Shown piece after piece: positions 1 to 64,000 of a stretch of DNA of 64,000 nt. The position numbers and the translations under genes are program-made. Under the pieces are notes generated by a model. It was not told where the DNA came from. It did not search any database and saw nothing but the letters and a program-made list of their open reading frames with translations. The DNA comes from Bradyrhizobium sp. ISRA430 (GTDB lineage: Bacteria; Pseudomonadota; Alphaproteobacteria; Rhizobiales; Xanthobacteraceae): positions 2,356,001 through 2,420,000 of the forward strand of contig NZ_CP094516.1 in assembly GCF_029909975.1 (NCBI RefSeq), given 5' to 3'. Numbering within the stretch: position 1 is the stretch's first letter; every line of letters begins with the position of its first letter.

Positions 1-2
1 CA

Positions 3-1004
3 GGTCCGACCGCAGCGGAGATCAGCGCCCTCACGGGGAAACCCGCGAAGGACCCCGTACGTGTTTATGTCGGTCTCGGCGGCGGTAACACGGCTAAGGC
101 GCGCGCCAGGCTTGCGCTCGACGAGCTCAAACGCCAGCACGGATTTGAACGCGCGGTCCTGATCGTCATCACGCCAACCGGCACCGGCTGGATCGACCCC
201 GCCGCGATGAATTCGGTCGAATATCTCCACCATGGCGACGTTGCAAGCGTTGCGGTGCAGTACTCCTATCTCAACAGCCCGCTGTCTCTGCTATTCCAGC
301 CCGAATACGGCGCGGAAGCCGCGCGCGCCCTATTCTCCGAAATCTACGGCTACTGGACGACGCTGCCGAGGGACAAGCGGCCAAAACTTTACCTGCATGG
401 GCTCAGCCTCGGCGCCATGAACTCGGAAAAATCCGCGGAGCTGTTCGAAACGATAGGCGATCCGATAGCCGGCGCGCTGTGGAGCGGGCCGCCGTTCGAG
501 AGCCGCATCTGGCGCTCGGTTACAGCGAACCGCAATCAGGGCTCGCCGGCCTGGCTGCCGGAGTTTCGTGATGGCCGCTTCGTGCGCTTCATGAATCAGA
601 ACGGGCCGACGGTCCCGGCGGATGCGCCCTGGGGCGCGCTGCGCGTCGTCTATCTGCAATATGCCAGTGACCCGATCGTGTTGTTCGCCTACCGCGACGC
701 CTACCAGGTCCCGGCCTGGATGGCAGCGCCGCGCGGGCCCGACGTGTCACCGGAGCTGCGCTGGTATCCCGTCGTCACGATGCTGCAACTCGCGCTCGAC
801 ATGGCGGTCGCAACCAACACGCCGATGGGCTTTGGCCATGTCTACGCGCCCGAGCATTACGTCGATGCCTGGGTCGCGGTGACCGACGTCCAGGACTGGT
901 CTGCCGACGCGCTGGCGCGGCTCAAAGATCACCTTGCCGCGGAGGCGCGGAAGGCAAACGAAGGCAGCGCGAACGACAACCCCTATGCCGGCCGCGGGGG
1001 ATAG
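3..1004 (+). CDS. alpha/beta-hydrolase family protein, 5' end outside window
   Basis: The reading frame is open from the first bases of the window, so this is the C-terminal 333 residues of a longer protein. An internal ATG at 207 is not the true start, because the upstream frame reads smoothly (VRVYVGLGGG, then TPTGTGWIDP). A nucleophile elbow, GLSLGA, puts the predicted catalytic serine near residue 135 of the fragment. A histidine in FGHVYAPEHYVD near the C-terminus could complete the triad. The pattern matches the membrane-anchored alpha/beta-hydrolase family Abhydrolase_9, whose members have N-terminal membrane helices that would lie upstream here. The substrate is unknown. It sits about 200 bp before an ABC importer with no shared-operon evidence. 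I am confident of the fold family, not of the function. Confidence 0.8.
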   Translation, partial: GPTAAEISALTGKPAKDPVRVYVGLGGGNTAKARARLALDELKRQHGFERAVLIVITPTGTGWIDPAAMNSVEYLHHGDVASVAVQYSYLNSPLSLLFQPEYGAEAARALFSEIYGYWTTLPRDKRPKLYLHGLSLGAMNSEKSAELFETIGDPIAGALWSGPPFESRIWRSVTANRNQGSPAWLPEFRDGRFVRFMNQNGPTVPADAPWGALRVVYLQYASDPIVLFAYRDAYQVPAWMAAPRGPDVSPELRWYPVVTMLQLALDMAVATNTPMGFGHVYAPEHYVDAWVAVTDVQDWSADALARLKDHLAAEARKANEGSANDNPYAGRGG

Positions 1005-1208
1005 GACCGGTTGGTGACAAGCGGATTGCGTTCGATCCGTTTAAGGAGCTGCGGATGGGTCATATCTATTGACCGGCTTTCGTCGAGATATCGCAGGCCA
1101 TATCGCCGCACTATGTTAGCCAAAAAGAACAATCCAGGGGAGCGAGGCTGATCTCTCATAGGAATCGGCCTGATCTAACCGGAAAACCAAACGGAGGAGG
1201 ATTCGCAG

Positions 1209-2549
1209 ATGAACACGCCCAGTCGTGTCACGCGACGCCGGCTCCTGAAGGACACGGGGCTCGCCCTTCTCGCAGCCGGTTCAGCACCGGTACTTTCGAC
1301 ACCATTCATCTCCCGCGCCATGGCCGACACAAAAACGCTGTCCATCGTGCAGTGGAGTCACTTCGTGCCGGCCTATGATAAATGGTTCGACAATTTCGCC
1401 AGGGATTGGGGAACCCAGAACCACATCGAAGTCACAGTCGACCATATCCCCGTTGCAGACGTTGCCGCACGCGCTGCCGCCGAGGCATCGGCCGGATCCG
1501 GCCACGATCTGTTCGGGTGGAACGGAGCCGGCGGCGCGCACCTCTACCGCAAGTTCCTCGTCGATGTGACGGACCTCGTCGAGTCGGTGGAGAAGAAATA
1601 CGGCAAGATCACCGTCATCGGACGGCAGATCGGCTACAACCAGGACGACAAGACGTGGTCCGCATTCCCCGACTACTACATCAATTTCCCGGTGATGTAC
1701 CGCAAGAGCCTGTGGGACGGGATCGGGGTGGTGCCCGACACGTGGGACAATGTGCGGATCGGCGGCGCGAAGCTGAAACAGAAGGGCAACCCGGTCGGGA
1801 TTTCGCTCGGCCACAGCAACGACCCCAATACGACCTGGCGCGGCCTGCTCTGGAGCTATGGCGGCGCATTCCAGGACGAGAGCGGAAAGCATGTGGTGCT
1901 CGACAGCAAGGAGACGGTCGAGGCGGTCAAATTCGTCGCGGCCCTCTACAAGGAAGCGATGACGGCGGAAGTGCTCTCATGGAGTGACGCCAGCAACAAT
2001 CAGTACATCGACTCCGGCGTCAGCTCGCTGATCATCAACCCGATCTCCGCCTATCGGACGGCACAGCAGCTCAACAAGAAAGTTGCTGACGACATCTTCG
2101 TGATGAAGCCGCCCAAAGGCCCCGTTCGTCAGATCATGGGCGGTGCCGCCGAGTTCTATGGCATCTGGAAGTTCGCCAAGAACAAGGAGACGGCGCTCGA
2201 GTTCCTGAAATACTACGCCGACAACTGGATCGAAGCCTTCAAGGCCAGCTCGGGTTACAACAACCCCACCTTCGCCAACATCGTCCCAAAACCGATGCCG
2301 CTGTTGTCCGACGATCCGACGTCGACACCACGTGACAAGCTGTCTGTGCTGCAGACCTCCGACGAATGGTCCGCCGTGCCCGGCTATCCCGGACCGGCAT
2401 GGCCAGCCACTGACGAGATCTACAACAACTTCATCGTCTGCGACATGATGGCGAAAGCTGCGACCGGAGCAATGACTGCCGAACAGGCTGTCAAATGGGC
2501 CGCACAGCAATGCGAGGCCATCTTCGACAAGTGGCTGCACAGATCGTGA
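1209..2549 (+). CDS. Tat-exported ABC transporter substrate-binding protein (family 1 type)
   Basis: This 446-residue protein is the periplasmic binding component of a carbohydrate-type (CUT1) importer. The N-terminus has a twin-arginine signal, TRRRLLK, then a hydrophobic stretch ending near SRAMA, so export is probably by the Tat system after folding. The body has the family's look: QWSHFVPAYDKWF at the start of the mature protein, then an alternating two-lobe fold with a C-terminal helix containing TAEQAVKWAAQQ. A strong ribosome site (GGAGGA) precedes the ATG at 1209. It heads a four-gene cluster with ATPase and two permeases downstream. The ligand cannot be read from sequence; sugars, polyols or glycerol derivatives are usual for the family. 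Confidence 0.9.
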   Translation: MNTPSRVTRRRLLKDTGLALLAAGSAPVLSTPFISRAMADTKTLSIVQWSHFVPAYDKWFDNFARDWGTQNHIEVTVDHIPVADVAARAAAEASAGSGHDLFGWNGAGGAHLYRKFLVDVTDLVESVEKKYGKITVIGRQIGYNQDDKTWSAFPDYYINFPVMYRKSLWDGIGVVPDTWDNVRIGGAKLKQKGNPVGISLGHSNDPNTTWRGLLWSYGGAFQDESGKHVVLDSKETVEAVKFVAALYKEAMTAEVLSWSDASNNQYIDSGVSSLIINPISAYRTAQQLNKKVADDIFVMKPPKGPVRQIMGGAAEFYGIWKFAKNKETALEFLKYYADNWIEAFKASSGYNNPTFANIVPKPMPLLSDDPTSTPRDKLSVLQTSDEWSAVPGYPGPAWPATDEIYNNFIVCDMMAKAATGAMTAEQAVKWAAQQCEAIFDKWLHRS

Positions 2550-2565
2550 ATGACGATTGCGCCTG

Positions 2566-2589
2566 CGAACCGCATGCACAGGCGGTTCG
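2566..2589 (+). promoter_or_regulatory. intercistronic hairpin after the binding-protein gene
   Basis: CGAACCGC at 2566-2573 pairs perfectly with GCGGTTCG at 2582-2589 around an 8-base loop. There is no U-run, so it is not a classical terminator. A hairpin directly after a binding-protein gene commonly stabilises the upstream mRNA and lowers expression of the ATPase and permeases; that role is inferred. Confidence 0.5.
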
Positions 2590-2659
2590 GAGGCGAGCCT
2601 CCAGGCGACAGCCGCACGGCACACGGCTGATCCGCATGGGCTGATTTTGGAATTCAACA

Positions 2660-3685
2660 ATGGCCGCAGTGTCTGCAAGAAATATTTTCAAGAAGTTCGA
2701 CGACGTTCTCGCGGTCAACGGCATTACGCTCACGGTGCCGGACGGCGAATTCATGGTCCTGCTCGGGCCATCCGGCTGCGGGAAGACGACTTTCCTGCGC
2801 ATCGTCTGCGGCCTCGAGCGGCAGACGAGCGGCGATCTCGTGATCGGCGGCAACCTCGTCAACGACGTACCGCCCCGCGCGCGGGGCGTGGCCATGATGT
2901 TCCAGAGCTACGGGCTTTATCCGCACTACACGGTACGCAACAACATCGCCTTTCCGCTGAAGACGCAGCACGTTCGCCGCGCAGACATCGAGAGGAAGGT
3001 GAGCTGGGCGGCGAGCCTGCTCGGGATCTCGCATCTGCTTGATCGCCGGCCACGCCAGCTCTCCGGCGGCGAGCGCCAGCGTGTCGCGCTCGCGCGCGCT
3101 CTCGTGCGCGAGCCGACGGCGCTGCTCCTCGACGAGCCGTTGTCCAATTTGGACGCCAAGATGCGCGCCTCGGCGCGCCATGAAATCCGACAATTCCAGC
3201 AACGCGTCGGGATCACGACCATCTACGTGACACACGACCAGGTGGAGGCAATGGGCATGGGCGACCGCATTGCCGTGATCGACCGTGGGCAGATCCGGCA
3301 GGTGGGAACGCCGGTGGAGATCTATGAAGACCCGGCCGACCGTTTCGTCGCAACCTTTGTCGGCACGCCGCCGATGAACCTGCTGGCGCGCAACGGCGGG
3401 TATCTCGGCTTTCGGCCCGAGAACTTTCTCCCCAGGGAAATGGTCAATGGCGCCGATGCGGAGGAGTTCTCATTCCGGATCGATCGTTCCGAATATCTCG
3501 GCTCGGAGCGCATCGTCTATGGCGCGGTCGAGGGCTTCGATCCGACGCAGGTGATCGCGGCGAAGCTGCCCCCGGCACATGTCGCCGAGGAAAGCATTCG
3601 TCCTGGCGAGTGGCACCGTTTTGCCATCCGCCGCGGCGCATTGCGGTATTTCGATGCGGACGGCAAGCGGACGATGTCTCACTAG
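2660..3685 (+). CDS. ABC transporter ATP-binding protein, MalK/UgpC type
   Basis: This 341-residue cytoplasmic ATPase powers the importer encoded around it. Walker A is GPSGCGKT at residues 36-43. The Q-loop lies in MMFQSYGLYPH, the signature is LSGGERQRVALARA from residue 134, Walker B with the catalytic glutamate is LLLDEPLSNLD near 155-165, and the H-loop is VTHDQVEAM. The C-terminal 110 residues form the regulatory TOBE-type extension typical of CUT1 ATPases, with the family landmark GTPPMNLL and GFRPEN. The ATG at 2660 gives the usual N-terminus. It lies 110 bp after the binding-protein gene, past a hairpin, and 26 bp before the first permease. Confidence 0.93.
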   Translation: MAAVSARNIFKKFDDVLAVNGITLTVPDGEFMVLLGPSGCGKTTFLRIVCGLERQTSGDLVIGGNLVNDVPPRARGVAMMFQSYGLYPHYTVRNNIAFPLKTQHVRRADIERKVSWAASLLGISHLLDRRPRQLSGGERQRVALARALVREPTALLLDEPLSNLDAKMRASARHEIRQFQQRVGITTIYVTHDQVEAMGMGDRIAVIDRGQIRQVGTPVEIYEDPADRFVATFVGTPPMNLLARNGGYLGFRPENFLPREMVNGADAEEFSFRIDRSEYLGSERIVYGAVEGFDPTQVIAAKLPPAHVAEESIRPGEWHRFAIRRGALRYFDADGKRTMSH

Positions 3686-3711
3686 GGCGCATCACCAGAA
3701 CGGGTTCTCTT

Positions 3712-4641
3712 ATGGTCACGATCGCCGAACCAATCGCCAAGCCGGCATCGCGCTACCGCTTCATCCTGGACCGACGCGACGTGCTCGGCAGCGTCATGGT
3801 CGCGCCCGCGATCCTCTACGTGCTTCTGCTTGTCGGCCTGCCGTTCCTCCTCGCGGTCTACTACTCGGTCAGCGCCTATACGATCTACGATCCGACCTGG
3901 CGCTTCGTGGGCCTTTCGAATTTCAGGCAGATCGTCAGTAACCCGGTCTTTCAGGAAACGCTGGGCAATACCTTTCTCTTCACCTTCGGATCCCAGCTTC
4001 TCGGACTCGTGCTCGGCAAGTTCGGTGCGCTGCTGCTGATGCGACCGTTCCCTGGCCGCAAGATCGTCCGGGCCCTGATCATCCTGCCGTGGGCCGTGCC
4101 CATCGCACTCGCCACCGTTGCCTGGGAGTGGATGTTCGATTCGCTCTACAGCGTCATCAACTGGACGCTGATCGCGATCGGCGTCATCACCCGCTCCGAG
4201 GCGCCAAACTGGCTCGGCAACCCGCATTTGGCGATGCTGTGCGTGATCGTCGTGAATGCCTGGCGGTTCTTTCCATTCGCGGTCGTCATCTTCCTGGCCG
4301 GCATGACCTCGATCCCGCAAGACGTCATTGATGCCGCGACGGTTGATGGCGCCGGCTTCTGGCGGCGCAACTACCAGATCGTCCTGCCGATGATCCTGCC
4401 CATTGTCGCAGTTGGCCTCATCTTCGGCATCGTGTTCACCTTCACCGACCTTTCCATCGTGTTTCTCTTGACCAATGGCGGTCCGGTCGGCGCAACCTCC
4501 GTGCTGGGGTTCGAGGGTTTCCAGGTCGGCATCGTCTCCGGCGACGTGTCGCATGGCGCCGCCATCTCGTTGTTCATGCTGCCGGTGCTGTTCTTCGTGG
4601 TGGTCGGCATGCTGCGCTTCATCCGGCGGCGGGAGATCTGA
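3712..4641 (+). CDS. ABC transporter permease, MalF/UgpA type
   Basis: This is a 309-residue inner-membrane subunit with about six hydrophobic segments, the first near residues 25-50 (PAILYVLLLVGLPFLLAVYY). The cytoplasmic EAA loop that docks on the ATPase is visible as DVIDAATVDGAGFWRR followed by LPMILP. I chose ATG 3712, because an upstream extension to 3610 overlaps the ATPase gene and reads as non-membrane, arginine-rich sequence. It begins 26 bp after the ATPase stop and ends two bases before the next permease start, so co-translation of the permease pair is likely. Confidence 0.92.
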   Translation: MVTIAEPIAKPASRYRFILDRRDVLGSVMVAPAILYVLLLVGLPFLLAVYYSVSAYTIYDPTWRFVGLSNFRQIVSNPVFQETLGNTFLFTFGSQLLGLVLGKFGALLLMRPFPGRKIVRALIILPWAVPIALATVAWEWMFDSLYSVINWTLIAIGVITRSEAPNWLGNPHLAMLCVIVVNAWRFFPFAVVIFLAGMTSIPQDVIDAATVDGAGFWRRNYQIVLPMILPIVAVGLIFGIVFTFTDLSIVFLLTNGGPVGATSVLGFEGFQVGIVSGDVSHGAAISLFMLPVLFFVVVGMLRFIRRREI

Positions 4642-4642
4642 C

Positions 4643-5488
4643 GTGCGCCGTGCTCTCCTCAACGTCGCGGGCGAGAGCGCCTTCTACAGCGCGGTGGCGG
4701 CCTTCGTCGTTCTGACCGCCTTTCCGTTCTACTGGATGCTGATCACCTCGTTGAAGAGCAATCCCGATCTCTACAACGTCACCAACATTCCGTTCTGGTT
4801 CAACGAGACGCCGACGCTCGAGCACTTCCAATATCTGTTCGAGCAGACGCTGTTCGCGCGCTGGCTCCTCAACTCGCTGATCATCGGTCTCTGCGTCGTC
4901 GCGATCACGCTCATCGCCGCACTGCCGGCCGGCTATAGCCTGGCGCGGATGGTCGGCCGGAACGGCGAGGCGCTCGGCATCGGCATTTTCCTGACCTATC
5001 TCGTTCCGCCGACCCTTCTGTTCCTGCCACTCTCGCGCATCGTCGCATCGCTTGGCTTGCAGAATTCGATGTGGTCGCTGGTGTTGGTCTACCCGACCTT
5101 CACGATCCCATTCTGCACCTGGCTATTGATGGGATTCTTCAAGGCGATGCCGGTCGAAATCGAGGAGGCGGCGATCGTCGACGGTTGCAGCCTGTTCGGC
5201 GCTTTCGTCAGGATGGTCCTCCCGCTGTCCCTGCCAGCCATTCTGACAGCGGTGATTTTCACCTTCACGCTGACCTTGCAGGAATTCGTCTATGCGCTGA
5301 CGTTCATCTCCGCTTCGGCGCAGAAGCCGGTTACGCTCGGTGTCGCCACCGATCTGGTTCGCGGCGACATCTTCTTCTGGGGCGAGATCATGGCCGGCGC
5401 GCTGATTGCCAGCATCCCCGTTGCCATCGCCTATAACCTGTTCCTTGATCGCTTCATCTCCGGCATCACAGGCGGCGCCGTCAAATAG
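4643..5488 (+). CDS. ABC transporter permease, MalG/UgpE type
   Basis: This 281-residue protein is the second membrane subunit of the importer. It has six predicted helices, beginning SAVAAFVVLTAFPFYWMLI, a hallmark of MalG-type subunits, followed by a short periplasmic segment. The EAA loop is EEAAIVDGCSLFGAF then LPLSLPA. A GTG start at 4643 immediately after the preceding TGA gives a normal family N-terminus; the frame is open further upstream but that part is a shadow of the first permease. It is the last gene of the operon, with the convergent efflux gene ending 30 bp away. Confidence 0.9.
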   Translation: MRRALLNVAGESAFYSAVAAFVVLTAFPFYWMLITSLKSNPDLYNVTNIPFWFNETPTLEHFQYLFEQTLFARWLLNSLIIGLCVVAITLIAALPAGYSLARMVGRNGEALGIGIFLTYLVPPTLLFLPLSRIVASLGLQNSMWSLVLVYPTFTIPFCTWLLMGFFKAMPVEIEEAAIVDGCSLFGAFVRMVLPLSLPAILTAVIFTFTLTLQEFVYALTFISASAQKPVTLGVATDLVRGDIFFWGEIMAGALIASIPVAIAYNLFLDRFISGITGGAVK

Positions 5489-5518
5489 CCGGTACCCGAC
5501 TTGCGGGCAGGCAACTCC

Positions 5519-7102
5519 CTACTCCGCCATCTCGACGGGCTGAGCGCTCGCCGGCCCTGCCAGGGGCCGCTCCTCCATCAGGATCAGGCAGAGCGCGGCG
5601 GTGGCCATCATCGCGGCCGCCGCACCGAACACGTAGCGGAACGCGACCATCATGTCGGCCGAGGGGATCGCGTTGATGGCGCCGTGATGCTCGCCGGCAA
5701 GCGGAATGTCCGCGCCCAGCGAGATCAGCAGGATGGCCGCGAAAGCCGCAACCGCGAACGAGGACATCAGCGAGCGGAAGAAATTCATCGCGCCGGTGAT
5801 GGTGCCGACCTGGGCGCGGGCGACCGAATTCTGCAGCGAGACGACGCAGACCGGGAAGGTCGTGCCGAGCCCCAGCGCAAACGCGGCCATCAGGAGCAGA
5901 AGCCCCCACAGCGGCAGCGTCAAGAAGGTCAGGCCGAGGCCACAGAGCGCGGCCCAGGACGTGCCGACGACGGCGACGCGCTTGTAGTGCTTGGCGCGCG
6001 CCATGGTGCGGCCGGCGATCGCCGCGCCGCAGGTCGAGACCGCCGCGAGCGGGATCAGCGCAAGCCCCGCCTCGCTGGCGCTGAGACGGTAGACGGACTC
6101 GTAGTAGAGCGGGAGCTGGACGGTCAGGCCAGTGATCGCGCCGAGCGCACAGCCGCCGGCCGTGAGCGCGTAAGGTGCAACCGTTCCGCCAAGCAGCGGC
6201 AGCAGCAGGAATGGCTCGTCCGCCCGGCGCGCGTGCCATACGAAGGTGAATGCCAGCGCGACGGCGGCCCCGACCATCGCAAGGACGGTTGGCGAGAGCC
6301 ATGGGTAACGGGTCCCGCCCCAGGTCAGCACCAGCATGAAGACGACCGCAGATGCCATCAGCAGCACGCCGCCGAGCCAGTCGACCTCGCGCTTGCGATG
6401 GAACACGGGGATCTTGTTCATCTTCGGCAGCAGCAGCGCAAGCGCCGCAGCCGCGAGCGGCAGATTGATCCAGAAGATCATCGACCAGTGCAGATGTTCG
6501 GCGAACACGCCGCCGATCACGGGGCCAAGGATGCCGCCGACCATCCAGACGCTGGAGAAATAGGCCTGGTACTGGCCGCGCTCGCGCGGTGAGACGACGT
6601 CGGAGATCACGGTCTGCACCACCGGCATGATGCCGCCGCCGCCGAGGCCCTGCAGGCCGCGGGCCAGGATGAGCATCGGCATGTTCGGCGCGATCGCGCA
6701 GAGGATCGAGCCGGCCACGAACAGGCTGAGCGAGGTGATGATCATGGCGCGGCGGCCATAGATGTCGCTCAGCGTCCCGAACACCGGTGCGACCGCGGTC
6801 GAGGCGAGCAGATAGGCCGTGATCACCCAGGACAGGTTCGAGACGTCGTGGAACTGGCGCCCGATGGTCGGCAGCGCTGTCGCCACGATGGTCTGGTCAA
6901 GCGCCGCCAGGAACATCGTCAGCATCAGGCTGATCACGATGGTCCGCACCTCATCGGTCGAGAGCGACGCCGGCGGAGCGATGGAGGGCGAGTTGCTGAC
7001 GCTGATGACCTCGGACGGAAGTCGGGAGAGCTCTTCGGCGATGTCGTCAGGCAATGCCTGGGTATCGGCAGGTTGGCTGCTCTGCCGTTCGAACTTGTTC
7101 AT
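5519..7102 (-). CDS. MFS drug efflux permease, DHA2 (14-TM) family
   Basis: This 527-residue inner-membrane antiporter resembles the EmrB/QacA group. Visible landmarks are the first-helix motif LAALDQTIVATALPTIGRQF, motif A GTLSDIYGRR in the loop after helix 2, and a run of hydrophobic helices through the C-terminus ending in an AALCLILMEERPL-type helix. The N-terminal 50 residues are hydrophilic and cytoplasmic. I prefer the ATG at 7102 (MNKFERQ); a TTG ten codons upstream (7132) is possible, and neither has a clear ribosome site. No EmrA-type membrane-fusion partner or regulator is adjacent, so it may act alone. Substrates are unknown. Confidence 0.9.
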   Translation of the reverse strand: MNKFERQSSQPADTQALPDDIAEELSRLPSEVISVSNSPSIAPPASLSTDEVRTIVISLMLTMFLAALDQTIVATALPTIGRQFHDVSNLSWVITAYLLASTAVAPVFGTLSDIYGRRAMIITSLSLFVAGSILCAIAPNMPMLILARGLQGLGGGGIMPVVQTVISDVVSPRERGQYQAYFSSVWMVGGILGPVIGGVFAEHLHWSMIFWINLPLAAAALALLLPKMNKIPVFHRKREVDWLGGVLLMASAVVFMLVLTWGGTRYPWLSPTVLAMVGAAVALAFTFVWHARRADEPFLLLPLLGGTVAPYALTAGGCALGAITGLTVQLPLYYESVYRLSASEAGLALIPLAAVSTCGAAIAGRTMARAKHYKRVAVVGTSWAALCGLGLTFLTLPLWGLLLLMAAFALGLGTTFPVCVVSLQNSVARAQVGTITGAMNFFRSLMSSFAVAAFAAILLISLGADIPLAGEHHGAINAIPSADMMVAFRYVFGAAAAMMATAALCLILMEERPLAGPASAQPVEMAE

Positions 7103-7284
7103 GTCGATCGGACGTCGTGGGAAGCGGCGCAACGCCGCGAAGGATTCGTTCTATCTAAGCAATCTAAGCAGCAAATATCTTTCCTGGCAGGCGCCGCGAC
7201 GCATGGGAGCATCCCGCCCCCGCGCCATCCCGAAGACGTGATCGCCTCGGCGCGGAACAGCGAGCAGTTCTTCAGATGTCGCTT

Positions 7285-7800
7285 TCAGTCCTTCGGACGT
7301 CGTTTGAGGCGTGCCCGTTTCGGCAGCAGCGCCGGCCATTGCACGATGTGATCCTCGAGCTCCTCGTCCGGGATGTCCTCCTCGCTGCCCTCAACCCGGC
7401 CACGGACGGAGACGCCAGCCTCGTGAACGGTGTTGGGATCGCCGGAGACCAGGGGATGCCACCAATAGAGATCACGTCCCTCGGCGACGAGCTTGTAGCC
7501 GCAGCTCGGCGGCAGCCAGTTCAGGGTGCGGACATTGGCCGGGGTCAGGCGAACGCAGTCCGGAACCTTGTCCGAGCGATTCGGATAGTCCTTGCAGGCG
7601 CATGTCCCGGCATCGAGCAGCTTGCAGCCGACATGCGTGAAGTAGATCCGCCCGGTATCCTCATCCTCGAGCTTGTTCAGGCAGCAGCGGCCGCAGCCGT
7701 CGCAAAGGCTCTCCCATTCGACCTCAGACATCTCGTCCAACGTCTTGGTTTTCCAGAAAAATCCGTCCTGGTCTGAAGGCTTTTTGCGAGCTGCGGTCAT
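7285..7800 (-). CDS. YcgN/UPF0260-family cysteine cluster protein
   Basis: This 171-residue cytoplasmic protein has a dense cysteine cluster: CDGCGRCC near residues 34-41, then GCKLL, CACKDY and DCVRL, about nine conserved cysteines in the first half. The second half has the family signature [16 protein letters not shown] and WWHPLVSGD. The pattern matches the YkgJ/YcgN family, proposed to bind zinc or an iron-sulfur cluster; the biochemical role is not established. The ATG at 7800 is taken as start, since the upstream TTG at 7812 adds only four residues. It is monocistronic, and its stop lies 182 bp from the divergent-side efflux gene start. Confidence 0.9.
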
Positions 7801-8095
7801 GCGCCTCAACAAGATTCGAAAGAACTACGGCCAACTCATCTAGGGCGATGGCCGACAACGCTGCAAGCACCGCCCCCTGAAAGCCCGGTAAAGAAACGGG
7901 GCCAATTGGGCCTGTTTGTTCAAAATCGCGAGCGTAGCCATTGGTTTATAGGCCTCGCTCGGCTAGAAGAAACCCTCAAGTCCCCTCGGACGCGAACCGG
8001 GCGCCTTGGCTTTGCCGCAACGCTCCCGCAAGACGTCTCGATGCCGCCCCGGCCGGGTGCTTGAACGGTTTCGAACCGAGCCTCAAGGGTTCTAG

Positions 8096-10393
8096 GTGCG
8101 CCAGATCATACCACCGCATTGGAAGACCAGGATCCGGAATTTCTTCCTGGATCTCGATGCGCGCATCGACTCCTCGCTGTTCTCCTCGGCCAAGGGCATC
8201 CGCGAGCTCTATGAGCGCTACTCGACCTTCATGGATCGCTTCTATGTCGGGCGGTGGAAGCGGTGGGTGTTCATCGAGCCGCTGTCGGAAGCCGCGACCC
8301 TCGGGCTCGGCGGCCTGGTGGTGCTGCTCGCGCTCGCCATCCCCGCCTTCCGCGAGACGGCGGACGAGGACTGGCTGAAGAAATCCGATCTCGCGGTGAC
8401 GTTCCTCGACCGCTACGGCAACCCGATCGGCAGCCGCGGCATCAAGCACAACGACTCGATCCCGCTGGAAGACTTTCCGGATGTGCTGATCAAGGCGACG
8501 CTCGCGACCGAAGACCGCCGCTTCTACGACCATTTCGGCATCGACATCGCCGGTACCGCGCGCGCCCTCCTCACCAACGCCCAGGCCGGCGGCGTGCGCC
8601 AGGGCGGCTCCTCGATCACCCAGCAGCTCGCCAAGAACCTGTTCCTGAGCAACGAGCGTACCATCGAGCGCAAGATCAACGAGGCGTTCCTCGCGATCTG
8701 GCTGGAATGGCGCCTGACCAAAAACGAGATCCTTAAGCTGTATCTCGACCGCGCCTATATGGGCGGCGGCACCTTCGGCGTCGACGGCGCGGCGCATTTC
8801 TACTTCAACAAGTCGGCACGCGACGTGAACCTCGCGGAAGCCGCCATGCTCGCCGGCCTGTTCAAGGCCCCGACCAAATACGCCCCGCACATCAACCTGC
8901 CTGCCGCCCGCGCCCGCGCCAACGTCGTGCTCGACAACCTCGTCGATGCCGGCTTCATGACCGAGGGCCAGGTGTTCGGCGCCCGCCGCAACCCGGCCTT
9001 CGCGGTCGACCGGCGCGACGAGAACTCGCCGAACTACTATCTCGACTACGCCTTCGACGAGATGCGCAAGCTCGTCGACACTTTCCCGAAGTCGTATACC
9101 GAGCGTGTCTTCGTGGTCCGGACCGCGATCGACACCAACGTGCAGAAGGCCGCCGAAGAGGCGATCGAGAACCAGCTTCGCCAGTTCGGCCGCGACTACC
9201 ACGCCACGCAGGCGGCGACCGTCGTCGCCGATCTCGATGGCGGCATCCGCGCCATGGTCGGGGGCCGCGACTACGGTGCGAGCCAGTTCAACCGCGCCAC
9301 CGACGCCTACCGCCAGCCCGGCTCGTCGTTCAAGCCTTACGTCTACACCACCGCGCTGCTGAACGGTTACACGCCGAACTCGGTCATCGTCGACGGCCCG
9401 GTCTGCATCGGCAACTGGTGCCCGCAGAACTATGGCCATTCCTATTCCGGCTCGGTGACGCTGACCCAGGCGATCACGCGCTCGATCAACGTGGTGCCGG
9501 TGAAGCTGTCGATCGAGATCGGCCGGAGGGAGCAGCCGAAGGCGCCGAATCCGGCCAAGATCGGCCGCGCCAAGATCGTCGAGGTGGCCCGCCGCTTCGG
9601 CATCAAGGCCCCCCTGCCCGACACGCCGTCGCTGCCGATCGGCTCCGACGAGGTCACCGTGCTCGAGCATGCGGTGGCCTACGCGACCTTCCCGAACAGG
9701 GGCAAGGCCGTCACGCCGCATGCGGTGCTGGAGGTGCGCACGGGTGCCGGCGATCTGGTCTGGCGCTGGGACCGCGACGGTCCCAAGCCGCGGCAGGCCA
9801 TTCCACCGAATACCGCCGCCGACATGGCCGGCATGATGAGCCACGTCGTCAGCGAGGGTACCGCGCGCCGCGCCGCGCTCGACGGCATTCCGACCGCGGG
9901 CAAGACCGGCACCACCAACGCCTATCGCGACGCCTGGTTCGTCGGTTACACCGGCAACTTCACCTGCGCGGTCTGGTACGGCAATGACGACTACTCGCCG
10001 ACCAACCGCATGACCGGCGGCTCGCTGCCGGCGCAAACCTGGCATGACATCATGGTCGCCGCCCATCAGGGCGTCGAGGTCAGGGAGATTCCCGGCATCG
10101 GCATGGGCCAGAAGCTGCCGCCGCAGCCGATGGCCGCCAACGCGCAGGCCAATGCGGCGCCGAAGGTGCTGGAGACCAAGCCCGGCCCGCCGCCGGTGCT
10201 GACCAAGCGCGGCGCCGATATCCTGGTGCACGTCGAGAAGCTGCTCGACGAGGCGGCCAAGACCGCGACCAAAACGACATCCGACGACACGACGAAGCCG
10301 GCCAAGCCCGCCTCCTCGTCGAGCGCGCTCGCCTTCCCGCAGAATTACGCGGCGGAAGAGAATGCAAGCTCGTCCGCCCCACGCAAGAACTGA
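8096..10393 (+). CDS. bifunctional penicillin-binding protein 1A (glycosyltransferase GT51 / transpeptidase)
   Basis: This 765-residue inner-membrane enzyme polymerises lipid II and cross-links peptidoglycan in the periplasm. A single membrane anchor lies near residues 66-86. The GT51 domain has the catalytic glutamate at about 139 in ATEDRRFYDHFG, followed by GGSSITQQLAKNLF and the second-glutamate region of ERKINEAFLA. The transpeptidase domain has the active-site SSFK at 410-413, SIN at 463-465 and KTGT at 603. The C-terminal tail after residue 670 is alanine/lysine/threonine-rich and low complexity. The GTG at 8096 directly follows an in-frame TAG. It begins a three-gene operon with DUF1214 and DUF1254 genes; only 8 bp separate it from the next start. 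Confidence 0.95.
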   Translation: MRQIIPPHWKTRIRNFFLDLDARIDSSLFSSAKGIRELYERYSTFMDRFYVGRWKRWVFIEPLSEAATLGLGGLVVLLALAIPAFRETADEDWLKKSDLAVTFLDRYGNPIGSRGIKHNDSIPLEDFPDVLIKATLATEDRRFYDHFGIDIAGTARALLTNAQAGGVRQGGSSITQQLAKNLFLSNERTIERKINEAFLAIWLEWRLTKNEILKLYLDRAYMGGGTFGVDGAAHFYFNKSARDVNLAEAAMLAGLFKAPTKYAPHINLPAARARANVVLDNLVDAGFMTEGQVFGARRNPAFAVDRRDENSPNYYLDYAFDEMRKLVDTFPKSYTERVFVVRTAIDTNVQKAAEEAIENQLRQFGRDYHATQAATVVADLDGGIRAMVGGRDYGASQFNRATDAYRQPGSSFKPYVYTTALLNGYTPNSVIVDGPVCIGNWCPQNYGHSYSGSVTLTQAITRSINVVPVKLSIEIGRREQPKAPNPAKIGRAKIVEVARRFGIKAPLPDTPSLPIGSDEVTVLEHAVAYATFPNRGKAVTPHAVLEVRTGAGDLVWRWDRDGPKPRQAIPPNTAADMAGMMSHVVSEGTARRAALDGIPTAGKTGTTNAYRDAWFVGYTGNFTCAVWYGNDDYSPTNRMTGGSLPAQTWHDIMVAAHQGVEVREIPGIGMGQKLPPQPMAANAQANAAPKVLETKPGPPPVLTKRGADILVHVEKLLDEAAKTATKTTSDDTTKPAKPASSSSALAFPQNYAAEENASSSAPRKN

Positions 10394-10401
10394 TCGATAC
10401 C

Positions 10402-10980
10402 GTGCGGCTGATCCTGATCACATTGACGGCGCTTCTGCTCGCGACCGTCGTCGGCGTCGGGGCGACGTGGATGACCACGACGCGGGGCACCGATATCGGC
10501 GCACTGACCATCGGCGCCTGGACTGCGCGCCCCAGAACCGGCACCGCCGACGTCGATCCCTATTCGCGCGCCACCATCGTGCGCAACGGCGAGCTGCCGA
10601 TCGGCACCGGTGACGGCGTGGCGTTCACGGCGACCGCCGACGACAAGAACAAGGCGCTCGACGGCCGCTGCGATGTCGTCGTTTCCGGCGTGACGCCGCC
10701 GGCGCGGTTCTGGACACTGACGCTTTACGACCGCAAGGGCCACCTCGTCGCCAACTCGCTGCAGCGCTACGGCTTCACCAGCCAGGAGATCGTCCGCGGG
10801 TCCGACGGCTCGTTCGAAATCCACATCGCCTCGCGCTCGCGCGCGGGCAACTGGCTGCCGACCGGCGGCATCGAGCGCTACGCGCTGATGCTTCGCCTCT
10901 ACGACACGCCGGTGGGTGTTGCGACGCGCACCCAGCGCGATGCGCCGATGCCCACGATCACGACGGTGGGCTGCTCATGA
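10402..10980 (+). CDS. DUF1214 domain-containing membrane-anchored protein
   Basis: This 192-residue protein has one N-terminal hydrophobic anchor (LILITLTALLLATVVGVG) and a periplasmic-facing domain. The body matches DUF1214: FWTLTLYDRKGHLVANSLQR, then a tail ending NWLPTGG-IERYALMLRLYDTP. In many bacteria DUF1214 is the C-terminal half of a DUF1254-DUF1214 fusion; here the two halves are separate genes with this one first. The start is a GTG 8 bp after the penicillin-binding protein stop, and its TGA overlaps the ATG of the DUF1254 gene, so translation is probably coupled. The function is unknown; context suggests the cell envelope. Confidence 0.85.
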   Translation: MRLILITLTALLLATVVGVGATWMTTTRGTDIGALTIGAWTARPRTGTADVDPYSRATIVRNGELPIGTGDGVAFTATADDKNKALDGRCDVVVSGVTPPARFWTLTLYDRKGHLVANSLQRYGFTSQEIVRGSDGSFEIHIASRSRAGNWLPTGGIERYALMLRLYDTPVGVATRTQRDAPMPTITTVGCS

Positions 10981-11561
10981 TCCGTCTGCTGTTCACCATT
11001 GTCGCCGGTATCCTCCTGGGCCTCGTGGTCCATCTGGTCAGCGTGCTGGCGCTGCCGCGAATCGCGACCCAGGACGCCTATTCGCGGCTGACGCCGATGA
11101 CCAAGCTCAATGCCGTCACGCAGCTTCCCCTCGCGGACCCCAACACCTCGCCGATGCCGTTCATGGATCCGGCCTTTGCGCAGGCGATCTGCCGCTACGA
11201 TCTGTCGGGCGGGCCGCTCAAGCTCGCGGTGCCGGTGAGCCAAGCCTACACCTCGGTGTCGTTCTACACCCGCAACGAGATCGCCTATTACGCGATCAAC
11301 GACCGTTCGGCGGGCAAGAAGGTGATCGAGCTCGACTTGATGACGGAAGCACAGCACAACGAGCTGCCCGAGGACGAAGAGATCACGTCCGCCGACCGCC
11401 TGATCATCGACTCGCCCAGTGCGACCGGTCTGATCGTGATGAAGGCGCTCGCCGCAGAGCCCGGCCTGATGCAGCAGGCACAGGCTTCGCTCGGCGCCGC
11501 AACCTGCGCGGTTCAGACCGAGCCGCCCGCGAAGGCCGAGACGCCGCGCGGTCGCCGCTGA
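10977..11561 (+). CDS. DUF1254 domain-containing membrane-anchored protein
   Basis: This 194-residue partner of the preceding DUF1214 protein overlaps it by four bases (ATGA). It has an N-terminal helix (LLFTIVAGILLGLVVHLVSV), then DAYSRLTPMTKLNAVT and MPFMDPAFAQAICRYDLSGG, which match the split DUF1254 family in rhizobia. The C-terminus is alanine- and charge-rich. Molecular function is not known. The operon with PBP1A suggests an envelope role. Its last 49 bases are overlapped by an antisense frame that I judge to be the spurious tail of a frameshifted small gene. Confidence 0.85.
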   Translation: MIRLLFTIVAGILLGLVVHLVSVLALPRIATQDAYSRLTPMTKLNAVTQLPLADPNTSPMPFMDPAFAQAICRYDLSGGPLKLAVPVSQAYTSVSFYTRNEIAYYAINDRSAGKKVIELDLMTEAQHNELPEDEEITSADRLIIDSPSATGLIVMKALAAEPGLMQQAQASLGAATCAVQTEPPAKAETPRGRR

Positions 11562-11642
11562 GCCGCCTGTTTCGCAAGCTCACTAAAAATCCGCAAAACA
11601 ACCCCATGCAAAGTAGAGGGGCAGAGAGCCGACTTATTCTGC

Positions 11643-11851
11643 TCATTTGAGTTTTGACTGGTTTGGGCCCCCTTCGCGCAGCAACTCCTTGAGCTGCCGG
11701 CAAGCTGATTGGCGGCTTCCTCGTCAATGAGGAAATCATAATGACCTTTCTGAGTGACGAGGGTTACCGTCCCCAGAAGCTCATGAGGAGAGTCTTGGGC
11801 TGCCAGGACCCCGCATTCCAAAACGATCATATCGATAATATCGTCGCTCAT
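11643..11851 (-). pseudogene. small conserved-looking protein gene with a probable one-base frameshift
   Basis: Reading from ATG 11851, the first 51 codons look like a compact domain (MSDDIIDMIVLECG, then YDFLIDEEAANQLA). After NQLA the frame degenerates into serine/cysteine-rich sequence, and the open frame runs on antisense into the DUF1254 gene to 11513. If one base is restored around 11698, the other frame continues as QLKELLREGGPNQSKLK and stops at 11643, giving a natural helical ending and about 69 residues. I therefore read this as a single-base deletion, real or a sequencing error. Function is unknown. An in-frame ATG at 11872 and a TTG at 11887 lie further upstream, and no strong ribosome site settles the start. 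Confidence 0.5.
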
Positions 11852-11901
11852 GTTCAGTGGCGGATCGGGCATAGCGCGAATATCCAATCTCAGAGGTCAT
11901 G

Positions 11902-12045
11902 ATGTGTCCAAGTCAGCAAATCATGGTCGCGGCCGGTATCGAGCTTTTCCTCACCGGATGGCTGCTCATCGCCCCGCCTATCAGCAAAGTGCAGGCAAGA
12001 ATGATCCGCAAGCGCGGAGAACTGATCGTGGTGAGCAACCTCTGA
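11902..12045 (+). CDS. small hydrophobic-helix protein (47 aa)
   Basis: A 47-codon frame starts at ATG 11902 with a good ribosome site (AGAGG) five bases upstream. It encodes one probable membrane segment (VAAGIELFLTGWLLIAPPI) followed by a basic tail (ARMIRKRGEL). Charge distribution suggests a single-pass inner-membrane peptide with its C-terminus inside. I do not recognise the family. It lies in a cluster of small orphan genes. Support is the ribosome site and the plausible topology only. Confidence 0.4.
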   Translation: MCPSQQIMVAAGIELFLTGWLLIAPPISKVQARMIRKRGELIVVSNL

Positions 12046-12251
12046 GACCTGTGAGAGTGACCAAGGGGTTACTCGGTCGAGATTCCGAGCGGGCGACAAT
12101 CTTTACTATTTGAAATTGCGCTGCGATCGGCAGCATGATCACCCTACCCGCTCCCATTTCTCTTGCGCCCGTCCTGCCGTTGCGATTTGATACCCTGATT
12201 AAGTACCGAATTGATTTTTGCGTTTCCCGGTCCGAACTTGGTGAGGGGGGA

Positions 12252-12467
12252 ATGATGATTGATCTTGAAGGGAAATTGGTGCGGTTCGAAGAACTCGCTG
12301 GTGAATGCGAACTCATTGCCAAACTGGCCACGGACCATAAAAAACGTGAGCTGTTTCTGCGCGTGGGAGGTCACTACCGTGACTTGGCGGCCGACATCAA
12401 AACAGCCATCATGAATGCTGCGATCGACCGGCCTAACGATCCGGACGGCAGATTGCCGTCCCGATAG
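12252..12467 (+). CDS. small helical hypothetical protein (71 aa)
   Basis: The frame is open from 12135, but the natural protein starts at the paired ATGs at 12252/12255. These follow a purine-rich ribosome site (GAGGGGGGA) whose spacing favours the second ATG. The product is hydrophilic and helical (LVRFEELAGECELIAKLA, then RVGGHYRDLAADIKTAI), with no signal or membrane segment. It resembles short orphan proteins of Bradyrhizobium, but I cannot name a family. The upstream extension MITLPAPISLAPVL is rejected as non-coding. Confidence 0.55.
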   Translation: MMIDLEGKLVRFEELAGECELIAKLATDHKKRELFLRVGGHYRDLAADIKTAIMNAAIDRPNDPDGRLPSR

Positions 12468-12566
12468 TCGCGAGCCCAGATCACTGCACCTGTCATGCGT
12501 TCACGCCGGCGGTGAGCGGCGAGTTGCGCGAGACGGCCAAGTAGCGAAGCGGGCGGGGGCGCATCC

Positions 12567-12878
12567 GTGTCGATTTACGATCCATTGCAGCAAAGACTGG
12601 CCAGAGTCCAAGATCGGACCGTCCGACTTACCTTTGCTGAGATCGAAGCCCTCCTGGGCCGGTCTCTGCCCGCCTCCGCCTACAGGTTCTCGGCATGGTG
12701 GGGCAACGAGACCTCTCGGACGGCCGGCCACACGCAGTCGAGGGCGTGGCTCCTGGCAGGATTCCGCGCAAGAGTTTCGCTCAAGCTTCGCACCGTCGAA
12801 TTTGAACGCAGGTACGTGAGCGATCACAGTCCGAAGCATCCATTGGCGCGCGCACCGAACGAGCAGTCGGGCGGGTGA
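12567..12878 (+). CDS. small protein resembling the DUF7662 family
   Basis: This 103-residue protein starts at GTG 12567. Its pattern YDPLQQRLARVQ, VRLTFAEIEALLGRSLPASAY, RFSAWWGNE and SRAWLLAGFRARVSLKLRTVEFER matches a widespread small-domain family: an opening YDPL, a helix with FxEIE, a central AWW and a C-terminal beta hairpin. I recall this family as DUF7662, but the accession should be checked. Its function is unknown; members occur mostly in mobile or accessory regions and near defence loci. The C-terminal 20 residues look like non-conserved extension. Confidence 0.6.
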   Translation: MSIYDPLQQRLARVQDRTVRLTFAEIEALLGRSLPASAYRFSAWWGNETSRTAGHTQSRAWLLAGFRARVSLKLRTVEFERRYVSDHSPKHPLARAPNEQSGG

Positions 12879-13164
12879 AGCGCGTCCTGATCGCTTTCGA
12901 TATCGCTGGTCCGAAGCAGGAAAGACTCCGGCCACCCGCCTGGCCCGGCGCCACCAGCCTCCTGAAGCGGTTCCCGAATTAACGAATTGCCGCGACATCA
13001 AGCTTAATTCGTGAGTTTGATTGCGGGGGCTCAATCGCCAGCTAACATCGCTGCCGTCGGACAATTGTCCTGGTCCGAGCCCACCATCACGAAGTCGTCG
13101 CGCCAATATACTCGGTGCGGCGGCTTCGTTGGTTGCAACCGCTTTTATTGGCTCAGTTTTGAAA

Positions 13165-13428
13165 ATGCCGTCGGACAACGAGCACCTCGATCTGATCGAA
13201 ATGCGTCGGCAGCTCACGGCCTTGCGTTCGCAGAACTCCGACAAGCGTCTCGTTACGACGCTATTGAACCGTTTCCTGGTGAAGATCGCACTTCTGTCAG
13301 CGCCGCAAGATCGGGCGCACGAAAGACATCTTCGAGCCGAGTTCGCACGGACGCTGAAGAGGGTCGAAGCAATCGCCTTGCGCAGATCATCGTCCAAGCG
13401 ATCTGCTGTTGCTAAACCGCCAAAGTAA
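13165..13428 (+). CDS. hypothetical protein, hydrophilic and arginine/lysine-rich (87 aa)
   Basis: The ATG at 13165 opens MPSDNEHLDLIEMRRQLTAL, followed by a hydrophilic helical protein rich in Arg, Leu and Lys that ends SSSKRSAVAKPPK. The frame is open upstream to TTG 13021, but that part (proline/serine-rich, then one hydrophobic stretch) may be 5' leader or a mis-set start. If real, it would add a membrane anchor near ILGAAASLVATAFIGSVL. No family is recognised. The stop is 40 bp before the sigma-54 promoter described next. Confidence 0.45.
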   Translation: MPSDNEHLDLIEMRRQLTALRSQNSDKRLVTTLLNRFLVKIALLSAPQDRAHERHLRAEFARTLKRVEAIALRRSSSKRSAVAKPPK

Positions 13429-13468
13429 CATCAACGATGAGCCAGCAGCCGTGAACTGTCACAATTCC

Positions 13469-13485
13469 TTGGCATGATCATTGCA
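13469..13485 (+). promoter_or_regulatory. sigma-54 (RpoN) promoter
   Basis: TTGGCATGATCATTGCA has the -24 GG at 13471-13472 and the -12 GC at 13483-13484, separated by exactly 10 bases as RpoN requires, with TGGCA and TTGCA flanks close to consensus. Predicted transcription starts near 13496, at the first base pairs of a stem-loop. No recognised NtrC, NifA or FixK site is visible in the 70 bp upstream. Confidence 0.7.
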
Positions 13486-13494
13486 GATTTAGGA

Positions 13495-13571
13495 CCAACT
13501 GGGATTTCAGTGCTCAGTTGGACAATAGAGCGCTGCCGGGACGTGTATTTCGAGCCCGGCAGCGCTTCTTT
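13495..13571 (+). ncRNA. candidate sigma-54-dependent small RNA with terminator
   Basis: Starting where the upstream RpoN promoter predicts, CCAACTG (13495-13501) pairs with CAGTTGG (13515-13521) around a 13-base loop. A 7-base single-stranded linker (ACAATAG) follows. A 12-bp perfect stem then pairs AGCGCTGCCGGG at 13529-13540 with 13555-13566, followed by TCTTTATT, which makes a good Rho-independent terminator. No start codon with a ribosome site lies inside, so a non-coding transcript of about 75 nt is the simplest reading. The target is unknown. Confidence 0.6.
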
Positions 13572-13638
13572 ATTGCCCTGCCCGCCAGGCCCGTCAACGT
13601 TCGACCGGTGCTGTAGCTCGGCATAGCCCCAAGGAAAC

Positions 13639-13674
13639 GGCCCCGCCTCTTTCCGGGCAGAAAGAAGCGAGGCC
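13639..13674 (-). terminator. long hairpin, probable terminator of the minus-strand metallo-hydrolase gene
   Basis: The 15-base arms 13639-13653 and 13660-13674 pair completely on the minus strand when two G-U pairs are counted, but give two C-A mismatches on the plus strand. The structure is therefore most likely functional in minus-strand RNA. It lies 120 bp after the stop at 13795 and is followed by CCGTTTCCTT, only a weak U-run. Confidence 0.5.
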
Positions 13675-13794
13675 GCCGCATTCCAAGAAATCGCGGCCGA
13701 ATGGGGTAAGGTTTAAGGAATCAGCCGCAGACCAAGTCTAGCATGGCCTCCCGCGATCTCCGAGGCGCCGGAGCGATCGCAATCTCATCAGTCC

Positions 13795-14622
13795 CTAGTG
13801 CGCGCCGCACCGGCAGTTCTCGTAGTCGACGGGATCATGGCTGTTGAAGACCGTCACGCGATCGCCGTGTTTCAGCTTGAGCGCACGCAGCCGCGCCTGG
13901 TTCGCGATCCGCGCGTTGCGATCCATGTCGACCCGGCGCTGGAAATAGCCGAGCACCAGCGGCATGCGAGCCGATGCCTCGAGCTGACCGTGAAAGAAAT
14001 AGCTGTCGCCGGCATGTAGCAGCCATTTGTCGCTGATGCGCACCGCGATGCCGCAATGACCGAGCGTGTGACCGGCGAGCGGGATGATCAGGACGTCCGC
14101 CTCGCGATCGCCCAGCGCGCGGACGCCCTTGAAGCCGAACCAGTCTTCGCCGGCTTCATCGTAGAACTTCCAGCTTGGTCTGTGCTGCCACTGCTCGGTG
14201 ACATATCGCCCCTCTGGTGGCGGCGGCTTTCGCAGCACCGCCATGTCGTATTCGGCGCGGTGAACGTGAATCGCGGCATGGGGAAAGTCGGGAACGCCGC
14301 CGGCATGATCGCGATCGAGATGCGTCAGCAACACGTGACGCACATCATTGGGCGAATAGCCGAGCGCCCTCACCTGCTCGACTGCGGTCTCGGATGGATC
14401 GAGTTTTGGCGCGGTCTGCCGCAGCCATCGCCGTCCCAGCCGCCCCGGCGCCGCGATATCGCCGAGCCCGATGCCGGTGTCGACCAGGACTAATCCAATA
14501 TCGGTTTCGATCAGCAGGCAGTGGCAGACCATGCGTGCGCGCTGGAACAGGCTTCCGGTGCCGTTCACCAGACGCTGCCCCATCGGGCACATGGTGCCAG
14601 TGTTGAGATGATGGACTTTCAT
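13795..14622 (-). CDS. MBL-fold metallo-hydrolase, AHL-lactonase-like
   Basis: This 275-residue protein has the metallo-beta-lactamase fold in the arrangement seen in AttM/AiiA-type lactonases. An N-terminal beta strand (VHHLNTGTMCPMG) is followed by LVLVDTGIG, the metal motif THLDRDHAGG at residues 100-109, AAIHVHRAEYD, a second metal site around LAGHTLGHCGIAV, and HAGDSYF. The middle position of the usual HxHxDH is aspartate here (H101, D103, D105, H106). The ATG at 14622 gives the proper N-terminus. It is divergently paired with a LysR regulator across a 95-bp region containing two perfect palindromes, which suggests the regulator controls it. Substrate could be a homoserine lactone or another lactone or ester; sequence does not decide. 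Confidence 0.85.
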   Translation of the reverse strand: MKVHHLNTGTMCPMGQRLVNGTGSLFQRARMVCHCLLIETDIGLVLVDTGIGLGDIAAPGRLGRRWLRQTAPKLDPSETAVEQVRALGYSPNDVRHVLLTHLDRDHAGGVPDFPHAAIHVHRAEYDMAVLRKPPPPEGRYVTEQWQHRPSWKFYDEAGEDWFGFKGVRALGDREADVLIIPLAGHTLGHCGIAVRISDKWLLHAGDSYFFHGQLEASARMPLVLGYFQRRVDMDRNARIANQARLRALKLKHGDRVTVFNSHDPVDYENCRCGAH

Positions 14623-14683
14623 CGAGAACCCTTTGCCGGTTGTGAGCAAAGCGTTCTTGTCATCGCCCGAACCATAGGTAAAA

Positions 14684-14722
14684 TATCAAATATTGATAAC
14701 ATCCATAGGACTTCCCTATGGA
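14684..14722. promoter_or_regulatory. divergent LysR operator palindromes
   Basis: Two perfect inverted repeats lie between the divergent genes. TATCAA-ATA-TTGATA spans 14684-14698. TCCATAGG (14702-14709) pairs with CCTATGGA (14715-14722) around five bases, spanning the LysR start codon at 14718. A further CATAGG occurs at 14673-14678. The first is a typical LysR-type dyad; the second would allow autorepression. Confidence 0.6.
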
Positions 14723-15593
14723 TATCCGCGAACTTCGCTACTTCGCCGCTGTCTACCGCGCGCGCAATCTGACCGCGGCGGCGCGCGCATGCTTCGTGTC
14801 ACAGCCGTCGATCTCCACCGCGATCACCAATCTGGAGGCCGAGCTCGGGACGACTCTCTTCATCCGGCACAAGAAGGGCGTCGCGCCCACCGCCTCGGCA
14901 GAGCAGTTTCACGCCCACGCGCGCCGCATCATCGACGAGGCCGACGCCGCACGCAGCCTGTTCAGGAAGCCGAGCGCGAAGACCACGGTAACTCTCGGCC
15001 TGATGCGCACGCTCGACGCGCCGCGGGCCATCGCCCTGTTGAAGCCACTGACGGCCCATCCGGACGTTTCGCTCCGCCTCGTCGGTAGCGACGAGTACGC
15101 CGATGCGCGGATCATTTCGAAGAACATGCTCCGCGCAGACGAGCAATTCGTCACGCTCTGGAGCGAACACTACGTCGCAGCGCTGCCGCCGTCACACCCG
15201 CTGACGCTCAAGGACAGGCTCCGCGCGGCCGACCTCGCCGATGTTCCCCTGATCGATCGCTGCCACTGCGAGAGAGGCGAATTCTTCGGACGCACCGCGC
15301 AGCGGCGCCCGCCTGCCGCGATCGCGCAATCCGAGGATTGGGCCATGGCGCTGGTCGCGGCCGGCGTCGGCATCGCCATCGTCCCCGAAGGCGTGGCGCG
15401 CGGCAATCCGGACGTCGCAGTGCGCGAGATCGAGGTGAAGGTGCGGCGGGAGGTCGGGCTCGCCTATCGCGCATCAGTGCCGCTGGCGGATGCGCTGAAG
15501 GATTTTGTCGCGAAGCTTGGGAAGCAACGGCCTCGGTCGAAGCGGATCGCGCGCCAAACGAGCGCGCGCAAGACTCCTAGCCGCGCACGCTAA
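14718..15593 (+). CDS. LysR-family transcriptional regulator
   Basis: This 291-residue DNA-binding regulator has the winged-helix domain at residues 1-60 (MDIRELRYFAAVYRARN, then FVSQPSISTAITNLEAELG, LFIRHKKG) and a periplasmic-binding-protein-like effector domain. The spacing of the helix-turn-helix and the PTASAEQF linker helix are standard for the family. It is divergent from the metallo-hydrolase, its likely target. Its ATG sits inside a palindrome. Its 3' end overlaps the convergent lipoprotein gene by 17 bases. The inducer is unknown. Confidence 0.92.
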   Translation: MDIRELRYFAAVYRARNLTAAARACFVSQPSISTAITNLEAELGTTLFIRHKKGVAPTASAEQFHAHARRIIDEADAARSLFRKPSAKTTVTLGLMRTLDAPRAIALLKPLTAHPDVSLRLVGSDEYADARIISKNMLRADEQFVTLWSEHYVAALPPSHPLTLKDRLRAADLADVPLIDRCHCERGEFFGRTAQRRPPAAIAQSEDWAMALVAAGVGIAIVPEGVARGNPDVAVREIEVKVRREVGLAYRASVPLADALKDFVAKLGKQRPRSKRIARQTSARKTPSRAR

Positions 15594-16338
15594 CCGAACG
15601 TCCGTAAGACGGCTGCGCCGCGACCGGCGGATTGGCGGTTTGGGCTGCGAGCTCGCCGATCAGGCGGTCGGCATCGGCCGCCATGCCGTCGGGCGCGTGG
15701 ATCACCAGCCGCTCGAGCGCCCAGCGATAGGACGAGACGCGCTGCTCGAGGCACTGCTGCACCCACTGGACGATCAGCGAGTTCTCCTGCATGCGCCCGA
15801 CCGCATCGGCCCTCTCCTTCGGCGACAATTCGGAGACGCGCGCCATGCTGGCATTGCGCTTGCGATCGAGATCGATGACGCGGATCGCACTGGCAAAGAA
15901 CGGCTCGAAGCGGGTGATGTCGTTGCGCACGTCCTCGATGAGCTGAGCATAGCGCGAGGTGTGCGTGCGATGCGGCTCGTCGATCAGGGTGCGTCCATAC
16001 ATGGTGCGGTCGAACACGACCTTCTGCCGCCAGGGCGACGGCAACGCCTGGTAATCACCGAACACGCTCTTCCAGGCCGGGCGCGACAGCGGCGGCTCGA
16101 TCAGGGGATAGGCGAGATCACGGAGTTGGCGTTCTTCCTCGGTAAGCTGGAAGTCCGAGGGGCGCACGCCGACGCTCGAGGTGACTTCAGCGCCGAGCCA
16201 GCGATGCATGTCGTCGCTGCGCATGTCGGCACGGGTGCGGCCGAAATCGCCGCCGCTGCAGCCCGCAAGCGCTGCACCGATAAGCGCGAGCAGCACGGCC
16301 GATGAGAGAGACCGGATCTGGCGGATTGTTTCCGGCAT
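15577..16338 (-). CDS. hypothetical lipoprotein
   Basis: This 253-residue protein starts at ATG 16338 (MPETIRQIRSL) with a lipoprotein signal peptide and lipobox LAGC near residue 26. The mature part is mostly helical: DMHRWLGAEVTSSVG, LTEEERQLRDLAYPLIEPP, then a charged central region and WVQQCLEQRVSSYRWALERL. I recognise no enzyme motif. It lies 16 bp downstream of the small gene ending at 16355 and probably forms an operon with it. An open extension to 16422 overlaps that gene and is rejected as start. Confidence 0.75.
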   Translation of the reverse strand: MPETIRQIRSLSSAVLLALIGAALAGCSGGDFGRTRADMRSDDMHRWLGAEVTSSVGVRPSDFQLTEEERQLRDLAYPLIEPPLSRPAWKSVFGDYQALPSPWRQKVVFDRTMYGRTLIDEPHRTHTSRYAQLIEDVRNDITRFEPFFASAIRVIDLDRKRNASMARVSELSPKERADAVGRMQENSLIVQWVQQCLEQRVSSYRWALERLVIHAPDGMAADADRLIGELAAQTANPPVAAQPSYGRSVSVRG

Positions 16339-16354
16339 TGCACGAGAGCCGGAT

Positions 16355-16543
16355 CTAGCGACGGCGACGACGGCGCCCTGGCGCTGTGCCCTGTTCCGGC
16401 CCACGACCGCCGCTGGTCTCATCCGCCTCGCGCTCGATGCGGATCACGGGAAGGATCAGGACCGTCCCCATTTCCGTGCGCGGTGCCATTTCCCCCGACG
16501 AGGCGAGCCGGCGACCGGCCGGAAATTCGATGATGGTCCCCAT
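16355..16543 (-). CDS. small hypothetical protein (62 aa)
   Basis: ATG 16543 opens MGTIIEFPAGRR, followed by a basic, unstructured-looking protein ending in a run of arginines. The opening resembles short rhizobial proteins placed before envelope genes, but I know no function. It lies directly before the lipoprotein gene. Its promoter region is shared divergently with the DUF2336 gene, and a near-consensus CtrA box lies 72 bp upstream. Confidence 0.5.
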   Translation of the reverse strand: MGTIIEFPAGRRLASSGEMAPRTEMGTVLILPVIRIEREADETSGGRGPEQGTAPGRRRRRR

Positions 16544-16614
16544 GTCAGCTCTCTTCAATTGCCGCGCGACCGAAGGCGGTGCCGCAACATGGGTTCATTA
16601 AGATCAGCACATGG

Positions 16615-16629
16615 TTAACGAGGTGTAAA
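16615..16629. promoter_or_regulatory. near-consensus CtrA box
   Basis: TTAA-CGAGGTG-TAAA differs from the CtrA consensus TTAA-N7-TTAA at one base. It lies nearer the minus-strand small gene (72 bp from its start) than the DUF2336 gene. Confidence 0.4.
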
Positions 16630-16728
16630 CATGGCGTTCGGACCGTAACCACACGGACCGCGCCGCGCAGTCCCGTTGCGGCACGACAACACCCTGAAAT
16701 GCGCGTCGCGTTTCACGTCTCGTTTTCC

Positions 16729-16743
16729 TTAACGAGCCTTTAA
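16729..16743. promoter_or_regulatory. perfect CtrA box (TTAA-N7-TTAA)
   Basis: TTAA-CGAGCCT-TTAA matches the cell-cycle regulator CtrA consensus exactly, 53 bp before the DUF2336 start codon. It is the only perfect match I found in the larger intergenic regions of this window. Confidence 0.6.
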
Positions 16744-16795
16744 ACGAACCCGCGATAGGCTCGTCCAAGGACCTTTCCAAGTTGCGTACGCCTCA

Positions 16796-17770
16796 ATGAC
16801 CAAGTCGCTGTTTCCCGGATTCGACGGGCTGATGACCCTCTCCCGTCGCGAAGGCGTCGATATCCGCCCGACGCTGCTGCGCGTGCTGACGGACCTCTAT
16901 GTCCAGGCGAGCAGCCACAGTGACGACGAACAGCGGCAGTTCGTCGAACTCGCCACGCGCCTGATCGATCAGGTCGACGATGCGACGCGCGCCGCCGTCA
17001 AGGCGCGGCTTGCGATCTACCCGGCAACGCCCGCACCGATCATGCAGAAGCTCGGGCTGATGGCCGCGCAGGAGGGCCGCCGGATTCCGCTCGCGCGGGA
17101 AATCCCCACGCCGCCGCCGGCTCCCATGCCCGCGCGCACGCCGACCGATGCGGAACTGCGCATGGCCTCGAACATGGCGATGCAGCCAACGGACGCCGCC
17201 GATATCCACGACATGTTCTTTCGCGCCGACGAATCCGAGCGCGCCCTGATCCTGCAAAACCTGGCGCAGACACCGCTCAAGGCCGCGCCGCGCATTCCGA
17301 CCGTGCGGGCCAAGCGCGCGATCCAGATCCTGGAGATGGCGGCCATCGCCAACGACGTCGAGAACTTCACCCTCGAGCTCGGCGACAGCCTGATCCTGCC
17401 CTCGCGCGTCGCGGCGGAGATCGTCGACGATCCCGGCGGCGAAGCGCTGGCGGTCGCCGCACGTGCGCTCGACATGCCGAGCCCCAACTTCCAGCGCATC
17501 CTGCTGTTCTTCAAGCCGGAGATCGGCACGTCGGTGAACACGGTGTACCGGCTGTCGCGGCTTTACGACCGTCTGAGCGACCGCTCTGCGCTGGTGATGC
17601 TAGCTGCCTGGCGCGGCTCGACGCTCGCAGTCACGCGCGCCAAGTACCAGTCCTCGCTGTACGAGGGCGAGCGCCAGCGCGCGCGTGCAATCGCTAACCA
17701 GCCGCGGCCCACTATGCAGCCCGGCGCGATCCCCGCGACGCGAACCGGCACGGGTGGCTCGGATCGCTAG
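16796..17770 (+). CDS. DUF2336 domain-containing protein
   Basis: This 324-residue cytoplasmic, mostly helical protein has the DUF2336 pattern: LFPGFDGLMTLSRREGVDIR, RRQFVELATRLIDQVDD-like repeats, then AARALDMPSPNFQRILLFF. The C-terminal 40 residues are basic and proline/threonine-rich. DUF2336 proteins are alphaproteobacterial and often linked with motility or cell-cycle genes; no biochemical role is established. A perfect CtrA box upstream supports cell-cycle control. A second DUF2336 protein is encoded at 52679-53782. The IS element inserted 38 bp after its stop. Confidence 0.85.
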   Translation: MTKSLFPGFDGLMTLSRREGVDIRPTLLRVLTDLYVQASSHSDDEQRQFVELATRLIDQVDDATRAAVKARLAIYPATPAPIMQKLGLMAAQEGRRIPLAREIPTPPPAPMPARTPTDAELRMASNMAMQPTDAADIHDMFFRADESERALILQNLAQTPLKAAPRIPTVRAKRAIQILEMAAIANDVENFTLELGDSLILPSRVAAEIVDDPGGEALAVAARALDMPSPNFQRILLFFKPEIGTSVNTVYRLSRLYDRLSDRSALVMLAAWRGSTLAVTRAKYQSSLYEGERQRARAIANQPRPTMQPGAIPATRTGTGGSDR

Positions 17771-17808
17771 AGCATAGCCTGCCGCTCGTGAGTCACCTCT
17801 CCCCAGCA

Positions 17809-18935
17809 GGGCCTGTTGCGCTACTGGCTTTTGAGGCCGAGACAGGTCAGGGGAGAAGCTGGTTGCCGGGGTAGCGGGCCGACGAAGGGGTCGGCTGGTG
17901 CCCTCGGCGGGCGGCTCAGGCTGTGATCGCAGCCCATTTCCTCATGTTGAACGCGATGGAGGCGAGCAGGACTTGCCCGCTTGCTTTGGCAAGACCGACA
18001 TAACGGATGCAGGTCAGTCGCATGCGGCGTTTGAGGGTGGCGAAGGTGGTCTCCACCGTTGCCCGTCGTCGGGCGATGAGAAGGTTGTAGCGTTTGAGCC
18101 TCGGCGGCAGCTCCGGGTGATGCCTGTTGGGACGACGTGCGATGCGGGGCTTTTTGCCTTCAGCTTTCAGCCGGGCCCGCCTGGCATGGGTGTCATAGGC
18201 GGCATCGGCCCACACCACGGCTTCGTCGCCGCGGATCAGATCGTCCGCAGGCGTCGTGTCGTTGATATTGGCGGGCGTGGTCAGCACCGACCGGATCAGG
18301 CCGGAGCCCTCATCGACACCCATGTGAGCCTTGTAACCGAAGGTCGAGCCGCTTTTGCCTTGCCGCTTGGCAAACCGGGCATCGGGATCCTTCGACGGCT
18401 GTTCTTGCGTCGGAGGCGCTGACACCGCCTGGATCAATGTCGCATCCAGCATCGTGCCGCGCTTCAGGATGACACCAGCATTCTCAAGCTGACGATCGAG
18501 CTCACCAAACAGCTTGTCCAGCAGCCCTTGCTCAACAAGCTGGTTCCGGAAGCGGTTCAGGACCGTGTGATCAGGCGTCGCATCTTCGAGACTGAGACCC
18601 ACGAAGCGCTTGAACGACAAGCGGTCCCCCAGCGCCTCCTCGAGCTCGCGCTCCGAAAGACCATAGAGCGACTGCAACAGCAGCGCGCGAAACAGCACCA
18701 GCACCGGATAGCCCGGGCGGCCAGGGCTTCCTTCATCCCGCAAATGCGCCATCAGCTTCTCGAACCGGTACCATTTGACCAAGCTCGACAACCGATCCAG
18801 CGCCGCATTGGCACCGGCTCCCTTCGGCAGCCACGCCTCAATAAAACTCGGCTGCCCCGTCTGCTTCACCGCCATCGTCAGTCCTCCAGGGCTCTGCCCT
18901 ACAGAATCACAGTCGTGGGATTACGCAACAGGCCC
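17809..18935. mobile_element. IS5-family insertion sequence, about 1.13 kb, complete
   Basis: The ends carry 12-bp perfect terminal inverted repeats: GGGCCTGTTGCG at 17809-17820 and its complement at 18924-18935. The flanking CAGCA (17804-17808 and 18936-18940) could be a 5-bp target duplication. Palindromic C and G runs make the exact boundary uncertain by a few bases, because both junctions share an 11-base string. The element holds one intact transposase gene and about 105 bp of non-coding left end. Confidence 0.85.
17916..18875 (-). CDS. IS5-family transposase
   Basis: This 319-residue DDE transposase is full length. The N-terminal region reads GQPSFIEAWLPKGAGANAAL, then FRALLLQSLYGLSERELEEA, the insertion-domain-type signature of IS5 elements, followed by DATPDHTVLNRFRN. 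The catalytic residues lie in GTMLDATLIQA (first Asp), VVWADAAYDT (second Asp) and RATVETTFATLKRR (Glu). The gene is uninterrupted, so the element is potentially active. It is read opposite to the neighbouring DUF2336 gene. Confidence 0.95.
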   Translation of the reverse strand: MAVKQTGQPSFIEAWLPKGAGANAALDRLSSLVKWYRFEKLMAHLRDEGSPGRPGYPVLVLFRALLLQSLYGLSERELEEALGDRLSFKRFVGLSLEDATPDHTVLNRFRNQLVEQGLLDKLFGELDRQLENAGVILKRGTMLDATLIQAVSAPPTQEQPSKDPDARFAKRQGKSGSTFGYKAHMGVDEGSGLIRSVLTTPANINDTTPADDLIRGDEAVVWADAAYDTHARRARLKAEGKKPRIARRPNRHHPELPPRLKRYNLLIARRRATVETTFATLKRRMRLTCIRYVGLAKASGQVLLASIAFNMRKWAAITA

Positions 18936-18999
18936 CAGCAGGGAGAGGTGAAGCACGTTCCTCGCCGCGCTGGCTCAATTGAGATTGATATCCGCCCAA

Positions 19000-19344
19000 T
19001 CAGGTCTTCGCCAGCTCCAGGAAATGCCGCCCCGCGCGGTCCTCGGTCTCAACGATCCAGGCGTCGGGGTCGAAGCGGATTTCCTTGGTCAGGCGGTCCT
19101 CGACGGACTGCTCCGGCTGAGGCTGCGGCGCAACGGGCACGAAGAAGCGATCGACCGGCCGGCCGTCCTCATAGACGGTCTGCGGCGCCGGCACGTACAG
19201 CATCGCATTACCGTCAAGCAGCGAGACCTTCACGAACACCGCGCCCGCCTCTTCGGCGCCGCGACGGCGTACCGCGCCGAACACGCCCTCGGTTTGGCAA
19301 CGGCGCAAGTAAGCCGCCACCCAGATGCTGGATTTCAATCTCAT
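19000..19344 (-). CDS. DUF1491 family protein
   Basis: This 114-residue cytoplasmic protein matches DUF1491: MRLKSSIWVAAYLRRCQTEG, RRRGAEEAGAVFVKVSLLDG, LYVPAPQ, then FDPDAWIVETEDRAGRHFL. Length and motif order are normal for the family, which is restricted to Alphaproteobacteria and has no known function. It lies 58 bp downstream of the peptidoglycan-binding gene on the same strand and may be cotranscribed with it. This small family is often next to peptidoglycan-binding and sensor kinase genes. Confidence 0.88.
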   Translation of the reverse strand: MRLKSSIWVAAYLRRCQTEGVFGAVRRRGAEEAGAVFVKVSLLDGNAMLYVPAPQTVYEDGRPVDRFFVPVAPQPQPEQSVEDRLTKEIRFDPDAWIVETEDRAGRHFLELAKT

Positions 19345-19402
19345 GAGCAGGATAGATAGGCCAGCGCCGGGGTCGGCACCAGCCTGCGCGCAACGATGAC
19401 GA

Positions 19403-20104
19403 TTATTCGACGGGGTGCCCGATCGCGGCCGCGAGCTCGCGCAACAGGCGATCAGACACCTGCCCGGTAACGGCCATCCTGTGCTCGCGCTCGAACTTCT
19501 GGATCGCGGACTGGGTCTCGCCGCTCATCGTCCCCGTGACCTTCAACTGGCCGTAGCCATATTCGGACAGCGCGCGCTGGACGCCGGCGATGCGTCGCGC
19601 CGCAGGGCTCTGCGGCACCGGGATCGGCGCCGGCGGTCGGGCGATGGCGACGGATGGCGGCGTCGACGTCGTGGCCTTGACCAGATTGGTCATAGGATCG
19701 CCCGATCTCGGCGTCGATGCGGTCGCCTCGACCGGTTTCTCCGGCGCCCTCTCTGCAGGCTTCGGTTCGACGCGAAATTCAGTCGGTTTCGGCTCGAGCG
19801 GCGACATATCGGCGCCGACCGGACGCGGCCGCGGAAGCGGGCTCGACAGCGCAGCGGACGATGGCGCGGGCAGATTGATCACGGTTCCGAACATCGGCGC
19901 CGGATGCCGGCCGGTCTGGAGAAATAGCGCATTGCCGATGATGGCGCAGACAGCGGCGATAGCGACGAAGCCGGCCAGCGTGTCCTTGGGGCTGTGCAGC
20001 AGAATCCGCATCGCGAGATTGCGCTCGGTCTCGATATCGACAACAGCAGCCTTGGCGCCACGGCGGCGCGGAGCGGCAGCGTCCTTTGCAGACTTTCTAG
20101 GCAC
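19403..20104 (-). CDS. membrane-anchored peptidoglycan-binding domain protein
   Basis: This 233-residue protein has a basic cytoplasmic N-terminus (KDAAAPRRRGAKAA) and one membrane helix near residues 43-62 (LAGFVAIAAVCAIIGNALFL). A proline/alanine-rich periplasmic linker follows, then a C-terminal PG_binding_1 domain near 165-228 (VQRALSEYGYGQLKVTGTMS, then AIQKFEREHRMAVTGQVS). It probably tethers to the cell wall. Its start overlaps the 3' end of the histidine kinase gene by eight bases, so the two are likely translated together. Confidence 0.88.
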   Translation of the reverse strand: MPRKSAKDAAAPRRRGAKAAVVDIETERNLAMRILLHSPKDTLAGFVAIAAVCAIIGNALFLQTGRHPAPMFGTVINLPAPSSAALSSPLPRPRPVGADMSPLEPKPTEFRVEPKPAERAPEKPVEATASTPRSGDPMTNLVKATTSTPPSVAIARPPAPIPVPQSPAARRIAGVQRALSEYGYGQLKVTGTMSGETQSAIQKFEREHRMAVTGQVSDRLLRELAAAIGHPVE

Positions 20105-21971
20105 TTTTCTTCACCAGAGCAGGTTGGTCCTGGGGGTGGTCTTGAGTTTGGTCTTGCGTTTCCTGGCGCGGCGCCGGCGTCAACGTCGCGATGTTGCTCT
20201 CGGGCGGCTTGACTTGCGGCGGCGTGTAGACGAGCGGCAGCTTGACCGTGACGGCCGTGCCCTCGCCGAGCCTGCTTTGTACCGTCAATTCGCCGAGATG
20301 CAACGCCACGAGGCTCTTCACGATCGAAAGGCCGAGGCCCGTGCCTTCGTGGCGGCGTTGATAGGTCTTGCCGGCCTGGAAGAACGGCGCGCCGATGCGC
20401 TTGAGGTCATCGGGCGCGATGCCGACGCCGGTGTCGCTGATGCGAAGTGTGAGCTGCGAGGCGGACGCCGCGGCGGCGACCGTGACCTGACCGTCGCGCT
20501 CGGTGAATTTGATGGCATTGGCGACGAGGTTGAGCACGATCTGCTTGAAGGCGCGCGGGTCGCCGGTCATCATCGGCAGGTCCTGCGGCGCATCGGTGAT
20601 CAGATCGATGCCGTTCTCCCGCGCCTTCAGCGCGAGTAGATTGCAGCAATGAAGCAGCGCGCCACGCGGCGCGAATGGCTCCGACGAAATCTCGAAATTT
20701 CCCGACTCCATCTTCGACATGTCGAGGATGCCGTTGACGACCGACAGCAGGTGCTGGCCGGAATCGTTGATGAGCTGGGCATATTCCTTGCGCTGGGCTG
20801 CGCCGAGCATCAAGCTCTGCTCCTGCGCGATCATCTCCGAGAATCCGATGATGGCGTTGAGCGGCGTGCGCAGTTCGTGGCTCATGGTGGCGAGGAAGCG
20901 CGTCTTGGCGGCATCGGCGGCTTCAGCGGCGCTACGCGCCTCTTCGAGCGCCTGCTCCTGGTTCTTGCGATCGGTAACGTCGCGCATCACCGCGACGACC
21001 TCCGCTTCGCACGCCATGTCGCGCGCCGACTCCTGATCGAGCGGCCGGCAACGCATCTCGACCCAGAGGAAATCGACCTGGCCGCGTTCGGGCCCCGCAT
21101 TGTCGCGCCGCAGCCGGAACTCGACGCTGCGGACCTCGCCACGCGCTGCATCCGACAGTGCGGTGAGATAGGCCGGACGATCGGCGACATGGACGCGGTC
21201 GAACAGACCGTGGCCGAGCAGTTGTGCAACCGGAATCCCGAGCATGCTCTCGGCCGCCGGCGAGATGAACTGCACCGCGCCGCCGCGCTGATGCCGCGAG
21301 ATGACATCACTCATATTGCGCGCCAGCAGCCGGTAACGCCCCTCTTCACGCGACAAGAGCGCGACGCTCGTGCGCGCCAGCGATTCCGCGCCAAAGGCGA
21401 GGCCCGCGGCGTAGAGCGTCGCCGAGGCGACACCGAATGCCAAGTAGACGCCGCGTTCCATGGCGCTCGGTTCTGCCGGCGGAAGCCAGCCGAACTGGCT
21501 GACAAGGATCAGCATCCCCGCACAGGACAGGGCGAGCAGCGAGGCAAAGGCCGCGGCGCGGCGCGAGGCCGACAATGCGGCTTCGAGTGGAACCGCGACC
21601 AGCCAGATCGCGGCAAAGGATTCGATGCCGCCGGTCGTGGCCACGACCGCCATGATCAGGCCGGCGAGTGCCAGCGACGACAGCACATGCGCACCTTCAT
21701 AATGGCCCGTGCGCGACAGAAACCACGACAGCAGGATCGGTGCGATCAGCCATGCGAACGCCGCGACTTCGATCGCGCTCGGCGCGCCACGCATGGCAAG
21801 ATAGACGGGAAAGGCGGCGAAGGCGGCCAGGCTGCCGAGCAGCCGCGGCGCCATGAAGGCACGGTGGCGCGCCCGCGTCAGCGCATCGTAACGCGCAGAG
21901 GGATGCAGCAGTGCATCGAGACAATCGCGGATGATACTCAAAACTGTCACGGGTCTCGCGCTTCGGCTCAT
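20097..21971 (-). CDS. PAS-domain sensor histidine kinase, PleC/DivJ-like
   Basis: This 624-residue inner-membrane kinase has several N-terminal membrane helices at roughly residues 45-200. A PAS domain at 210-340 contains ISPAAESMLGIPVAQLLG and DVTDRKNQEQ. The phosphoacceptor HELRTPLNAIIGFSEMI has histidine 365. The ATPase domain has NLVANAIKFTE (N box), DTGVGIAPDDLKRIGAPFFQ (G1/F) and GTGLGLSIVKSLV (G2). No receiver domain follows. The H-box sequence is of the alphaproteobacterial PleC/DivJ type, which acts on DivK-like regulators, but that assignment is inference. No response regulator is adjacent. A CtrA-like half match lies 60 bp upstream. Confidence 0.9.
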   Translation of the reverse strand: MSRSARPVTVLSIIRDCLDALLHPSARYDALTRARHRAFMAPRLLGSLAAFAAFPVYLAMRGAPSAIEVAAFAWLIAPILLSWFLSRTGHYEGAHVLSSLALAGLIMAVVATTGGIESFAAIWLVAVPLEAALSASRRAAAFASLLALSCAGMLILVSQFGWLPPAEPSAMERGVYLAFGVASATLYAAGLAFGAESLARTSVALLSREEGRYRLLARNMSDVISRHQRGGAVQFISPAAESMLGIPVAQLLGHGLFDRVHVADRPAYLTALSDAARGEVRSVEFRLRRDNAGPERGQVDFLWVEMRCRPLDQESARDMACEAEVVAVMRDVTDRKNQEQALEEARSAAEAADAAKTRFLATMSHELRTPLNAIIGFSEMIAQEQSLMLGAAQRKEYAQLINDSGQHLLSVVNGILDMSKMESGNFEISSEPFAPRGALLHCCNLLALKARENGIDLITDAPQDLPMMTGDPRAFKQIVLNLVANAIKFTERDGQVTVAAAASASQLTLRISDTGVGIAPDDLKRIGAPFFQAGKTYQRRHEGTGLGLSIVKSLVALHLGELTVQSRLGEGTAVTVKLPLVYTPPQVKPPESNIATLTPAPRQETQDQTQDHPQDQPALVKKSA

Positions 21972-22337
21972 TCGTCGAAAAGACGCGCCGGAACGCCTCC
22001 TTATCGTTGAGCCACCGTGTCAGAGTGACATTAAACGAACGCTAAGGCGGCTGCCCTCGCCGCCGAACACCGCGTGATCGCGGACATTTTTAGACGATTT
22101 GACGAGGTCTTCGACAGGGATGGTGAACGCGGGGTTTCGCTGCAACCCTCATGGTTTCGAATTGGTGGACGCGCAGGCGCCGTCAATCGAAAATTTACGA
22201 GACTGTCGGCCGCCAGGAAATTTGCGTCAATTTTCCAAGAATTAAGCTCAAGGCAATCACTTGCGATTTATCGAGGATTGCTAGATCGGACGCGTGCGGG
22301 GACCGCCGCGGGCGGGATCTAACCTACAGGTCGCAAG
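21972..22337. other. 366-bp intergenic region between divergent genes
   Basis: This region separates the minus-strand kinase from the plus-strand DUF5330 gene and must hold both promoters. The only site I can name is the CtrA-like sequence at 22031-22045. The rest, from 22080 on, is lower-GC sequence without an open frame of coding character, repeats or hairpins. Confidence 0.6.
22031..22045. promoter_or_regulatory. possible CtrA box (one mismatch)
   Basis: TTAA-ACGAACG-CTAA differs by one base from TTAA-N7-TTAA and lies 60 bp upstream of the PleC/DivJ-like kinase, a similar distance to the perfect box before DUF2336. A single-mismatch match can occur by chance. Confidence 0.3.
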
Positions 22338-22772
22338 ATGCGCTTTCTGCTCCGCATCACATTCTGGCTCGGGCTGGTGCTGGTGCTCCTGCCGCGGGAC
22401 AAGACGCCCGAATCGGAGAAGCTGCCGCAGCTCGGCGCCGCCGATGCCGTGCAGGCTGCGACCGCGGCCGTTTCGGACATGAGCCAGTTCTGCAAGCGCC
22501 AACCGGCGGCCTGCGAGGTCGGCGGACAGGCGGCGACCATCATAGGCCAGCGCGCCCAGGACGGCGCGCGCAAGCTGTACCAGATCATCAACGACAAGAA
22601 AGAGCAGATCACCAACGACAAGAACGAAAAGAACGAGAAGAAGGCGCCCGACCACACCGGCTCGATCGCGATGGCCGGCGAAGGCGATACGGCCGCGAGC
22701 GAGGCGCCGCCCGACACCCTGACCCAGGACGACCTCGCGCTGGAATGGCGCGGGCCAGCAGCGGCGAATTAG
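22338..22772 (+). CDS. DUF5330 domain-containing protein
   Basis: This 144-residue protein has an N-terminal hydrophobic anchor or signal (FLLRITFWLGLVLVLLP). A conserved helical segment follows with a Cys pair region MSQFCKRQPAACEVGGQA. A lysine/glutamate/asparagine-rich low-complexity stretch with repeated NDK and NEK units spans about residues 92-113. The first part matches DUF5330 of rhizobia. It is probably inner-membrane or periplasmic; the two cysteines could form a disulfide. Function is unknown. The next gene, sufE-like, begins 70 bp downstream. Confidence 0.75.
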   Translation: MRFLLRITFWLGLVLVLLPRDKTPESEKLPQLGAADAVQAATAAVSDMSQFCKRQPAACEVGGQAATIIGQRAQDGARKLYQIINDKKEQITNDKNEKNEKKAPDHTGSIAMAGEGDTAASEAPPDTLTQDDLALEWRGPAAAN

Positions 22773-22842
22773 AGCCCAAACCCTATCGATTTCGCGCCTT
22801 CGCGTCCCTATATTGGCGGGAACAGGGATCCACGGGCCGACT

Positions 22843-23271
22843 ATGACGACGATTGACGAAATCAGGGATAATTTCGAGATACTGGACGACTGGGACGACC
22901 GCTACCGCTACGTCATCGAGCTCGGCCGCACCTTGGAACCGATGTCCGAGGCGTTGCACTCGGCCGAGAACAAGGTGCAGGGCTGCGTCAGCCAGGTCTG
23001 GCTGTCCAAGAGCATCGAGCGCGGCAACGGCGCGCCAGTCCTGAAATATCTCGGCGACAGCGACGCGCATATCGTGCGCGGGCTCGTCGCGATCCTGCTT
23101 TCGCTCTATTCAGGCCGCACGCCGCAAGAGATCCTGTCGACCGACGCGATCGCGGTGTTCGACGAATTCGGCTTTCGCGAGCACCTGACGCCGCAGCGTT
23201 CCAATGGCCTGCGCTCGATGGTCGAACGGATCCGGGTCGACGCGAGAGAGGCGCTCGCCGAAGCCTCCTGA
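22843..23271 (+). CDS. SufE-family cysteine desulfurase activator
   Basis: This 142-residue cytoplasmic protein accepts persulfide sulfur from a SufS-type cysteine desulfurase for iron-sulfur cluster assembly. The family motifs are present: TIDEIRDNFEILDDWDDRY, NKVQGCVSQVW with the acceptor cysteine at residue 48, and GLVAILLSLYSGRTPQEIL. The ATG at 22843 gives the normal N-terminus; the frame is open ten codons upstream but without coding character. No other suf gene is nearby, so it serves a remotely encoded system. It ends seven bases before the convergent mucR-type gene. Confidence 0.93.
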   Translation: MTTIDEIRDNFEILDDWDDRYRYVIELGRTLEPMSEALHSAENKVQGCVSQVWLSKSIERGNGAPVLKYLGDSDAHIVRGLVAILLSLYSGRTPQEILSTDAIAVFDEFGFREHLTPQRSNGLRSMVERIRVDAREALAEAS

Positions 23272-23278
23272 AGCGGCG

Positions 23279-23692
23279 CTATTTCCGTTTCCGCTGCTGC
23301 TGCCCGAGCCCCATCTGCTTCGCCAGTTGCGAGCGCGCCACCGCATAGTTCGGCGCGACCATAGGATAGTCGGCCGGCAGGCCCCATTTCTCGCGGTATT
23401 GTTCCGGCGTCATGTTGTACTGGGTGCGCAGATGGCGCTTCAGCGACTTGAAGCGCTTGCCGTCCTCCAGACACACCAGATAGTCCGGCGCGATCGACTT
23501 CTTCAGCGAGACCGCCGGTTTCGCCGGCTCGAGCAGCGCCTCGGTTCGGCCCGCGGAGACCCGCACCAAGGCGCCATGCACCTGGCTGATGAGATTCGGA
23601 ATCTCGCCGGCGGGTGTCGGATTGTTGCTGAGATAGGCCGACACGATGTTCGCCGTCAGCTCGATGAAATTTTTGCCGCCAGCATCCGACAT
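23279..23692 (-). CDS. MucR/Ros-family transcriptional regulator with altered zinc-finger ligands
   Basis: This 137-residue DNA-binding regulator resembles the MucR/Ros proteins that control surface polysaccharides and symbiosis genes in rhizobia. The N-terminal helix region ([16 protein letters not shown]) and the DNA-binding region are typical: [15 protein letters not shown], then [18 protein letters not shown] and MVAPNYA. Cys74, Asp77 and His87 keep three ligand-type positions, but residues 91-92 are Gln-Tyr where Ros has His-His. ATG 23692 follows a very strong ribosome site (GAGAGGGGG). Some Mesorhizobium relatives are reported to fold without zinc, and this may be such a case. Confidence 0.9.
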
Positions 23693-23853
23693 GGCTCGCC
23701 CCCTCTCCAATCTGGCTTCGTCGCGCTGGATTGGCGACGCCTAAGTATTCTCTGTCAACAATACGTTCGGCTCAAATACGACGACTGGCCAATATGGGCT
23801 GGTTACTGGTGGAATGACAACAACCCCAGCGCTTTACTTGATCGCCCAAGGCG

Positions 23854-24732
23854 TCAGGAGCGCTGGTCGAGATGGGCGCGCAATTCGTCGATCGAGGCGA
23901 AGCGCATCATGCCCTCCGGCATCTGCGCTTCGATCGATCCGTCGGAATAAAGCGAATAGGCCATGCCGTCGACGACGCCGGATTTGAGCACGGTGACGGG
24001 TGGCTGCTCGGCCGGAGCTGGCGGAGGCGGCGGAGATTCGGACGCGGGCGGAGCAGCTTCGGTGAAGGCCGAGGGCGAGCGCGGCGGTGGCGCCGGACGA
24101 CGCGACGCTGCGGGCTCGGCCGGCCGCATCCGGTCGGGCTTCGGCCAGGCATCGTCGAAGCTCGCAGGCGGCGCCTCCGGCGCAGCGGGGGTCGCAGGCT
24201 CGGCAGGCGGTTGCGGCGGCAGGCCTTCGGCAGCCTTGCCCTGGGCGCGCTCGCGCTCCTTGCGCGAGGTCGAGGCAAACAGCAGGTTGCGCCGCCGTGG
24301 CGCCTCGGGAGTCGCGGGCGGCGGCGCGGGCACTTCCGGAGCGGATGGCGCCTCGGCGCGCGACCGCTCGCGTGCGGCGTCGTCGAGCCATGGCGGGGGC
24401 GCAACGGGCGACGGCGGCGGCTCGGCCTTCATTGCTGGCGCGGACGCCGCCTCGGCCATTGGCACGCCGGCCGGCGCGAGGCCCGGCGGCAGCACGGGCC
24501 GGACCCGGACGTCCGACGGCGCTGTCAGGTTCGCAAGGCGCCGGGCGATGCTCTTCAGTTCCAGGACCACGACGTAGAGGCCCATCAGTAACATTCCGGA
24601 GCAGACGCCGATTGCGCCGACAAGTATCAGCGTGTTGCCGAAACCGAATTCCTTGATCGGGATGCCAAAAAGGATCGCAAGGAGGCCCGCCACGACAGCG
24701 ACGATCCCCGCGATCAACAATGCCAACGTCAT
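23854..24732 (-). CDS. two-helix membrane protein with proline/alanine-rich domain
   Basis: This 292-residue protein starts at ATG 24732 with two adjacent membrane helices at residues 1-70 (TLALLIAGIVAVVAGLLAIL and LILVGAIGVCSGMLLMGLYV). About 170 residues of proline/alanine-rich disordered sequence follow. A short conserved-looking C-terminal module ends it: VTVLKSGVVDGMAYSLYSDG, then FASIDELRAHLDQRS. The tail resembles a small substrate-sensing or peptide-binding module, but I cannot name a family. The N-terminus is a DUF308-like hairpin at best. It is monocistronic and transcribed away from the glycosyltransferase. Low-complexity coding makes all six frames long here. Confidence 0.6.
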   Translation of the reverse strand: MTLALLIAGIVAVVAGLLAILFGIPIKEFGFGNTLILVGAIGVCSGMLLMGLYVVVLELKSIARRLANLTAPSDVRVRPVLPPGLAPAGVPMAEAASAPAMKAEPPPSPVAPPPWLDDAARERSRAEAPSAPEVPAPPPATPEAPRRRNLLFASTSRKERERAQGKAAEGLPPQPPAEPATPAAPEAPPASFDDAWPKPDRMRPAEPAASRRPAPPPRSPSAFTEAAPPASESPPPPPAPAEQPPVTVLKSGVVDGMAYSLYSDGSIEAQMPEGMMRFASIDELRAHLDQRS

Positions 24733-25043
24733 CGAACACACCCCCGGCCGCCGATCCGCTCGCGACACCCGTCGCGCCACGATACCGTCATATTGCGTAC
24801 CTCGCCAACGGCCAATTGCCGCCACCGTTCCTTAAAGGAAGGAAATCAGAGACTTATTCACATTCCCTTCAGCATCGGTTCGCTAGCACTAGAATGCTGC
24901 GAAAGCTGGAAATTGCTGCGTCGCATCAGGAATTTAGCCATAATGCCCAATTACTTGGTAATGGAACTGCGCTATAGGGATTCCGGGGAACAGGCCCGCG
25001 CGCACCAGCAGGGCCAAGAGGGGATTCCGGGTCACCGATAGCC

Positions 25044-26693
25044 ATGACGTCCATAACGACCTCGGCGATCGACACGCCTGCGCGGCGCTCGATTGAACGG
25101 ACATGCGACGATCTCGCCATGCTGGTGCTGGCGGCGGTCGCTGTCATTGCGGGCCTGACTTTCCGCGACTACGGGCTCGGCTGGGACGATTACACTCACG
25201 CCGAATATGCCGACCTCCTGTTGCGCATGTTCGGTTCCGGCTACAAGGACACCGCGGCGCTGTCTTTCGCCAACCTCTATATGTATGGCGGCGGCTTCGA
25301 CATGGCCGCGGCTCTCCTGCACAAGATCCTACCGCTCGAGCTGTTCGAGACGCGCCGTCTGGTCGGTGCGATCGTGGGCGTCATCGGGCTCGCCGTGACA
25401 TGGCGGCTCGGCCGCCGCATCGGCGGACCGCTCGCCGGACTTGCGGCGCTGCTCCTGCTCGCGCTGTGCCCGATCTTCTACGGCCACATGTTCATGAACC
25501 CGAAGGATGCGCCCTTCGCGGTGGCGATGATCATCCTGATGCTGGGCCTGGTGCGGCTCGCCGAGGAATATCCGCAGCCCTCGCCGCGCACGATCCTGAT
25601 CGTCGGCCTCGGCGCCGGCCTGTCGATCGGCTCGCGCATTCTCGGCGGCCTTGCGCTGGTTTATGCCATGGTCGGCTTCGTGCCGATGTTCCTGGAAGAG
25701 CTGCGTATCGAAGGCGCGCACGAAGCGGTCCGCCGCTTCGCCCATGTCATCTATGTGCTGCTGCCCGGCCTCGTGCTCGGCTATCTTGTGATGGGCCTGA
25801 TCTGGCCGTGGTCGATCATGCAGCCCGGCAATCCCTTCGAGGCATTGACCTACTTCTCGCACTTCTTCGAAAAGCCGTGGAAGGAGATGTTCGACGGCGC
25901 GATCGTGTCCGTGCCGGACATGCCCTGGTCCTATCTGCCGACGCTGTTCGCGCTCCAGCTTCCCGAGGTGATGCTGGTGCTGACGATCGGCGCCGTGATC
26001 GGCACCTTCGCCCTGCTGCCGCGCCGCGAGGTTCCGGCGCGCCGCAAGACCATCATGCTGATGCTCACGCTGGCGGCGACGCTGCCGCTCGCGATCGCGA
26101 TGGTGAAGCGGCCGGCGCTCTACAACGGCATCCGCCATTTCGTCTTCGTGATCCCGCCGATGGCGGTGCTCGGGGGCGTTGCCTTCGCCTGGGCCATGGA
26201 GCGCCTGCGCGCCAATCACCGCGCCTGGCAGCCGGCCGTGGTCGCCACGTTCTGCTTCGGCCTTGCGCTGCCACTCGCCGAGATGATCCGGCTGCATCCC
26301 TATCAATACACCCACTTCAACTACATCGCCGGCACCGTGCGCGGCGCCGACGACCGCTTCATGCTCGACTATTGGGGCCTGGCGCTGAAGCAGGCCTCCG
26401 ACGAGTTGCGCGAGCAGTTGATCGAGCGCCAGGAGGTGCCGCCGCGTAATCGCAAATGGAAGGTCGCGGTGTGCGGTCCGCAGCGTCCGGCGCAGGTCGC
26501 GCTCGGACCCGATTTCACCATCGGCTGGGACTCCAACGCCGCCGATTTCGCGATGACGCTCGGCGAGTTCTACTGCAAGGGTCTCACTGCCCCCGTCATG
26601 GTCGAGATCAAGCGCGACGACGTGGTGTTCGCCCGCGTCTACGACATCCGCGGCCGCAGCATTTCCAGCCTGCTGTCGATCCCGGCGCCGTAA
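25044..26693 (+). CDS. GT39-like membrane glycosyltransferase
   Basis: This 549-residue multi-pass inner-membrane protein resembles the ArnT/PMT (GT39, PMT_2) glycosyltransferases that use polyprenyl-phosphate sugars. After the first helix (MLVLAAVAVIAGLTF) comes the family's periplasmic acidic motif, DYGLGWDDYTHAEY, with paired aspartates as catalytic candidates. FMNPKDAPF follows in the next loop, with about ten further helices. The C-terminal 120 residues are soluble and periplasmic. The acceptor is unknown; lipid A, a lipid or a surface glycan is possible. ATG 25044 has a weak ribosome site. It appears monocistronic. Confidence 0.8.
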   Translation: MTSITTSAIDTPARRSIERTCDDLAMLVLAAVAVIAGLTFRDYGLGWDDYTHAEYADLLLRMFGSGYKDTAALSFANLYMYGGGFDMAAALLHKILPLELFETRRLVGAIVGVIGLAVTWRLGRRIGGPLAGLAALLLLALCPIFYGHMFMNPKDAPFAVAMIILMLGLVRLAEEYPQPSPRTILIVGLGAGLSIGSRILGGLALVYAMVGFVPMFLEELRIEGAHEAVRRFAHVIYVLLPGLVLGYLVMGLIWPWSIMQPGNPFEALTYFSHFFEKPWKEMFDGAIVSVPDMPWSYLPTLFALQLPEVMLVLTIGAVIGTFALLPRREVPARRKTIMLMLTLAATLPLAIAMVKRPALYNGIRHFVFVIPPMAVLGGVAFAWAMERLRANHRAWQPAVVATFCFGLALPLAEMIRLHPYQYTHFNYIAGTVRGADDRFMLDYWGLALKQASDELREQLIERQEVPPRNRKWKVAVCGPQRPAQVALGPDFTIGWDSNAADFAMTLGEFYCKGLTAPVMVEIKRDDVVFARVYDIRGRSISSLLSIPAP

Positions 26694-26714
26694 CAATCTT
26701 GTCGGGTCGGCTGT

Positions 26715-26890
26715 CATTGCAGCCGATCCATCATCCAGGCTCCGTAACGCGGATGGAGCGAAGCGAAATCCGGGACAGCCAGACTCCCCGCATTCCGCGG
26801 AGCCTGTCATCGGGCGGCGCTTTGCGCCGACCCGTTGGCTCCATGCGGGCTACGCTTGACTGCTGCGCATCGGGTGCCTTGCTGGCGGCA
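26715..26890. repeat. degenerate Bradyrhizobium-type intergenic repeats
   Basis: Segments such as GGATGGAGCGAAGCGAAATC and CCCGCATTCCGCGGAGC, with a small hairpin around GGCGGCGCTTTGCGCCGAC, look like decayed copies of palindromic intergenic repeats. No gene is present between the glycosyltransferase and the aldolase. Confidence 0.45.
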
Positions 26891-26943
26891 GCTTGCGAGA
26901 CTACGCTTCCTTCCCGCAACAACGATGTTCGGAGAGACCAGCC

Positions 26944-27723
26944 ATGTCGCCAGCGGAAGCGCGCCTGAAGGAAGTGCCGTCGAACATGACGGAGGCGGAG
27001 TGGCAGCAACGGGTCAATCTCGCCGCCTGCTACCGCCTCGTCGCGCTCTATGGCTGGGACGACCTGGTCGACACCCACATCTCAGCGCGTGTGCCCGGAC
27101 CGGACCATCACTTCCTCATCAACCCCTACGGACTGATGTTCGACGAGATCACGGCGTCGAGCCTCGTCAAGGTCGACCTGCACGGCAACCAGCTCACCGA
27201 AAGCGAGTACAGCATCAACCCGGCCGGCTTCACCATCCATTCGGCGATTCACGAGGTCCGCGAGGACGCGATCTGCGTGCTACATCTTCACACGCTCGAT
27301 GGCACCGCGGTCTCCAGCAGCGCCGAGGGCCTCCTGCCGCTGAACCAGACCGCGCAGCTCGTGACTCACGACCTCGCTTATCACGACTATGAAGGTATTG
27401 CACTCGATCACGACGAGCGGCCACGGTTGCAGAAAGATCTCGGCAATCACAACCACATGCTCCTGCGCAACCACGGCACGCTGACGGTCGGCCGCTCGGT
27501 CGCCTCCGCCTTCGAGCGCATGTACCACCTCGAGCGCGCCTGCTCGATGCAGGTGCGCACGCGCGCGCTGGGCACACCGGTCTATCCGGTCGACGAGACC
27601 GCGATCGACAAGAACACCGAGTTATTGTCGAACCGTGATCGCGCCGAGCTGCGTGCCACCAACCTGGTGTGGCCGCCGTTGCTGCGCAAGCTCGACCGCG
27701 TCAATCCGGGCTACAGGACTTGA
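26944..27723 (+). CDS. class II aldolase/adducin family protein
   Basis: This 259-residue cytoplasmic protein has the zinc-dependent class II aldolase/adducin fold. Recognisable parts are LAACYRLVALYGWDDLVDTH, ISARVPGPDHHFLINPYGL, the metal histidines in CVLHLHTLDGTAVS, and the third metal histidine in LLRNHGTLTVG. It resembles the adducin-like subgroup found widely in Proteobacteria without a known substrate rather than fuculose-phosphate aldolase itself. ATG 26944 follows GGAGAG by eight bases. A strong terminator lies 57 bp downstream, so the gene is monocistronic. Confidence 0.88.
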   Translation: MSPAEARLKEVPSNMTEAEWQQRVNLAACYRLVALYGWDDLVDTHISARVPGPDHHFLINPYGLMFDEITASSLVKVDLHGNQLTESEYSINPAGFTIHSAIHEVREDAICVLHLHTLDGTAVSSSAEGLLPLNQTAQLVTHDLAYHDYEGIALDHDERPRLQKDLGNHNHMLLRNHGTLTVGRSVASAFERMYHLERACSMQVRTRALGTPVYPVDETAIDKNTELLSNRDRAELRATNLVWPPLLRKLDRVNPGYRT

Positions 27724-27779
27724 GATTTTCGGGATTTGGTGTAGAGTAGCGGTCAACTACCTCTGCACATTTTGGAATG

Positions 27780-27812
27780 AAACGCCGTCCAATCCCGGGC
27801 GGCGTTTTTATT
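27780..27812 (+). terminator. Rho-independent terminator of the aldolase gene
   Basis: The 11-bp stem 27780-27790 / 27797-27807 (AAACGCCGTCC with one G-U pair) closes a short loop. It is followed by TTTTTATTTT. Confidence 0.85.
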
Positions 27813-27824
27813 TTGTGCGCCTTC

Positions 27825-27934
27825 GCAGGGTGAGTTAGCCCCGCGGCTGCGCGAAGCGCAGTCCGCCAGGCGTAACCCACCACTTCTGTCGCCGCGCAAG
27901 CGGAGGTGGCTTGCGCTTCGCTAACCCACCCTAC
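27825..27934. repeat. MITE-like repeat, copy 1
   Basis: This 110-bp element has terminal inverted repeats (AGGGTGAGTTAGC at the left, GCTAACCCACCCT at the right) and an internal GTAACCCACCACTT. The same ends and internal box occur in the 96-bp copy at 45123-45218. It has no coding capacity. Confidence 0.65.
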
Positions 27935-27949
27935 ACATTTGCGCGGTGC

Positions 27950-29344
27950 CTACTTCACCTCCGCCAGCGCCGCGAGGATACGGGCCCAGGAGCGGATGCC
28001 CTTCTGAAAACTTTTCAGATCGTACTTCTCGTTCGGCGAGTGGATGTTGTCGTCGTCGAGGCCGAAGCCGACCAGTAGCGAGTCCAGCCCAAGCGTGCGC
28101 TTGAAATCGGCGACGATCGGGATCGAGGCGCCCGAGCCCATCAGCACGGTCTCTTTGCCCCATTCGTCGGTCAGTGCCTTCCTGGCGGCGGCGAGCGGCT
28201 TCATGTTCCAGTCGAGCGCGACCGCGGGCGCGGCGGAATGGTCGCCGAACTCGACCTTGCAATCCCCCGGGATCCGCGCCGATACGTAATCGCGGAAAGC
28301 CTTGCGGATCTTTTGGGGATCCTGCCCCTGGACCAGCCGGAACGATACCTTGGCCGATGCGTGCGAGGGGATCACCGTCTTGGAGCCTTCGCCGATATAG
28401 CCGCCCCAGATGCCGTTGACATCGCAAGTCGGACGCGTGGAGGCTTGCTCGACCAGGAGCCTGCCCTTCTCGCCAGCGGGGATCGACAGCCCAACCGGCT
28501 TGAGGAACGTCGCCGGCGTGAAGTCGAGCTTCTTCCACTGCTCAAGGACGTCCGGCGGCGTATCCTTTACGCCATCATAGAAGCCGGGAATGGTGATACG
28601 GTTGTCGTCGTCGAACAATCCGCCGAGAATTTTGGTCAGCAAGCGGATCGGGTTCATCGCGGTGCCGCCGAACACACCGGAATGCAGGTCGCGATTGGCG
28701 GCGGTGATCTTCACCTCTTCATAGAGCAGGCCGCGCAGCGACGTCGTGATCGCCGGCGTATTCTGGTCCCACATGCCGGTGTCGCAGACCAGCACGTAGT
28801 CGGCCTTGAACTCATCCTTGTTGGTTTCGATGAAGGGTACGAAGTTCTTCGAGCCGACCTCCTCCTCGCCCTCGATCAGGAAGGTGATGTCGATCGGCAG
28901 CGAACCCGTCACCTTCTTCCAGGCGCGGCAGGCCTCGACGAAGGTCATCACCTGCCCTTTGTCGTCCTCGGCCCCGCGCGCAACGATGATCTTGCGGCCG
29001 TCAGCGTGATCGGTGACGACGGGCTCGAACGGCGGACGGTGCCAGAGATCGAGCGGATCGACCGGCTGCACGTCGTAGTGGCCGTAGAACAGCACATGCG
29101 GCCGCCCGCCCGCCTTGCTTCGACCGACGACGGCGGGATGACCGGCGGTCGGCCGGACCTCGGTCGCGACGCCGAGGCCTGCGATGTCCTTCGCCAGATG
29201 CTCGGCCGCCGCCTTGCAATCATTGGCGAAGGCCGGGTCGGCCGAGATCGACTTGATCCGCAGCAGCGCGAACAGGCGCTCGAGGCTGTTGTCGAAATCC
29301 TTGTCGATATGGTCGAGCACGGACTGAAGCTGCGCGTTGGGCAT
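27950..29344 (-). CDS. M20-family metallopeptidase (dipeptidase-like)
   Basis: This 464-residue cytoplasmic enzyme is of the M20 carboxypeptidase/dipeptidase family. Metal and catalytic residues lie in LFYGHYDVQPVDP (His, Asp), ARGAEDDKGQ (bridging Asp), LIEGEEEVGS (catalytic Glu and metal Glu), VCDTGMWD (Asp) and a C-terminal HSPNEKYD (His). The lid domain begins around DLHSGVFGG. It probably cleaves short peptides with a co-catalytic zinc pair; specificity is not evident. ATG 29344 is followed by MPNAQLQSVL, a normal family start. Confidence 0.92.
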   Translation of the reverse strand: MPNAQLQSVLDHIDKDFDNSLERLFALLRIKSISADPAFANDCKAAAEHLAKDIAGLGVATEVRPTAGHPAVVGRSKAGGRPHVLFYGHYDVQPVDPLDLWHRPPFEPVVTDHADGRKIIVARGAEDDKGQVMTFVEACRAWKKVTGSLPIDITFLIEGEEEVGSKNFVPFIETNKDEFKADYVLVCDTGMWDQNTPAITTSLRGLLYEEVKITAANRDLHSGVFGGTAMNPIRLLTKILGGLFDDDNRITIPGFYDGVKDTPPDVLEQWKKLDFTPATFLKPVGLSIPAGEKGRLLVEQASTRPTCDVNGIWGGYIGEGSKTVIPSHASAKVSFRLVQGQDPQKIRKAFRDYVSARIPGDCKVEFGDHSAAPAVALDWNMKPLAAARKALTDEWGKETVLMGSGASIPIVADFKRTLGLDSLLVGFGLDDDNIHSPNEKYDLKSFQKGIRSWARILAALAEVK

Positions 29345-29542
29345 TGTCGTGTTCCTGGCTGTGGTCCCGAGAGGCCTGCGGTTTTAGCGCCGCTGCGCCG
29401 TCGGAGCCAGCGCAACCGGCGGATGGCGGATGTGCCGGACCAGCACAGCGGCGAGGACAGCCGTGGTCGCGAGATTGTTGCCCCGCGAGGTGAACTACGC
29501 CCGCATAGAAAACCGTTTTAAGGAAAGTCTCTGCCTTCCCGC

Positions 29543-31159
29543 CTATCGCCGCAGCAATCCGCCAAGGGCGCCGCGGACGAGGGCGCGGCCGACCGAACCG
29601 CCAAGCTGGCCGCCGACCGACTTGCCGAGATCGGCCACGACGCCGCCGACCACCTTGTCGGTGACCGTGCGCGTCACGTCGCGCGCGATACGCTGGCCTG
29701 TCGTCAGCCGGCCGCGCCTGGTGTTAGTGCCGAAGATGGTGCCGACGATCGAGCCGATCTGGCCGAGAATGCCGCCGCCGCCTCCCGCGCCGTTCGCCGT
29801 TACGGCCGTGCCGGCAATGCGCTTCTGCAGGATCTCATAGGCGGATTCGGAATCGATCGCAGTGTCGTATTTGCCCTTCACTGGGCTTGCATCCATGATC
29901 GCCTTGCGCTCCTCCGGCGTGATCGGCCCGATGCGTGCCGACGGCGGCCGGATCATCACCCGCTCGACCATCGCCGGCGTGCCATTGCCTTCGAGGAAGG
30001 ACACCAGCGCTTCGCCCTTCCCGAGCTCCATGATCACCTTGGCGGTGTCGAGCTTCGGGTTGGGCCGGAAGGTCTGGGCCGCAGCGGCAACAGCTTTCTG
30101 GTCGCGCGGGGTAAAGGCGCGTAGCGCATGCTGCACCCGGTTGCCCAACTGCCCCAGCACGCGGTCGGGCACGTCGATCGGATTTTGCGTCACGAAGTAG
30201 ACGCCGACGCCTTTCGAGCGGATTAGCCGCACCACCTGCTCGATCTTGTCCATCAGCGCCTTCGGCGCGTCGTTGAACAACAGATGCGCCTCGTCGAAGA
30301 AGAACACCAGCTTCGGCTTGGGCAGGTCGCCGGCCTCGGGCAACTCCTCGAACAGCTCCGACAGCATCCAGAGCAGGAATGTCGCATAGAGCCGTGGGCT
30401 CTGGAGCAGCTTGTCGGCGACAAGGATGTTGATCATGCCGCGTCCGTCGCGGTCGGTCTTCATGAAATCCTTCAGCGACAGCGCCGGCTCGCCGAAGAAT
30501 TTGGTGCCGCCCTGGTTTTCCAGCACGAGGAGCTGGCGCTGAATGGTGCCGACGGTGGCCTTGGTGACGTTGCCAAAACCCTGGGCAGCTTTCCTGATCG
30601 GCGCGAGCGGATCCTCTTCGGCGTCCGGCCCCTTCTTGCCGCTATCGGGGACGATCGCATCCAGCAGTGACCGCAGGTCTTTCATGTCGAGGATAGGCAG
30701 GCCGTTTTCGTCGGCGACACGAAAGGCGACGTTGAGCACGCCCTCCTGCACGTCGTTGAGATCGAGCATCCGTGCCAGGAGGAGCGGCCCCATCTCGGTG
30801 ACGGTTGCACGGACCGGGTGGCCTTGCTCGCCGAACACGTCCCAGAACACCGTCGAGAACTGGTCCGGCTGAAATGTCAGCCCTATTTCTGCGGCACGCT
30901 TGAGGATGAAATCCTTGGTCTCGCCGACCTCGGAGATGCCGGAGAGATCGCCCTTGATATCGGCTGCGAAAACCGGAACACCGGCGCGGGCAAATCCTTC
31001 CGCCATGACTTGCAGCGTGACCGTCTTGCCGGTTCCAGTTGCACCGGTGACGAGGCCGTGGCGATTGGCGAGCGCCAGCGTCAGCCAGGCCTGCTCGTCT
31101 CCCTTGCCGACGAAAATCTTCTCGCCGGTATCGCCGAGCTTGCTGTCCTGTGCCGTCAT
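29543..31159 (-). CDS. HerA-like ATPase, DUF853/YjgR family
   Basis: This 538-residue cytoplasmic P-loop ATPase resembles E. coli YjgR. Walker A is GATGTGKT at residues 39-46. [10 protein letters not shown] follows, then the Walker [13 protein letters not shown] and the sensor-like [13 protein letters not shown] and [18 protein letters not shown] family-typical C-terminal tail is glycine-rich ([11 protein letters not shown]) and basic. Members are annotated as helicase-like, but no substrate is established. ATG 31159. No partner nuclease (NurA-type) is adjacent, unlike archaeal HerA loci. Confidence 0.9.
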
Positions 31160-31509
31160 CAGTCTCTTGCCTCATTTGTCTCAGCATGTTTCGCGTATTG
31201 AAACGCAAACGCGTCAGTTCCGTAGTTTAACCCATGTTGCGAGCCGGTTAAACGGTTCGCCGCGTGCATGCGACATTGTCGGAGAATGAGTGCATGACAT
31301 CCGCCCAAAGTCGGAACGATAGGTTCGCAACCGCGGCAATTTTTCTCTGATTTCGTCTCTGCTCTTGCATTGCTGCAACACTTTTCGTGCGATTGAAGAT
31401 GAATCGCGACGCCGTGTGCGTTGATCGCTTGTATTTCACTTCGCACCGGCTCAAGATCAATTTTCGAAAACAAAACTCCGGCATGTGAACCGGCTGAGGG
31501 GCAGGCCAT
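31160..31509. other. 350-bp divergent intergenic region
   Basis: This lies between the divergent ATPase gene and a small helical protein gene. A dyad, GTTTAACC at 31225-31232 and GGTTAAAC at 31246-31253, lies about 65 bp upstream of the ATPase start and could be an operator. The remainder is lower-GC, and I see no gene in it. Confidence 0.5.
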
Positions 31510-31875
31510 ATGGACGAGCTGATCGGGCGGCTGGCGACAAACGCCAGCATAGATAGTGCTGTCGCTGAAAAGACCGTCGGCATTATCCTGGGCTTCCTTC
31601 GCAGCGAGGGGCCTTCCGATAGCGTCCAGACCCTGATCGACCAGATTCCCGGCGCAGAAGCGGCAATCGAGGCGTCCAAGAGTGGCGGCGGACTGTCGCG
31701 GCTGATGGGCGGCGGCCTGATGGCCGTCGGCACGCGCTTGATGGGCCTGGGTCTCGGCATGTCCGATATCCAGAAGGTCGCCCGTGAACTTTTTCGTTTC
31801 GGCCGAGACAAAATCGGAGCGGATCAGATGGGCAAGATCATCGCGGGGACGCCGGGCCTCAGCCAGTTCGCCTGA
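31510..31875 (+). CDS. small helical protein, DUF2267/DUF937-like
   Basis: This 121-residue protein starts at ATG 31510 after a clear ribosome site (GAGGGGCAGG). MDELIGRLATNASIDSAVAE and TVGIILGFLRSEG, followed by a glycine/methionine-rich segment (LSRLMGGGLMAVGTRLMGLG) and RELFRFGRDKIGADQM, resemble DUF2267/DUF937-type small helical proteins. There is no signal peptide. Function is unknown. It lies 24 bp before the DUF4332 gene and is probably cotranscribed with it. Confidence 0.7.
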   Translation: MDELIGRLATNASIDSAVAEKTVGIILGFLRSEGPSDSVQTLIDQIPGAEAAIEASKSGGGLSRLMGGGLMAVGTRLMGLGLGMSDIQKVARELFRFGRDKIGADQMGKIIAGTPGLSQFA

Positions 31876-31899
31876 AGCTCGCATTGCATATCAAGTATC

Positions 31900-32307
31900 A
31901 TGACATATCCCATCTCCGAGATTGAGGGCCTGCCGACCTTCGCCGCCAGCAAGCTGAAGGCGCAAGGTATCCGCACCACCGACGCCCTGCTCGAAGCAGC
32001 CAGCACTGCCAAGGGCCGCAAGGCGCTCTCCGCCAAAACCGGCATCAGCGAGCAGCAGCTCTTGGAATGGGCCAACGTCTCCGACTACATGCGCATTCCT
32101 GGCATGGGCAGAGCCAAGGTCGGCCTGGTCCGCGCCGCCGGCGTCACCACTGTGCGCGAGCTCGCTTATCGAAATCCGGCGAGACTCGCCCAGAGCATGC
32201 GCGAAGCGAACGAAAAGAGGAAGCTCGTCCGCATCCTGCCGTCAGAGAAATCAGTCGGCGATATCATCGCCAAGGCGAAGAAACTGGCGCCGAAGATTAC
32301 GTATTAG
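31900..32307 (+). CDS. DUF4332 domain-containing protein
   Basis: This 135-residue protein is made of two helix-hairpin-helix units. The first reads ISEIEGLPTFAASKLKAQGI then TTDALLEAA; the second reads YMRIPGMGRAKVGLVRAAGV then TTVRELAYRNP. This matches DUF4332, a family related to nucleic-acid-binding HhH domains, although DNA binding has not been shown for it. It is cytoplasmic, with the family's usual length. It follows the small helical protein gene by 24 bp and is followed by a repeat-rich spacer. Confidence 0.85.
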   Translation: MTYPISEIEGLPTFAASKLKAQGIRTTDALLEAASTAKGRKALSAKTGISEQQLLEWANVSDYMRIPGMGRAKVGLVRAAGVTTVRELAYRNPARLAQSMREANEKRKLVRILPSEKSVGDIIAKAKKLAPKITY

Positions 32308-32613
32308 GTCGCCCACGCATTAAGGCGTCTCTCTCAGCATACGATTGCCACGCCACACTTTCGGTGTCGTCTAGCCCGACGAGCAGCGATTCATCCCCTA
32401 ACTCCGCCGTCATACCCCGCGAAAGCAGGGGTATCGAGCACGCCGCGCCCCCCGCATCGCGGCATTGTCACTGAAATACTGGATTGTCCGCCTCAGTGCG
32501 CAAGTACGCACAAGGCGGGCAATGACAGCGAATGTGTGCGACGCCATGCCGAGATGCGGCCATTGCTCCATCCCGTCTTGACTCCCCATGCCTGACCGCG
32601 CAAAGCGAGCCGC
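32308..32613. other. 306-bp repeat-rich spacer before folP
   Basis: Two hairpins are visible: ATACCCC at 32412-32418 with GGGGTAT at 32428-32434, and a nested stem at 32486-32520 (GTCCGCCT with AGGCGGGC, enclosing GTGCG with CGCAC). Both look like Bradyrhizobium intergenic palindromic repeats. No gene is present. Confidence 0.6.
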
Positions 32614-33474
32614 ATGAACGCCTCGCCCTCCCCATCCGTCGCACCGGCCGGTTCGGCCGGGCCCGGCGTACTGCGGACGCTGCTCGGACGACCGATCCCG
32701 GCGGTGATGGGCGTGCTCAACATCACCCCGGATTCCTTTTCCGACGCCGGACAGTTCATGGCGCCCGACCAGGCGCTGGCGCGGGCGCGGGCGATGATCG
32801 CTGATGGCGTCGATATCATCGACATCGGCGCCGAATCCACCCGACCCTACAAGGGTGCCCAGCCGGTGACGGCGGCGGACGAACTCGCCCGGCTGAAGCC
32901 GGTGTTGGCCGAGGTGGTGGCGCTCGGCGTGCCCGTGTCGATCGACAGCATGAAGGCGGAGGTCGTGGCTTTCGCGCTCGACCAGGGCGTTGCCATCGCC
33001 AACGACGTCTGGGGCCTGCAACGAGACGCCGGCATGGCACCACTGGTCGCCGCGCGAAATGTCCCTGTCATCGTCATGCACAATCGCGACAGCGTCGATC
33101 CCGCCATCGACATCGTGCAGGACATGGTCGCATTCTTCCAGCGCTCGCTCGACATCGCGGCGAAGGCCGGCATCGCACGCGACATGATCGTGCTCGATCC
33201 CGGCATCGGCTTCGGCAAGACGGCGGAGCAGAGCATGACGGCCTTGGCGCGGCTCGACGCACTCAGCGCGCTCGGCCTGCCGATCCTGGTCGGCGCCTCG
33301 CGCAAGCGCTTCATCGCATCAGTGTCGCCGTCGGAGCCACAAGAGCGACTCGCCGGCTCGATCGCCGCCCATCTCCTCGCCGCGCAGCGCGGCGCCAGGA
33401 TCATCCGGACCCATGACGTCGCCGAGACGCTGCAGGCCCTGCGGGTCGCGGCCGCAATCGAGAGCAAGCAATGA
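32614..33474 (+). CDS. folP: dihydropteroate synthase
   Basis: This 286-residue cytoplasmic TIM-barrel enzyme joins 6-hydroxymethyl-dihydropterin diphosphate to p-aminobenzoate, giving dihydropteroate in folate synthesis. Signatures are GVLNITPDSFSDAG, the pterin-site DIIDIGAESTRP, NDVWGLQRD, IVMHNRD, ILVGASRKRFIA and a C-terminal IIRTHDVAETLQAL. Length is normal. ATG 32614 has only a weak ribosome site. Its stop overlaps the start of folB (ATGA), so the two are translationally coupled. This is the target of sulfonamides in the family. Confidence 0.96.
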   Translation: MNASPSPSVAPAGSAGPGVLRTLLGRPIPAVMGVLNITPDSFSDAGQFMAPDQALARARAMIADGVDIIDIGAESTRPYKGAQPVTAADELARLKPVLAEVVALGVPVSIDSMKAEVVAFALDQGVAIANDVWGLQRDAGMAPLVAARNVPVIVMHNRDSVDPAIDIVQDMVAFFQRSLDIAAKAGIARDMIVLDPGIGFGKTAEQSMTALARLDALSALGLPILVGASRKRFIASVSPSEPQERLAGSIAAHLLAAQRGARIIRTHDVAETLQALRVAAAIESKQ

Positions 33475-33839
33475 CCGATACGATCTTCGTGACCGGCCTC
33501 GTGATCCATGCCCGCCACGGCGTGATGGAGCACGAGACCGAGGTCGGTCAGCGCTTCGTGCTCGACCTCGAGCTCTACACCGATTTGTCGGAGTCCTCCC
33601 GCACCGACCGGCTCGCCGACACCGTCTCCTATTCCGATGTGGTGGCAACCACGACGGCTGCATTCAAGAACACCAATTACAAGCTGCTGGAGCGCGCCGC
33701 CGGCGCGGTCGCCGACGCCATCCTGTCGCACTTCCCGCGCATTCGCGCCGTGAAGGTCACCGTGCACAAGCCGCACGCGCCGATCGCGGCGATCTTCGAC
33801 GACGTCGGCATCATGCTGACGCGGTCGCGGCATCCCTGA
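33471..33839 (+). CDS. folB: dihydroneopterin aldolase
   Basis: This 122-residue enzyme converts dihydroneopterin to 6-hydroxymethyl-dihydropterin and glycolaldehyde. FVTGLVIHARHGVMEHE carries the active-site Glu region, followed by GQRFVLDLEL, DTVSYSDVVA, LLERAAGAVADAIL and KVTVHKPHAP with the catalytic lysine. It overlaps folP by four bases. The gap to folK (137 bp) is filled by two long palindromes, unlike the tight folP-folB junction. Confidence 0.95.
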   Translation: MTDTIFVTGLVIHARHGVMEHETEVGQRFVLDLELYTDLSESSRTDRLADTVSYSDVVATTTAAFKNTNYKLLERAAGAVADAILSHFPRIRAVKVTVHKPHAPIAAIFDDVGIMLTRSRHP

Positions 33840-33844
33840 GATGG

Positions 33845-33920
33845 CGAGTGGCCCGATCCTGACATTCGCACAGACTCGCGGAGCCACGTTTGCGAATGTC
33901 AGGATCAAAAGGGCCACTCG
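33845..33920 (+). repeat. 26-bp-arm palindrome between folB and folK
   Basis: The left arm 33845-33870 (CGAGTGGCCC then GATCCTGACATTCGCA) is an exact complement of 33891-33920 except for four extra A residues at 33907-33910. The 20-base loop contains CTCGCGGAGC, the sequence that opens the next palindrome. It could form a very stable RNA hairpin or be an inserted palindromic element. Confidence 0.85.
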
Positions 33921-33933
33921 TACATTATTGTTT

Positions 33934-34009
33934 GCTCGCGGAGCGGATTTGACGTTCGCAGAAGGAAGCTCGGCAAATGGTTAGCGAACGTCAAATCCGC
34001 TCCGCGAGC
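33934..34009 (+). repeat. 26-bp perfect palindrome spanning the folK start
   Basis: 33934-33959 (GCTCGCGGAGC, GATTTGACGTTCGC at its end) is exactly complementary to 33984-34009. The 24-base loop, 33960-33983, contains the folK ribosome site GAAGGA and the ATG at 33977. The right arm encodes FolK residues about 3-11. In mRNA, the start site would be displayed in the loop of a 26-bp stem. Confidence 0.88.
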
Positions 34010-34492
34010 GCGCTGATCGCACTCGGCGGCAATGTCGGCGATGTCCGCGCGACGTTCAAAAAGGCGATCGCCCACATCTGCAGCATGGCGCAAGCCGCGC
34101 TGTTGGCGCGCTCATCAGACTATACGACCCCGCCCTGGGGCGACGAGGAGCAGGATCCCTTCATCAATGCCTGCATCGAGATCGAGACGAACCTCGATCC
34201 GCACGCGCTGCTGTTCGTGATGCAGAAAGTCGAGCAGAAATTCGGCCGCACGCGGACCAAGGAGCGGCGCTGGGGACCGCGCACGCTCGACCTCGACATG
34301 ATCGCCTATGACGATGTGGCGCTGCAGACGCCCGACCTGACGCTGCCACATCCGCGCCTGTTCGAGCGCGCCTTCGTGCTGGTACCGCTCGCCGAAATCG
34401 CGCCGGACCGCCTGATCGCCGGGATCAAGGTCCGCGATGCGCTCGCCAGCGTCTCAACGCAAGGAATTGAGCGGCTGCCGGATACCGGCTAA
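33977..34492 (+). CDS. folK: 6-hydroxymethyl-dihydropterin pyrophosphokinase
   Basis: This 171-residue enzyme transfers diphosphate from ATP to 6-hydroxymethyl-dihydropterin, supplying FolP. ALIALGGNVGDV is the usual N-terminal strand. YTTPPWGDEEQDPFINAC and TRTKERRWGPRTLDLDMI (the HPPK signature with the metal aspartates) follow, then LPHPRLFERAFVLVPLAEIA. ATG 33977 follows GAAGGA by ten bases. The first eleven residues (MVSERQIRSAS) come from a palindrome arm and look like an added extension compared with a usual start just before ALIALGG. Confidence 0.94.
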   Translation: MVSERQIRSASALIALGGNVGDVRATFKKAIAHICSMAQAALLARSSDYTTPPWGDEEQDPFINACIEIETNLDPHALLFVMQKVEQKFGRTRTKERRWGPRTLDLDMIAYDDVALQTPDLTLPHPRLFERAFVLVPLAEIAPDRLIAGIKVRDALASVSTQGIERLPDTG

Positions 34493-34573
34493 CCAAAAAC
34501 AACCGTTTGCAGGGACGGTCGACCGTGGCAATTTCGCCGCCGATAACAAGGATCTTTGGGAGTCCCTCGCTGT

Positions 34574-36445
34574 ATGACCTCAGTGACTGATGATCTGCCG
34601 CTGGCGGCCGAGTTTCCCACGGCGCAGTACGAGGACTGGCGCAAGCTGGTCGACGGAGTGCTGAAGGGCGCGCCATTCGAGAAACTGGTCGGCAAGACCT
34701 ACGATGGGCTGAAGATCGATCCGCTCTATCAGCGCGCCAAGGGCGTTGCACCTGTGGCCGGACGCCCGGCGGCAGCGCCATGGCAGATCATGCAGCGGAT
34801 CGATCATCCCGACGCTGCGCTCGCGAACGCGCAGGCGCTCACCGATCTAGAGAACGGCGCCACGGGGCTTGCACTGGTGTTTGCCGGTGGCACCGGCAGC
34901 CACGGCTTTGGCCTGGAACCGACGGCGGATACGGTCGCAAGGGTCTTGAAGGACATTCAGCTCGATGCCGGCATCGGCATCGAGCTCCAGGTCGGGCCGC
35001 AATCGCGGTTGGCCGCGATCCATGTGGCGGAATACGTAAAGAGCACAGGCATCGATCCCGCCGCCTGCGACATCCGCTTCGGGCTAGATCCGCTCGCAGC
35101 CGGCGCAGAGTGGGGCAGCAGCCCCTATACCTGGGAAGAGATCGTTCCGGCCGTCACGGGGGCTATCCGCGGCCTTGCCGCGCTCGGCTTCAAGGGACCG
35201 TTCGCATCAAGCGACGGACGCGTGATCCACGATGCCGGCGGATCGGAGGCGCAAGAGCTCGCCTTCGTGCTCGCCTGCGGCATCGCCTATTTGCGCGCGA
35301 TCGAAGGCGCCGGCGTCCCGCTGGAGCAGGCACAAGGCATGGTCTATGCGCGACTCGCCGCGGATGCCGACCAGTTCCTGACTATGGCCAAGTTCCGCGC
35401 GCTGCGGCTGCTGTGGGCGCGGATCGAGCAGGCCTGCGGCCTGACGCCGAAGCCGCTGTTCATCGCCGCCGACACAGCTTGGCGCATGCTGACGCAGCGC
35501 GATCCCTACGTGAACATGCTGCGCGCGACCATGGCGACATTCGCCGCCGGGCTTGCCGGTGCCAACGCCGTCACGGTGCTGCCGTACACGTTGGCGCTCG
35601 GCCTGCCCGATCCCTTTGCGCGGCGCATAGCGCGCAATACGCAGCTTCTGCTGCTGGAGGAAAGCAACCTCGGAAAGGTCTCTGATCCCGCGGCGGGCGC
35701 AGGTGGCATCGAGACGCTGACTGCGCAACTCTGCGAAGCGGCCTGGGCGCTGTTCCAGGAGAGCGAAAAGGCCGGCGGCGCTTTTGCCGCGCTTCAGCAG
35801 AACCTGTTCCAGGGGAAGGTCGCCGCCGCACGCAAGGCGCGCGAGGCCAACATCGACAAGCGCCGCGACGTGCTGACCGGCGCGAGCGAGTTTCCGAACC
35901 TGCACGAGAGCGTGACGGTTGTGCTCAAGGCGACGCCGGTCGCGCTCCCGCCCTATGGCGAGCAGAAATACAAGTTCGATGCACTGCCGCCGATCCGGCT
36001 CGCGGAACCGTTCGAGGCGCTTCGCGACAAGTCGGATGCAACCTTGAAGGCCCACGGCGCGCGGCCGAAGGTGTTTTTGGCCAATCTCGGCACGCCCGCC
36101 GATTTCACCGCACGCGCGAACTTTGCGAAAAGCTTCTTCGAGGCCGGCGGAATCCAGGGCGTCGACAGCGACGGTTTTGCCGATCCGGCGAAGCTCGCGG
36201 CTGCGTTCAAAGCCTCCGGCGCCGGGCTCGCCTGCCTTTGTTCCAGCGACAAGGTCTATACGGACCAGGCCGAAGCTGCGGCGCGAGCCCTGCAACAGGC
36301 CGGTGCACGACATATCTATCTCGTAGGCCGTCCCACTGATGCCGAGGCGGCCCTGCGCGCGGCCGGCATCGGCGGCTTCATCTTTGCCGGCGCGGATGCG
36401 CTTGCCACGCTGCAAGACGCCTATCGACGGATGGAACAGCGATGA
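34574..36445 (+). CDS. mutA: methylmalonyl-CoA mutase small (beta) subunit
   Basis: This 623-residue non-catalytic partner of the mutase large subunit keeps the TIM-barrel fold: FPTAQYEDWRKLVDGVLKG, YQRAKGVAP, ENGATGLALVFAGG, ARNTQLLLLEESNLGKVSDP. In the C-terminal B12-type domain, the place of DxHxxG reads LGTPADFTARANF, so cobalamin ligation is lost, as expected for a beta subunit. The ATG at 34574 is chosen over 34556 because MTSVTDDLPLAAEF is the usual start. It overlaps the next gene by four bases. It works with ScpA/MutB to convert methylmalonyl-CoA to succinyl-CoA. Confidence 0.92.
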   Translation: MTSVTDDLPLAAEFPTAQYEDWRKLVDGVLKGAPFEKLVGKTYDGLKIDPLYQRAKGVAPVAGRPAAAPWQIMQRIDHPDAALANAQALTDLENGATGLALVFAGGTGSHGFGLEPTADTVARVLKDIQLDAGIGIELQVGPQSRLAAIHVAEYVKSTGIDPAACDIRFGLDPLAAGAEWGSSPYTWEEIVPAVTGAIRGLAALGFKGPFASSDGRVIHDAGGSEAQELAFVLACGIAYLRAIEGAGVPLEQAQGMVYARLAADADQFLTMAKFRALRLLWARIEQACGLTPKPLFIAADTAWRMLTQRDPYVNMLRATMATFAAGLAGANAVTVLPYTLALGLPDPFARRIARNTQLLLLEESNLGKVSDPAAGAGGIETLTAQLCEAAWALFQESEKAGGAFAALQQNLFQGKVAAARKAREANIDKRRDVLTGASEFPNLHESVTVVLKATPVALPPYGEQKYKFDALPPIRLAEPFEALRDKSDATLKAHGARPKVFLANLGTPADFTARANFAKSFFEAGGIQGVDSDGFADPAKLAAAFKASGAGLACLCSSDKVYTDQAEAAARALQQAGARHIYLVGRPTDAEAALRAAGIGGFIFAGADALATLQDAYRRMEQR

Positions 36446-36906
36446 CCGAAGCAGGCAAACCAGTTCTCACCGGCGGCTGCCAATGCGGCGCGGTGCGCTT
36501 TGCTGTGACAACGGCGCCGACCCGGATTTCGATCTGCCATTGCCGGATGTGCCAGAAGGCGAGCGGCGCACCGTTCGCCTCCTTTGCCGATATCAACAAG
36601 ACCGATTTCGCCTGGACCAAGGGGGCACCCTCGGCGTTCCGCTCCTCCTCGATCGCGGAGCGTGATTTCTGCCCGGCCTGCGGCACGCCGCTGAGCTTCC
36701 GTCGCATCGATGGCGACAGGATCGAGATCATGACCGGCGCATTCGACCGCCCCGACCAGGTGATTCCGACGCGGCAATTTGGAACCGAGTCCCGCCTCGG
36801 CTGGGTGGTCGGCATCGCCAATTTGCCGAGCCAGACCACGCAGCAGAACTACGGGCCGGAGAAGATGGCGACCATCGTCAGCCATCAGCATCCGGACCAT
36901 GATTAG
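36442..36906 (+). CDS. GFA (glutathione-dependent formaldehyde-activating) family protein
   Basis: This 154-residue zinc protein has the GFA/CENP-V fold: [28 protein letters not shown] and [13 protein letters not shown] supply the seven or so cysteine ligands. A C-terminal [12 protein letters not shown] follows. Members bind glutathione or other thiols; most, including this one, cannot be assigned a substrate. It overlaps mutA (ATGA) and lies 32 bp before scpA, so it is embedded in the mutase operon. That placement is unusual and may mean a role in thiol- or aldehyde-related protection of that pathway, or may be simple hitch-hiking. Confidence 0.9.
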
Positions 36907-36938
36907 CTTACGCGCTCACCTCTGATATGGTTGGAACC

Positions 36939-39095
<2,157 letters not shown>

Positions 39096-39266
39096 ATCAC
39101 CGCCGCTCGACGCTTTCTGCATCAAACCGGCAGGCGCGTTGCCGTGACCAATCTTCGCGACCCGGTGGACGCACCGGGCGTTCTGCACCGGTTCATCTTG
39201 TGATGCTTATGCCGTGGCAGAGTTTGGCCGCTGCCCTGGCGGCCTCCCGAAGGCGCATGAAAATTC

Positions 39267-40085
39267 ATGGATATTGATGTGACATACCATCGTGCAACCG
39301 CGCGCGCAGGGCTGCTCCTGCACACGATCGCGATCCTTTCGGCTGTCGCGATGCTCTCCTCCTCCCGCGCCGCCGATCCCAAGCCTGACGCCGTGATCAA
39401 GACCAAGAGCATCGAGGCGCGCGTGCTGCTCGATGACAAGATCAAGGCGGATGCGGCGCTGGCGGCGGATTGCCTCGCCGAGGGCAAAAAATGGCTCGAC
39501 AAGAACGCGGCTGAAGCGGCCGCCTCGCGCAAGCAGGATCCGCAATTCTTCAAGGACGGCGGCTGGGATTTCGAGCGCAAATATTCGATCCGCTCGGTGG
39601 TCGCCGACCGCTATGTCAGCATCCTGCGCAACGACTACATGGATACCCACGGCGCTCATCCCAATTCCGACGTGAACACGATCCTGTGGGACAAGGCCGA
39701 GAACAAGCGCATCTCGATCCGCCCATTCTTCACCGAGACCGCCGATAACGGCCCGACCATGAGGGCGATGGTGAAGGCCGTGATCGCCTCGCTCACGATC
39801 GAAAAGAAGAAGCGTGACACCAGCGAGACCGCGACCGCCGAATGGTTCAAGGGCGTCGAGCCGAGCCTGCTCAAGATCGGCGCGGTGACGCTGGCGCCGT
39901 CGACCGAAGCCGGCAAGAGCTCCGGCCTCACCTTCCACTACCCGCCTTATGCCGTCGGCCCCTACGCCGAAGGCGAATATGTCGCCTTCGTGCCCTGGGA
40001 GGCGCTGAGACCCTACCTTGCAGCGGAAGGCGTGCACATCTTTGGCGGCTCACGACAGAAGGGCGATGAGGATGATGGCCAGTGA
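39267..40085 (+). CDS. DUF3298/DUF4163-type secreted protein (RsiV-like)
   Basis: This 272-residue exported protein has an N-terminal signal (LLLHTIAILSAVAMLSSSRA) and a mature region with SIRSVVADRYVSILRNDYMD, THGAHPNSDVNTILWDK and, near the end, FHYPPYAVGPYAEGEYVAFV. This matches the DUF4163-DUF3298 pair, the extracellular fold of RsiV, which binds lysozyme in Gram-positives. Here it has no sigma-binding region and is probably a periplasmic protein of unknown target. Lysozyme or peptidoglycan binding is a guess from the family. It stands alone between the mutase operon and the tricarboxylate transporter. Confidence 0.85.
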   Translation: MDIDVTYHRATARAGLLLHTIAILSAVAMLSSSRAADPKPDAVIKTKSIEARVLLDDKIKADAALAADCLAEGKKWLDKNAAEAAASRKQDPQFFKDGGWDFERKYSIRSVVADRYVSILRNDYMDTHGAHPNSDVNTILWDKAENKRISIRPFFTETADNGPTMRAMVKAVIASLTIEKKKRDTSETATAEWFKGVEPSLLKIGAVTLAPSTEAGKSSGLTFHYPPYAVGPYAEGEYVAFVPWEALRPYLAAEGVHIFGGSRQKGDEDDGQ

Positions 40086-40216
40086 CCACGCTTTGAGCAC
40101 CGCGCCGTTGCTCACAGCGCGTTGGTAGCGCTACCTTGCGGCGGCGCCGCAAAGCCGACTAGAATGCCGTCATCGACAAGAGCGCCCGATGTTACGGGCG
40201 CCGCTGGGAGGCATTC

Positions 40217-41209
40217 ATGTCCAAGCTCACCCGCCGCGCGTTTGCGGCTTCGTCCGCTGCAGTCGCAGCATCCGCCGTCTTCGGTTTCAAACCCGCGCTC
40301 GCGCAAGCCTATCCGGCACGACCGGTCACCGTGATCGTGCCCTGGGGCGCCGGCGGCGGCACGGATGCGACTGCGCGCATTGTCGCAGCGCTGCTGGAAA
40401 AGGATCTTGGCCAGCCCTTCAACGTGGTCAACCGCACTGGCGGATCCGGCGTGGTCGGCCACACCGCAATCGCGACCGCCCAGCCCGACGGCTACACCAT
40501 CGGCATGCTCACCGTCGAAATCTCGATGATGCACTGGCAGGGCCTGACCGACCTGACGCCGCGGAGCTACACCCCGCTCGCGCTGATGAACGAGGACCCG
40601 CCGGGCATCCAGGTCTCCTCCTCCTCACCCTACAAGACGGTCAAGGACCTCGCCGACGCGATCAAGGCCGCACCTCCCGGCAAGTTCAAGGCCTCCGGCA
40701 CCGGCCAGGGCGGCATCTGGCACCTCGCGCTGGTCGGCTGGATGCAGGCGATGGGCCTGCCCGCCAATCAGGTGGCCTGGGTGCCGTCGAACGGCGCAGC
40801 ACCGGCGATGCAGGATCTCGCCGCCGGCGGTCTCGACCTCACCACCTGCTCGGTGCCCGAAGCGCGCGCCATCATCGAGGCGGGCAAGGCGAAGAGCCTC
40901 GCCATCATGGCGCCCGCGCGCAACCCGATCTTCCCCGACGTGCCGACGCTGAAGGAATCGATGGGCGTAAACTACTCCACCGGCGCTTGGCGCGGCATCG
41001 GCGCGCCGAAGAACCTGCCGCCGGAGATCACGGCCAAGCTCACTGCGGCGCTGAAGAAGGTCTACGACTCCGCCGAGTTCAAGGAGTTCATGAGCAACCG
41101 CGGCTTCGGCACGGTGTGGGGCGACGGCGGCCAGTTCGGCAGCTTCATGGACAAGGGCGATGCGCAGATGGGCGAAGCGATGAAGGCTGCTGGCCTGACG
41201 AAGGCTTGA
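40217..41209 (+). CDS. Bug-family substrate-binding protein of a tripartite tricarboxylate transporter (TctC type)
   Basis: This 330-residue periplasmic binding protein has a twin-arginine-like signal (KLTRRAFAASSAAVAASAVF) cleaved after ALAQA. The Bug-family body has YPARPVTVIVPWGAGGGTDA, RTGGSGVVGHTAIATAQPDG and VPTLKESMGV. Ligands in the family are carboxylates such as citrate, tartrate or aromatic acids; this one is not predictable. GGGAGG precedes ATG 40217, with a small GCGCCCG hairpin just upstream of it. Together with the TctB and TctA genes downstream it forms one uptake system, though two hairpins in the 211-bp gap suggest unequal expression. Confidence 0.92.
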   Translation: MSKLTRRAFAASSAAVAASAVFGFKPALAQAYPARPVTVIVPWGAGGGTDATARIVAALLEKDLGQPFNVVNRTGGSGVVGHTAIATAQPDGYTIGMLTVEISMMHWQGLTDLTPRSYTPLALMNEDPPGIQVSSSSPYKTVKDLADAIKAAPPGKFKASGTGQGGIWHLALVGWMQAMGLPANQVAWVPSNGAAPAMQDLAAGGLDLTTCSVPEARAIIEAGKAKSLAIMAPARNPIFPDVPTLKESMGVNYSTGAWRGIGAPKNLPPEITAKLTAALKKVYDSAEFKEFMSNRGFGTVWGDGGQFGSFMDKGDAQMGEAMKAAGLTKA

Positions 41210-41215
41210 CGTCTC

Positions 41216-41273
41216 ACCTCTCCCCGCTCTTGTCCGCCGAAGCTTTCAGCGAAGGCGGATGCGGGAGAGGTCG
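41216..41273 (+). repeat. nested palindrome after the tctC-type gene
   Basis: ACCTCTCCC at 41216-41224 pairs with GGGAGAGGT at 41265-41273, with an inner GTCCGCC/GGCGGAT stem. It belongs to the same CCTCTCCC hairpin class interrupted by the IS at 17.8-18.9 kb. Confidence 0.6.
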
Positions 41274-41359
41274 AATCCGAGCGCAACTCGATTTCGGTGA
41301 GGAGGTCTCCTCGAGCCCAACTCTCACCGCTCTCGCGGAGAGTCCCCCCCTCACCCCAC

Positions 41360-41385
41360 CTCTCTCCCCGCACGCGGGGAGAGAG
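41360..41385 (+). repeat. 12-bp perfect hairpin before the tctB-type gene
   Basis: CTCTCTCCCCGC at 41360-41371 is exactly complementary to 41374-41385 with a two-base loop. No U-run follows. It may protect the upstream binding-protein mRNA. Confidence 0.65.
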
Positions 41386-41420
41386 AGCGCACCTCCCGGA
41401 ATTCTGACAGGACTCCTCCC

Positions 41421-41915
41421 ATGCGTCTTCCCGACTCCGTCACGGGATCGTTTCTCGTCGCACTCGGCGCGGCGGCTGCCTACGGCGGCTGGATCTTGCC
41501 GCCGGTGCCCGGCCAGCCGGTCGGCCCCAACGTGTTTCCGCTCGTGATCGGCACCGGCCTTGCACTTTGCGGGCTCGCAATCGTGTTTGGCATCGGCCAT
41601 TCCTTCGAGGAGGAGGAAGAGTTGGTCCCGCTCGAGGACGGCCAGGCGGCGACCGCACCGCCGCCGCAAGGAAAGCTCTACAGCCTGCGCGCTTTGCTGC
41701 CGCCGGCACTGTTGCTGTTCTACGTCTTCGCGGCCGACCGGCTCGGCTTCATCATCACCGCGGCGATCATGGTCTACGTGACCTCGACCGCGCTCGGCGC
41801 GAAGTGGAAGCTCGCGCTGCCGCTCGCGGCGCTGTCGCCGTTCGCCATCCACCTCATCTTCGCCAAGCTGCTGCGCGTGCCGCTGCCCGCCGGCCTGTTG
41901 CCGACGCCCTGGTGA
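41421..41915 (+). CDS. tripartite tricarboxylate transporter small subunit (TctB type)
   Basis: This 164-residue inner-membrane protein has four predicted helices and the TctB/DUF1468 pattern: an N-terminal TGSFLVALGAAAAYGGWILP, GPNVFPLVIGTGLALCGLAI, then an acidic loop and two C-terminal helices (LLPPALLLFYVFAADRLGFI and LALPLAALSPFAIHLIFAKL). Its exact role in transport is unknown; it is required with TctA in characterised systems. ATG 41421; three bases separate it from the large permease gene, so they are cotranslated. Confidence 0.88.
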   Translation: MRLPDSVTGSFLVALGAAAAYGGWILPPVPGQPVGPNVFPLVIGTGLALCGLAIVFGIGHSFEEEEELVPLEDGQAATAPPPQGKLYSLRALLPPALLLFYVFAADRLGFIITAAIMVYVTSTALGAKWKLALPLAALSPFAIHLIFAKLLRVPLPAGLLPTPW

Positions 41916-41918
41916 TCC

Positions 41919-43433
41919 ATGCTGAAAACGCTGATTGACGCATTCTCGCTGATCTCCACCTGGGAGGTCATCATCGCGATGTTCGCGGCCTCCGTATACG
42001 GGCTCGTCATCGGCTCGCTGCCGGGCCTGTCGGCGACGATGGCGACCGCCCTGCTCGTCCCCGTCACCTTCTATCTGTCGCCGATCGCGGCGATCGCGAC
42101 CATCGTCGCGGCGTCCTCGATGGCAATCTTCTCCGGCGACATCCCCGGCGCGCTCTTGCGCATTCCCGGCACGCCGGCCTCCGCCGCCTATGCCGACGAG
42201 GCCTATGCCATGACGCGCAAGGGCCAGGCCGAACTCGCGCTCGGAGCTGGTGTATGGTTCTCGGCGGTCGGCGGCATCGCCGGCGTGCTGTCGCTGATGA
42301 TTTTGGCGCCGCCCCTCGCCGAGATCGCGCTGTCGTTCTCGACCTTCGAATATTTCTGGCTGGCGCTGCTCGGCCTGATGTGCGCGACGCTGGTGGCGCG
42401 CTCCTCGCCGGTGAAGGCGATCGCCGGCATGTTCATCGGCCTTCTCGTCTCCTGTATCGGCATCGAGAATCCCGGCGGCATCCCGCGCTTCACCTTTGGC
42501 ATCACCGATCTGTTTGGCGGCATCGAGCCGATCCCAGCGCTCGTCGGCGTGTTCGCGGTGGCGCAGGTGATGCGCGCGATGCTGACGCCCGAACCGCCGC
42601 CGCTGCCCCGGCGAAAATTCGGAAGCATCATGGCCGGCCAGTGGAACCTGACGAAAAAATACCACTGGCAGATGACGCGCGGAAACATCGTCGGCATCAT
42701 CATCGGCGTGCTTCCAGGCGCGGGCGCCGACATGGCCGCCTGGGTGAGCTATGCGATGTCAAAACGTTTCTCCAGGGAGCCGGAAAAATTCGGCACGGGC
42801 CATGTCGAGGGCCTGGTCGAGGCCGGCGCCAGCAACAATGCCAGCATCGCCTCGGGCTGGGTGCCGTCGCTGCTGTTCGGCATCCCCGGCGACACCATCG
42901 CCGCGATCGCGATCGGCGTGCTCTATATGAAGGGGCTCAACCCGGGCCCGACGCTGTTCACGGAGAAGGCGTCGAGCATGTATGCGATCTACCTGATGTT
43001 CATCATCGCGAACATCCTGATGATCCCGCTCGGCATCGCCATGATCCGGGTCGCCGCCTACATCCTGCTGGCGCCGCGCTCCACGGTGATGCCGATCATC
43101 ATGCTCTGCTGCGCTGTCGGCTCGTTCGCGATCGGCAACAATATGTTCGGCGTCGTCACCGTCGCCGCCTTCGGGGTGATCGGCTACGTGATGGAGGCGA
43201 ACGGCTATCCCGTGGCCGCCATGGTGCTCGGCATCGTCATGGGCACCATGGTCGAGCAGGCCTTCGTCACCTCGCTGATCAAGTCCGACGGCAGCATTCT
43301 GCCGTTCTTCGAGCGCCCGGTCGCTGCGATCCTCGCCGCCATGGCCATCGGCGCGCTGCTCTGGCCGGTGATGGTGTGGGTGTGGCGGAAGGTGAAACCG
43401 GCGCAGACGGCGGCGGCAGCAACATCGCGGTGA
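41919..43433 (+). CDS. tripartite tricarboxylate transporter permease (TctA type)
   Basis: This 504-residue permease has about ten to twelve helices. TctA landmarks are present: GLVIGSLPGLSATMATALLV near the N-terminus, FSGDIPGALLRIPGTPASAA, GIENPGGIPRFTFGITDLFG in the middle, GASNNASIASGWVPSLLFGI and PGDTIAAIAIGVL. The two glycine/proline-rich re-entrant-type segments are the family hallmark. It is driven by cation gradients rather than ATP. It is the last gene of the transporter; meaB begins 51 bp later on the same strand. Confidence 0.93.
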   Translation: MLKTLIDAFSLISTWEVIIAMFAASVYGLVIGSLPGLSATMATALLVPVTFYLSPIAAIATIVAASSMAIFSGDIPGALLRIPGTPASAAYADEAYAMTRKGQAELALGAGVWFSAVGGIAGVLSLMILAPPLAEIALSFSTFEYFWLALLGLMCATLVARSSPVKAIAGMFIGLLVSCIGIENPGGIPRFTFGITDLFGGIEPIPALVGVFAVAQVMRAMLTPEPPPLPRRKFGSIMAGQWNLTKKYHWQMTRGNIVGIIIGVLPGAGADMAAWVSYAMSKRFSREPEKFGTGHVEGLVEAGASNNASIASGWVPSLLFGIPGDTIAAIAIGVLYMKGLNPGPTLFTEKASSMYAIYLMFIIANILMIPLGIAMIRVAAYILLAPRSTVMPIIMLCCAVGSFAIGNNMFGVVTVAAFGVIGYVMEANGYPVAAMVLGIVMGTMVEQAFVTSLIKSDGSILPFFERPVAAILAAMAIGALLWPVMVWVWRKVKPAQTAAAATSR

Positions 43434-43484
43434 TTTGGGGCGAGCGGCCCTCGCCTGCTTCGCCGGGGCGTTGTAAAGCAGGGC

Positions 43485-44474
43485 ATGACTGAGAAGAAGG
43501 CCTCGCTGGACATCAAATCCCTCGCCCGCGACCTCCGCGCGGGTCACCGCGCCGCACTGGCGCGCGCCATAACGCTGATCGAGAGCCGGCGCGGCGACCA
43601 TCAGGCCCTGGCGCGCGAGCTCGTGCAGATGCTGTTGCCCGACACCGGCAAGGCTGTTCGCGTCGGCATCACCGGCTCGCCCGGCGTCGGCAAATCCACC
43701 ACCATCGACGCGCTCGGCATTTACCTGATCGAGCAGGGCCACAAGGTCGCGGTGCTTGCGGTCGATCCGTCCTCTGCGCGCAGCGGCGGCTCAATCCTCG
43801 GCGACAAGACGCGGATGGCGCGGCTTTCGGCCTCCGACCACGCCTTCATCCGTCCCTCGCCGTCTTCCGGAACGCTCGGCGGCGTTGCTGCGAAAACGCG
43901 CGAGGCGATGCTGCTGTGCGAGGCGGGGGGCTTTGGCGTCGTGCTGGTCGAGACCGTCGGTATCGGCCAGTCGGAGACGGCCGTCTGCGACATGACGGAT
44001 TTCTTCTTGGCATTGATGCTGCCGGGTGGCGGCGACGAGCTGCAAGGCATCAAGAAGGGCTTGGTCGAGCTCGCCGACATGATCGCGATCAACAAGGCCG
44101 ACGGCGACAATCTCAAGCGCGCCAACATCACCGCCGCCGACTATCGCGGCGCGCTGCATATCCTCGCGCCGCGCTCAGAGCACTGGCACCCGCCGGTCGA
44201 GACCTATTCGGCGCTAACCGGAAACGGCATCGCAAAGCTCTGGCAAAAGATCCTCGACCATCGCAAGGCGACAAGCGCGTCCGGCGAGTTCGCCGCGCGG
44301 CGACGCGAGCAACAGGTGAAGTGGATGTGGTCGATGCTGGAGCAGCGCATGCTGGCGCGGCTGCGCACGGAGGCGTCAATCCGCGCCAAGGTGAAGAAGA
44401 TCGAGCACGAGGTCGCTGACGGACGCATCACGCCTTCGCTTGCGGCCGAACAGATTATGGAGCTGTTGCAGTGA
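43485..44474 (+). CDS. meaB: methylmalonyl-CoA mutase-associated GTPase
   Basis: This 329-residue G3E-family GTPase protects and reactivates the cobalamin-dependent mutase (ScpA/MutA in this window). Walker A is GITGSPGVGKST around residues 63-74. LAVDPSSARSGGSILGDKTR and LVETVGIGQSE (switch region) follow, then ADMIAINKADGDN, the guanine-specificity NKAD. The C-terminal helices (RRREQQVKWMWSMLEQRM) are the dimerisation arm of MeaB/ArgK. It lies 4.4 kb downstream of scpA with an unrelated transporter between. It overlaps the next gene by four bases (GTGA). Confidence 0.95.
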   Translation: MTEKKASLDIKSLARDLRAGHRAALARAITLIESRRGDHQALARELVQMLLPDTGKAVRVGITGSPGVGKSTTIDALGIYLIEQGHKVAVLAVDPSSARSGGSILGDKTRMARLSASDHAFIRPSPSSGTLGGVAAKTREAMLLCEAGGFGVVLVETVGIGQSETAVCDMTDFFLALMLPGGGDELQGIKKGLVELADMIAINKADGDNLKRANITAADYRGALHILAPRSEHWHPPVETYSALTGNGIAKLWQKILDHRKATSASGEFAARRREQQVKWMWSMLEQRMLARLRTEASIRAKVKKIEHEVADGRITPSLAAEQIMELLQ

Positions 44475-45118
44475 GCGATCGGCTCCGCATTCTCCTCACC
44501 GGCTTCGGGCCCTTTCCCGGCGCGCCCTACAACCCGACCCAGCCGCTAGTCACGCGATTGGCGCACCTGCGCCGTCCGGCGCTCGACGATGTCGAGATTG
44601 CAAGCCACATCTTCCCGGTCACCTATGCTGCGGTCGACCGGCAACTACCGGAGGTGCTCGCGAGGGTGAAGCCGGATGCACTTCTGATGTTCGGCCTCGC
44701 GGCGCGCACGTCGTATCTGCGCATCGAGACCCGCGCGCGCAACGCGGTCACCATGCTCTGGCCCGATGGCGCCAACACGCGCTCGCGCAAGCGCGCCGTC
44801 GCCGCCAATGCGGACGCGATGATGTTCGGCCCGCACACGGCAAGGCTGCTGCGCGCCGCACGCCTCACCGGCATCGACGCGCGGTCCTCGCGCGATGCCG
44901 GCGCCTACCTCTGCAACTACCTGAGCTGGCGCGCGATCGAAGGCGCGAAGGCCGGCGGACCGCAGCTCGCGGCGTTCATCCATGTCCCACTGCTCGCGCG
45001 GAGCGGCGCGATGCGGCGCAAGGGATTTCCGCGCATCACCCTGGAGGAACTGGTGGATGCCGGGGAAGCGATGCTGATGGAGATGGTACAGTTGGCACGG
45101 AAGGCGCGTGCATCGTAG
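44471..45118 (+). CDS. pcp: pyroglutamyl-peptidase I (C15)
   Basis: This 215-residue cysteine peptidase removes N-terminal pyroglutamate. The catalytic triad is visible: Glu86 in LRIETRARNAV, Cys148 in DAGAYLCNYLSW and His171 in AAFIHVPLL. The N-terminal RILLTGFGPFPGAPYNPT is typical. GTG 44471 overlaps the meaB stop, so the two are probably cotranslated, although no metabolic link is known. A MITE-like repeat follows its stop by four bases. Confidence 0.92.
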   Translation: MSDRLRILLTGFGPFPGAPYNPTQPLVTRLAHLRRPALDDVEIASHIFPVTYAAVDRQLPEVLARVKPDALLMFGLAARTSYLRIETRARNAVTMLWPDGANTRSRKRAVAANADAMMFGPHTARLLRAARLTGIDARSSRDAGAYLCNYLSWRAIEGAKAGGPQLAAFIHVPLLARSGAMRRKGFPRITLEELVDAGEAMLMEMVQLARKARAS

Positions 45119-45122
45119 CTTG

Positions 45123-45218
45123 GTAGGGTGGGTTAGCGCAGCGTAACCCACCACTTTTGACTTCCACGGGCTCCGTGCTCGAGACGGTGGGTTACGTCTT
45201 CGGCTAACCCACCCTTAC
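45123..45218. repeat. MITE-like repeat, copy 2
   Basis: This 96-bp element has terminal inverted repeats (AGGGTGGGTTAGC and GGCTAACCCACCCT) and an internal GTAACCCACCACTT, shared with the copy at 27825-27934. It has no open frame. Confidence 0.68.
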
Positions 45219-45344
45219 GGCATCACCACCGGGGTAAACATTTAACCCTACCTCGAACAATCTGGCCGACGCCGACCGCCCCGCTCCCATTTCTGCGTTA
45301 CCTAGACCGTGCGGACACTTCCCGCCTCCGCCGGAGGACGCCTC

Positions 45345-46715
45345 ATGGACCTCAACCGCCGCCACCTCATCGGAGCCTCCGCCGCAGGCGTTGCCGGCGC
45401 GCTGGCCATGCCTGCCGGTGCCACGCGCGGTGCGCCGCTGACGTCACAGCTCGGCCGCGACGCCACGCAATATGGCGTGCGCCCCGGCAGCAGCGAGGAC
45501 CAGACGCGCGCGCTTCAGCGCGCAATCGACGAGGCCGCGCGGGCGCAGATGCCGCTCGCCCTGCCGCCCGGCGTCTACCGCACCGGCCTGCTGCGATTGC
45601 CAAACGGCTCGCAACTGATCGGCGTACGTGGCGCCACCAAGCTTATCTTCACGGGCGGGGCCTCGGCGGTCCAGAGCGACGGCTCCGATGCGATCGGCCT
45701 CGCCGGCATCACCTTCGACGGCGGCGACATGCCGCTGCCGACGCGGCGCGGCCTGATCCATTGCCTCGGCGGTCGCGCCATCCGCATCACGGATTGCGAG
45801 ATCACCGGCGCCGGCGGCAGCGGCATCTGGTTCGAGCAGGTGTCGGGCGACATCTCCGGCAACATCTTCACCAACATCGCCGCGACGGCCGTGGTCTCGT
45901 TCGACGCCAAGGGCCTCAGCGTCGCGCGCAACACGATCATCGGCACCAACGACAACGGCATCGAGATCCTGCGCACCGCGATCGGCGACGACGGCACGCT
46001 GGTTGCCGACAACCGCATCGAGGACATCAAGGCCGGCCCTGGCGGCTCCGGACAGTACGGCAACGCCATCAACGCCTTCCGCGCCGGCAACGTCATCGTC
46101 CGCGGCAACCGCATCAGGAACTGCGACTATTCCGCGGTGCGCGGCAATTCGGCCTCGAACATCCACATAACGGACAACAGCGTCAGCGACGTGCGCGAAG
46201 TCGCGCTCTATTCAGAGTTCTCGTTCGAGGCCGCGGTGATCGCCAACAACACGGTGGACGGCGCGGCCGTCGGCGTCTCCGTCTGCAATTTCAACGAGGG
46301 CGGCCGCATCGCCGTGGTCCAGGGCAACATCATCCGCAACCTGATCCCGAAGCGGCCGATCGGCACCACGCCGGATGACGATGCCGGCGTCGGCATCTAC
46401 GTCGAGGCGGATTCGTCCGTGACCGGAAATGTGATCGAGAACGCGCCGTCCTATGGCATCGTCGCCGGCTGGGGTAAATATCTGCGCGACGTCGTGATCT
46501 CGGGCAACGTGATCCGCAAAGCGCTCGCCGGCGTCGGCGTCTCGGTCGTGCCGGGCGCGGGCTCCGCGCTTATCAACAACAACATGATCTCCGAGACACC
46601 GCGCGGCGCCGTGGTCGGTCTCGACCACGCACGCGTGGTCACGACGGATCTGTCGGCGGAGGGCGCACAGCATTTCGCGCAGGTGGTGGTCGGCGGGAAT
46701 GCCGTGCGGCGGTAG
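45345..46715 (+). CDS. TIGR03808-type Tat-exported right-handed beta-helix protein
   Basis: This 456-residue exported protein starts at ATG 45345 after a strong ribosome site (GGAGG). It has a twin-arginine signal (LNRRHLIGASAAGVAG). The mature part starts ATQYGVRPGSSEDQTRALQR, the pectate-lyase-like opening, followed by parallel beta-helix coils with regular N-x-I repeats (for example SGNIFTNIAATAVV, VRGNRIRNCDYSAV, ITDNSVSDVREVAL). This matches TIGR03808, a repeat protein of Rhizobiales with no known function. The fold suggests polysaccharide binding or cleavage. It is convergent with the TIGR03809 gene. Confidence 0.88.
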   Translation: MDLNRRHLIGASAAGVAGALAMPAGATRGAPLTSQLGRDATQYGVRPGSSEDQTRALQRAIDEAARAQMPLALPPGVYRTGLLRLPNGSQLIGVRGATKLIFTGGASAVQSDGSDAIGLAGITFDGGDMPLPTRRGLIHCLGGRAIRITDCEITGAGGSGIWFEQVSGDISGNIFTNIAATAVVSFDAKGLSVARNTIIGTNDNGIEILRTAIGDDGTLVADNRIEDIKAGPGGSGQYGNAINAFRAGNVIVRGNRIRNCDYSAVRGNSASNIHITDNSVSDVREVALYSEFSFEAAVIANNTVDGAAVGVSVCNFNEGGRIAVVQGNIIRNLIPKRPIGTTPDDDAGVGIYVEADSSVTGNVIENAPSYGIVAGWGKYLRDVVISGNVIRKALAGVGVSVVPGAGSALINNNMISETPRGAVVGLDHARVVTTDLSAEGAQHFAQVVVGGNAVRR

Positions 46716-46765
46716 CGATTGACAGAGAGCCCCTGCCATTGTCCGAGATGCGAGCCTCAACTACC

Positions 46766-46851
46766 CGTCATTGCGAGCGAAGCGAAGCAATCCAGAATCT
46801 GTCCGCAGCGACAGTCTGGATTGCTTCGTCGCTCCGCTCCTCGCAATGACG
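46766..46851. repeat. palindromic intergenic repeat between TIGR03808 and TIGR03809 genes
   Basis: CGTCATTGCGAG with GCAATCCAGA on the left pairs with TCTGGATTGC and CTCGCAATGACG on the right, giving a long imperfect hairpin. This is a very common Bradyrhizobium intergenic element. The 309-bp gap 46716-47024 otherwise holds only decayed repeat sequence (GATGCGGATCCTGGCTTTCG near its end). Confidence 0.75.
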
Positions 46852-47024
46852 GCCTTTCGCGGAAACAGCTTCCATGCACTTCGTCGTTCAGGCCAAGCAA
46901 CGTGCAATGCAGGACTCGTCTTGGGTGATGCGTGTGGTACAGGGCGCGCGTTCCGGAGAGATTCCGCGATGCGGATCCTGGCTTTCGCCACGACGACAGC
47001 GGAGTGTCTGGAAAAATCCTGGCC

Positions 47025-47573
47025 CTAAAACGCGTTCCTCAGCAGCGGGTATTTGGCTTCGATACCGTCGAGGCTGAGGGTGAGTTCGACGACACGCTCG
47101 GGGGCCGCGACGACGTCGGCGGCAGGCGGCGAGAAAGTCCGCAGGAACGCCGCAATCGGAGCGAGCGTCGCAATTGGAGCGATCGGGGCTTCGGTCACGT
47201 CAGCGAGCACGTCCGGCGCGGGGGCGAATGCGATCGGCACGGCCGTTTCAGGCGCGATATGCACGGCCTTCGGCTGCACGGTCTGGGCCTGCTCGCGCGG
47301 AGCCATGCTTGGTATGGTCGCCGGAGACCAGCCGAACGCGCCCGTCACGCTCGCAGCGGCCGCCGAGACATCCTCGCCGGCCGCGATCGCGCGCCAGGTC
47401 TGGAGCGCGCGCTTGGCTTCCTGGATGTTTTCGAGGAATGCGAGCTCCGAGTGATAGCGGCGCCAGCGCCCGGTCTCGAACATTTCCGTGAGATGTTCCA
47501 GCCGCTGCTCGGCGAGCGCGCACCAGCGCTTTGCAACGTCGCGGCCGCAAGCCACGCCTTGGCGATGTGTCAT
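47025..47573 (-). CDS. TIGR03809 family protein
   Basis: This 182-residue cytoplasmic protein starts at ATG 47573 (MTHRQGVACGRDVAKRWCAL). The N-terminal half is helical and conserved: AEQRLEHLTEMFETGRWRRY, then LAFLENIQEAKRALQTWRAI. The C-terminal half is alanine/proline-rich and probably disordered up to VVELTLSLDGIEAKYPLLRN. This matches TIGR03809, which I recall as co-occurring with TIGR03808; the two genes are convergent neighbours here. Function is unknown. An open upstream extension to 47615 is not needed. Confidence 0.8.
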   Translation of the reverse strand: MTHRQGVACGRDVAKRWCALAEQRLEHLTEMFETGRWRRYHSELAFLENIQEAKRALQTWRAIAAGEDVSAAAASVTGAFGWSPATIPSMAPREQAQTVQPKAVHIAPETAVPIAFAPAPDVLADVTEAPIAPIATLAPIAAFLRTFSPPAADVVAAPERVVELTLSLDGIEAKYPLLRNAF

Positions 47574-48061
47574 GAACCAGCCCGTTGGGAGAAAACACGG
47601 ACGCGGAGGACGCAACGCTCACGAATCAATTTAGACGCGACATGAATATTTTGTGGAAAAGTTTTGACTTGTCCAGATGCGACGCGGCCGTCGTCATCAG
47701 ATACCGCGAGTCTACGGAGTTTGCAGCCGATTTGCCGTCAAGCCTCACACAAGCATAGCGGTCTTGCAGCCCTCGGGGCGAATCGCTGACGAGGGACCGC
47801 AGGCGCGAGCTCAACCAAAAGCTGATATCGCAAGGAGGCCTTCAAGGAATAAGTCCCCCCCAAAAAGAAAAGACCCGTCCGGGGGGACAACCGGACGGGT
47901 CGAGCCATATGGGCGCTTGGGGTGGATGGGCGCTCGCGCCTGATATGACCGATGGGGAGGGATGACCGCTCCCACATATTTTGGTCGTGGCAGCGGGCTG
48001 AACGTTCAACGCAGCGTTCGAATTTTTAACCTTCTCGCCACGTGCATCTTTGTCGCAGCAG
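47574..48061. other. 488-bp intergenic region with a minus-strand terminator
   Basis: Between the minus-strand subtilase stop and the TIGR03809 start I see no convincing gene. A strong minus-strand terminator lies at 47862-47901, so the subtilase transcript would have a 3' untranslated part of about 190 nt. A bulged hairpin (GCGGT/ACCGC and CCCTCG/CGAGGG) lies near 47755-47797. A promoter for the TIGR03809 gene must lie in the AT-rich part near 47600-47670. Confidence 0.5.
47862..47901 (-). terminator. Rho-independent terminator on the minus strand
   Basis: GACCCGTCCGG (47872-47882 as read on the plus strand) is exactly complementary to 47891-47901. Read on the minus strand, the 11-bp stem is followed by TTTTCTTTTTG. 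It ends the subtilase operon or an RNA from its 3' region. Confidence 0.85.
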
Positions 48062-49738
48062 TTATCGTGACGCCGGCCTATCCGTCTGAGAAACCGTGGA
48101 TTTATCGTCCGCGCTCGACAGTGACGGTTGGTCGATCGCGCGGATCCCAGGCTCCTCGCGACGCCCCTCGCCGCCTTCACGTTTTGTTGTACCGGACGTC
48201 GCGGCAACCGGCGTCGCACCATCGGTGGGAACGGCCATCACGGCCGCGTAAGCATCGGCCTCGCCATCGCCGAACAGATCATCACGCCCAGGCGAGCCGA
48301 GGTCGCGCGCGGTCTTCGCAAGCGTCATGCGCAGTGCCTCGGGCTTCAGGGCGAAATTGCGCTCCAGAAGCAGGGCCGCGACGCCGGAGACATAGGCCGC
48401 CGAGAACGAGGTGCCCGACGTCATCTGATACTTGCCGTCCGGTGCGGGCAAGAAGATGTCGACGCCGGGCGCCGCCAATGCGATGTAGTTGCCGCGATTG
48501 GAGGCGGTGAACAGCCTGTCCTGCTGGTCCGTCGCGCTGACCGCAATCACGTTGGGATTGGCGGCGGGATAGAGCGGCGGAGATTTCGCGCCGGCATTGC
48601 CGGCGGCCGCGACCAGCACAAGGCCGCGGGCGGCGGTCGCCGCGAGGGCGCGTCCGATCACCGCGTCCTTCGGACCGGCAAAGCTCATATTGACGATCTG
48701 CGCGCCGTGCTCGGCGGCGTAATTCAGCGATCGCAGAATGATGTAGGAGTTGCTCTCGGCACCCCTCGTGGTGCCGCCGAAGGCGCGGATGGCAATGATG
48801 CGCGCCTCCGGCGCGCTGCCCATGAGCCGCGCATGCGCCACGATGGCGCCCGCGATGCCGGTGCCGTGGACGTGCGGGCCTTCGGGGCTGCCGAGCGCGT
48901 CGAAATTGTCGGTGATCGAATTGGCGAGCTCGGGATGCTTGACGTCGATTCCGGAATCGATCACCGCGACCGTGACATTGGCGCCGTGCACCAGCGTGTG
49001 CGCCTGCGGCAGGCGGAGCTTGGCCAGCGCATATTGCGCCGGATCACCTTCGGTCGGCGCCGCTTTCTGGTCCTGGAGCATGTAGCGATAGTTCGGCTGG
49101 AGCGAATGCACGCTGCCGTCGGCGGCGAACTCGCGCCGCACAGTGTCGTAGGGCCGGCCGTCGGTGATGCGAAACAGGCCGATCGTGGCGCCGATCAGCG
49201 GAAAGTTCTCCGAGGCGACGCGCCTCAAACCATGTCGCCTGGCCAGCTCGTCGGCCTCGGCCAGCGAGAGCGCGCCGTCGATCTCGGCGACGAATTCATT
49301 GGCGAAGGTGCGCAGGTTTGCGGCGGCCTGAGCATTATTGCGGCGCGCATTGCCGGCGCTCTTCTTGCCCGATTTGCCGGCGCCGTCGCCGTCGCCCTTC
49401 GGCTGCGCGAGGCAGTCGCCATCGGCGTCGCGATAGGGCGCGGTGCAGGCCGGATAGAGGTTCGGCGAGTAGCGCACATAGGGCTGCACCGGGATCGCCA
49501 GCCGCGGCGTCAGCCGGGGCGTAGTGGCGACGCGGGGGGCGCGGCCGACACTCACGGCCCTTGCGGCAATGCTCGGACTGATGGTCGGTGTACGCGAGGG
49601 GACGCTGATCGTGGGCGTGCGCATGATCGCCTGCGCGTGGGCGACCTCGACGCCGAGCGAGGTGGCGAGGAGAAGCACGGCGGCCACGGATGATGCGTAG
49701 GCCCCTGCTCTCACCCCAGTCTCGGACTTGCGCGTCAT
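48062..49738 (-). CDS. secreted subtilisin-type serine protease (S8)
   Basis: This 558-residue exported protease has its signal peptide at residues 12-36, ending ahead of AHAQA. A threonine/proline-rich region follows, then a pro-domain-like segment at about 147-222 (FVAEIDGALSLAEADELARR, then SLQPNYRYML). The catalytic domain has Asp261 (VIDSGID), His291 (HVHGTGIAG), the oxyanion Asn381 (AAAGNAGA) and Ser444 (GTSFSAAYVSG). The C-terminal tail is hydrophilic. It follows the anti-sigma gene by 15 bp in one operon with an ECF sigma factor. The periplasm or cell surface is the likely site. The protease may act on the anti-sigma, which is a hypothesis only. Confidence 0.9.
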   Translation of the reverse strand: MTRKSETGVRAGAYASSVAAVLLLATSLGVEVAHAQAIMRTPTISVPSRTPTISPSIAARAVSVGRAPRVATTPRLTPRLAIPVQPYVRYSPNLYPACTAPYRDADGDCLAQPKGDGDGAGKSGKKSAGNARRNNAQAAANLRTFANEFVAEIDGALSLAEADELARRHGLRRVASENFPLIGATIGLFRITDGRPYDTVRREFAADGSVHSLQPNYRYMLQDQKAAPTEGDPAQYALAKLRLPQAHTLVHGANVTVAVIDSGIDVKHPELANSITDNFDALGSPEGPHVHGTGIAGAIVAHARLMGSAPEARIIAIRAFGGTTRGAESNSYIILRSLNYAAEHGAQIVNMSFAGPKDAVIGRALAATAARGLVLVAAAGNAGAKSPPLYPAANPNVIAVSATDQQDRLFTASNRGNYIALAAPGVDIFLPAPDGKYQMTSGTSFSAAYVSGVAALLLERNFALKPEALRMTLAKTARDLGSPGRDDLFGDGEADAYAAVMAVPTDGATPVAATSGTTKREGGEGRREEPGIRAIDQPSLSSADDKSTVSQTDRPASR

Positions 49739-49753
49739 GAGCCCGAGGCGCGC

Positions 49754-50455
49754 TTAAGGCGCCGCCACGGCGAGGTTGACGATCTTTTCGCGCTGCATCC
49801 GCCCGAGCAGCGCGGTGAGCTCGTCCTGGCTCATCGGCTTTTCGAATTGGAGGCGGAACATGCCGCCCTTGGCGCCGTCGATGATAGAGGCGTGATAGCT
49901 GTCGAGCAGCGACGTGATGTCGGCCACTCGCGCCTCCGGCGTGAAGCGCACCAACGCGCGCGCCGGCGCGGCGGCGGATTTACCGAACTCACGCGTGATC
50001 GGGGCGTCGGTGGTGGAGAGCGACGCCGTCTGGAAGGTCGCGGTCTGGTTCTTCATCAGCACCGCGCCGATGATGCCGGCTTGCAGCAACAGCACGATCG
50101 CACCAAGGCTCGCCGACCAGGCCAGCGTCCGCGGTGACAGACTCGCGAAGAAGGTCGAAATGCGCGCCGAGGGCGGCCGCGCACCGGTTGGGCGCGAGGG
50201 CTCGGCGTCGATCGCCGCGAACAGCTTCTGCATCGCGCGCGCCGACGGTGCGCCGAGGCTCTCGTTCAGATGGATGGTCTCTTCGTACTCGCCGCGGATC
50301 GCGGCATACTGCCGGGCGAGCTCGGGATCACGCGCGAGCGCTTCCTCGACACGGCGGGCGTCGCGCGCATTCAGCGTGCCGGCGGCATGCCATGGCAGCA
50401 GCATTTCAATTTCACTGGGCTCTTGCTCCAGCATCTTCTTGCTCAAAGCCATCAT
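49754..50455 (-). CDS. single-pass anti-sigma factor with pro-domain-like periplasmic tail
   Basis: This 233-residue inner-membrane protein has a cytoplasmic N-terminal domain like other ECF anti-sigmas (EIEMLLPWHAAGTLNARDAR, then EALARDPELARQYAAIRGE). It contains no HxxxCxxC, so it is a zinc-independent type. A membrane helix lies at residues 111-134. The periplasmic tail 166-232 alternates strand-helix-strand-helix (ALVRFTPEARVADITSLLDS, GGMFRLQFE, DELTALLGRMQREKIVNLAV), as in subtilase pro-domains. It overlaps the sigma gene by four bases, and the subtilase gene follows. Confidence 0.85.
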   Translation of the reverse strand: MMALSKKMLEQEPSEIEMLLPWHAAGTLNARDARRVEEALARDPELARQYAAIRGEYEETIHLNESLGAPSARAMQKLFAAIDAEPSRPTGARPPSARISTFFASLSPRTLAWSASLGAIVLLLQAGIIGAVLMKNQTATFQTASLSTTDAPITREFGKSAAAPARALVRFTPEARVADITSLLDSYHASIIDGAKGGMFRLQFEKPMSQDELTALLGRMQREKIVNLAVAAP

Positions 50456-51021
50456 GGCCAGCCTCGCTCCACGCCGGCTGCCTTCAGCAGTTCGGCCAGT
50501 TTCTTGCGCGCGTAGAACAGGCGCGTTTTTACCGTGTTCTCAGGTATCCCGACGATCTCGGCCACCTCCTCCACGGACTTCTCGTGGTAGTAGACAAGAT
50601 CGACGATTTCCCGATGTTCCGGCGAAAGCGCCGTCAGGCACCCCCGCAACGCTTCACTGGTATCCTTCTTCTGCACCACCGTTTCCGGATCGTCCGACGA
50701 ATCCTCGATCGCGTTGGCAGCTTCTTCGTCCAGCTCGAGGTCCTTCCTGCGCCGGAGCGCAGACAGGGCCTTAAATCGGGTGATTGCCAGCAGCCAGGTG
50801 GAGACAGCGGATCGGCCCTCGAACTTGCCGGCCTGACGCCAGACGTCGAGAAACACCTCGCTAATGAGGTCCTCCGCCACCTGTTCGTCGCGCACGAGCC
50901 GGAGCCCGAAGCGATACACCCTGACATGGTGCCGCCCGTACAGCACCTGCATGGCGAGCCGGTCGCCTTGGGCGATCCTGGCGATCAGGACCTCGTCCGA
51001 AGCCGCCTGTGTCACGCTCAA
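50452..51021 (-). CDS. ECF-type RNA polymerase sigma factor
   Basis: This 189-residue sigma-70-family factor contains region 2 (HHVRVYRFGLRLVRDEQVAE then DLISEVFLDVWRQAGKFEGR, STWLLAITRFKALSALRR) and region 4 (LTALSPEHREIVDLVYYHEK, then EEVAEIVGIPENTVKTRLFY). An acidic linker lies between. The probable start is a TTG at 51021 (LSVTQAASDEV). It is the first gene of the sigma/anti-sigma/subtilase operon. No clear ECF-type promoter could be read upstream, so autoregulation is unproven. Confidence 0.9.
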   Translation of the reverse strand: MSVTQAASDEVLIARIAQGDRLAMQVLYGRHHVRVYRFGLRLVRDEQVAEDLISEVFLDVWRQAGKFEGRSAVSTWLLAITRFKALSALRRRKDLELDEEAANAIEDSSDDPETVVQKKDTSEALRGCLTALSPEHREIVDLVYYHEKSVEEVAEIVGIPENTVKTRLFYARKKLAELLKAAGVERGWP

Positions 51022-51457
51022 CGCCCGTCTCGCAAGGTTGGTCGGGGCGGAACGGCGGACGGTTCGACGGCAGGCGCAAAATTCTTCAACTTACCGCAAT
51101 CGTACGGGGCCCTGTGTGATCTACCCCACATCGCCGCATTTTCCTTTCGCCGCCTGTGGCGGCTGGCTGCCCTAATCCAGATCGGTAACATAATACTGAA
51201 AAACTTTCCTGCGGAATGCCTGCCCAGCGCAGGCGGCCTGACCAAAACTCGGTCAATGGCGGCGGCCCTGCACGACGTATGTCTCACGAACCCCTGCCTT
51301 GGCTCGACCGATCACCGACGATCCCTCATCGCGCACTAATTTCCGCGTCGGATCAAGGCCATTTGCCCTGCGCAAGCCCGGATTCGCGAGGCGAGGATAC
51401 CAAACCTAAAGGCTTGCCACGTAGATTTTTGGACTGACATCCAGCAACGGCAAGAGC
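51022..51457. other. 436-bp divergent intergenic region
   Basis: This separates the minus-strand sigma operon from the plus-strand diguanylate cyclase. Apart from a short GCCTGC/GCAGGC hairpin at 51218-51234, I see no repeat or gene. Open frames here lack ribosome sites and coding character. Confidence 0.5.
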
Positions 51458-52615
51458 ATGAGCACGGCCGCCACGTCCTTCCCGGACCGGAATGCCGCAG
51501 AAGCCGCGGAGCTCGCGTTGACGCCCGACGCGACGGCGCCGGAGGTGCGCGCGCGCCGGATGCGACAGCGGCGCCAGATGTATGTCGGCCAGGCCGTGAG
51601 CTACTCGCTCGGCGCGTCGGTTCTGCTGCTCTACGCCTACGATGGCGCGGTCTCGATGGCCGTGCCATCGCTGTTCTGGCTCGGCGGCCTGATGATCATC
51701 GGCACGTTCACCGTGCTCTCGGAATCCGGCTTCGGCGACCAGTTCGAGGACCACTACCTCACCGTCTTCCAGATCTCGGCGCATATGGCGCTGCAGATGG
51801 TATTCCTGCTCGCGGTCCCAACGGTCGGGGTCGCCTTCATCAGCGTGCTGTTCCTGATCTTCGCGTTCGGCACGCTGCGCATGACCTCGGGCCAGGCGAT
51901 GATCACCTGGGGTCTGGCAACCGTCGGGCTCGCATTCGTCTTCCTGGTCTCGAACCTGCCGATCGGACTGCCGGTCGCAACACGGCTCGAGCGGACCGCG
52001 TCGATGCTGTGCTTCGTGCTCGTGATCGGCCAATGCGCCTTCCTCGGCTTGTTCGGCAGCACGCTGCGCAAGATTCTGTATCGGCGCAGCATCGAGCTGA
52101 AGACTGCCTACCAGCGCATCGAGGAGCTCGCCGAGCTCGACGAGCTCACCGGCTCCTACAACCGCCGCTGCATCATGCGGCTGCTGGACGCCGAAATCGA
52201 GCGCTCGCGCGGGACGGCAGGATCCTGCGCGATCGCGCTGATCGACCTCGACTGGTTCAAGCGTATCAACGACGTCCACGGCCATCCCGTCGGTGACGAG
52301 GTTCTGCGCACCTTCGCAATCACCATCTTCGCCAATATCGGCCCGGACGACCGCTTCGGCCGCTACGGCGGCGAGGAATTTCTGCTCCTGCTGCCGCATA
52401 CGCAAGCCGACGCCGCTGCGCGGATGCTCGAGCGTCTGCGCGGGATCGTCGCCGATCTCGACTGGAACGCATTTTCTCCCGGCATGAACGTGACGATTTC
52501 CGCCGGGGTCGCCTCGCTGCGCGACAACGATACTGCCGACACATTTCTCGCGCGCGCCGACGGCGCGCTTTATTCCGCCAAAGCGCAAGGGCGCAACCGC
52601 ATTGCAACGAGCTGA
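51458..52615 (+). CDS. membrane diguanylate cyclase (GGDEF domain)
   Basis: This 385-residue enzyme makes cyclic di-GMP from two GTP. Residues 40-205 hold about five to six helices (VSYSLGASVLLLYAYDGAV, then LGGLMIIGTFTVLSE). A short signalling helix leads to the GGDEF domain, starting AELDELTGSYNRRCIMRLL. The catalytic loop is GGEEF at 304-308 within FGRYGGEEFLLLLP. The position of the allosteric RxxD I-site, before the active loop, reads GPDD, so product inhibition through it is unlikely. No EAL domain is present. A DUF2336 gene follows 63 bp downstream, and the two could be cotranscribed. Confidence 0.93.
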   Translation: MSTAATSFPDRNAAEAAELALTPDATAPEVRARRMRQRRQMYVGQAVSYSLGASVLLLYAYDGAVSMAVPSLFWLGGLMIIGTFTVLSESGFGDQFEDHYLTVFQISAHMALQMVFLLAVPTVGVAFISVLFLIFAFGTLRMTSGQAMITWGLATVGLAFVFLVSNLPIGLPVATRLERTASMLCFVLVIGQCAFLGLFGSTLRKILYRRSIELKTAYQRIEELAELDELTGSYNRRCIMRLLDAEIERSRGTAGSCAIALIDLDWFKRINDVHGHPVGDEVLRTFAITIFANIGPDDRFGRYGGEEFLLLLPHTQADAAARMLERLRGIVADLDWNAFSPGMNVTISAGVASLRDNDTADTFLARADGALYSAKAQGRNRIATS

Positions 52616-52678
52616 CTATCCCATTTGCCGCCGGTCGCGCAGAAGCCGCCGCCGGACCGAACGCTCCAGGACAGGGCC

Positions 52679-53782
52679 ATGAGATCCAAATCCGCCAAAC
52701 CTTCCGAAAACCTGCTCGACGAATTGCAGGCCGCGCTCTCGCACGGCACGGTGGCGCGCCGGGTGGAGACCCTGCGCCGCGTCACCGATCTCTTCATCAA
52801 CAACGCGGTGGATTATTCGGATGAGCACATCCGCCTGTTCGACGACGTCTTCCAGTGCCTGGTTGAGCAGATCGAAACCTCGGCCAAGGCGTTGCTCGCC
52901 GACCGTCTCGCGCCGGCCGGCGCCGCGCCCCCCAAAATCATCCGCACGCTGGCACTCGATGACGTCATCGACGTCGCCGGCCCCGTGCTGTCGAAGTCGG
53001 AACGGCTGGACGAGGCAACCCTGCTCGAGATCGCGCGCAGCAAGAGCCAGGCCCATCTCAAGGCGATCTCGCTGCGCCGCGTGCTCTCGGACGCGCTCAC
53101 TGACGTGCTGGTGGCGCGCGGCAACGACGAGGTGGTGCAGTCAACCGTCAGCAATCCGGGCGCCCATTTCTCCGAAGAAAGCCTCGTGGACCTCGTCACC
53201 CGCGCCGAGCGCGACGACGACCTCGCCACCTGCATAGGCCTACGGCCCGACCTGCCGCGCCACCACTATCTGAAGCTGGTCGCGAAGGCATCGCTGAGCG
53301 TGCGCCGGAAGCTCGAAGCCGCCAATCCGGAGCTCGCCGGCGAAGTGTCCAGCGTCGTCCAGGAAGCGACCCAGCGCATCCGCGCGGCCGCCATGACCAG
53401 GCAAACCAAGATGGCGCGTGCGCTGGTGAAGTCGCTGCACGAGGACGGCCGCCTCAACGAATACCAGGTCGGGACCTTCGCCGAGCAAGGCAAGTTCGAC
53501 GAGACCAATGCCGGGCTTGCGGCCCTCGCCGGCGTCTCGATCGAGATCGCCGAAAACATGATGATCGAAAGCCGCACCGAGGGTGTGATGATCCTCGCCA
53601 AAGTCGCAAACATGTCGTGGTCGAGCGTGCGCGCGATCATCGCCATGCGCGAAAAGCTGTCCGGCGGCTCGCAGACCGACATGCTGACGCTGCGGGATAC
53701 CTATGAGGCGCTGCGCAGCTCCACAGCGCAGCAGGTGCTGCGCTTCCACCGCATGCAACAGAGCACGACGCCGGCAGCCTGA
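52679..53782 (+). CDS. DUF2336 domain-containing protein (second in window)
   Basis: This 367-residue helical cytoplasmic protein starts at ATG 52679 after AGGACAGGG. DUF2336 hallmarks are LQAALSHGTVARRVETLRRV, TDLFINNAVDYSDEHIRLFD, VFQCLVEQIETSAKALLADR, and the C-terminal LRDTYEALRSSTAQQVLRFH. It is longer and more complete than the DUF2336 protein at 16796-17770. It lies downstream of a diguanylate cyclase on the same strand, suggesting a possible link to cyclic-di-GMP or motility control; this is inference from position. It ends nine bases before the convergent NrsF gene. Confidence 0.88.
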   Translation: MRSKSAKPSENLLDELQAALSHGTVARRVETLRRVTDLFINNAVDYSDEHIRLFDDVFQCLVEQIETSAKALLADRLAPAGAAPPKIIRTLALDDVIDVAGPVLSKSERLDEATLLEIARSKSQAHLKAISLRRVLSDALTDVLVARGNDEVVQSTVSNPGAHFSEESLVDLVTRAERDDDLATCIGLRPDLPRHHYLKLVAKASLSVRRKLEAANPELAGEVSSVVQEATQRIRAAAMTRQTKMARALVKSLHEDGRLNEYQVGTFAEQGKFDETNAGLAALAGVSIEIAENMMIESRTEGVMILAKVANMSWSSVRAIIAMREKLSGGSQTDMLTLRDTYEALRSSTAQQVLRFHRMQQSTTPAA

Positions 53783-53791
53783 ACCGGCGCG

Positions 53792-54430
53792 CTAGTAGCG
53801 CAAAACCTTCGACCCGACGAGCGCACCGATCGCCGTCACCAGCGCGGTCGCGATCGTGTACCAGGTCGCGACGAACAGGGGAGAGTCGTCGGTGCAGTGC
53901 GAGGCATAGAGCGTCGCGGCGAGCCCGGCCGACAGCAAGCCGGCCAGCGCGCCGGCGAGCGCGGGCCGCGACGGCGCGCCGTGACGCAGGCCAAACAGCG
54001 CGCCCGCAAGCAGTGGCAGCGACATCGCCGGGATTGCCGACAGGCATACCCTGGAATTCTTGCCGACCATCCGCATCGTCATCGGCATGGCCGGCGCCAT
54101 CATCATCTCGCCGCCGATCGCGACCGCGAGCAGTCCCGCGGGGAGCAGCAGCAGCCAGCCCCAGCCGCGCATCAAGGCTTCGGGGCGCGACAGGTGCAGG
54201 CTGATGATGATCGCAGGGATCGCCAGCGACAGCGTCACCGCGAACTTCATGTCGAAGAACGGGTTGTGCATCGCGCTCATGACGTCCGGCCGAACGCCGA
54301 GGAAGGTCGCGAAGATCAGGATCGACAAGGGCGCCGCCACCAGCAGCGCCATGGTCAGCACCGCGCCGACGCGCGGCGCACGATGGGCGTTGTCGGCCGC
54401 GAGCGTGCGAATGAGTTGATCGGTATCCAT
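53792..54430 (-). CDS. NrsF (DUF1109) six-helix anti-sigma factor
   Basis: This 212-residue inner-membrane protein matches the NrsF/DUF1109 family, which holds SigF-type ECF sigma factors inactive in Caulobacter until metal or oxidative stress. The opening MDTDQLIRTLAADNAHRAPR is followed by six helices, the first AVLTMALLVAAPLSILIFAT. Paired cysteines lie in the regions NSRVCLSAIP and YASHCTDDSP; the family's two conserved cysteines are implicated in sensing. It begins two bases after the sigma gene stop, so the pair is translationally linked. Confidence 0.88.
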   Translation of the reverse strand: MDTDQLIRTLAADNAHRAPRVGAVLTMALLVAAPLSILIFATFLGVRPDVMSAMHNPFFDMKFAVTLSLAIPAIIISLHLSRPEALMRGWGWLLLLPAGLLAVAIGGEMMMAPAMPMTMRMVGKNSRVCLSAIPAMSLPLLAGALFGLRHGAPSRPALAGALAGLLSAGLAATLYASHCTDDSPLFVATWYTIATALVTAIGALVGSKVLRY

Positions 54431-54432
54431 GA

Positions 54433-54978
54433 CTAGTGGTCCCGCAGTTTGGCTGTGAGCGCGGCAAGACCTCGATGCAGCGCGACGCGCACCGCACCTT
54501 CGCTCATCGAGAACTTTGCCGCCGTGTCCCTGATCGAGGCGCTATCGACGGCGATCGACTGCAACACCTCGCGCTGGCGTTGTGGCAGGGTGTTGAGCTG
54601 GGTCGCGACCTCGCTCGCCGAGGCCGTGTCCTGCGGCGTCTCGCCCGGCAGCGTCTCGGCGAAATCGTCGATGTTGACGAAGACACGCCTGCCGCGGCGT
54701 CTCAGCGCATCGATCAGCTTGTTGCGGGCGATCGCGAACAGCCACGGGGCGAAGGGGGCTTGGCTATCCCAAGTGTGCCGCTTCAGATGCACCGCCAACA
54801 GAATGTCCTGCACGATATCCTCGGCTTGATCGGCAGGCTGCCCAGCCCGCGCCAGACCGCGCCTTGCGGCAGCCCGCAGCACCGGCGTGATCGCCTTCAA
54901 CAGGCGATGATACGCCGCACCATCGCCCGCCATGGCCGACCGCATCAGGCCGGTCCACTCGTCCTCACGTCCGCGCAC
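54433..54978 (-). CDS. SigF-type ECF sigma factor
   Basis: This 181-residue sigma factor pairs with the downstream NrsF. Region 2 has QPADQAEDIVQDILLAVHLK and FAPWLFAIARNKLIDALRRR. Region 4 has LNTLPQRQREVLQSIAVDSA, then DTAAKFSMSEGAVRVALHRG. A GTG start at 54978 follows GAGGGG. A GTAAC-N16-CGAA promoter of the SigF type lies 21-45 bp upstream, so it probably drives its own operon. By analogy to Caulobacter sigma-F and rhizobial EcfF, it would respond to chromate, cadmium or oxidants. Confidence 0.88.
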   Translation of the reverse strand: MRGREDEWTGLMRSAMAGDGAAYHRLLKAITPVLRAAARRGLARAGQPADQAEDIVQDILLAVHLKRHTWDSQAPFAPWLFAIARNKLIDALRRRGRRVFVNIDDFAETLPGETPQDTASASEVATQLNTLPQRQREVLQSIAVDSASIRDTAAKFSMSEGAVRVALHRGLAALTAKLRDH

Positions 54979-54998
54979 GCGCGCCCCTCACCATGCAA

Positions 54999-55023
54999 TT
55001 CGGCCGCTCTTTCAATTTGTTAC
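54999..55023 (-). promoter_or_regulatory. SigF-type autoregulatory promoter
   Basis: On the minus strand GTAAC (55023-55019) is followed by 16 bases and CGAA (55002-54999). This is close to the sigma-F consensus GTAACC-N16-CGAA known from Caulobacter, with the last -35 base changed or the spacer one base short. Confidence 0.5.
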
Positions 55024-55276
55024 GCCGATCCCACAAGATCACAAATTCGTGATCAATGGTCAGCCTCCCAAGTCCCGGCCGCGAAGCCCGGGGAGGCTCA
55101 TAACACCGATCAGTCCCGCTCGCATCCGAGGGCGGGTCAGAGAGCGGATCAGGAGGTGCTGGTTTGCCCCGTTTTTGCCCGGTGTAGCCCGAAGATTCCC
55201 ATTTTCTGCCCCGCTGTGGTCACGCCCCGGCGTCTCTCTTCGCCCCCGGGACGGGCGGATTGGGGAGATCGTCAAC

Positions 55277-55942
55277 ATGATGAAAACCAGTGGACGCGCG
55301 GCCTTGATTCTTCTGGCCGGACTTTTCTTGCTGTGCGGGGGCGCGGCACAGGCGGCGCCGGATGCTGCCACCAAAACGGACAGCGCGAGCAAACAGGCCG
55401 ACGAGGTCAAGCCCAGCAAGCACCGGCGCCACACCTCGCACCGCCGCAGCAGTAGCAGCAAGACGGCGGAAAAATCCTCCGACGACCAGGCCGGCAAGAA
55501 GGACGCGGCAAAGGCAGCCGACGCAAAGGCCAACAACGACACGCCGGCCTCCAGTCAGATGCCGCCGACAGTCGCCAACGCCAATGCGCAGCTTGCTGCC
55601 GCCGACACACCGACTGCGGCTGCGGCCACTGCAATGACCAATCGGGCCAACGACAACGTGCAGGCGGCCGCCGACAATGCCGCCGCCTCCTCCGGCGCCG
55701 AGAACCAGGTGGTCGCGTCCGACCAGCTCAACGAGGTCGACCGCGCCCTGCAACAGGACAACCCGCCCGCGCAGAAGGCGGTGGCCGCAGCAACCGACGC
55801 GCAGCCGCGTCCGGCGCCGGTGATGGCCGCAAGCAGCCAGCAGAGCTCGGCCTGGGACCAGAGCTCGCTGATCGGCAAGATCTTCATCGGTGCCGGCGCA
55901 CTTCTGACGCTGGCATCCGCCGCGCGCATGTTCATGGCCTGA
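55277..55942 (+). CDS. exported alanine-rich protein with C-terminal membrane segment
   Basis: This 221-residue protein has a signal peptide (ALILLAGLFLLCGGAAQAA) with a possible lipobox-like LLCGG. A basic, histidine/serine/lysine-rich stretch follows (KHRRHTSHRRSSSSK), then a long alanine/asparagine/aspartate-rich disordered region. A final hydrophobic segment ends it (LIGKIFIGAGALLTLASAAR). ATG 55277 is preceded by GGGGAGA. I recognise no family. The composition looks like a cell-envelope spacer or surface-exposed anchor; function is unknown. It lies divergent from the SigF operon. Confidence 0.65.
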   Translation: MMKTSGRAALILLAGLFLLCGGAAQAAPDAATKTDSASKQADEVKPSKHRRHTSHRRSSSSKTAEKSSDDQAGKKDAAKAADAKANNDTPASSQMPPTVANANAQLAAADTPTAAAATAMTNRANDNVQAAADNAAASSGAENQVVASDQLNEVDRALQQDNPPAQKAVAAATDAQPRPAPVMAASSQQSSAWDQSSLIGKIFIGAGALLTLASAARMFMA

Positions 55943-56049
55943 CGCCTGTTCCGGGGCGCGCGGCACGCGCGTCCCGGTGGCTTTTGGCCCCTTGAAGCCC
56001 ACCGCGCCAGCGGGCAAATTGCCCGCTCAATCAAAAGCGTGGGTGGAGC

Positions 56050-56829
56050 ATGAGCACGTTCGAACACATCATCGTCGAAAGCAAAGGCGCGGTCGGCATC
56101 ATCAAGCTGAACCGGCCGAAGATGCTCAATGCGCTGTCTTTCGGCGTCTTCCGCGAGATCGCCGCGGCCGTCGACGATCTCGAGGCCGATGACGCCATCG
56201 GCTGCATCGTCCTGACCGGCAGCGAGAAGGCCTTCGCCGCCGGCGCCGACATCAAGGAGATGCAGCCGAAGGCCTTCATCGACATGTTCTCCGAGGATTT
56301 TGCCGCGATCGGCGGCGATCGCGTGGCACGCTGCCGCAAGCCTACGATTGCGGCGGTCGCGGGCTATGCGCTCGGCGGCGGCTGCGAGCTCGCCATGATG
56401 TGCGACATCATCATCGCCGCCGACACCGCGAAGTTCGGCCAGCCCGAGATCACGCTCGGCACCATTCCCGGCATCGGCGGCACGCAGCGCCTGACGCGCG
56501 CGATCGGCAAGTCCAAGGCCATGGACCTTTGCCTCACCGGCCGCATGATGGATGCGGCGGAAGCCGAACGCAGCGGCCTCGTCAGCCGCATCGTTCCGGC
56601 CGACAAGCTGATCGACGAGGCGCTGGCGGCCGCCGAGAAGATCGCTTCGATGTCGCGGCCCGCGGCCGCGATGGCCAAGGAGGCGGTGAACCGCGCGTTC
56701 GAGACCACGCTCGCCGAGGGCATGAGCGTCGAACGCAACCTGTTCCACTCGACCTTCGCGCTGGAAGACCGCTCCGAGGGCATGGCCGCGTTCATCGAGA
56801 AGCGCAAGCCGGTGAACAAGAACCGGTAG
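56050..56829 (+). CDS. enoyl-CoA hydratase
   Basis: This 259-residue crotonase-fold enzyme adds water across 2-enoyl-CoA in fatty acid beta-oxidation. Oxyanion-hole and CoA-binding motifs are [16 protein letters not shown] and [18 protein letters not shown]. The catalytic glutamates lie in [20 protein letters not shown], with both glutamates of true hydratases in place. The C-terminus [19 protein letters not shown] is standard. It is monocistronic, with the alanine-rich protein upstream. Its length and similarity fit the short-chain type. Confidence 0.93.
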
Positions 56830-57071
56830 GGGTCCGCTAATTAAAATTCGCCGTCGTGCCGGACAAGCGCAGCGAAGCGGAGCGCAGATCGGGGACCCCC
56901 GCGCGAGCGCTTTGCGCTCGTCGCGATAGCCAGAGGAAGTGGTTTGGCGAAGACTCGCGGTTACCGGTTCGCGCGACAACTTCTCCCTGGGTTTATGGGT
57001 CCCGGCCTTCGCCAGGCCTTCGCCGGGACGACGGTGATTAAACATTCGCAGTCGTCCCGGCGACGGCCGAG
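56830..57071. repeat. decayed intergenic palindromic repeats
   Basis: The gap between enoyl-CoA hydratase and the convergent acetyl-CoA hydrolase-type gene holds segments such as GGTCCCGGCCTTCGCCAGGC and GTCGTCCCGGCGACGGCCG, which pair imperfectly. They look like remnants of common Bradyrhizobium repeats. No gene. Confidence 0.5.
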
Positions 57072-58934
57072 TTAGTTGCTACGGCTCCGCGCCAAGGCTG
57101 CACTCACCAGCGCGCGATAGCCGTGTTCCGGCCAGGTCTTGGGACGATCAAGGCCAAGGCGTGCGAGGCAGGCCTCGTCGGCCGCGTCGGGAATGCGTGT
57201 CACTCCCTGCCATAGCAGGCCCGCGAGCACGCGTGGCGAGCGCTGCGCACCTTGCAGGATCTGCAGCGCAGGGATGAGACGTTGCTCGACCTCGGTGAAA
57301 TCAGAGCCGAACGGAAACGACGGCAGCAGCCCGGCTTCGCGCGCGCCTTTGAGCGCCTTCGCAATCCGCTCGGGGTGGTTCTCGCGATGGACCGCCCGGA
57401 GCTCGTAGCCGCGGGGCAGTTTGCCGGCCTCCTGCGCAACCCGCATCAGCTCGTCCTGGAAGCGCGAGTCGGCGATCGCAAGCATTGCGGCGATCACGTC
57501 GGCGTCCGACTTTCCCCTGAGATCGGCAACGCCATATTCGGTGACGAAGACATCGCGCAGATGCCGCGGGATGGTCTCATGCCCGTATCGCCAGAGGACG
57601 TTTGATCGGAGCTTACCGCCGGCCTGCCGCGTCGCCTCGAGCGTCAGCACCGATCGTGCTCCCTTCAGCGCAAAGGCTTGCGCCACGAAATTGTACTGCC
57701 CGCCGACGCCGCTCACCACCTGCCCATCGTCGAGGCCGTCGGAGACGGCGGCTCCCATGAGAGTCGCCATCATCGTGTTGTTGACGAAGCGCGCATCGAC
57801 GCGGGCGCGGCGCTTCTGCTCCTCCTCGCCATACAGCGCGTTGGTGAACGACACCGGCATCATCTGGATGCGCGCGATCTGGTCGGGCGGCATCTCGCGC
57901 AGCGCGCGATAGAAGGACTTTGGACCGAGAAAGAAAGCGCCGTGCAGCACGACGCCGTCGACTGCGCGCTTGAGAATGCCGGCATCGATCAGCCCGATGA
58001 ACGCCTCCGTCAGCATCTCGCTGACGCCGTAGAGGCCTAAGTCGAACGAACTGGTCTCCTGAGCGACCGCCGGCCGCGCCGGCGACAGCCGGGTCATGAT
58101 GTCGTGAAAGGCTGCACTGTCGCGATGGCGCAGGATCAGGCCCTGCGCCAGTGCGTCGCCGATCTGCCCGATGCCGATCTGAAGCGAGCCGCCATCGGGC
58201 ACCAGCGATGCCGCATTCAGCCCGATGGCATATTTGGTATCGGAGATCGGCTCCGACGGCGGCGCGAACAGCGGAAAGTCGGTCGCAGCACTCTCCAGAA
58301 CCGCGCTGAACTCATCGGCCGGAAGATCGCCCGCGCCGGGCATGAACGGCAGTTCGGAATTCACCTGCGCGATCAGCTTGAACGATGCGCGTCCGGCGCG
58401 GCGCTCGCGCAGCACGTCCAGCGTCGTGTCCGTATTGCAGGACAGGCTGTAGCGCGGCACGCCATTGACGATGCGCTTGGCGACAAGCTGCGTCACCACG
58501 TTGAGCCCGCATGCGAGGAGATAGTCCGCGGCGTGGGTGTAGTTGGCCGAGATGTAGTTCTGCTGCGCTGCAGGCACATGCAGCCAGCGCCCTGCAAGAA
58601 AGAAGAATTCGAAGACACTGACATTGGGCGGCAACCTGCCCTCGCGCAGCGCGCCGGCATAGGCGAGATCGGGATAGCCGCCGAACAGGCGGTCGATGAC
58701 GGGCGTGATGAAGCGGCGCTCGATCAGGCTCGCCGGCTTCGGCTTTTCCAGTGTCAGCGCCGAGAGCAGTGTCAGCTTGATGTCAGGATCGGCGCAAGCC
58801 CGCGCATAGAGAGCATTGACCACATGATTGGCCTTGCCGAGGCCGAGCGGCAGCCCGACCACAAGATCGGTCCCGACGTCGCGAATGATCTCCTCGGCGA
58901 GAGCGTCGGCGTCGGAGAACAGTTTCGGCATCAT
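57072..58934 (-). CDS. acetyl-CoA hydrolase/transferase family protein
   Basis: This protein (620 residues from ATG 58934) has the two-domain CoA-transferase fold. The first domain includes DLVVGLPLGLGKANHVVNAL and SLQIGIGQIGDALAQG; the second has VSGVGGQYNFVAQAFALKG (the glycine-rich CoA-site loop), then VLTLEATRQAGGKLRSNVLW and VTEYGVADLRGKSDADVIAA. It resembles acetyl-CoA hydrolase/transferase C-terminal-domain proteins, larger than the classical 500-residue enzymes. An in-frame ATG at 59006 would add 24 poorly conserved residues. The true acyl substrate is not evident. Confidence 0.85.
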   Translation of the reverse strand: MMPKLFSDADALAEEIIRDVGTDLVVGLPLGLGKANHVVNALYARACADPDIKLTLLSALTLEKPKPASLIERRFITPVIDRLFGGYPDLAYAGALREGRLPPNVSVFEFFFLAGRWLHVPAAQQNYISANYTHAADYLLACGLNVVTQLVAKRIVNGVPRYSLSCNTDTTLDVLRERRAGRASFKLIAQVNSELPFMPGAGDLPADEFSAVLESAATDFPLFAPPSEPISDTKYAIGLNAASLVPDGGSLQIGIGQIGDALAQGLILRHRDSAAFHDIMTRLSPARPAVAQETSSFDLGLYGVSEMLTEAFIGLIDAGILKRAVDGVVLHGAFFLGPKSFYRALREMPPDQIARIQMMPVSFTNALYGEEEQKRRARVDARFVNNTMMATLMGAAVSDGLDDGQVVSGVGGQYNFVAQAFALKGARSVLTLEATRQAGGKLRSNVLWRYGHETIPRHLRDVFVTEYGVADLRGKSDADVIAAMLAIADSRFQDELMRVAQEAGKLPRGYELRAVHRENHPERIAKALKGAREAGLLPSFPFGSDFTEVEQRLIPALQILQGAQRSPRVLAGLLWQGVTRIPDAADEACLARLGLDRPKTWPEHGYRALVSAALARSRSN

Positions 58935-59159
58935 CCGCGAGGTCCGGACCGCAAGGCAAAGGCGCCTTCCGGGATCGAGAGGCGTCTGTGCTCTCCTATA
59001 GCGCATTTGGGGATGGGATTCGTGTGTGACGCACCTGCAACAAGCACGGATTTCATGGGGGTTTCATCCGCGGCAGTTTGCCTGCGAGACCTCCGCTGGT
59101 TAAACAGTTAAGAGGGCCGCCGTCGGCGGGGGCGGACAGCCGGGGTTTTGCGGGATCAT

Positions 59160-60590
59160 ATGAACGGGCGGACCGCCAGTACTGGCCGCGAGTGGATGCG
59201 GCGTCGACCGGGCGCGGGCCCTGCTCTTGTCGCATGGTCTGCGCTGATGCTGACGTGCGCCCTGCCGGCCCCTGTGCGGGCCGAAGCCCTGCCCGAGGCC
59301 CTGGCCAAGGCCTACCAGACCAATCCGCAGCTCAATGCCGAGCGCGCGCGGCAGCGCGCGACTGACGAGAATGTGCCGCAGGCGCTCGTCGGCTACCGGC
59401 CGCAGATCGTGGCGAGCCTGAGCGCCGGCCTGCAAGCGGTACGAGACCTGCTGCCCAACAACACCATCCAGACCGCGACGCTGAAGCCCTGGACCATCGG
59501 CGTCACCGTGACGCAGACCCTGTTCAACGGCTTCCGGACCGCCAACAGCGTGCGGGTCGCCGAGCTCCAGGTGCAGTCTGGCCGCGAGGCACTGCGCAAT
59601 GTCGGACAGGGCGTGCTGCTCGACGCGGTCACGGCCTACACCAACGTGCTTGCCAACCAGTCGTTGGTCGAAGCCCAACGCTCCAACGTCGCCTTCCTGC
59701 GCGAGACGCTCGCTGTCACCCAGCGACGCCTCAACGCCGGAGACGTCACCCCGACCGACACCGCGCAGGCGGAGGCCCGCCTCAACCGCGGGCTCGCCGA
59801 TCTCAACGCCGCCGAAGTCGCGCTTGCGGTGAGCCAGGCGACCTATGCGCAGGTGATCGGCAATCCGCCCGCGCAGCTTCGCCCCGCCGAGGTCGTCGAT
59901 CGCTATCTGCCGAAGAGCCGGGAGGATTCGATGGCGATGGCGATCCGCGAGCATCCGGCGGTGATGGCCGCCGGTTTCGACGTCGACGTCGCCTCGACCA
60001 ACATCCGCGTGGCCGAAGGCGCGCTGCTGCCCAGCGCCAGCGTCCAGGGCAGCGTCAGCCGCAGCCGCGACAGCGACCCGACGCTCGGCACCTTCGGCAC
60101 CGACCAGGCCTCGATCGTCGCCAACGTCACCGCCCCGATCTACGACGGCGGCCAGGCCGCCTCGCAAACCCGGCAGGCCAAGGAAGTCACGGCGCAGAGC
60201 CGGCTCGTGCTCGACCAAGTCCGCAACCAGGCGCGCACCGCCGCGGTCAGCGCCTGGGTTGCCAATGAGGGCGCCAAGATCGCAGTCTCTGCTTCCGAGT
60301 CCGAAGTGAAGGCAGCCACGGTCGCCCTGCAAGGCGTGCAGCGCGAGGCGGCCGGCGGACAGCGCACGACGGTGGACGTGCTGAACTCGCAGGCCGACCT
60401 GATCCAGGCCAAGGCACGCCTGATCGGCGCGCTGCGCGACCGCGTCATCGCGTCCTACACGCTGCTCAGCGCCATCGGGCATCTCGACGTCAAGACGTTG
60501 AACCTGAACACGCCGGACTATCTGCCCGAAGTGCACTATCACCAGGTCCGCGACGCCTGGCACGGCCTGCGCACGCCGTCGGGGCAGTGA
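59160..60590 (+). CDS. TolC-family outer membrane efflux protein
   Basis: This 476-residue outer membrane channel protein has a signal peptide (PALVAWSALMLTCALPAPVR). TolC duplicated domains follow: LPEALAKAYQTNPQLNAERA with the family's LxxAL-helix opening, the middle LVANQSLVEAQRSNVAFL-type coiled coil, and the strands QTLFNGFRTANSV and APIYDGGQAASQTRQA. TolC forms a trimeric exit duct for type I secretion and RND/MFS pumps; no partner is adjacent except the RND fragment 1.1 kb downstream on the other strand. ATG 59160 is chosen over a TTG at 59148. Confidence 0.92.
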   Translation: MNGRTASTGREWMRRRPGAGPALVAWSALMLTCALPAPVRAEALPEALAKAYQTNPQLNAERARQRATDENVPQALVGYRPQIVASLSAGLQAVRDLLPNNTIQTATLKPWTIGVTVTQTLFNGFRTANSVRVAELQVQSGREALRNVGQGVLLDAVTAYTNVLANQSLVEAQRSNVAFLRETLAVTQRRLNAGDVTPTDTAQAEARLNRGLADLNAAEVALAVSQATYAQVIGNPPAQLRPAEVVDRYLPKSREDSMAMAIREHPAVMAAGFDVDVASTNIRVAEGALLPSASVQGSVSRSRDSDPTLGTFGTDQASIVANVTAPIYDGGQAASQTRQAKEVTAQSRLVLDQVRNQARTAAVSAWVANEGAKIAVSASESEVKAATVALQGVQREAAGGQRTTVDVLNSQADLIQAKARLIGALRDRVIASYTLLSAIGHLDVKTLNLNTPDYLPEVHYHQVRDAWHGLRTPSGQ

Positions 60591-60753
60591 TCGCTCGCGA
60601 CATATCCGCCTCCGGCGTCCGGCCCCCAATCCCGCCGGCCAGCCCTGAAGAAACTCCCTGCAACGCTCACCAGCCATGCGGCCGCTGGACGAAGGCGCCG
60701 CCGGCGGACGTGATATTCTCCCTCGATCAGAACAATAAGCGGGGAGAGAAACC

Positions 60754-61716
60754 ATGCTCAACCGACGCAGCGTCCTGCTTGCCTCCCTTGCCGCAGGAGT
60801 AGCCATGACCAGCAAAGCCCACGCCAAGGCAGCGCAGCCCGCGACGCCGGTCAATTTCGATGTCCCGGCCCACGCGTGCGACTGCCACACCCATATCCAC
60901 GGCGATCCCGAGAAGTTTCCGTTCTTTGCAGGGCGCGTCTATACGCCGGAGCCGGCCTCTCCGGAGGAGATGGCGGCGCTGCACAAGGCGCTGCATATCG
61001 AGCGCGTGGTGATCGTGACGCCGAGCGTCTACGGCACCGACAACTCCTCCACCCTGTTCGGCATGAAGGCGCGCGGCGCGACCGCGCGCGGGGTCGCGGT
61101 GATCGACGACAAGACGACGGAGGCCCAGCTCGATACGATGCAGCAGGACGGCTTCCGCGGCATCCGCATCAATCTCGCCACCGGCGGCATCAGCGATCCC
61201 AATGTCGGACGTACCCGCTTCACCGCGGCGGTCGAGCGCATGAAGGCGCGCGGCTGGCACGTGCAGCTCTACACGACGCTGCCGATGATCTCGGCGATCA
61301 AGGATCTCGTGCTTGCGGCACCCGTGCCGGCCGTGTTCGACCATTTCGGCGGCCTTGAGGCCTCGCTCGGGCTGGAGCAGCCGGGATTTGCCGACCTGAT
61401 CGCGCTCGTCAAATCCGGCAAGGCCTATGTGAAGATTTCCGGAGCCTATCGTTCGTCAAAGCTCGCGCCCGACTATCAGGACATGGTGCCCTATGCGCGC
61501 GCGCTGATCGCGGCCAATCCGGACCGCATCGTCTGGGGCACCGACTGGCCGCATCCGGATTCGAGCCATGTCGAGGGGCGCAAGGCCACCGACATCGCGC
61601 CGCTCTACCAGATCGACGACGGCCGCTTGCTCAACCAGCTTCCGGTCTGGGCGCCGGATGCCGATGTGCGCAAGAAAATCCTGGTCGACAATCCGGCGCG
61701 GCTCTACGGGTTCTGA
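60754..61716 (+). CDS. exported amidohydrolase (PDC hydrolase/LigI-like)
   Basis: This 320-residue metal-dependent TIM-barrel hydrolase resembles 2-pyrone-4,6-dicarboxylate hydrolases. It has an N-terminal twin-arginine-like signal (LNRRSVLLASLAAGVAM), so it is probably periplasmic. Metal histidines are in CDCHTHIHGDP, the barrel continues with VVIVTPSVYG, and the final aspartate is in IVWGTDWPHP. Its substrate is a lactone or a related aromatic-degradation compound by analogy; the sequence does not specify it. It ends five bases before the convergent RND pump gene. Confidence 0.85.
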   Translation: MLNRRSVLLASLAAGVAMTSKAHAKAAQPATPVNFDVPAHACDCHTHIHGDPEKFPFFAGRVYTPEPASPEEMAALHKALHIERVVIVTPSVYGTDNSSTLFGMKARGATARGVAVIDDKTTEAQLDTMQQDGFRGIRINLATGGISDPNVGRTRFTAAVERMKARGWHVQLYTTLPMISAIKDLVLAAPVPAVFDHFGGLEASLGLEQPGFADLIALVKSGKAYVKISGAYRSSKLAPDYQDMVPYARALIAANPDRIVWGTDWPHPDSSHVEGRKATDIAPLYQIDDGRLLNQLPVWAPDADVRKKILVDNPARLYGF

Positions 61717-61721
61717 GGCTC

Positions 61722-64000
<2,279 letters not shown>

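Follow-up and report, generated by a model that had tools for sequence, protein, structure and literature searches.

The two adjacent hairpins that separate folB from folK in Bradyrhizobium sp. ISRA430 very probably represent one copy of a non-autonomous mobile twin-hairpin element that has captured the start of folK. This reading follows up a preliminary description of the locus, made from the DNA letters without database searches, and concerns a 64,000-nucleotide stretch of contig NZ_CP094516.1 (positions 2,356,001 to 2,420,000 of the forward strand), to which we refer as the window and whose numbering is used throughout. The element is apparently undescribed so far; papers listed in searches of an open-access library, including PMC5082802, PMC3733652 and PMC2573895, gave no description of it. 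What looks like an odd pair of palindromes is a member of a mobile family that extends across many genera.

Including the tetranucleotides at both ends, the element occupies positions 33845 to 34008 of the forward strand (164 bp, CGAG to CGAG), as delimited by split alignments, empty sites and the family alignment. Hairpin 1 (33845 to 33920, forward strand) comprises 26 pairs; its left arm (33845-33870) faces a right arm (33891-33906 and 33911-33920) that is split by an AAAA bulge at 33907-33910 on the inner arm, and its 16-nt inner part appears in the inverted-repeat listing. Hairpin 2 (33934 to 34009, forward strand) likewise comprises 26 pairs. Its two arms of 26 nt each (33934-33959 and 33984-34009) are 100% complementary and enclose a 24-nt loop (33960-33983). 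Of the 17 inverted-repeat pairs that the listing gives for the window (within 120 bases), no other perfect one has arms as long. The preliminary description had reported two adjacent 26-pair hairpins, the first with a 4-base bulge and the second perfect, and the sequence, the inverted-repeat listing and the folding bear this out to the base. The predicted RNA fold of 33830-34030 reaches -116.6 kcal/mol (z -12.2) and that of hairpin 2 alone -53 kcal/mol (z -9.2), values that none of 200 shuffles equalled in either case. The kinship of the two hairpins through TGAC(A/G)TTCGCA and CTCGCGGAGC is as originally described, both stretches being common to the two. We likewise find in the loop of hairpin 2 the ribosome-site-like stretch and the start codon of folK that had been placed there: the loop contains AGAAGGAAG and an ATG at 33977.

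The folB-folK junction of related bacteria argues for an insertion. We individually read 83 such junctions (the best 80 of 94 named loci, together with those of the window and of genomes G072 and G027), of which 79 are empty and four are filled. Since G072 and Bradyrhizobium sp. CCBAU 43298 carry the same element on contigs of equal length, 20,297 bases, and are apparently one strain, the four filled loci stand for three genomes. Many of the empty loci read ATGGCGAGCGTGCTGATCGC. GCGAG, which spans codons 2-3 of the ancestral folK gene, occurs there once, as in genome G036 and many other loci, and flanks the filled site on both sides (33844 to 33848 and 34004 to 34008, both on the forward strand); the net insertion amounts to 160 bp. 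When 60 genomes of the genus were searched with the junction, 59 matched, and among the matches listed only those of ISRA430 itself and of G027 align through; the remaining genomes give separate folB and folK matches, or just one of them, with parts that overlap by 5 bases in several genomes, e.g., in G036. A presence/absence comparison of this junction had been proposed beforehand, together with a search for compensatory changes in the arms. Its outcome, 79 empty loci of 83, supports, together with the dispersed relatives and the reading frame, the suggestion that a palindromic element has invaded a coding start. As to compensation, one compensated pair distinguishes the copy in the window from that in G027. 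One of the loci collected (L235) stems from a record titled Frankia sp. RB7 and has a Bradyrhizobium-like folB-folK region with 86% FolK identity; this record is probably misnamed or contaminated.

The element has left its mark on the reading frame of folK. Upstream lie a FolP-type pterin-binding domain and FolB, whose gene (33471 to 33839, forward strand) was assigned from the ORF listing and the domain search. The folK ORF as now read extends from 33977 to 34492 on the forward strand and opens with MVSERQIRSASALIALGGN; its product is an HPPK (PF01288) whose domain match begins at residue 14, counted from the ATG at 33977. Because the HPPK domain sets in at residue 14, because the frame offers no ATG, GTG or TTG other than this one from its last upstream stop to the domain, and because this ATG is retained in all three filled genomes, we take the element-borne start as very probably used. 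Judged from the sequence, translation of folK thus appears to begin at an ATG supplied by the element, and FolK appears to be eight residues longer at its N-terminus, which reads MVSERQIRSASA-LIALGGN and places 12 residues before LIALGGN, as compared with 4 in MASV-LIALGGN (hand count). The lengthening of FolK that the preliminary description had put forward is accordingly predicted to amount to these eight residues.

The ancestral folK start now opens a 47-codon leader ORF (33841 to 33984, forward strand, from its translation), called, like the genes around the G189 copies and the CTAG sites of the window discussed below, by a simple ORF plus GC3 rule. Its TAG stop (33982-33984) lies just past the new ATG, and the last 8 bases of the leader are shared with the new folK frame, as they also are in loci L350 and L171, G072 included. 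The ribosome-site-like AAGGAAG of the loop (33962 to 33968, forward strand) was identified by eye. In G027 (locus L066) the corresponding stretch reads AGGAGGAAG, with a ribosome-site-like AGGAGG; there the A run is one base shorter and the leader stops 27 nt ahead of the ATG.

A second start has been captured in the same way. In genome G049, a gene of the YdjC family has its ATG in the same loop of the element and reads MTANVKSAPLRRIW; the protein of an empty relative (alignment of 95% identity) begins with MSETSPRRIW, and the old start of the filled copy runs into the TAG of the element, old frames being read by eye in both. The site in the closest empty relative is GCCGC and differs from both ends of the filled copy. 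This makes two independent instances of a selfish repeat taking the place of a gene start, one of which concerns folate synthesis.

Sequences matching the element are present in at least 42 of 195 genomes of the genus, and in at least 55 of 149 genomes and at least 24 of 47 genera of the family, the genome of ISRA430 being counted in each case. It is also matched by seven plasmid records from several Rhizobiales, including Aminobacter, Martelella, Rhizobium and Agrobacterium. For ISRA430 itself, no second copy is found among the matches listed; apart from the copy and its own reverse matches, these are 15-27 bases long with E-values of 0.11 or worse, and a hairpin pattern retrieves this copy alone. 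In G189, left arms (within 3 mismatches) number at least 113, as do right arms (within 2 mismatches), compared with 0 in a reversed control; these counts include truncated copies and count a few perfect palindromes twice. Left-arm-only fragments in this genome are truncated copies, and the two that were inspected adjoin ordinary ORFs. From 44 G189 copies (four outliers and the rows of L107, also from G189, were excluded), a consensus of 168 bp was derived that runs from CTAG to CTAG, with sharp edges and random flanks; its arms seldom deviate, its loops frequently. The element ends in CTAGTGG...CCACTAG, and in the consensus its terminal inverted repeats are alike at 18 of 25 positions (hand count).

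Some copies are nested in or adjoin others with which they share the end tetranucleotide (L131 and L165; L365 and L370). At L165 (1311-1637), the spacer of one copy contains a further twin hairpin of a sister type, bordered by CTGG and CTAG, as in a nested insertion. Three loci (L146, L133 and L167, the latter at 1311-1385) hold hybrid single hairpins that combine the left part of hairpin 1 with the right part of hairpin 2, as though recombination had taken place across the element. Set against the mobile reading, no fresh insertion that separates near-identical strains was encountered.

The sites at which copies reside reveal a preference. None of 41 G189 copies lies inside a called gene, while a called gene stops inside the element in 16 of them. 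In 14 of these 16, the stop codon is the TAG of the terminal tetranucleotide (10 CTAG, 2 GTAG, 2 TTAG), and five of the 41 also hold the start of an ORF under the same rule. The target preference often lands on TAG stop codons, and it does so in genomes in which CTAG is rare: the window contains 23 CTAG where its base composition predicts 209, which makes the tetranucleotide about nine times rarer than expected, and 13 of these 23 lie within called ORFs, including seven that are the stop codons of those ORFs. At the bamD-recN junction (named by protein-family assignment), six of nine aligned relatives have precisely CTAG at the empty site; this CTAG equals the left end, the right end in well-kept copies is CTAC, and a degenerate copy in G132 has CTAG on both sides. 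Other targets deviate. At folK, GCGAG takes the place of CTAG as the target, and it is matched by the inner feet of both hairpins, which read CTCG. The copy at the fliQ-fliR junction has the ends CGAA and CGAC with matching feet. Empty relatives of a copy at lysA read GGCGGG and GGCGCG, and we draw no target from them. Where G189 insertions have unlike ends, the aligned relatives proved too diverged for the target to be read.

Ends and feet covary in a specific manner. Among 74 copies (84 rows less ten from the bamD, lysA and folK loci, removed by hand), the inner foot of hairpin 1 shares 15 of 33 deviations from CTAG at the left end (shuffles: mean 1.5, maximum 5), and the foot of hairpin 2 shares 20 of 41 at the right end (mean 1.9, maximum 7). 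Left and right ends share a deviation in 4 of 52 (mean 1.8, maximum 6). With so few deviations common to both ends, an ordinary target duplication cannot be made out clearly for the family as a whole. The covariation can mean either that the foot reads the target before insertion or that the foot follows the flank afterwards. The latter course is directly visible, in that copies at the same locus differ by compensated pairs: an A-T to G-C change at lysA (L065 versus L286), three pairs among the fliQ-fliR copies, and the one pair in the folK copy mentioned above.

Taken together, the observations describe a short, protein-less element of Bradyrhizobium and related genera, about 168 bp long, that inserts for the most part at tetranucleotides resembling CTAG, whereby the outer foot of each hairpin consists of a target-like tetranucleotide. 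In an ancestor of the three sampled genomes, and presumably in a single event, such an element jumped into the GCGAG of folK codons 2-3. Its second loop supplied a ribosome-site-like stretch and an in-frame ATG that is probably used as the start, and folK would have survived the insertion because this loop carries both. Ribosomes that still start at the old ATG probably unfold the hairpins, terminate at the TAG closely following the new ATG and initiate again there; with its leader stop 27 nt before the ATG, G027 would not maintain such coupling in the same form. A later use of the hairpins in folK translation through this putative leader coupling is possible. The element was presumably moved in trans by a transposase that acts on its hairpin ends.

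The preliminary description had offered, as an alternative origin, an RNA switch that sets folK translation apart from that of folP-folB. A regulatory leader that arose in place would account for the very stable structure around the ribosome site and for the compensated pair between the window and G027. We nevertheless consider this origin very improbable, as the structure is absent at 79 of 83 loci, the same structure is dispersed over unrelated loci, and no Rfam family matches at its gathering score (three matches to microRNA models, obtained at a loose threshold, are far below gathering). A different matter is whether hairpins of mobile origin are now kept as mRNA structures that serve stability, processing or translational coupling at folK and at other operon junctions, a proposal to which we give some credence, though distinctly less than even. 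It draws on the fliQ-fliR copy, which is present in ten genomes: paired columns deviate there in 29 of 1220 cases (2.4%) and unpaired ones in 100 of 590 (17%), with third codon positions at 68 of 610 (11.1%) in fliR and 39 of 470 (8.3%) in fliQ. The corresponding figures are 7 of 396 and 8 of 119 for the folK copy in three genomes (third codon positions, 25 of 264), and 6 of 275 and 19 of 124 for the lysA copy in two genomes plus a truncated third. The bamD copies show little contrast (16 of 866 paired, 20 of 473 unpaired), and those of G050 and G132 are degenerate, which speaks against the proposal. In the counts of paired and unpaired columns, a few short pairs beyond the two stems are included as paired, the L285 row was shortened, and L294 was left out as a separate insertion. 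Eleven kinds of stem change are seen at fliQ-fliR, of which three are compensated; the one-sided ones comprise four G.U on the gene strand and two A.C. Selection on structure at some junctions is likely, but four against two are too few to decide on a function at the RNA level. The family-wide tally of one-sided changes in 84 copies (A.C 58, G.T 49) follows the orientation of the element regardless of gene direction and hence provides no test, and selection for mobility or correction of one arm by the other could equally hold the stems. With its stems held and its loops drifting in ten genomes, the fliQ-fliR copy makes the choice between junk, mobility signal and kept mRNA structure directly testable. 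In G073, locus L294 carries a twin-hairpin insertion at the same fliQ-fliR junction in the orientation opposite to that of the ten-genome copy, apparently a separate event.

How the element moved can be narrowed down to two guesses. DDE transposases of the IS630 or IS5 type duplicate a short CTAG or TA target. An enzyme of this kind is our first guess, held at somewhat below even chances: it would fit the CTAG empty site at bamD-recN, the CTAG on both sides of the degenerate copy in G132, and the GCGAG on both sides at folK. It sits less well with ends that share deviations no more than shuffles do and that each covary with their own inner foot, and our searches recovered neither a parent transposon nor an insertion sequence with these ends, the profile scan having covered Y1 transposases alone. 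Our second and rather unlikely guess is a folded single strand that is moved by a Y1/HUH-type enzyme, following the logic of IS200/IS605 or of RAYTs, with the inner foot pairing with the target. Foot-to-end covariation without end-to-end covariation would be expected from such a process, and the match of the bamD empty site with the left end alone, next to CTAC on the right of well-kept copies, agrees with it; the right end of the G132 copy at this locus is, however, CTAG. We had favored movement of the IS200/IS605 type at first for the covariation of ends and feet, and lowered it since compensation can arise after insertion (L065 versus L286), which explains the covariation as well, and since G189 is devoid of Y1 matches. 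At an E-value of 0.001, the Pfam Y1 transposase model found no match in the genomes of ISRA430, G189, G027, G324 and G304, two of which (G189 and G324) are rich in copies. Y1 genes are present in G153 and some other genomes, and ten Y1 loci that we retrieved contained one weak fragment of the element (E 0.011). Still less likely, and offered as speculation, is a comprehensive variant in which the hairpin feet read the target tetranucleotide by base pairing, a CTCG foot in place of CTAG retargeting the element to the CGAG of folK, in which the landed element serves as a translation-start cassette, and in which the stems are then selected at operon junctions.

An autonomous partner was sought among truncated left-arm copies, ordinary ORFs and Y1 genes, and these candidates were dismissed, the Y1 genes being either absent or without a flanking element. 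By eye, no transposase-like product was noticed among the ORFs listed for 15 copy-bearing stretches, which come from G189 and G324 and hold one to three copies each.

The non-autonomous twin-hairpin element that we favor resembles MITEs in being short, protein-less and dispersed in multiple copies, in its terminal inverted repeats (18 of 25 positions) and in the short repeated target at folK. It departs from them in that each end is an arm of its own long hairpin, with an inner foot complementary to the end tetranucleotide. A MITE-like target duplication is suggested by GCGAG, twice at the filled and once at the empty folK site, and by CTAG at bamD, while the ends lack shared deviations. REPINs are paired REP hairpins mobilised by RAYTs. 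With these REP/REPIN sequences (GTAG and CGTC families), the element has in common its palindromic nature, intergenic location, paired inverted hairpins and a tetranucleotide at the foot, but REP units measure 20-40 bp and are tagged by GTAG, whereas the hairpins of the element are about 77 nt long with CTAG feet, a distinction drawn from descriptions; identity with one of those families is unlikely. Unlike in REP/RAYT systems, no associated Y1 gene was found in the five genomes scanned. An imperfect inverted repeat at 57015-57068 of the window (23-nt arms, 87%) looks REP-like by eye and unlike the twin-hairpin element. The palindromic elements of Rickettsia (RPEs) insert in frame within the ORFs of several genes. 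The likeness to them that the preliminary description had drawn is upheld for behavior, in that a coding sequence takes up a palindromic element, and we claim no relation in sequence; it fails for location, given that none of the 41 G189 copies resides within a called gene and that both coding captures seen are at gene starts. RIMEs, another family of repeats, are characterized by their size and their palindromes. In the accessible part of PMC2573895, RIME and ABC repeats are presented as intergenic repeats of rhizobia with a conserved structure. None of the seven matched plasmid records is from Sinorhizobium, and RIMEs were compared by description alone. Br-REP1 and Br-REP2 are, like the element, palindromes repeated in Bradyrhizobium at gene ends, but their consensus, as printed in the accessible part of PMC5082802, resembles the element nowhere by eye. 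Elsewhere in the window, positions 47872-47973 of the reverse strand match the Rfam family RF01723 (Rhizobiales-2 RNA) with 94.3 bits.
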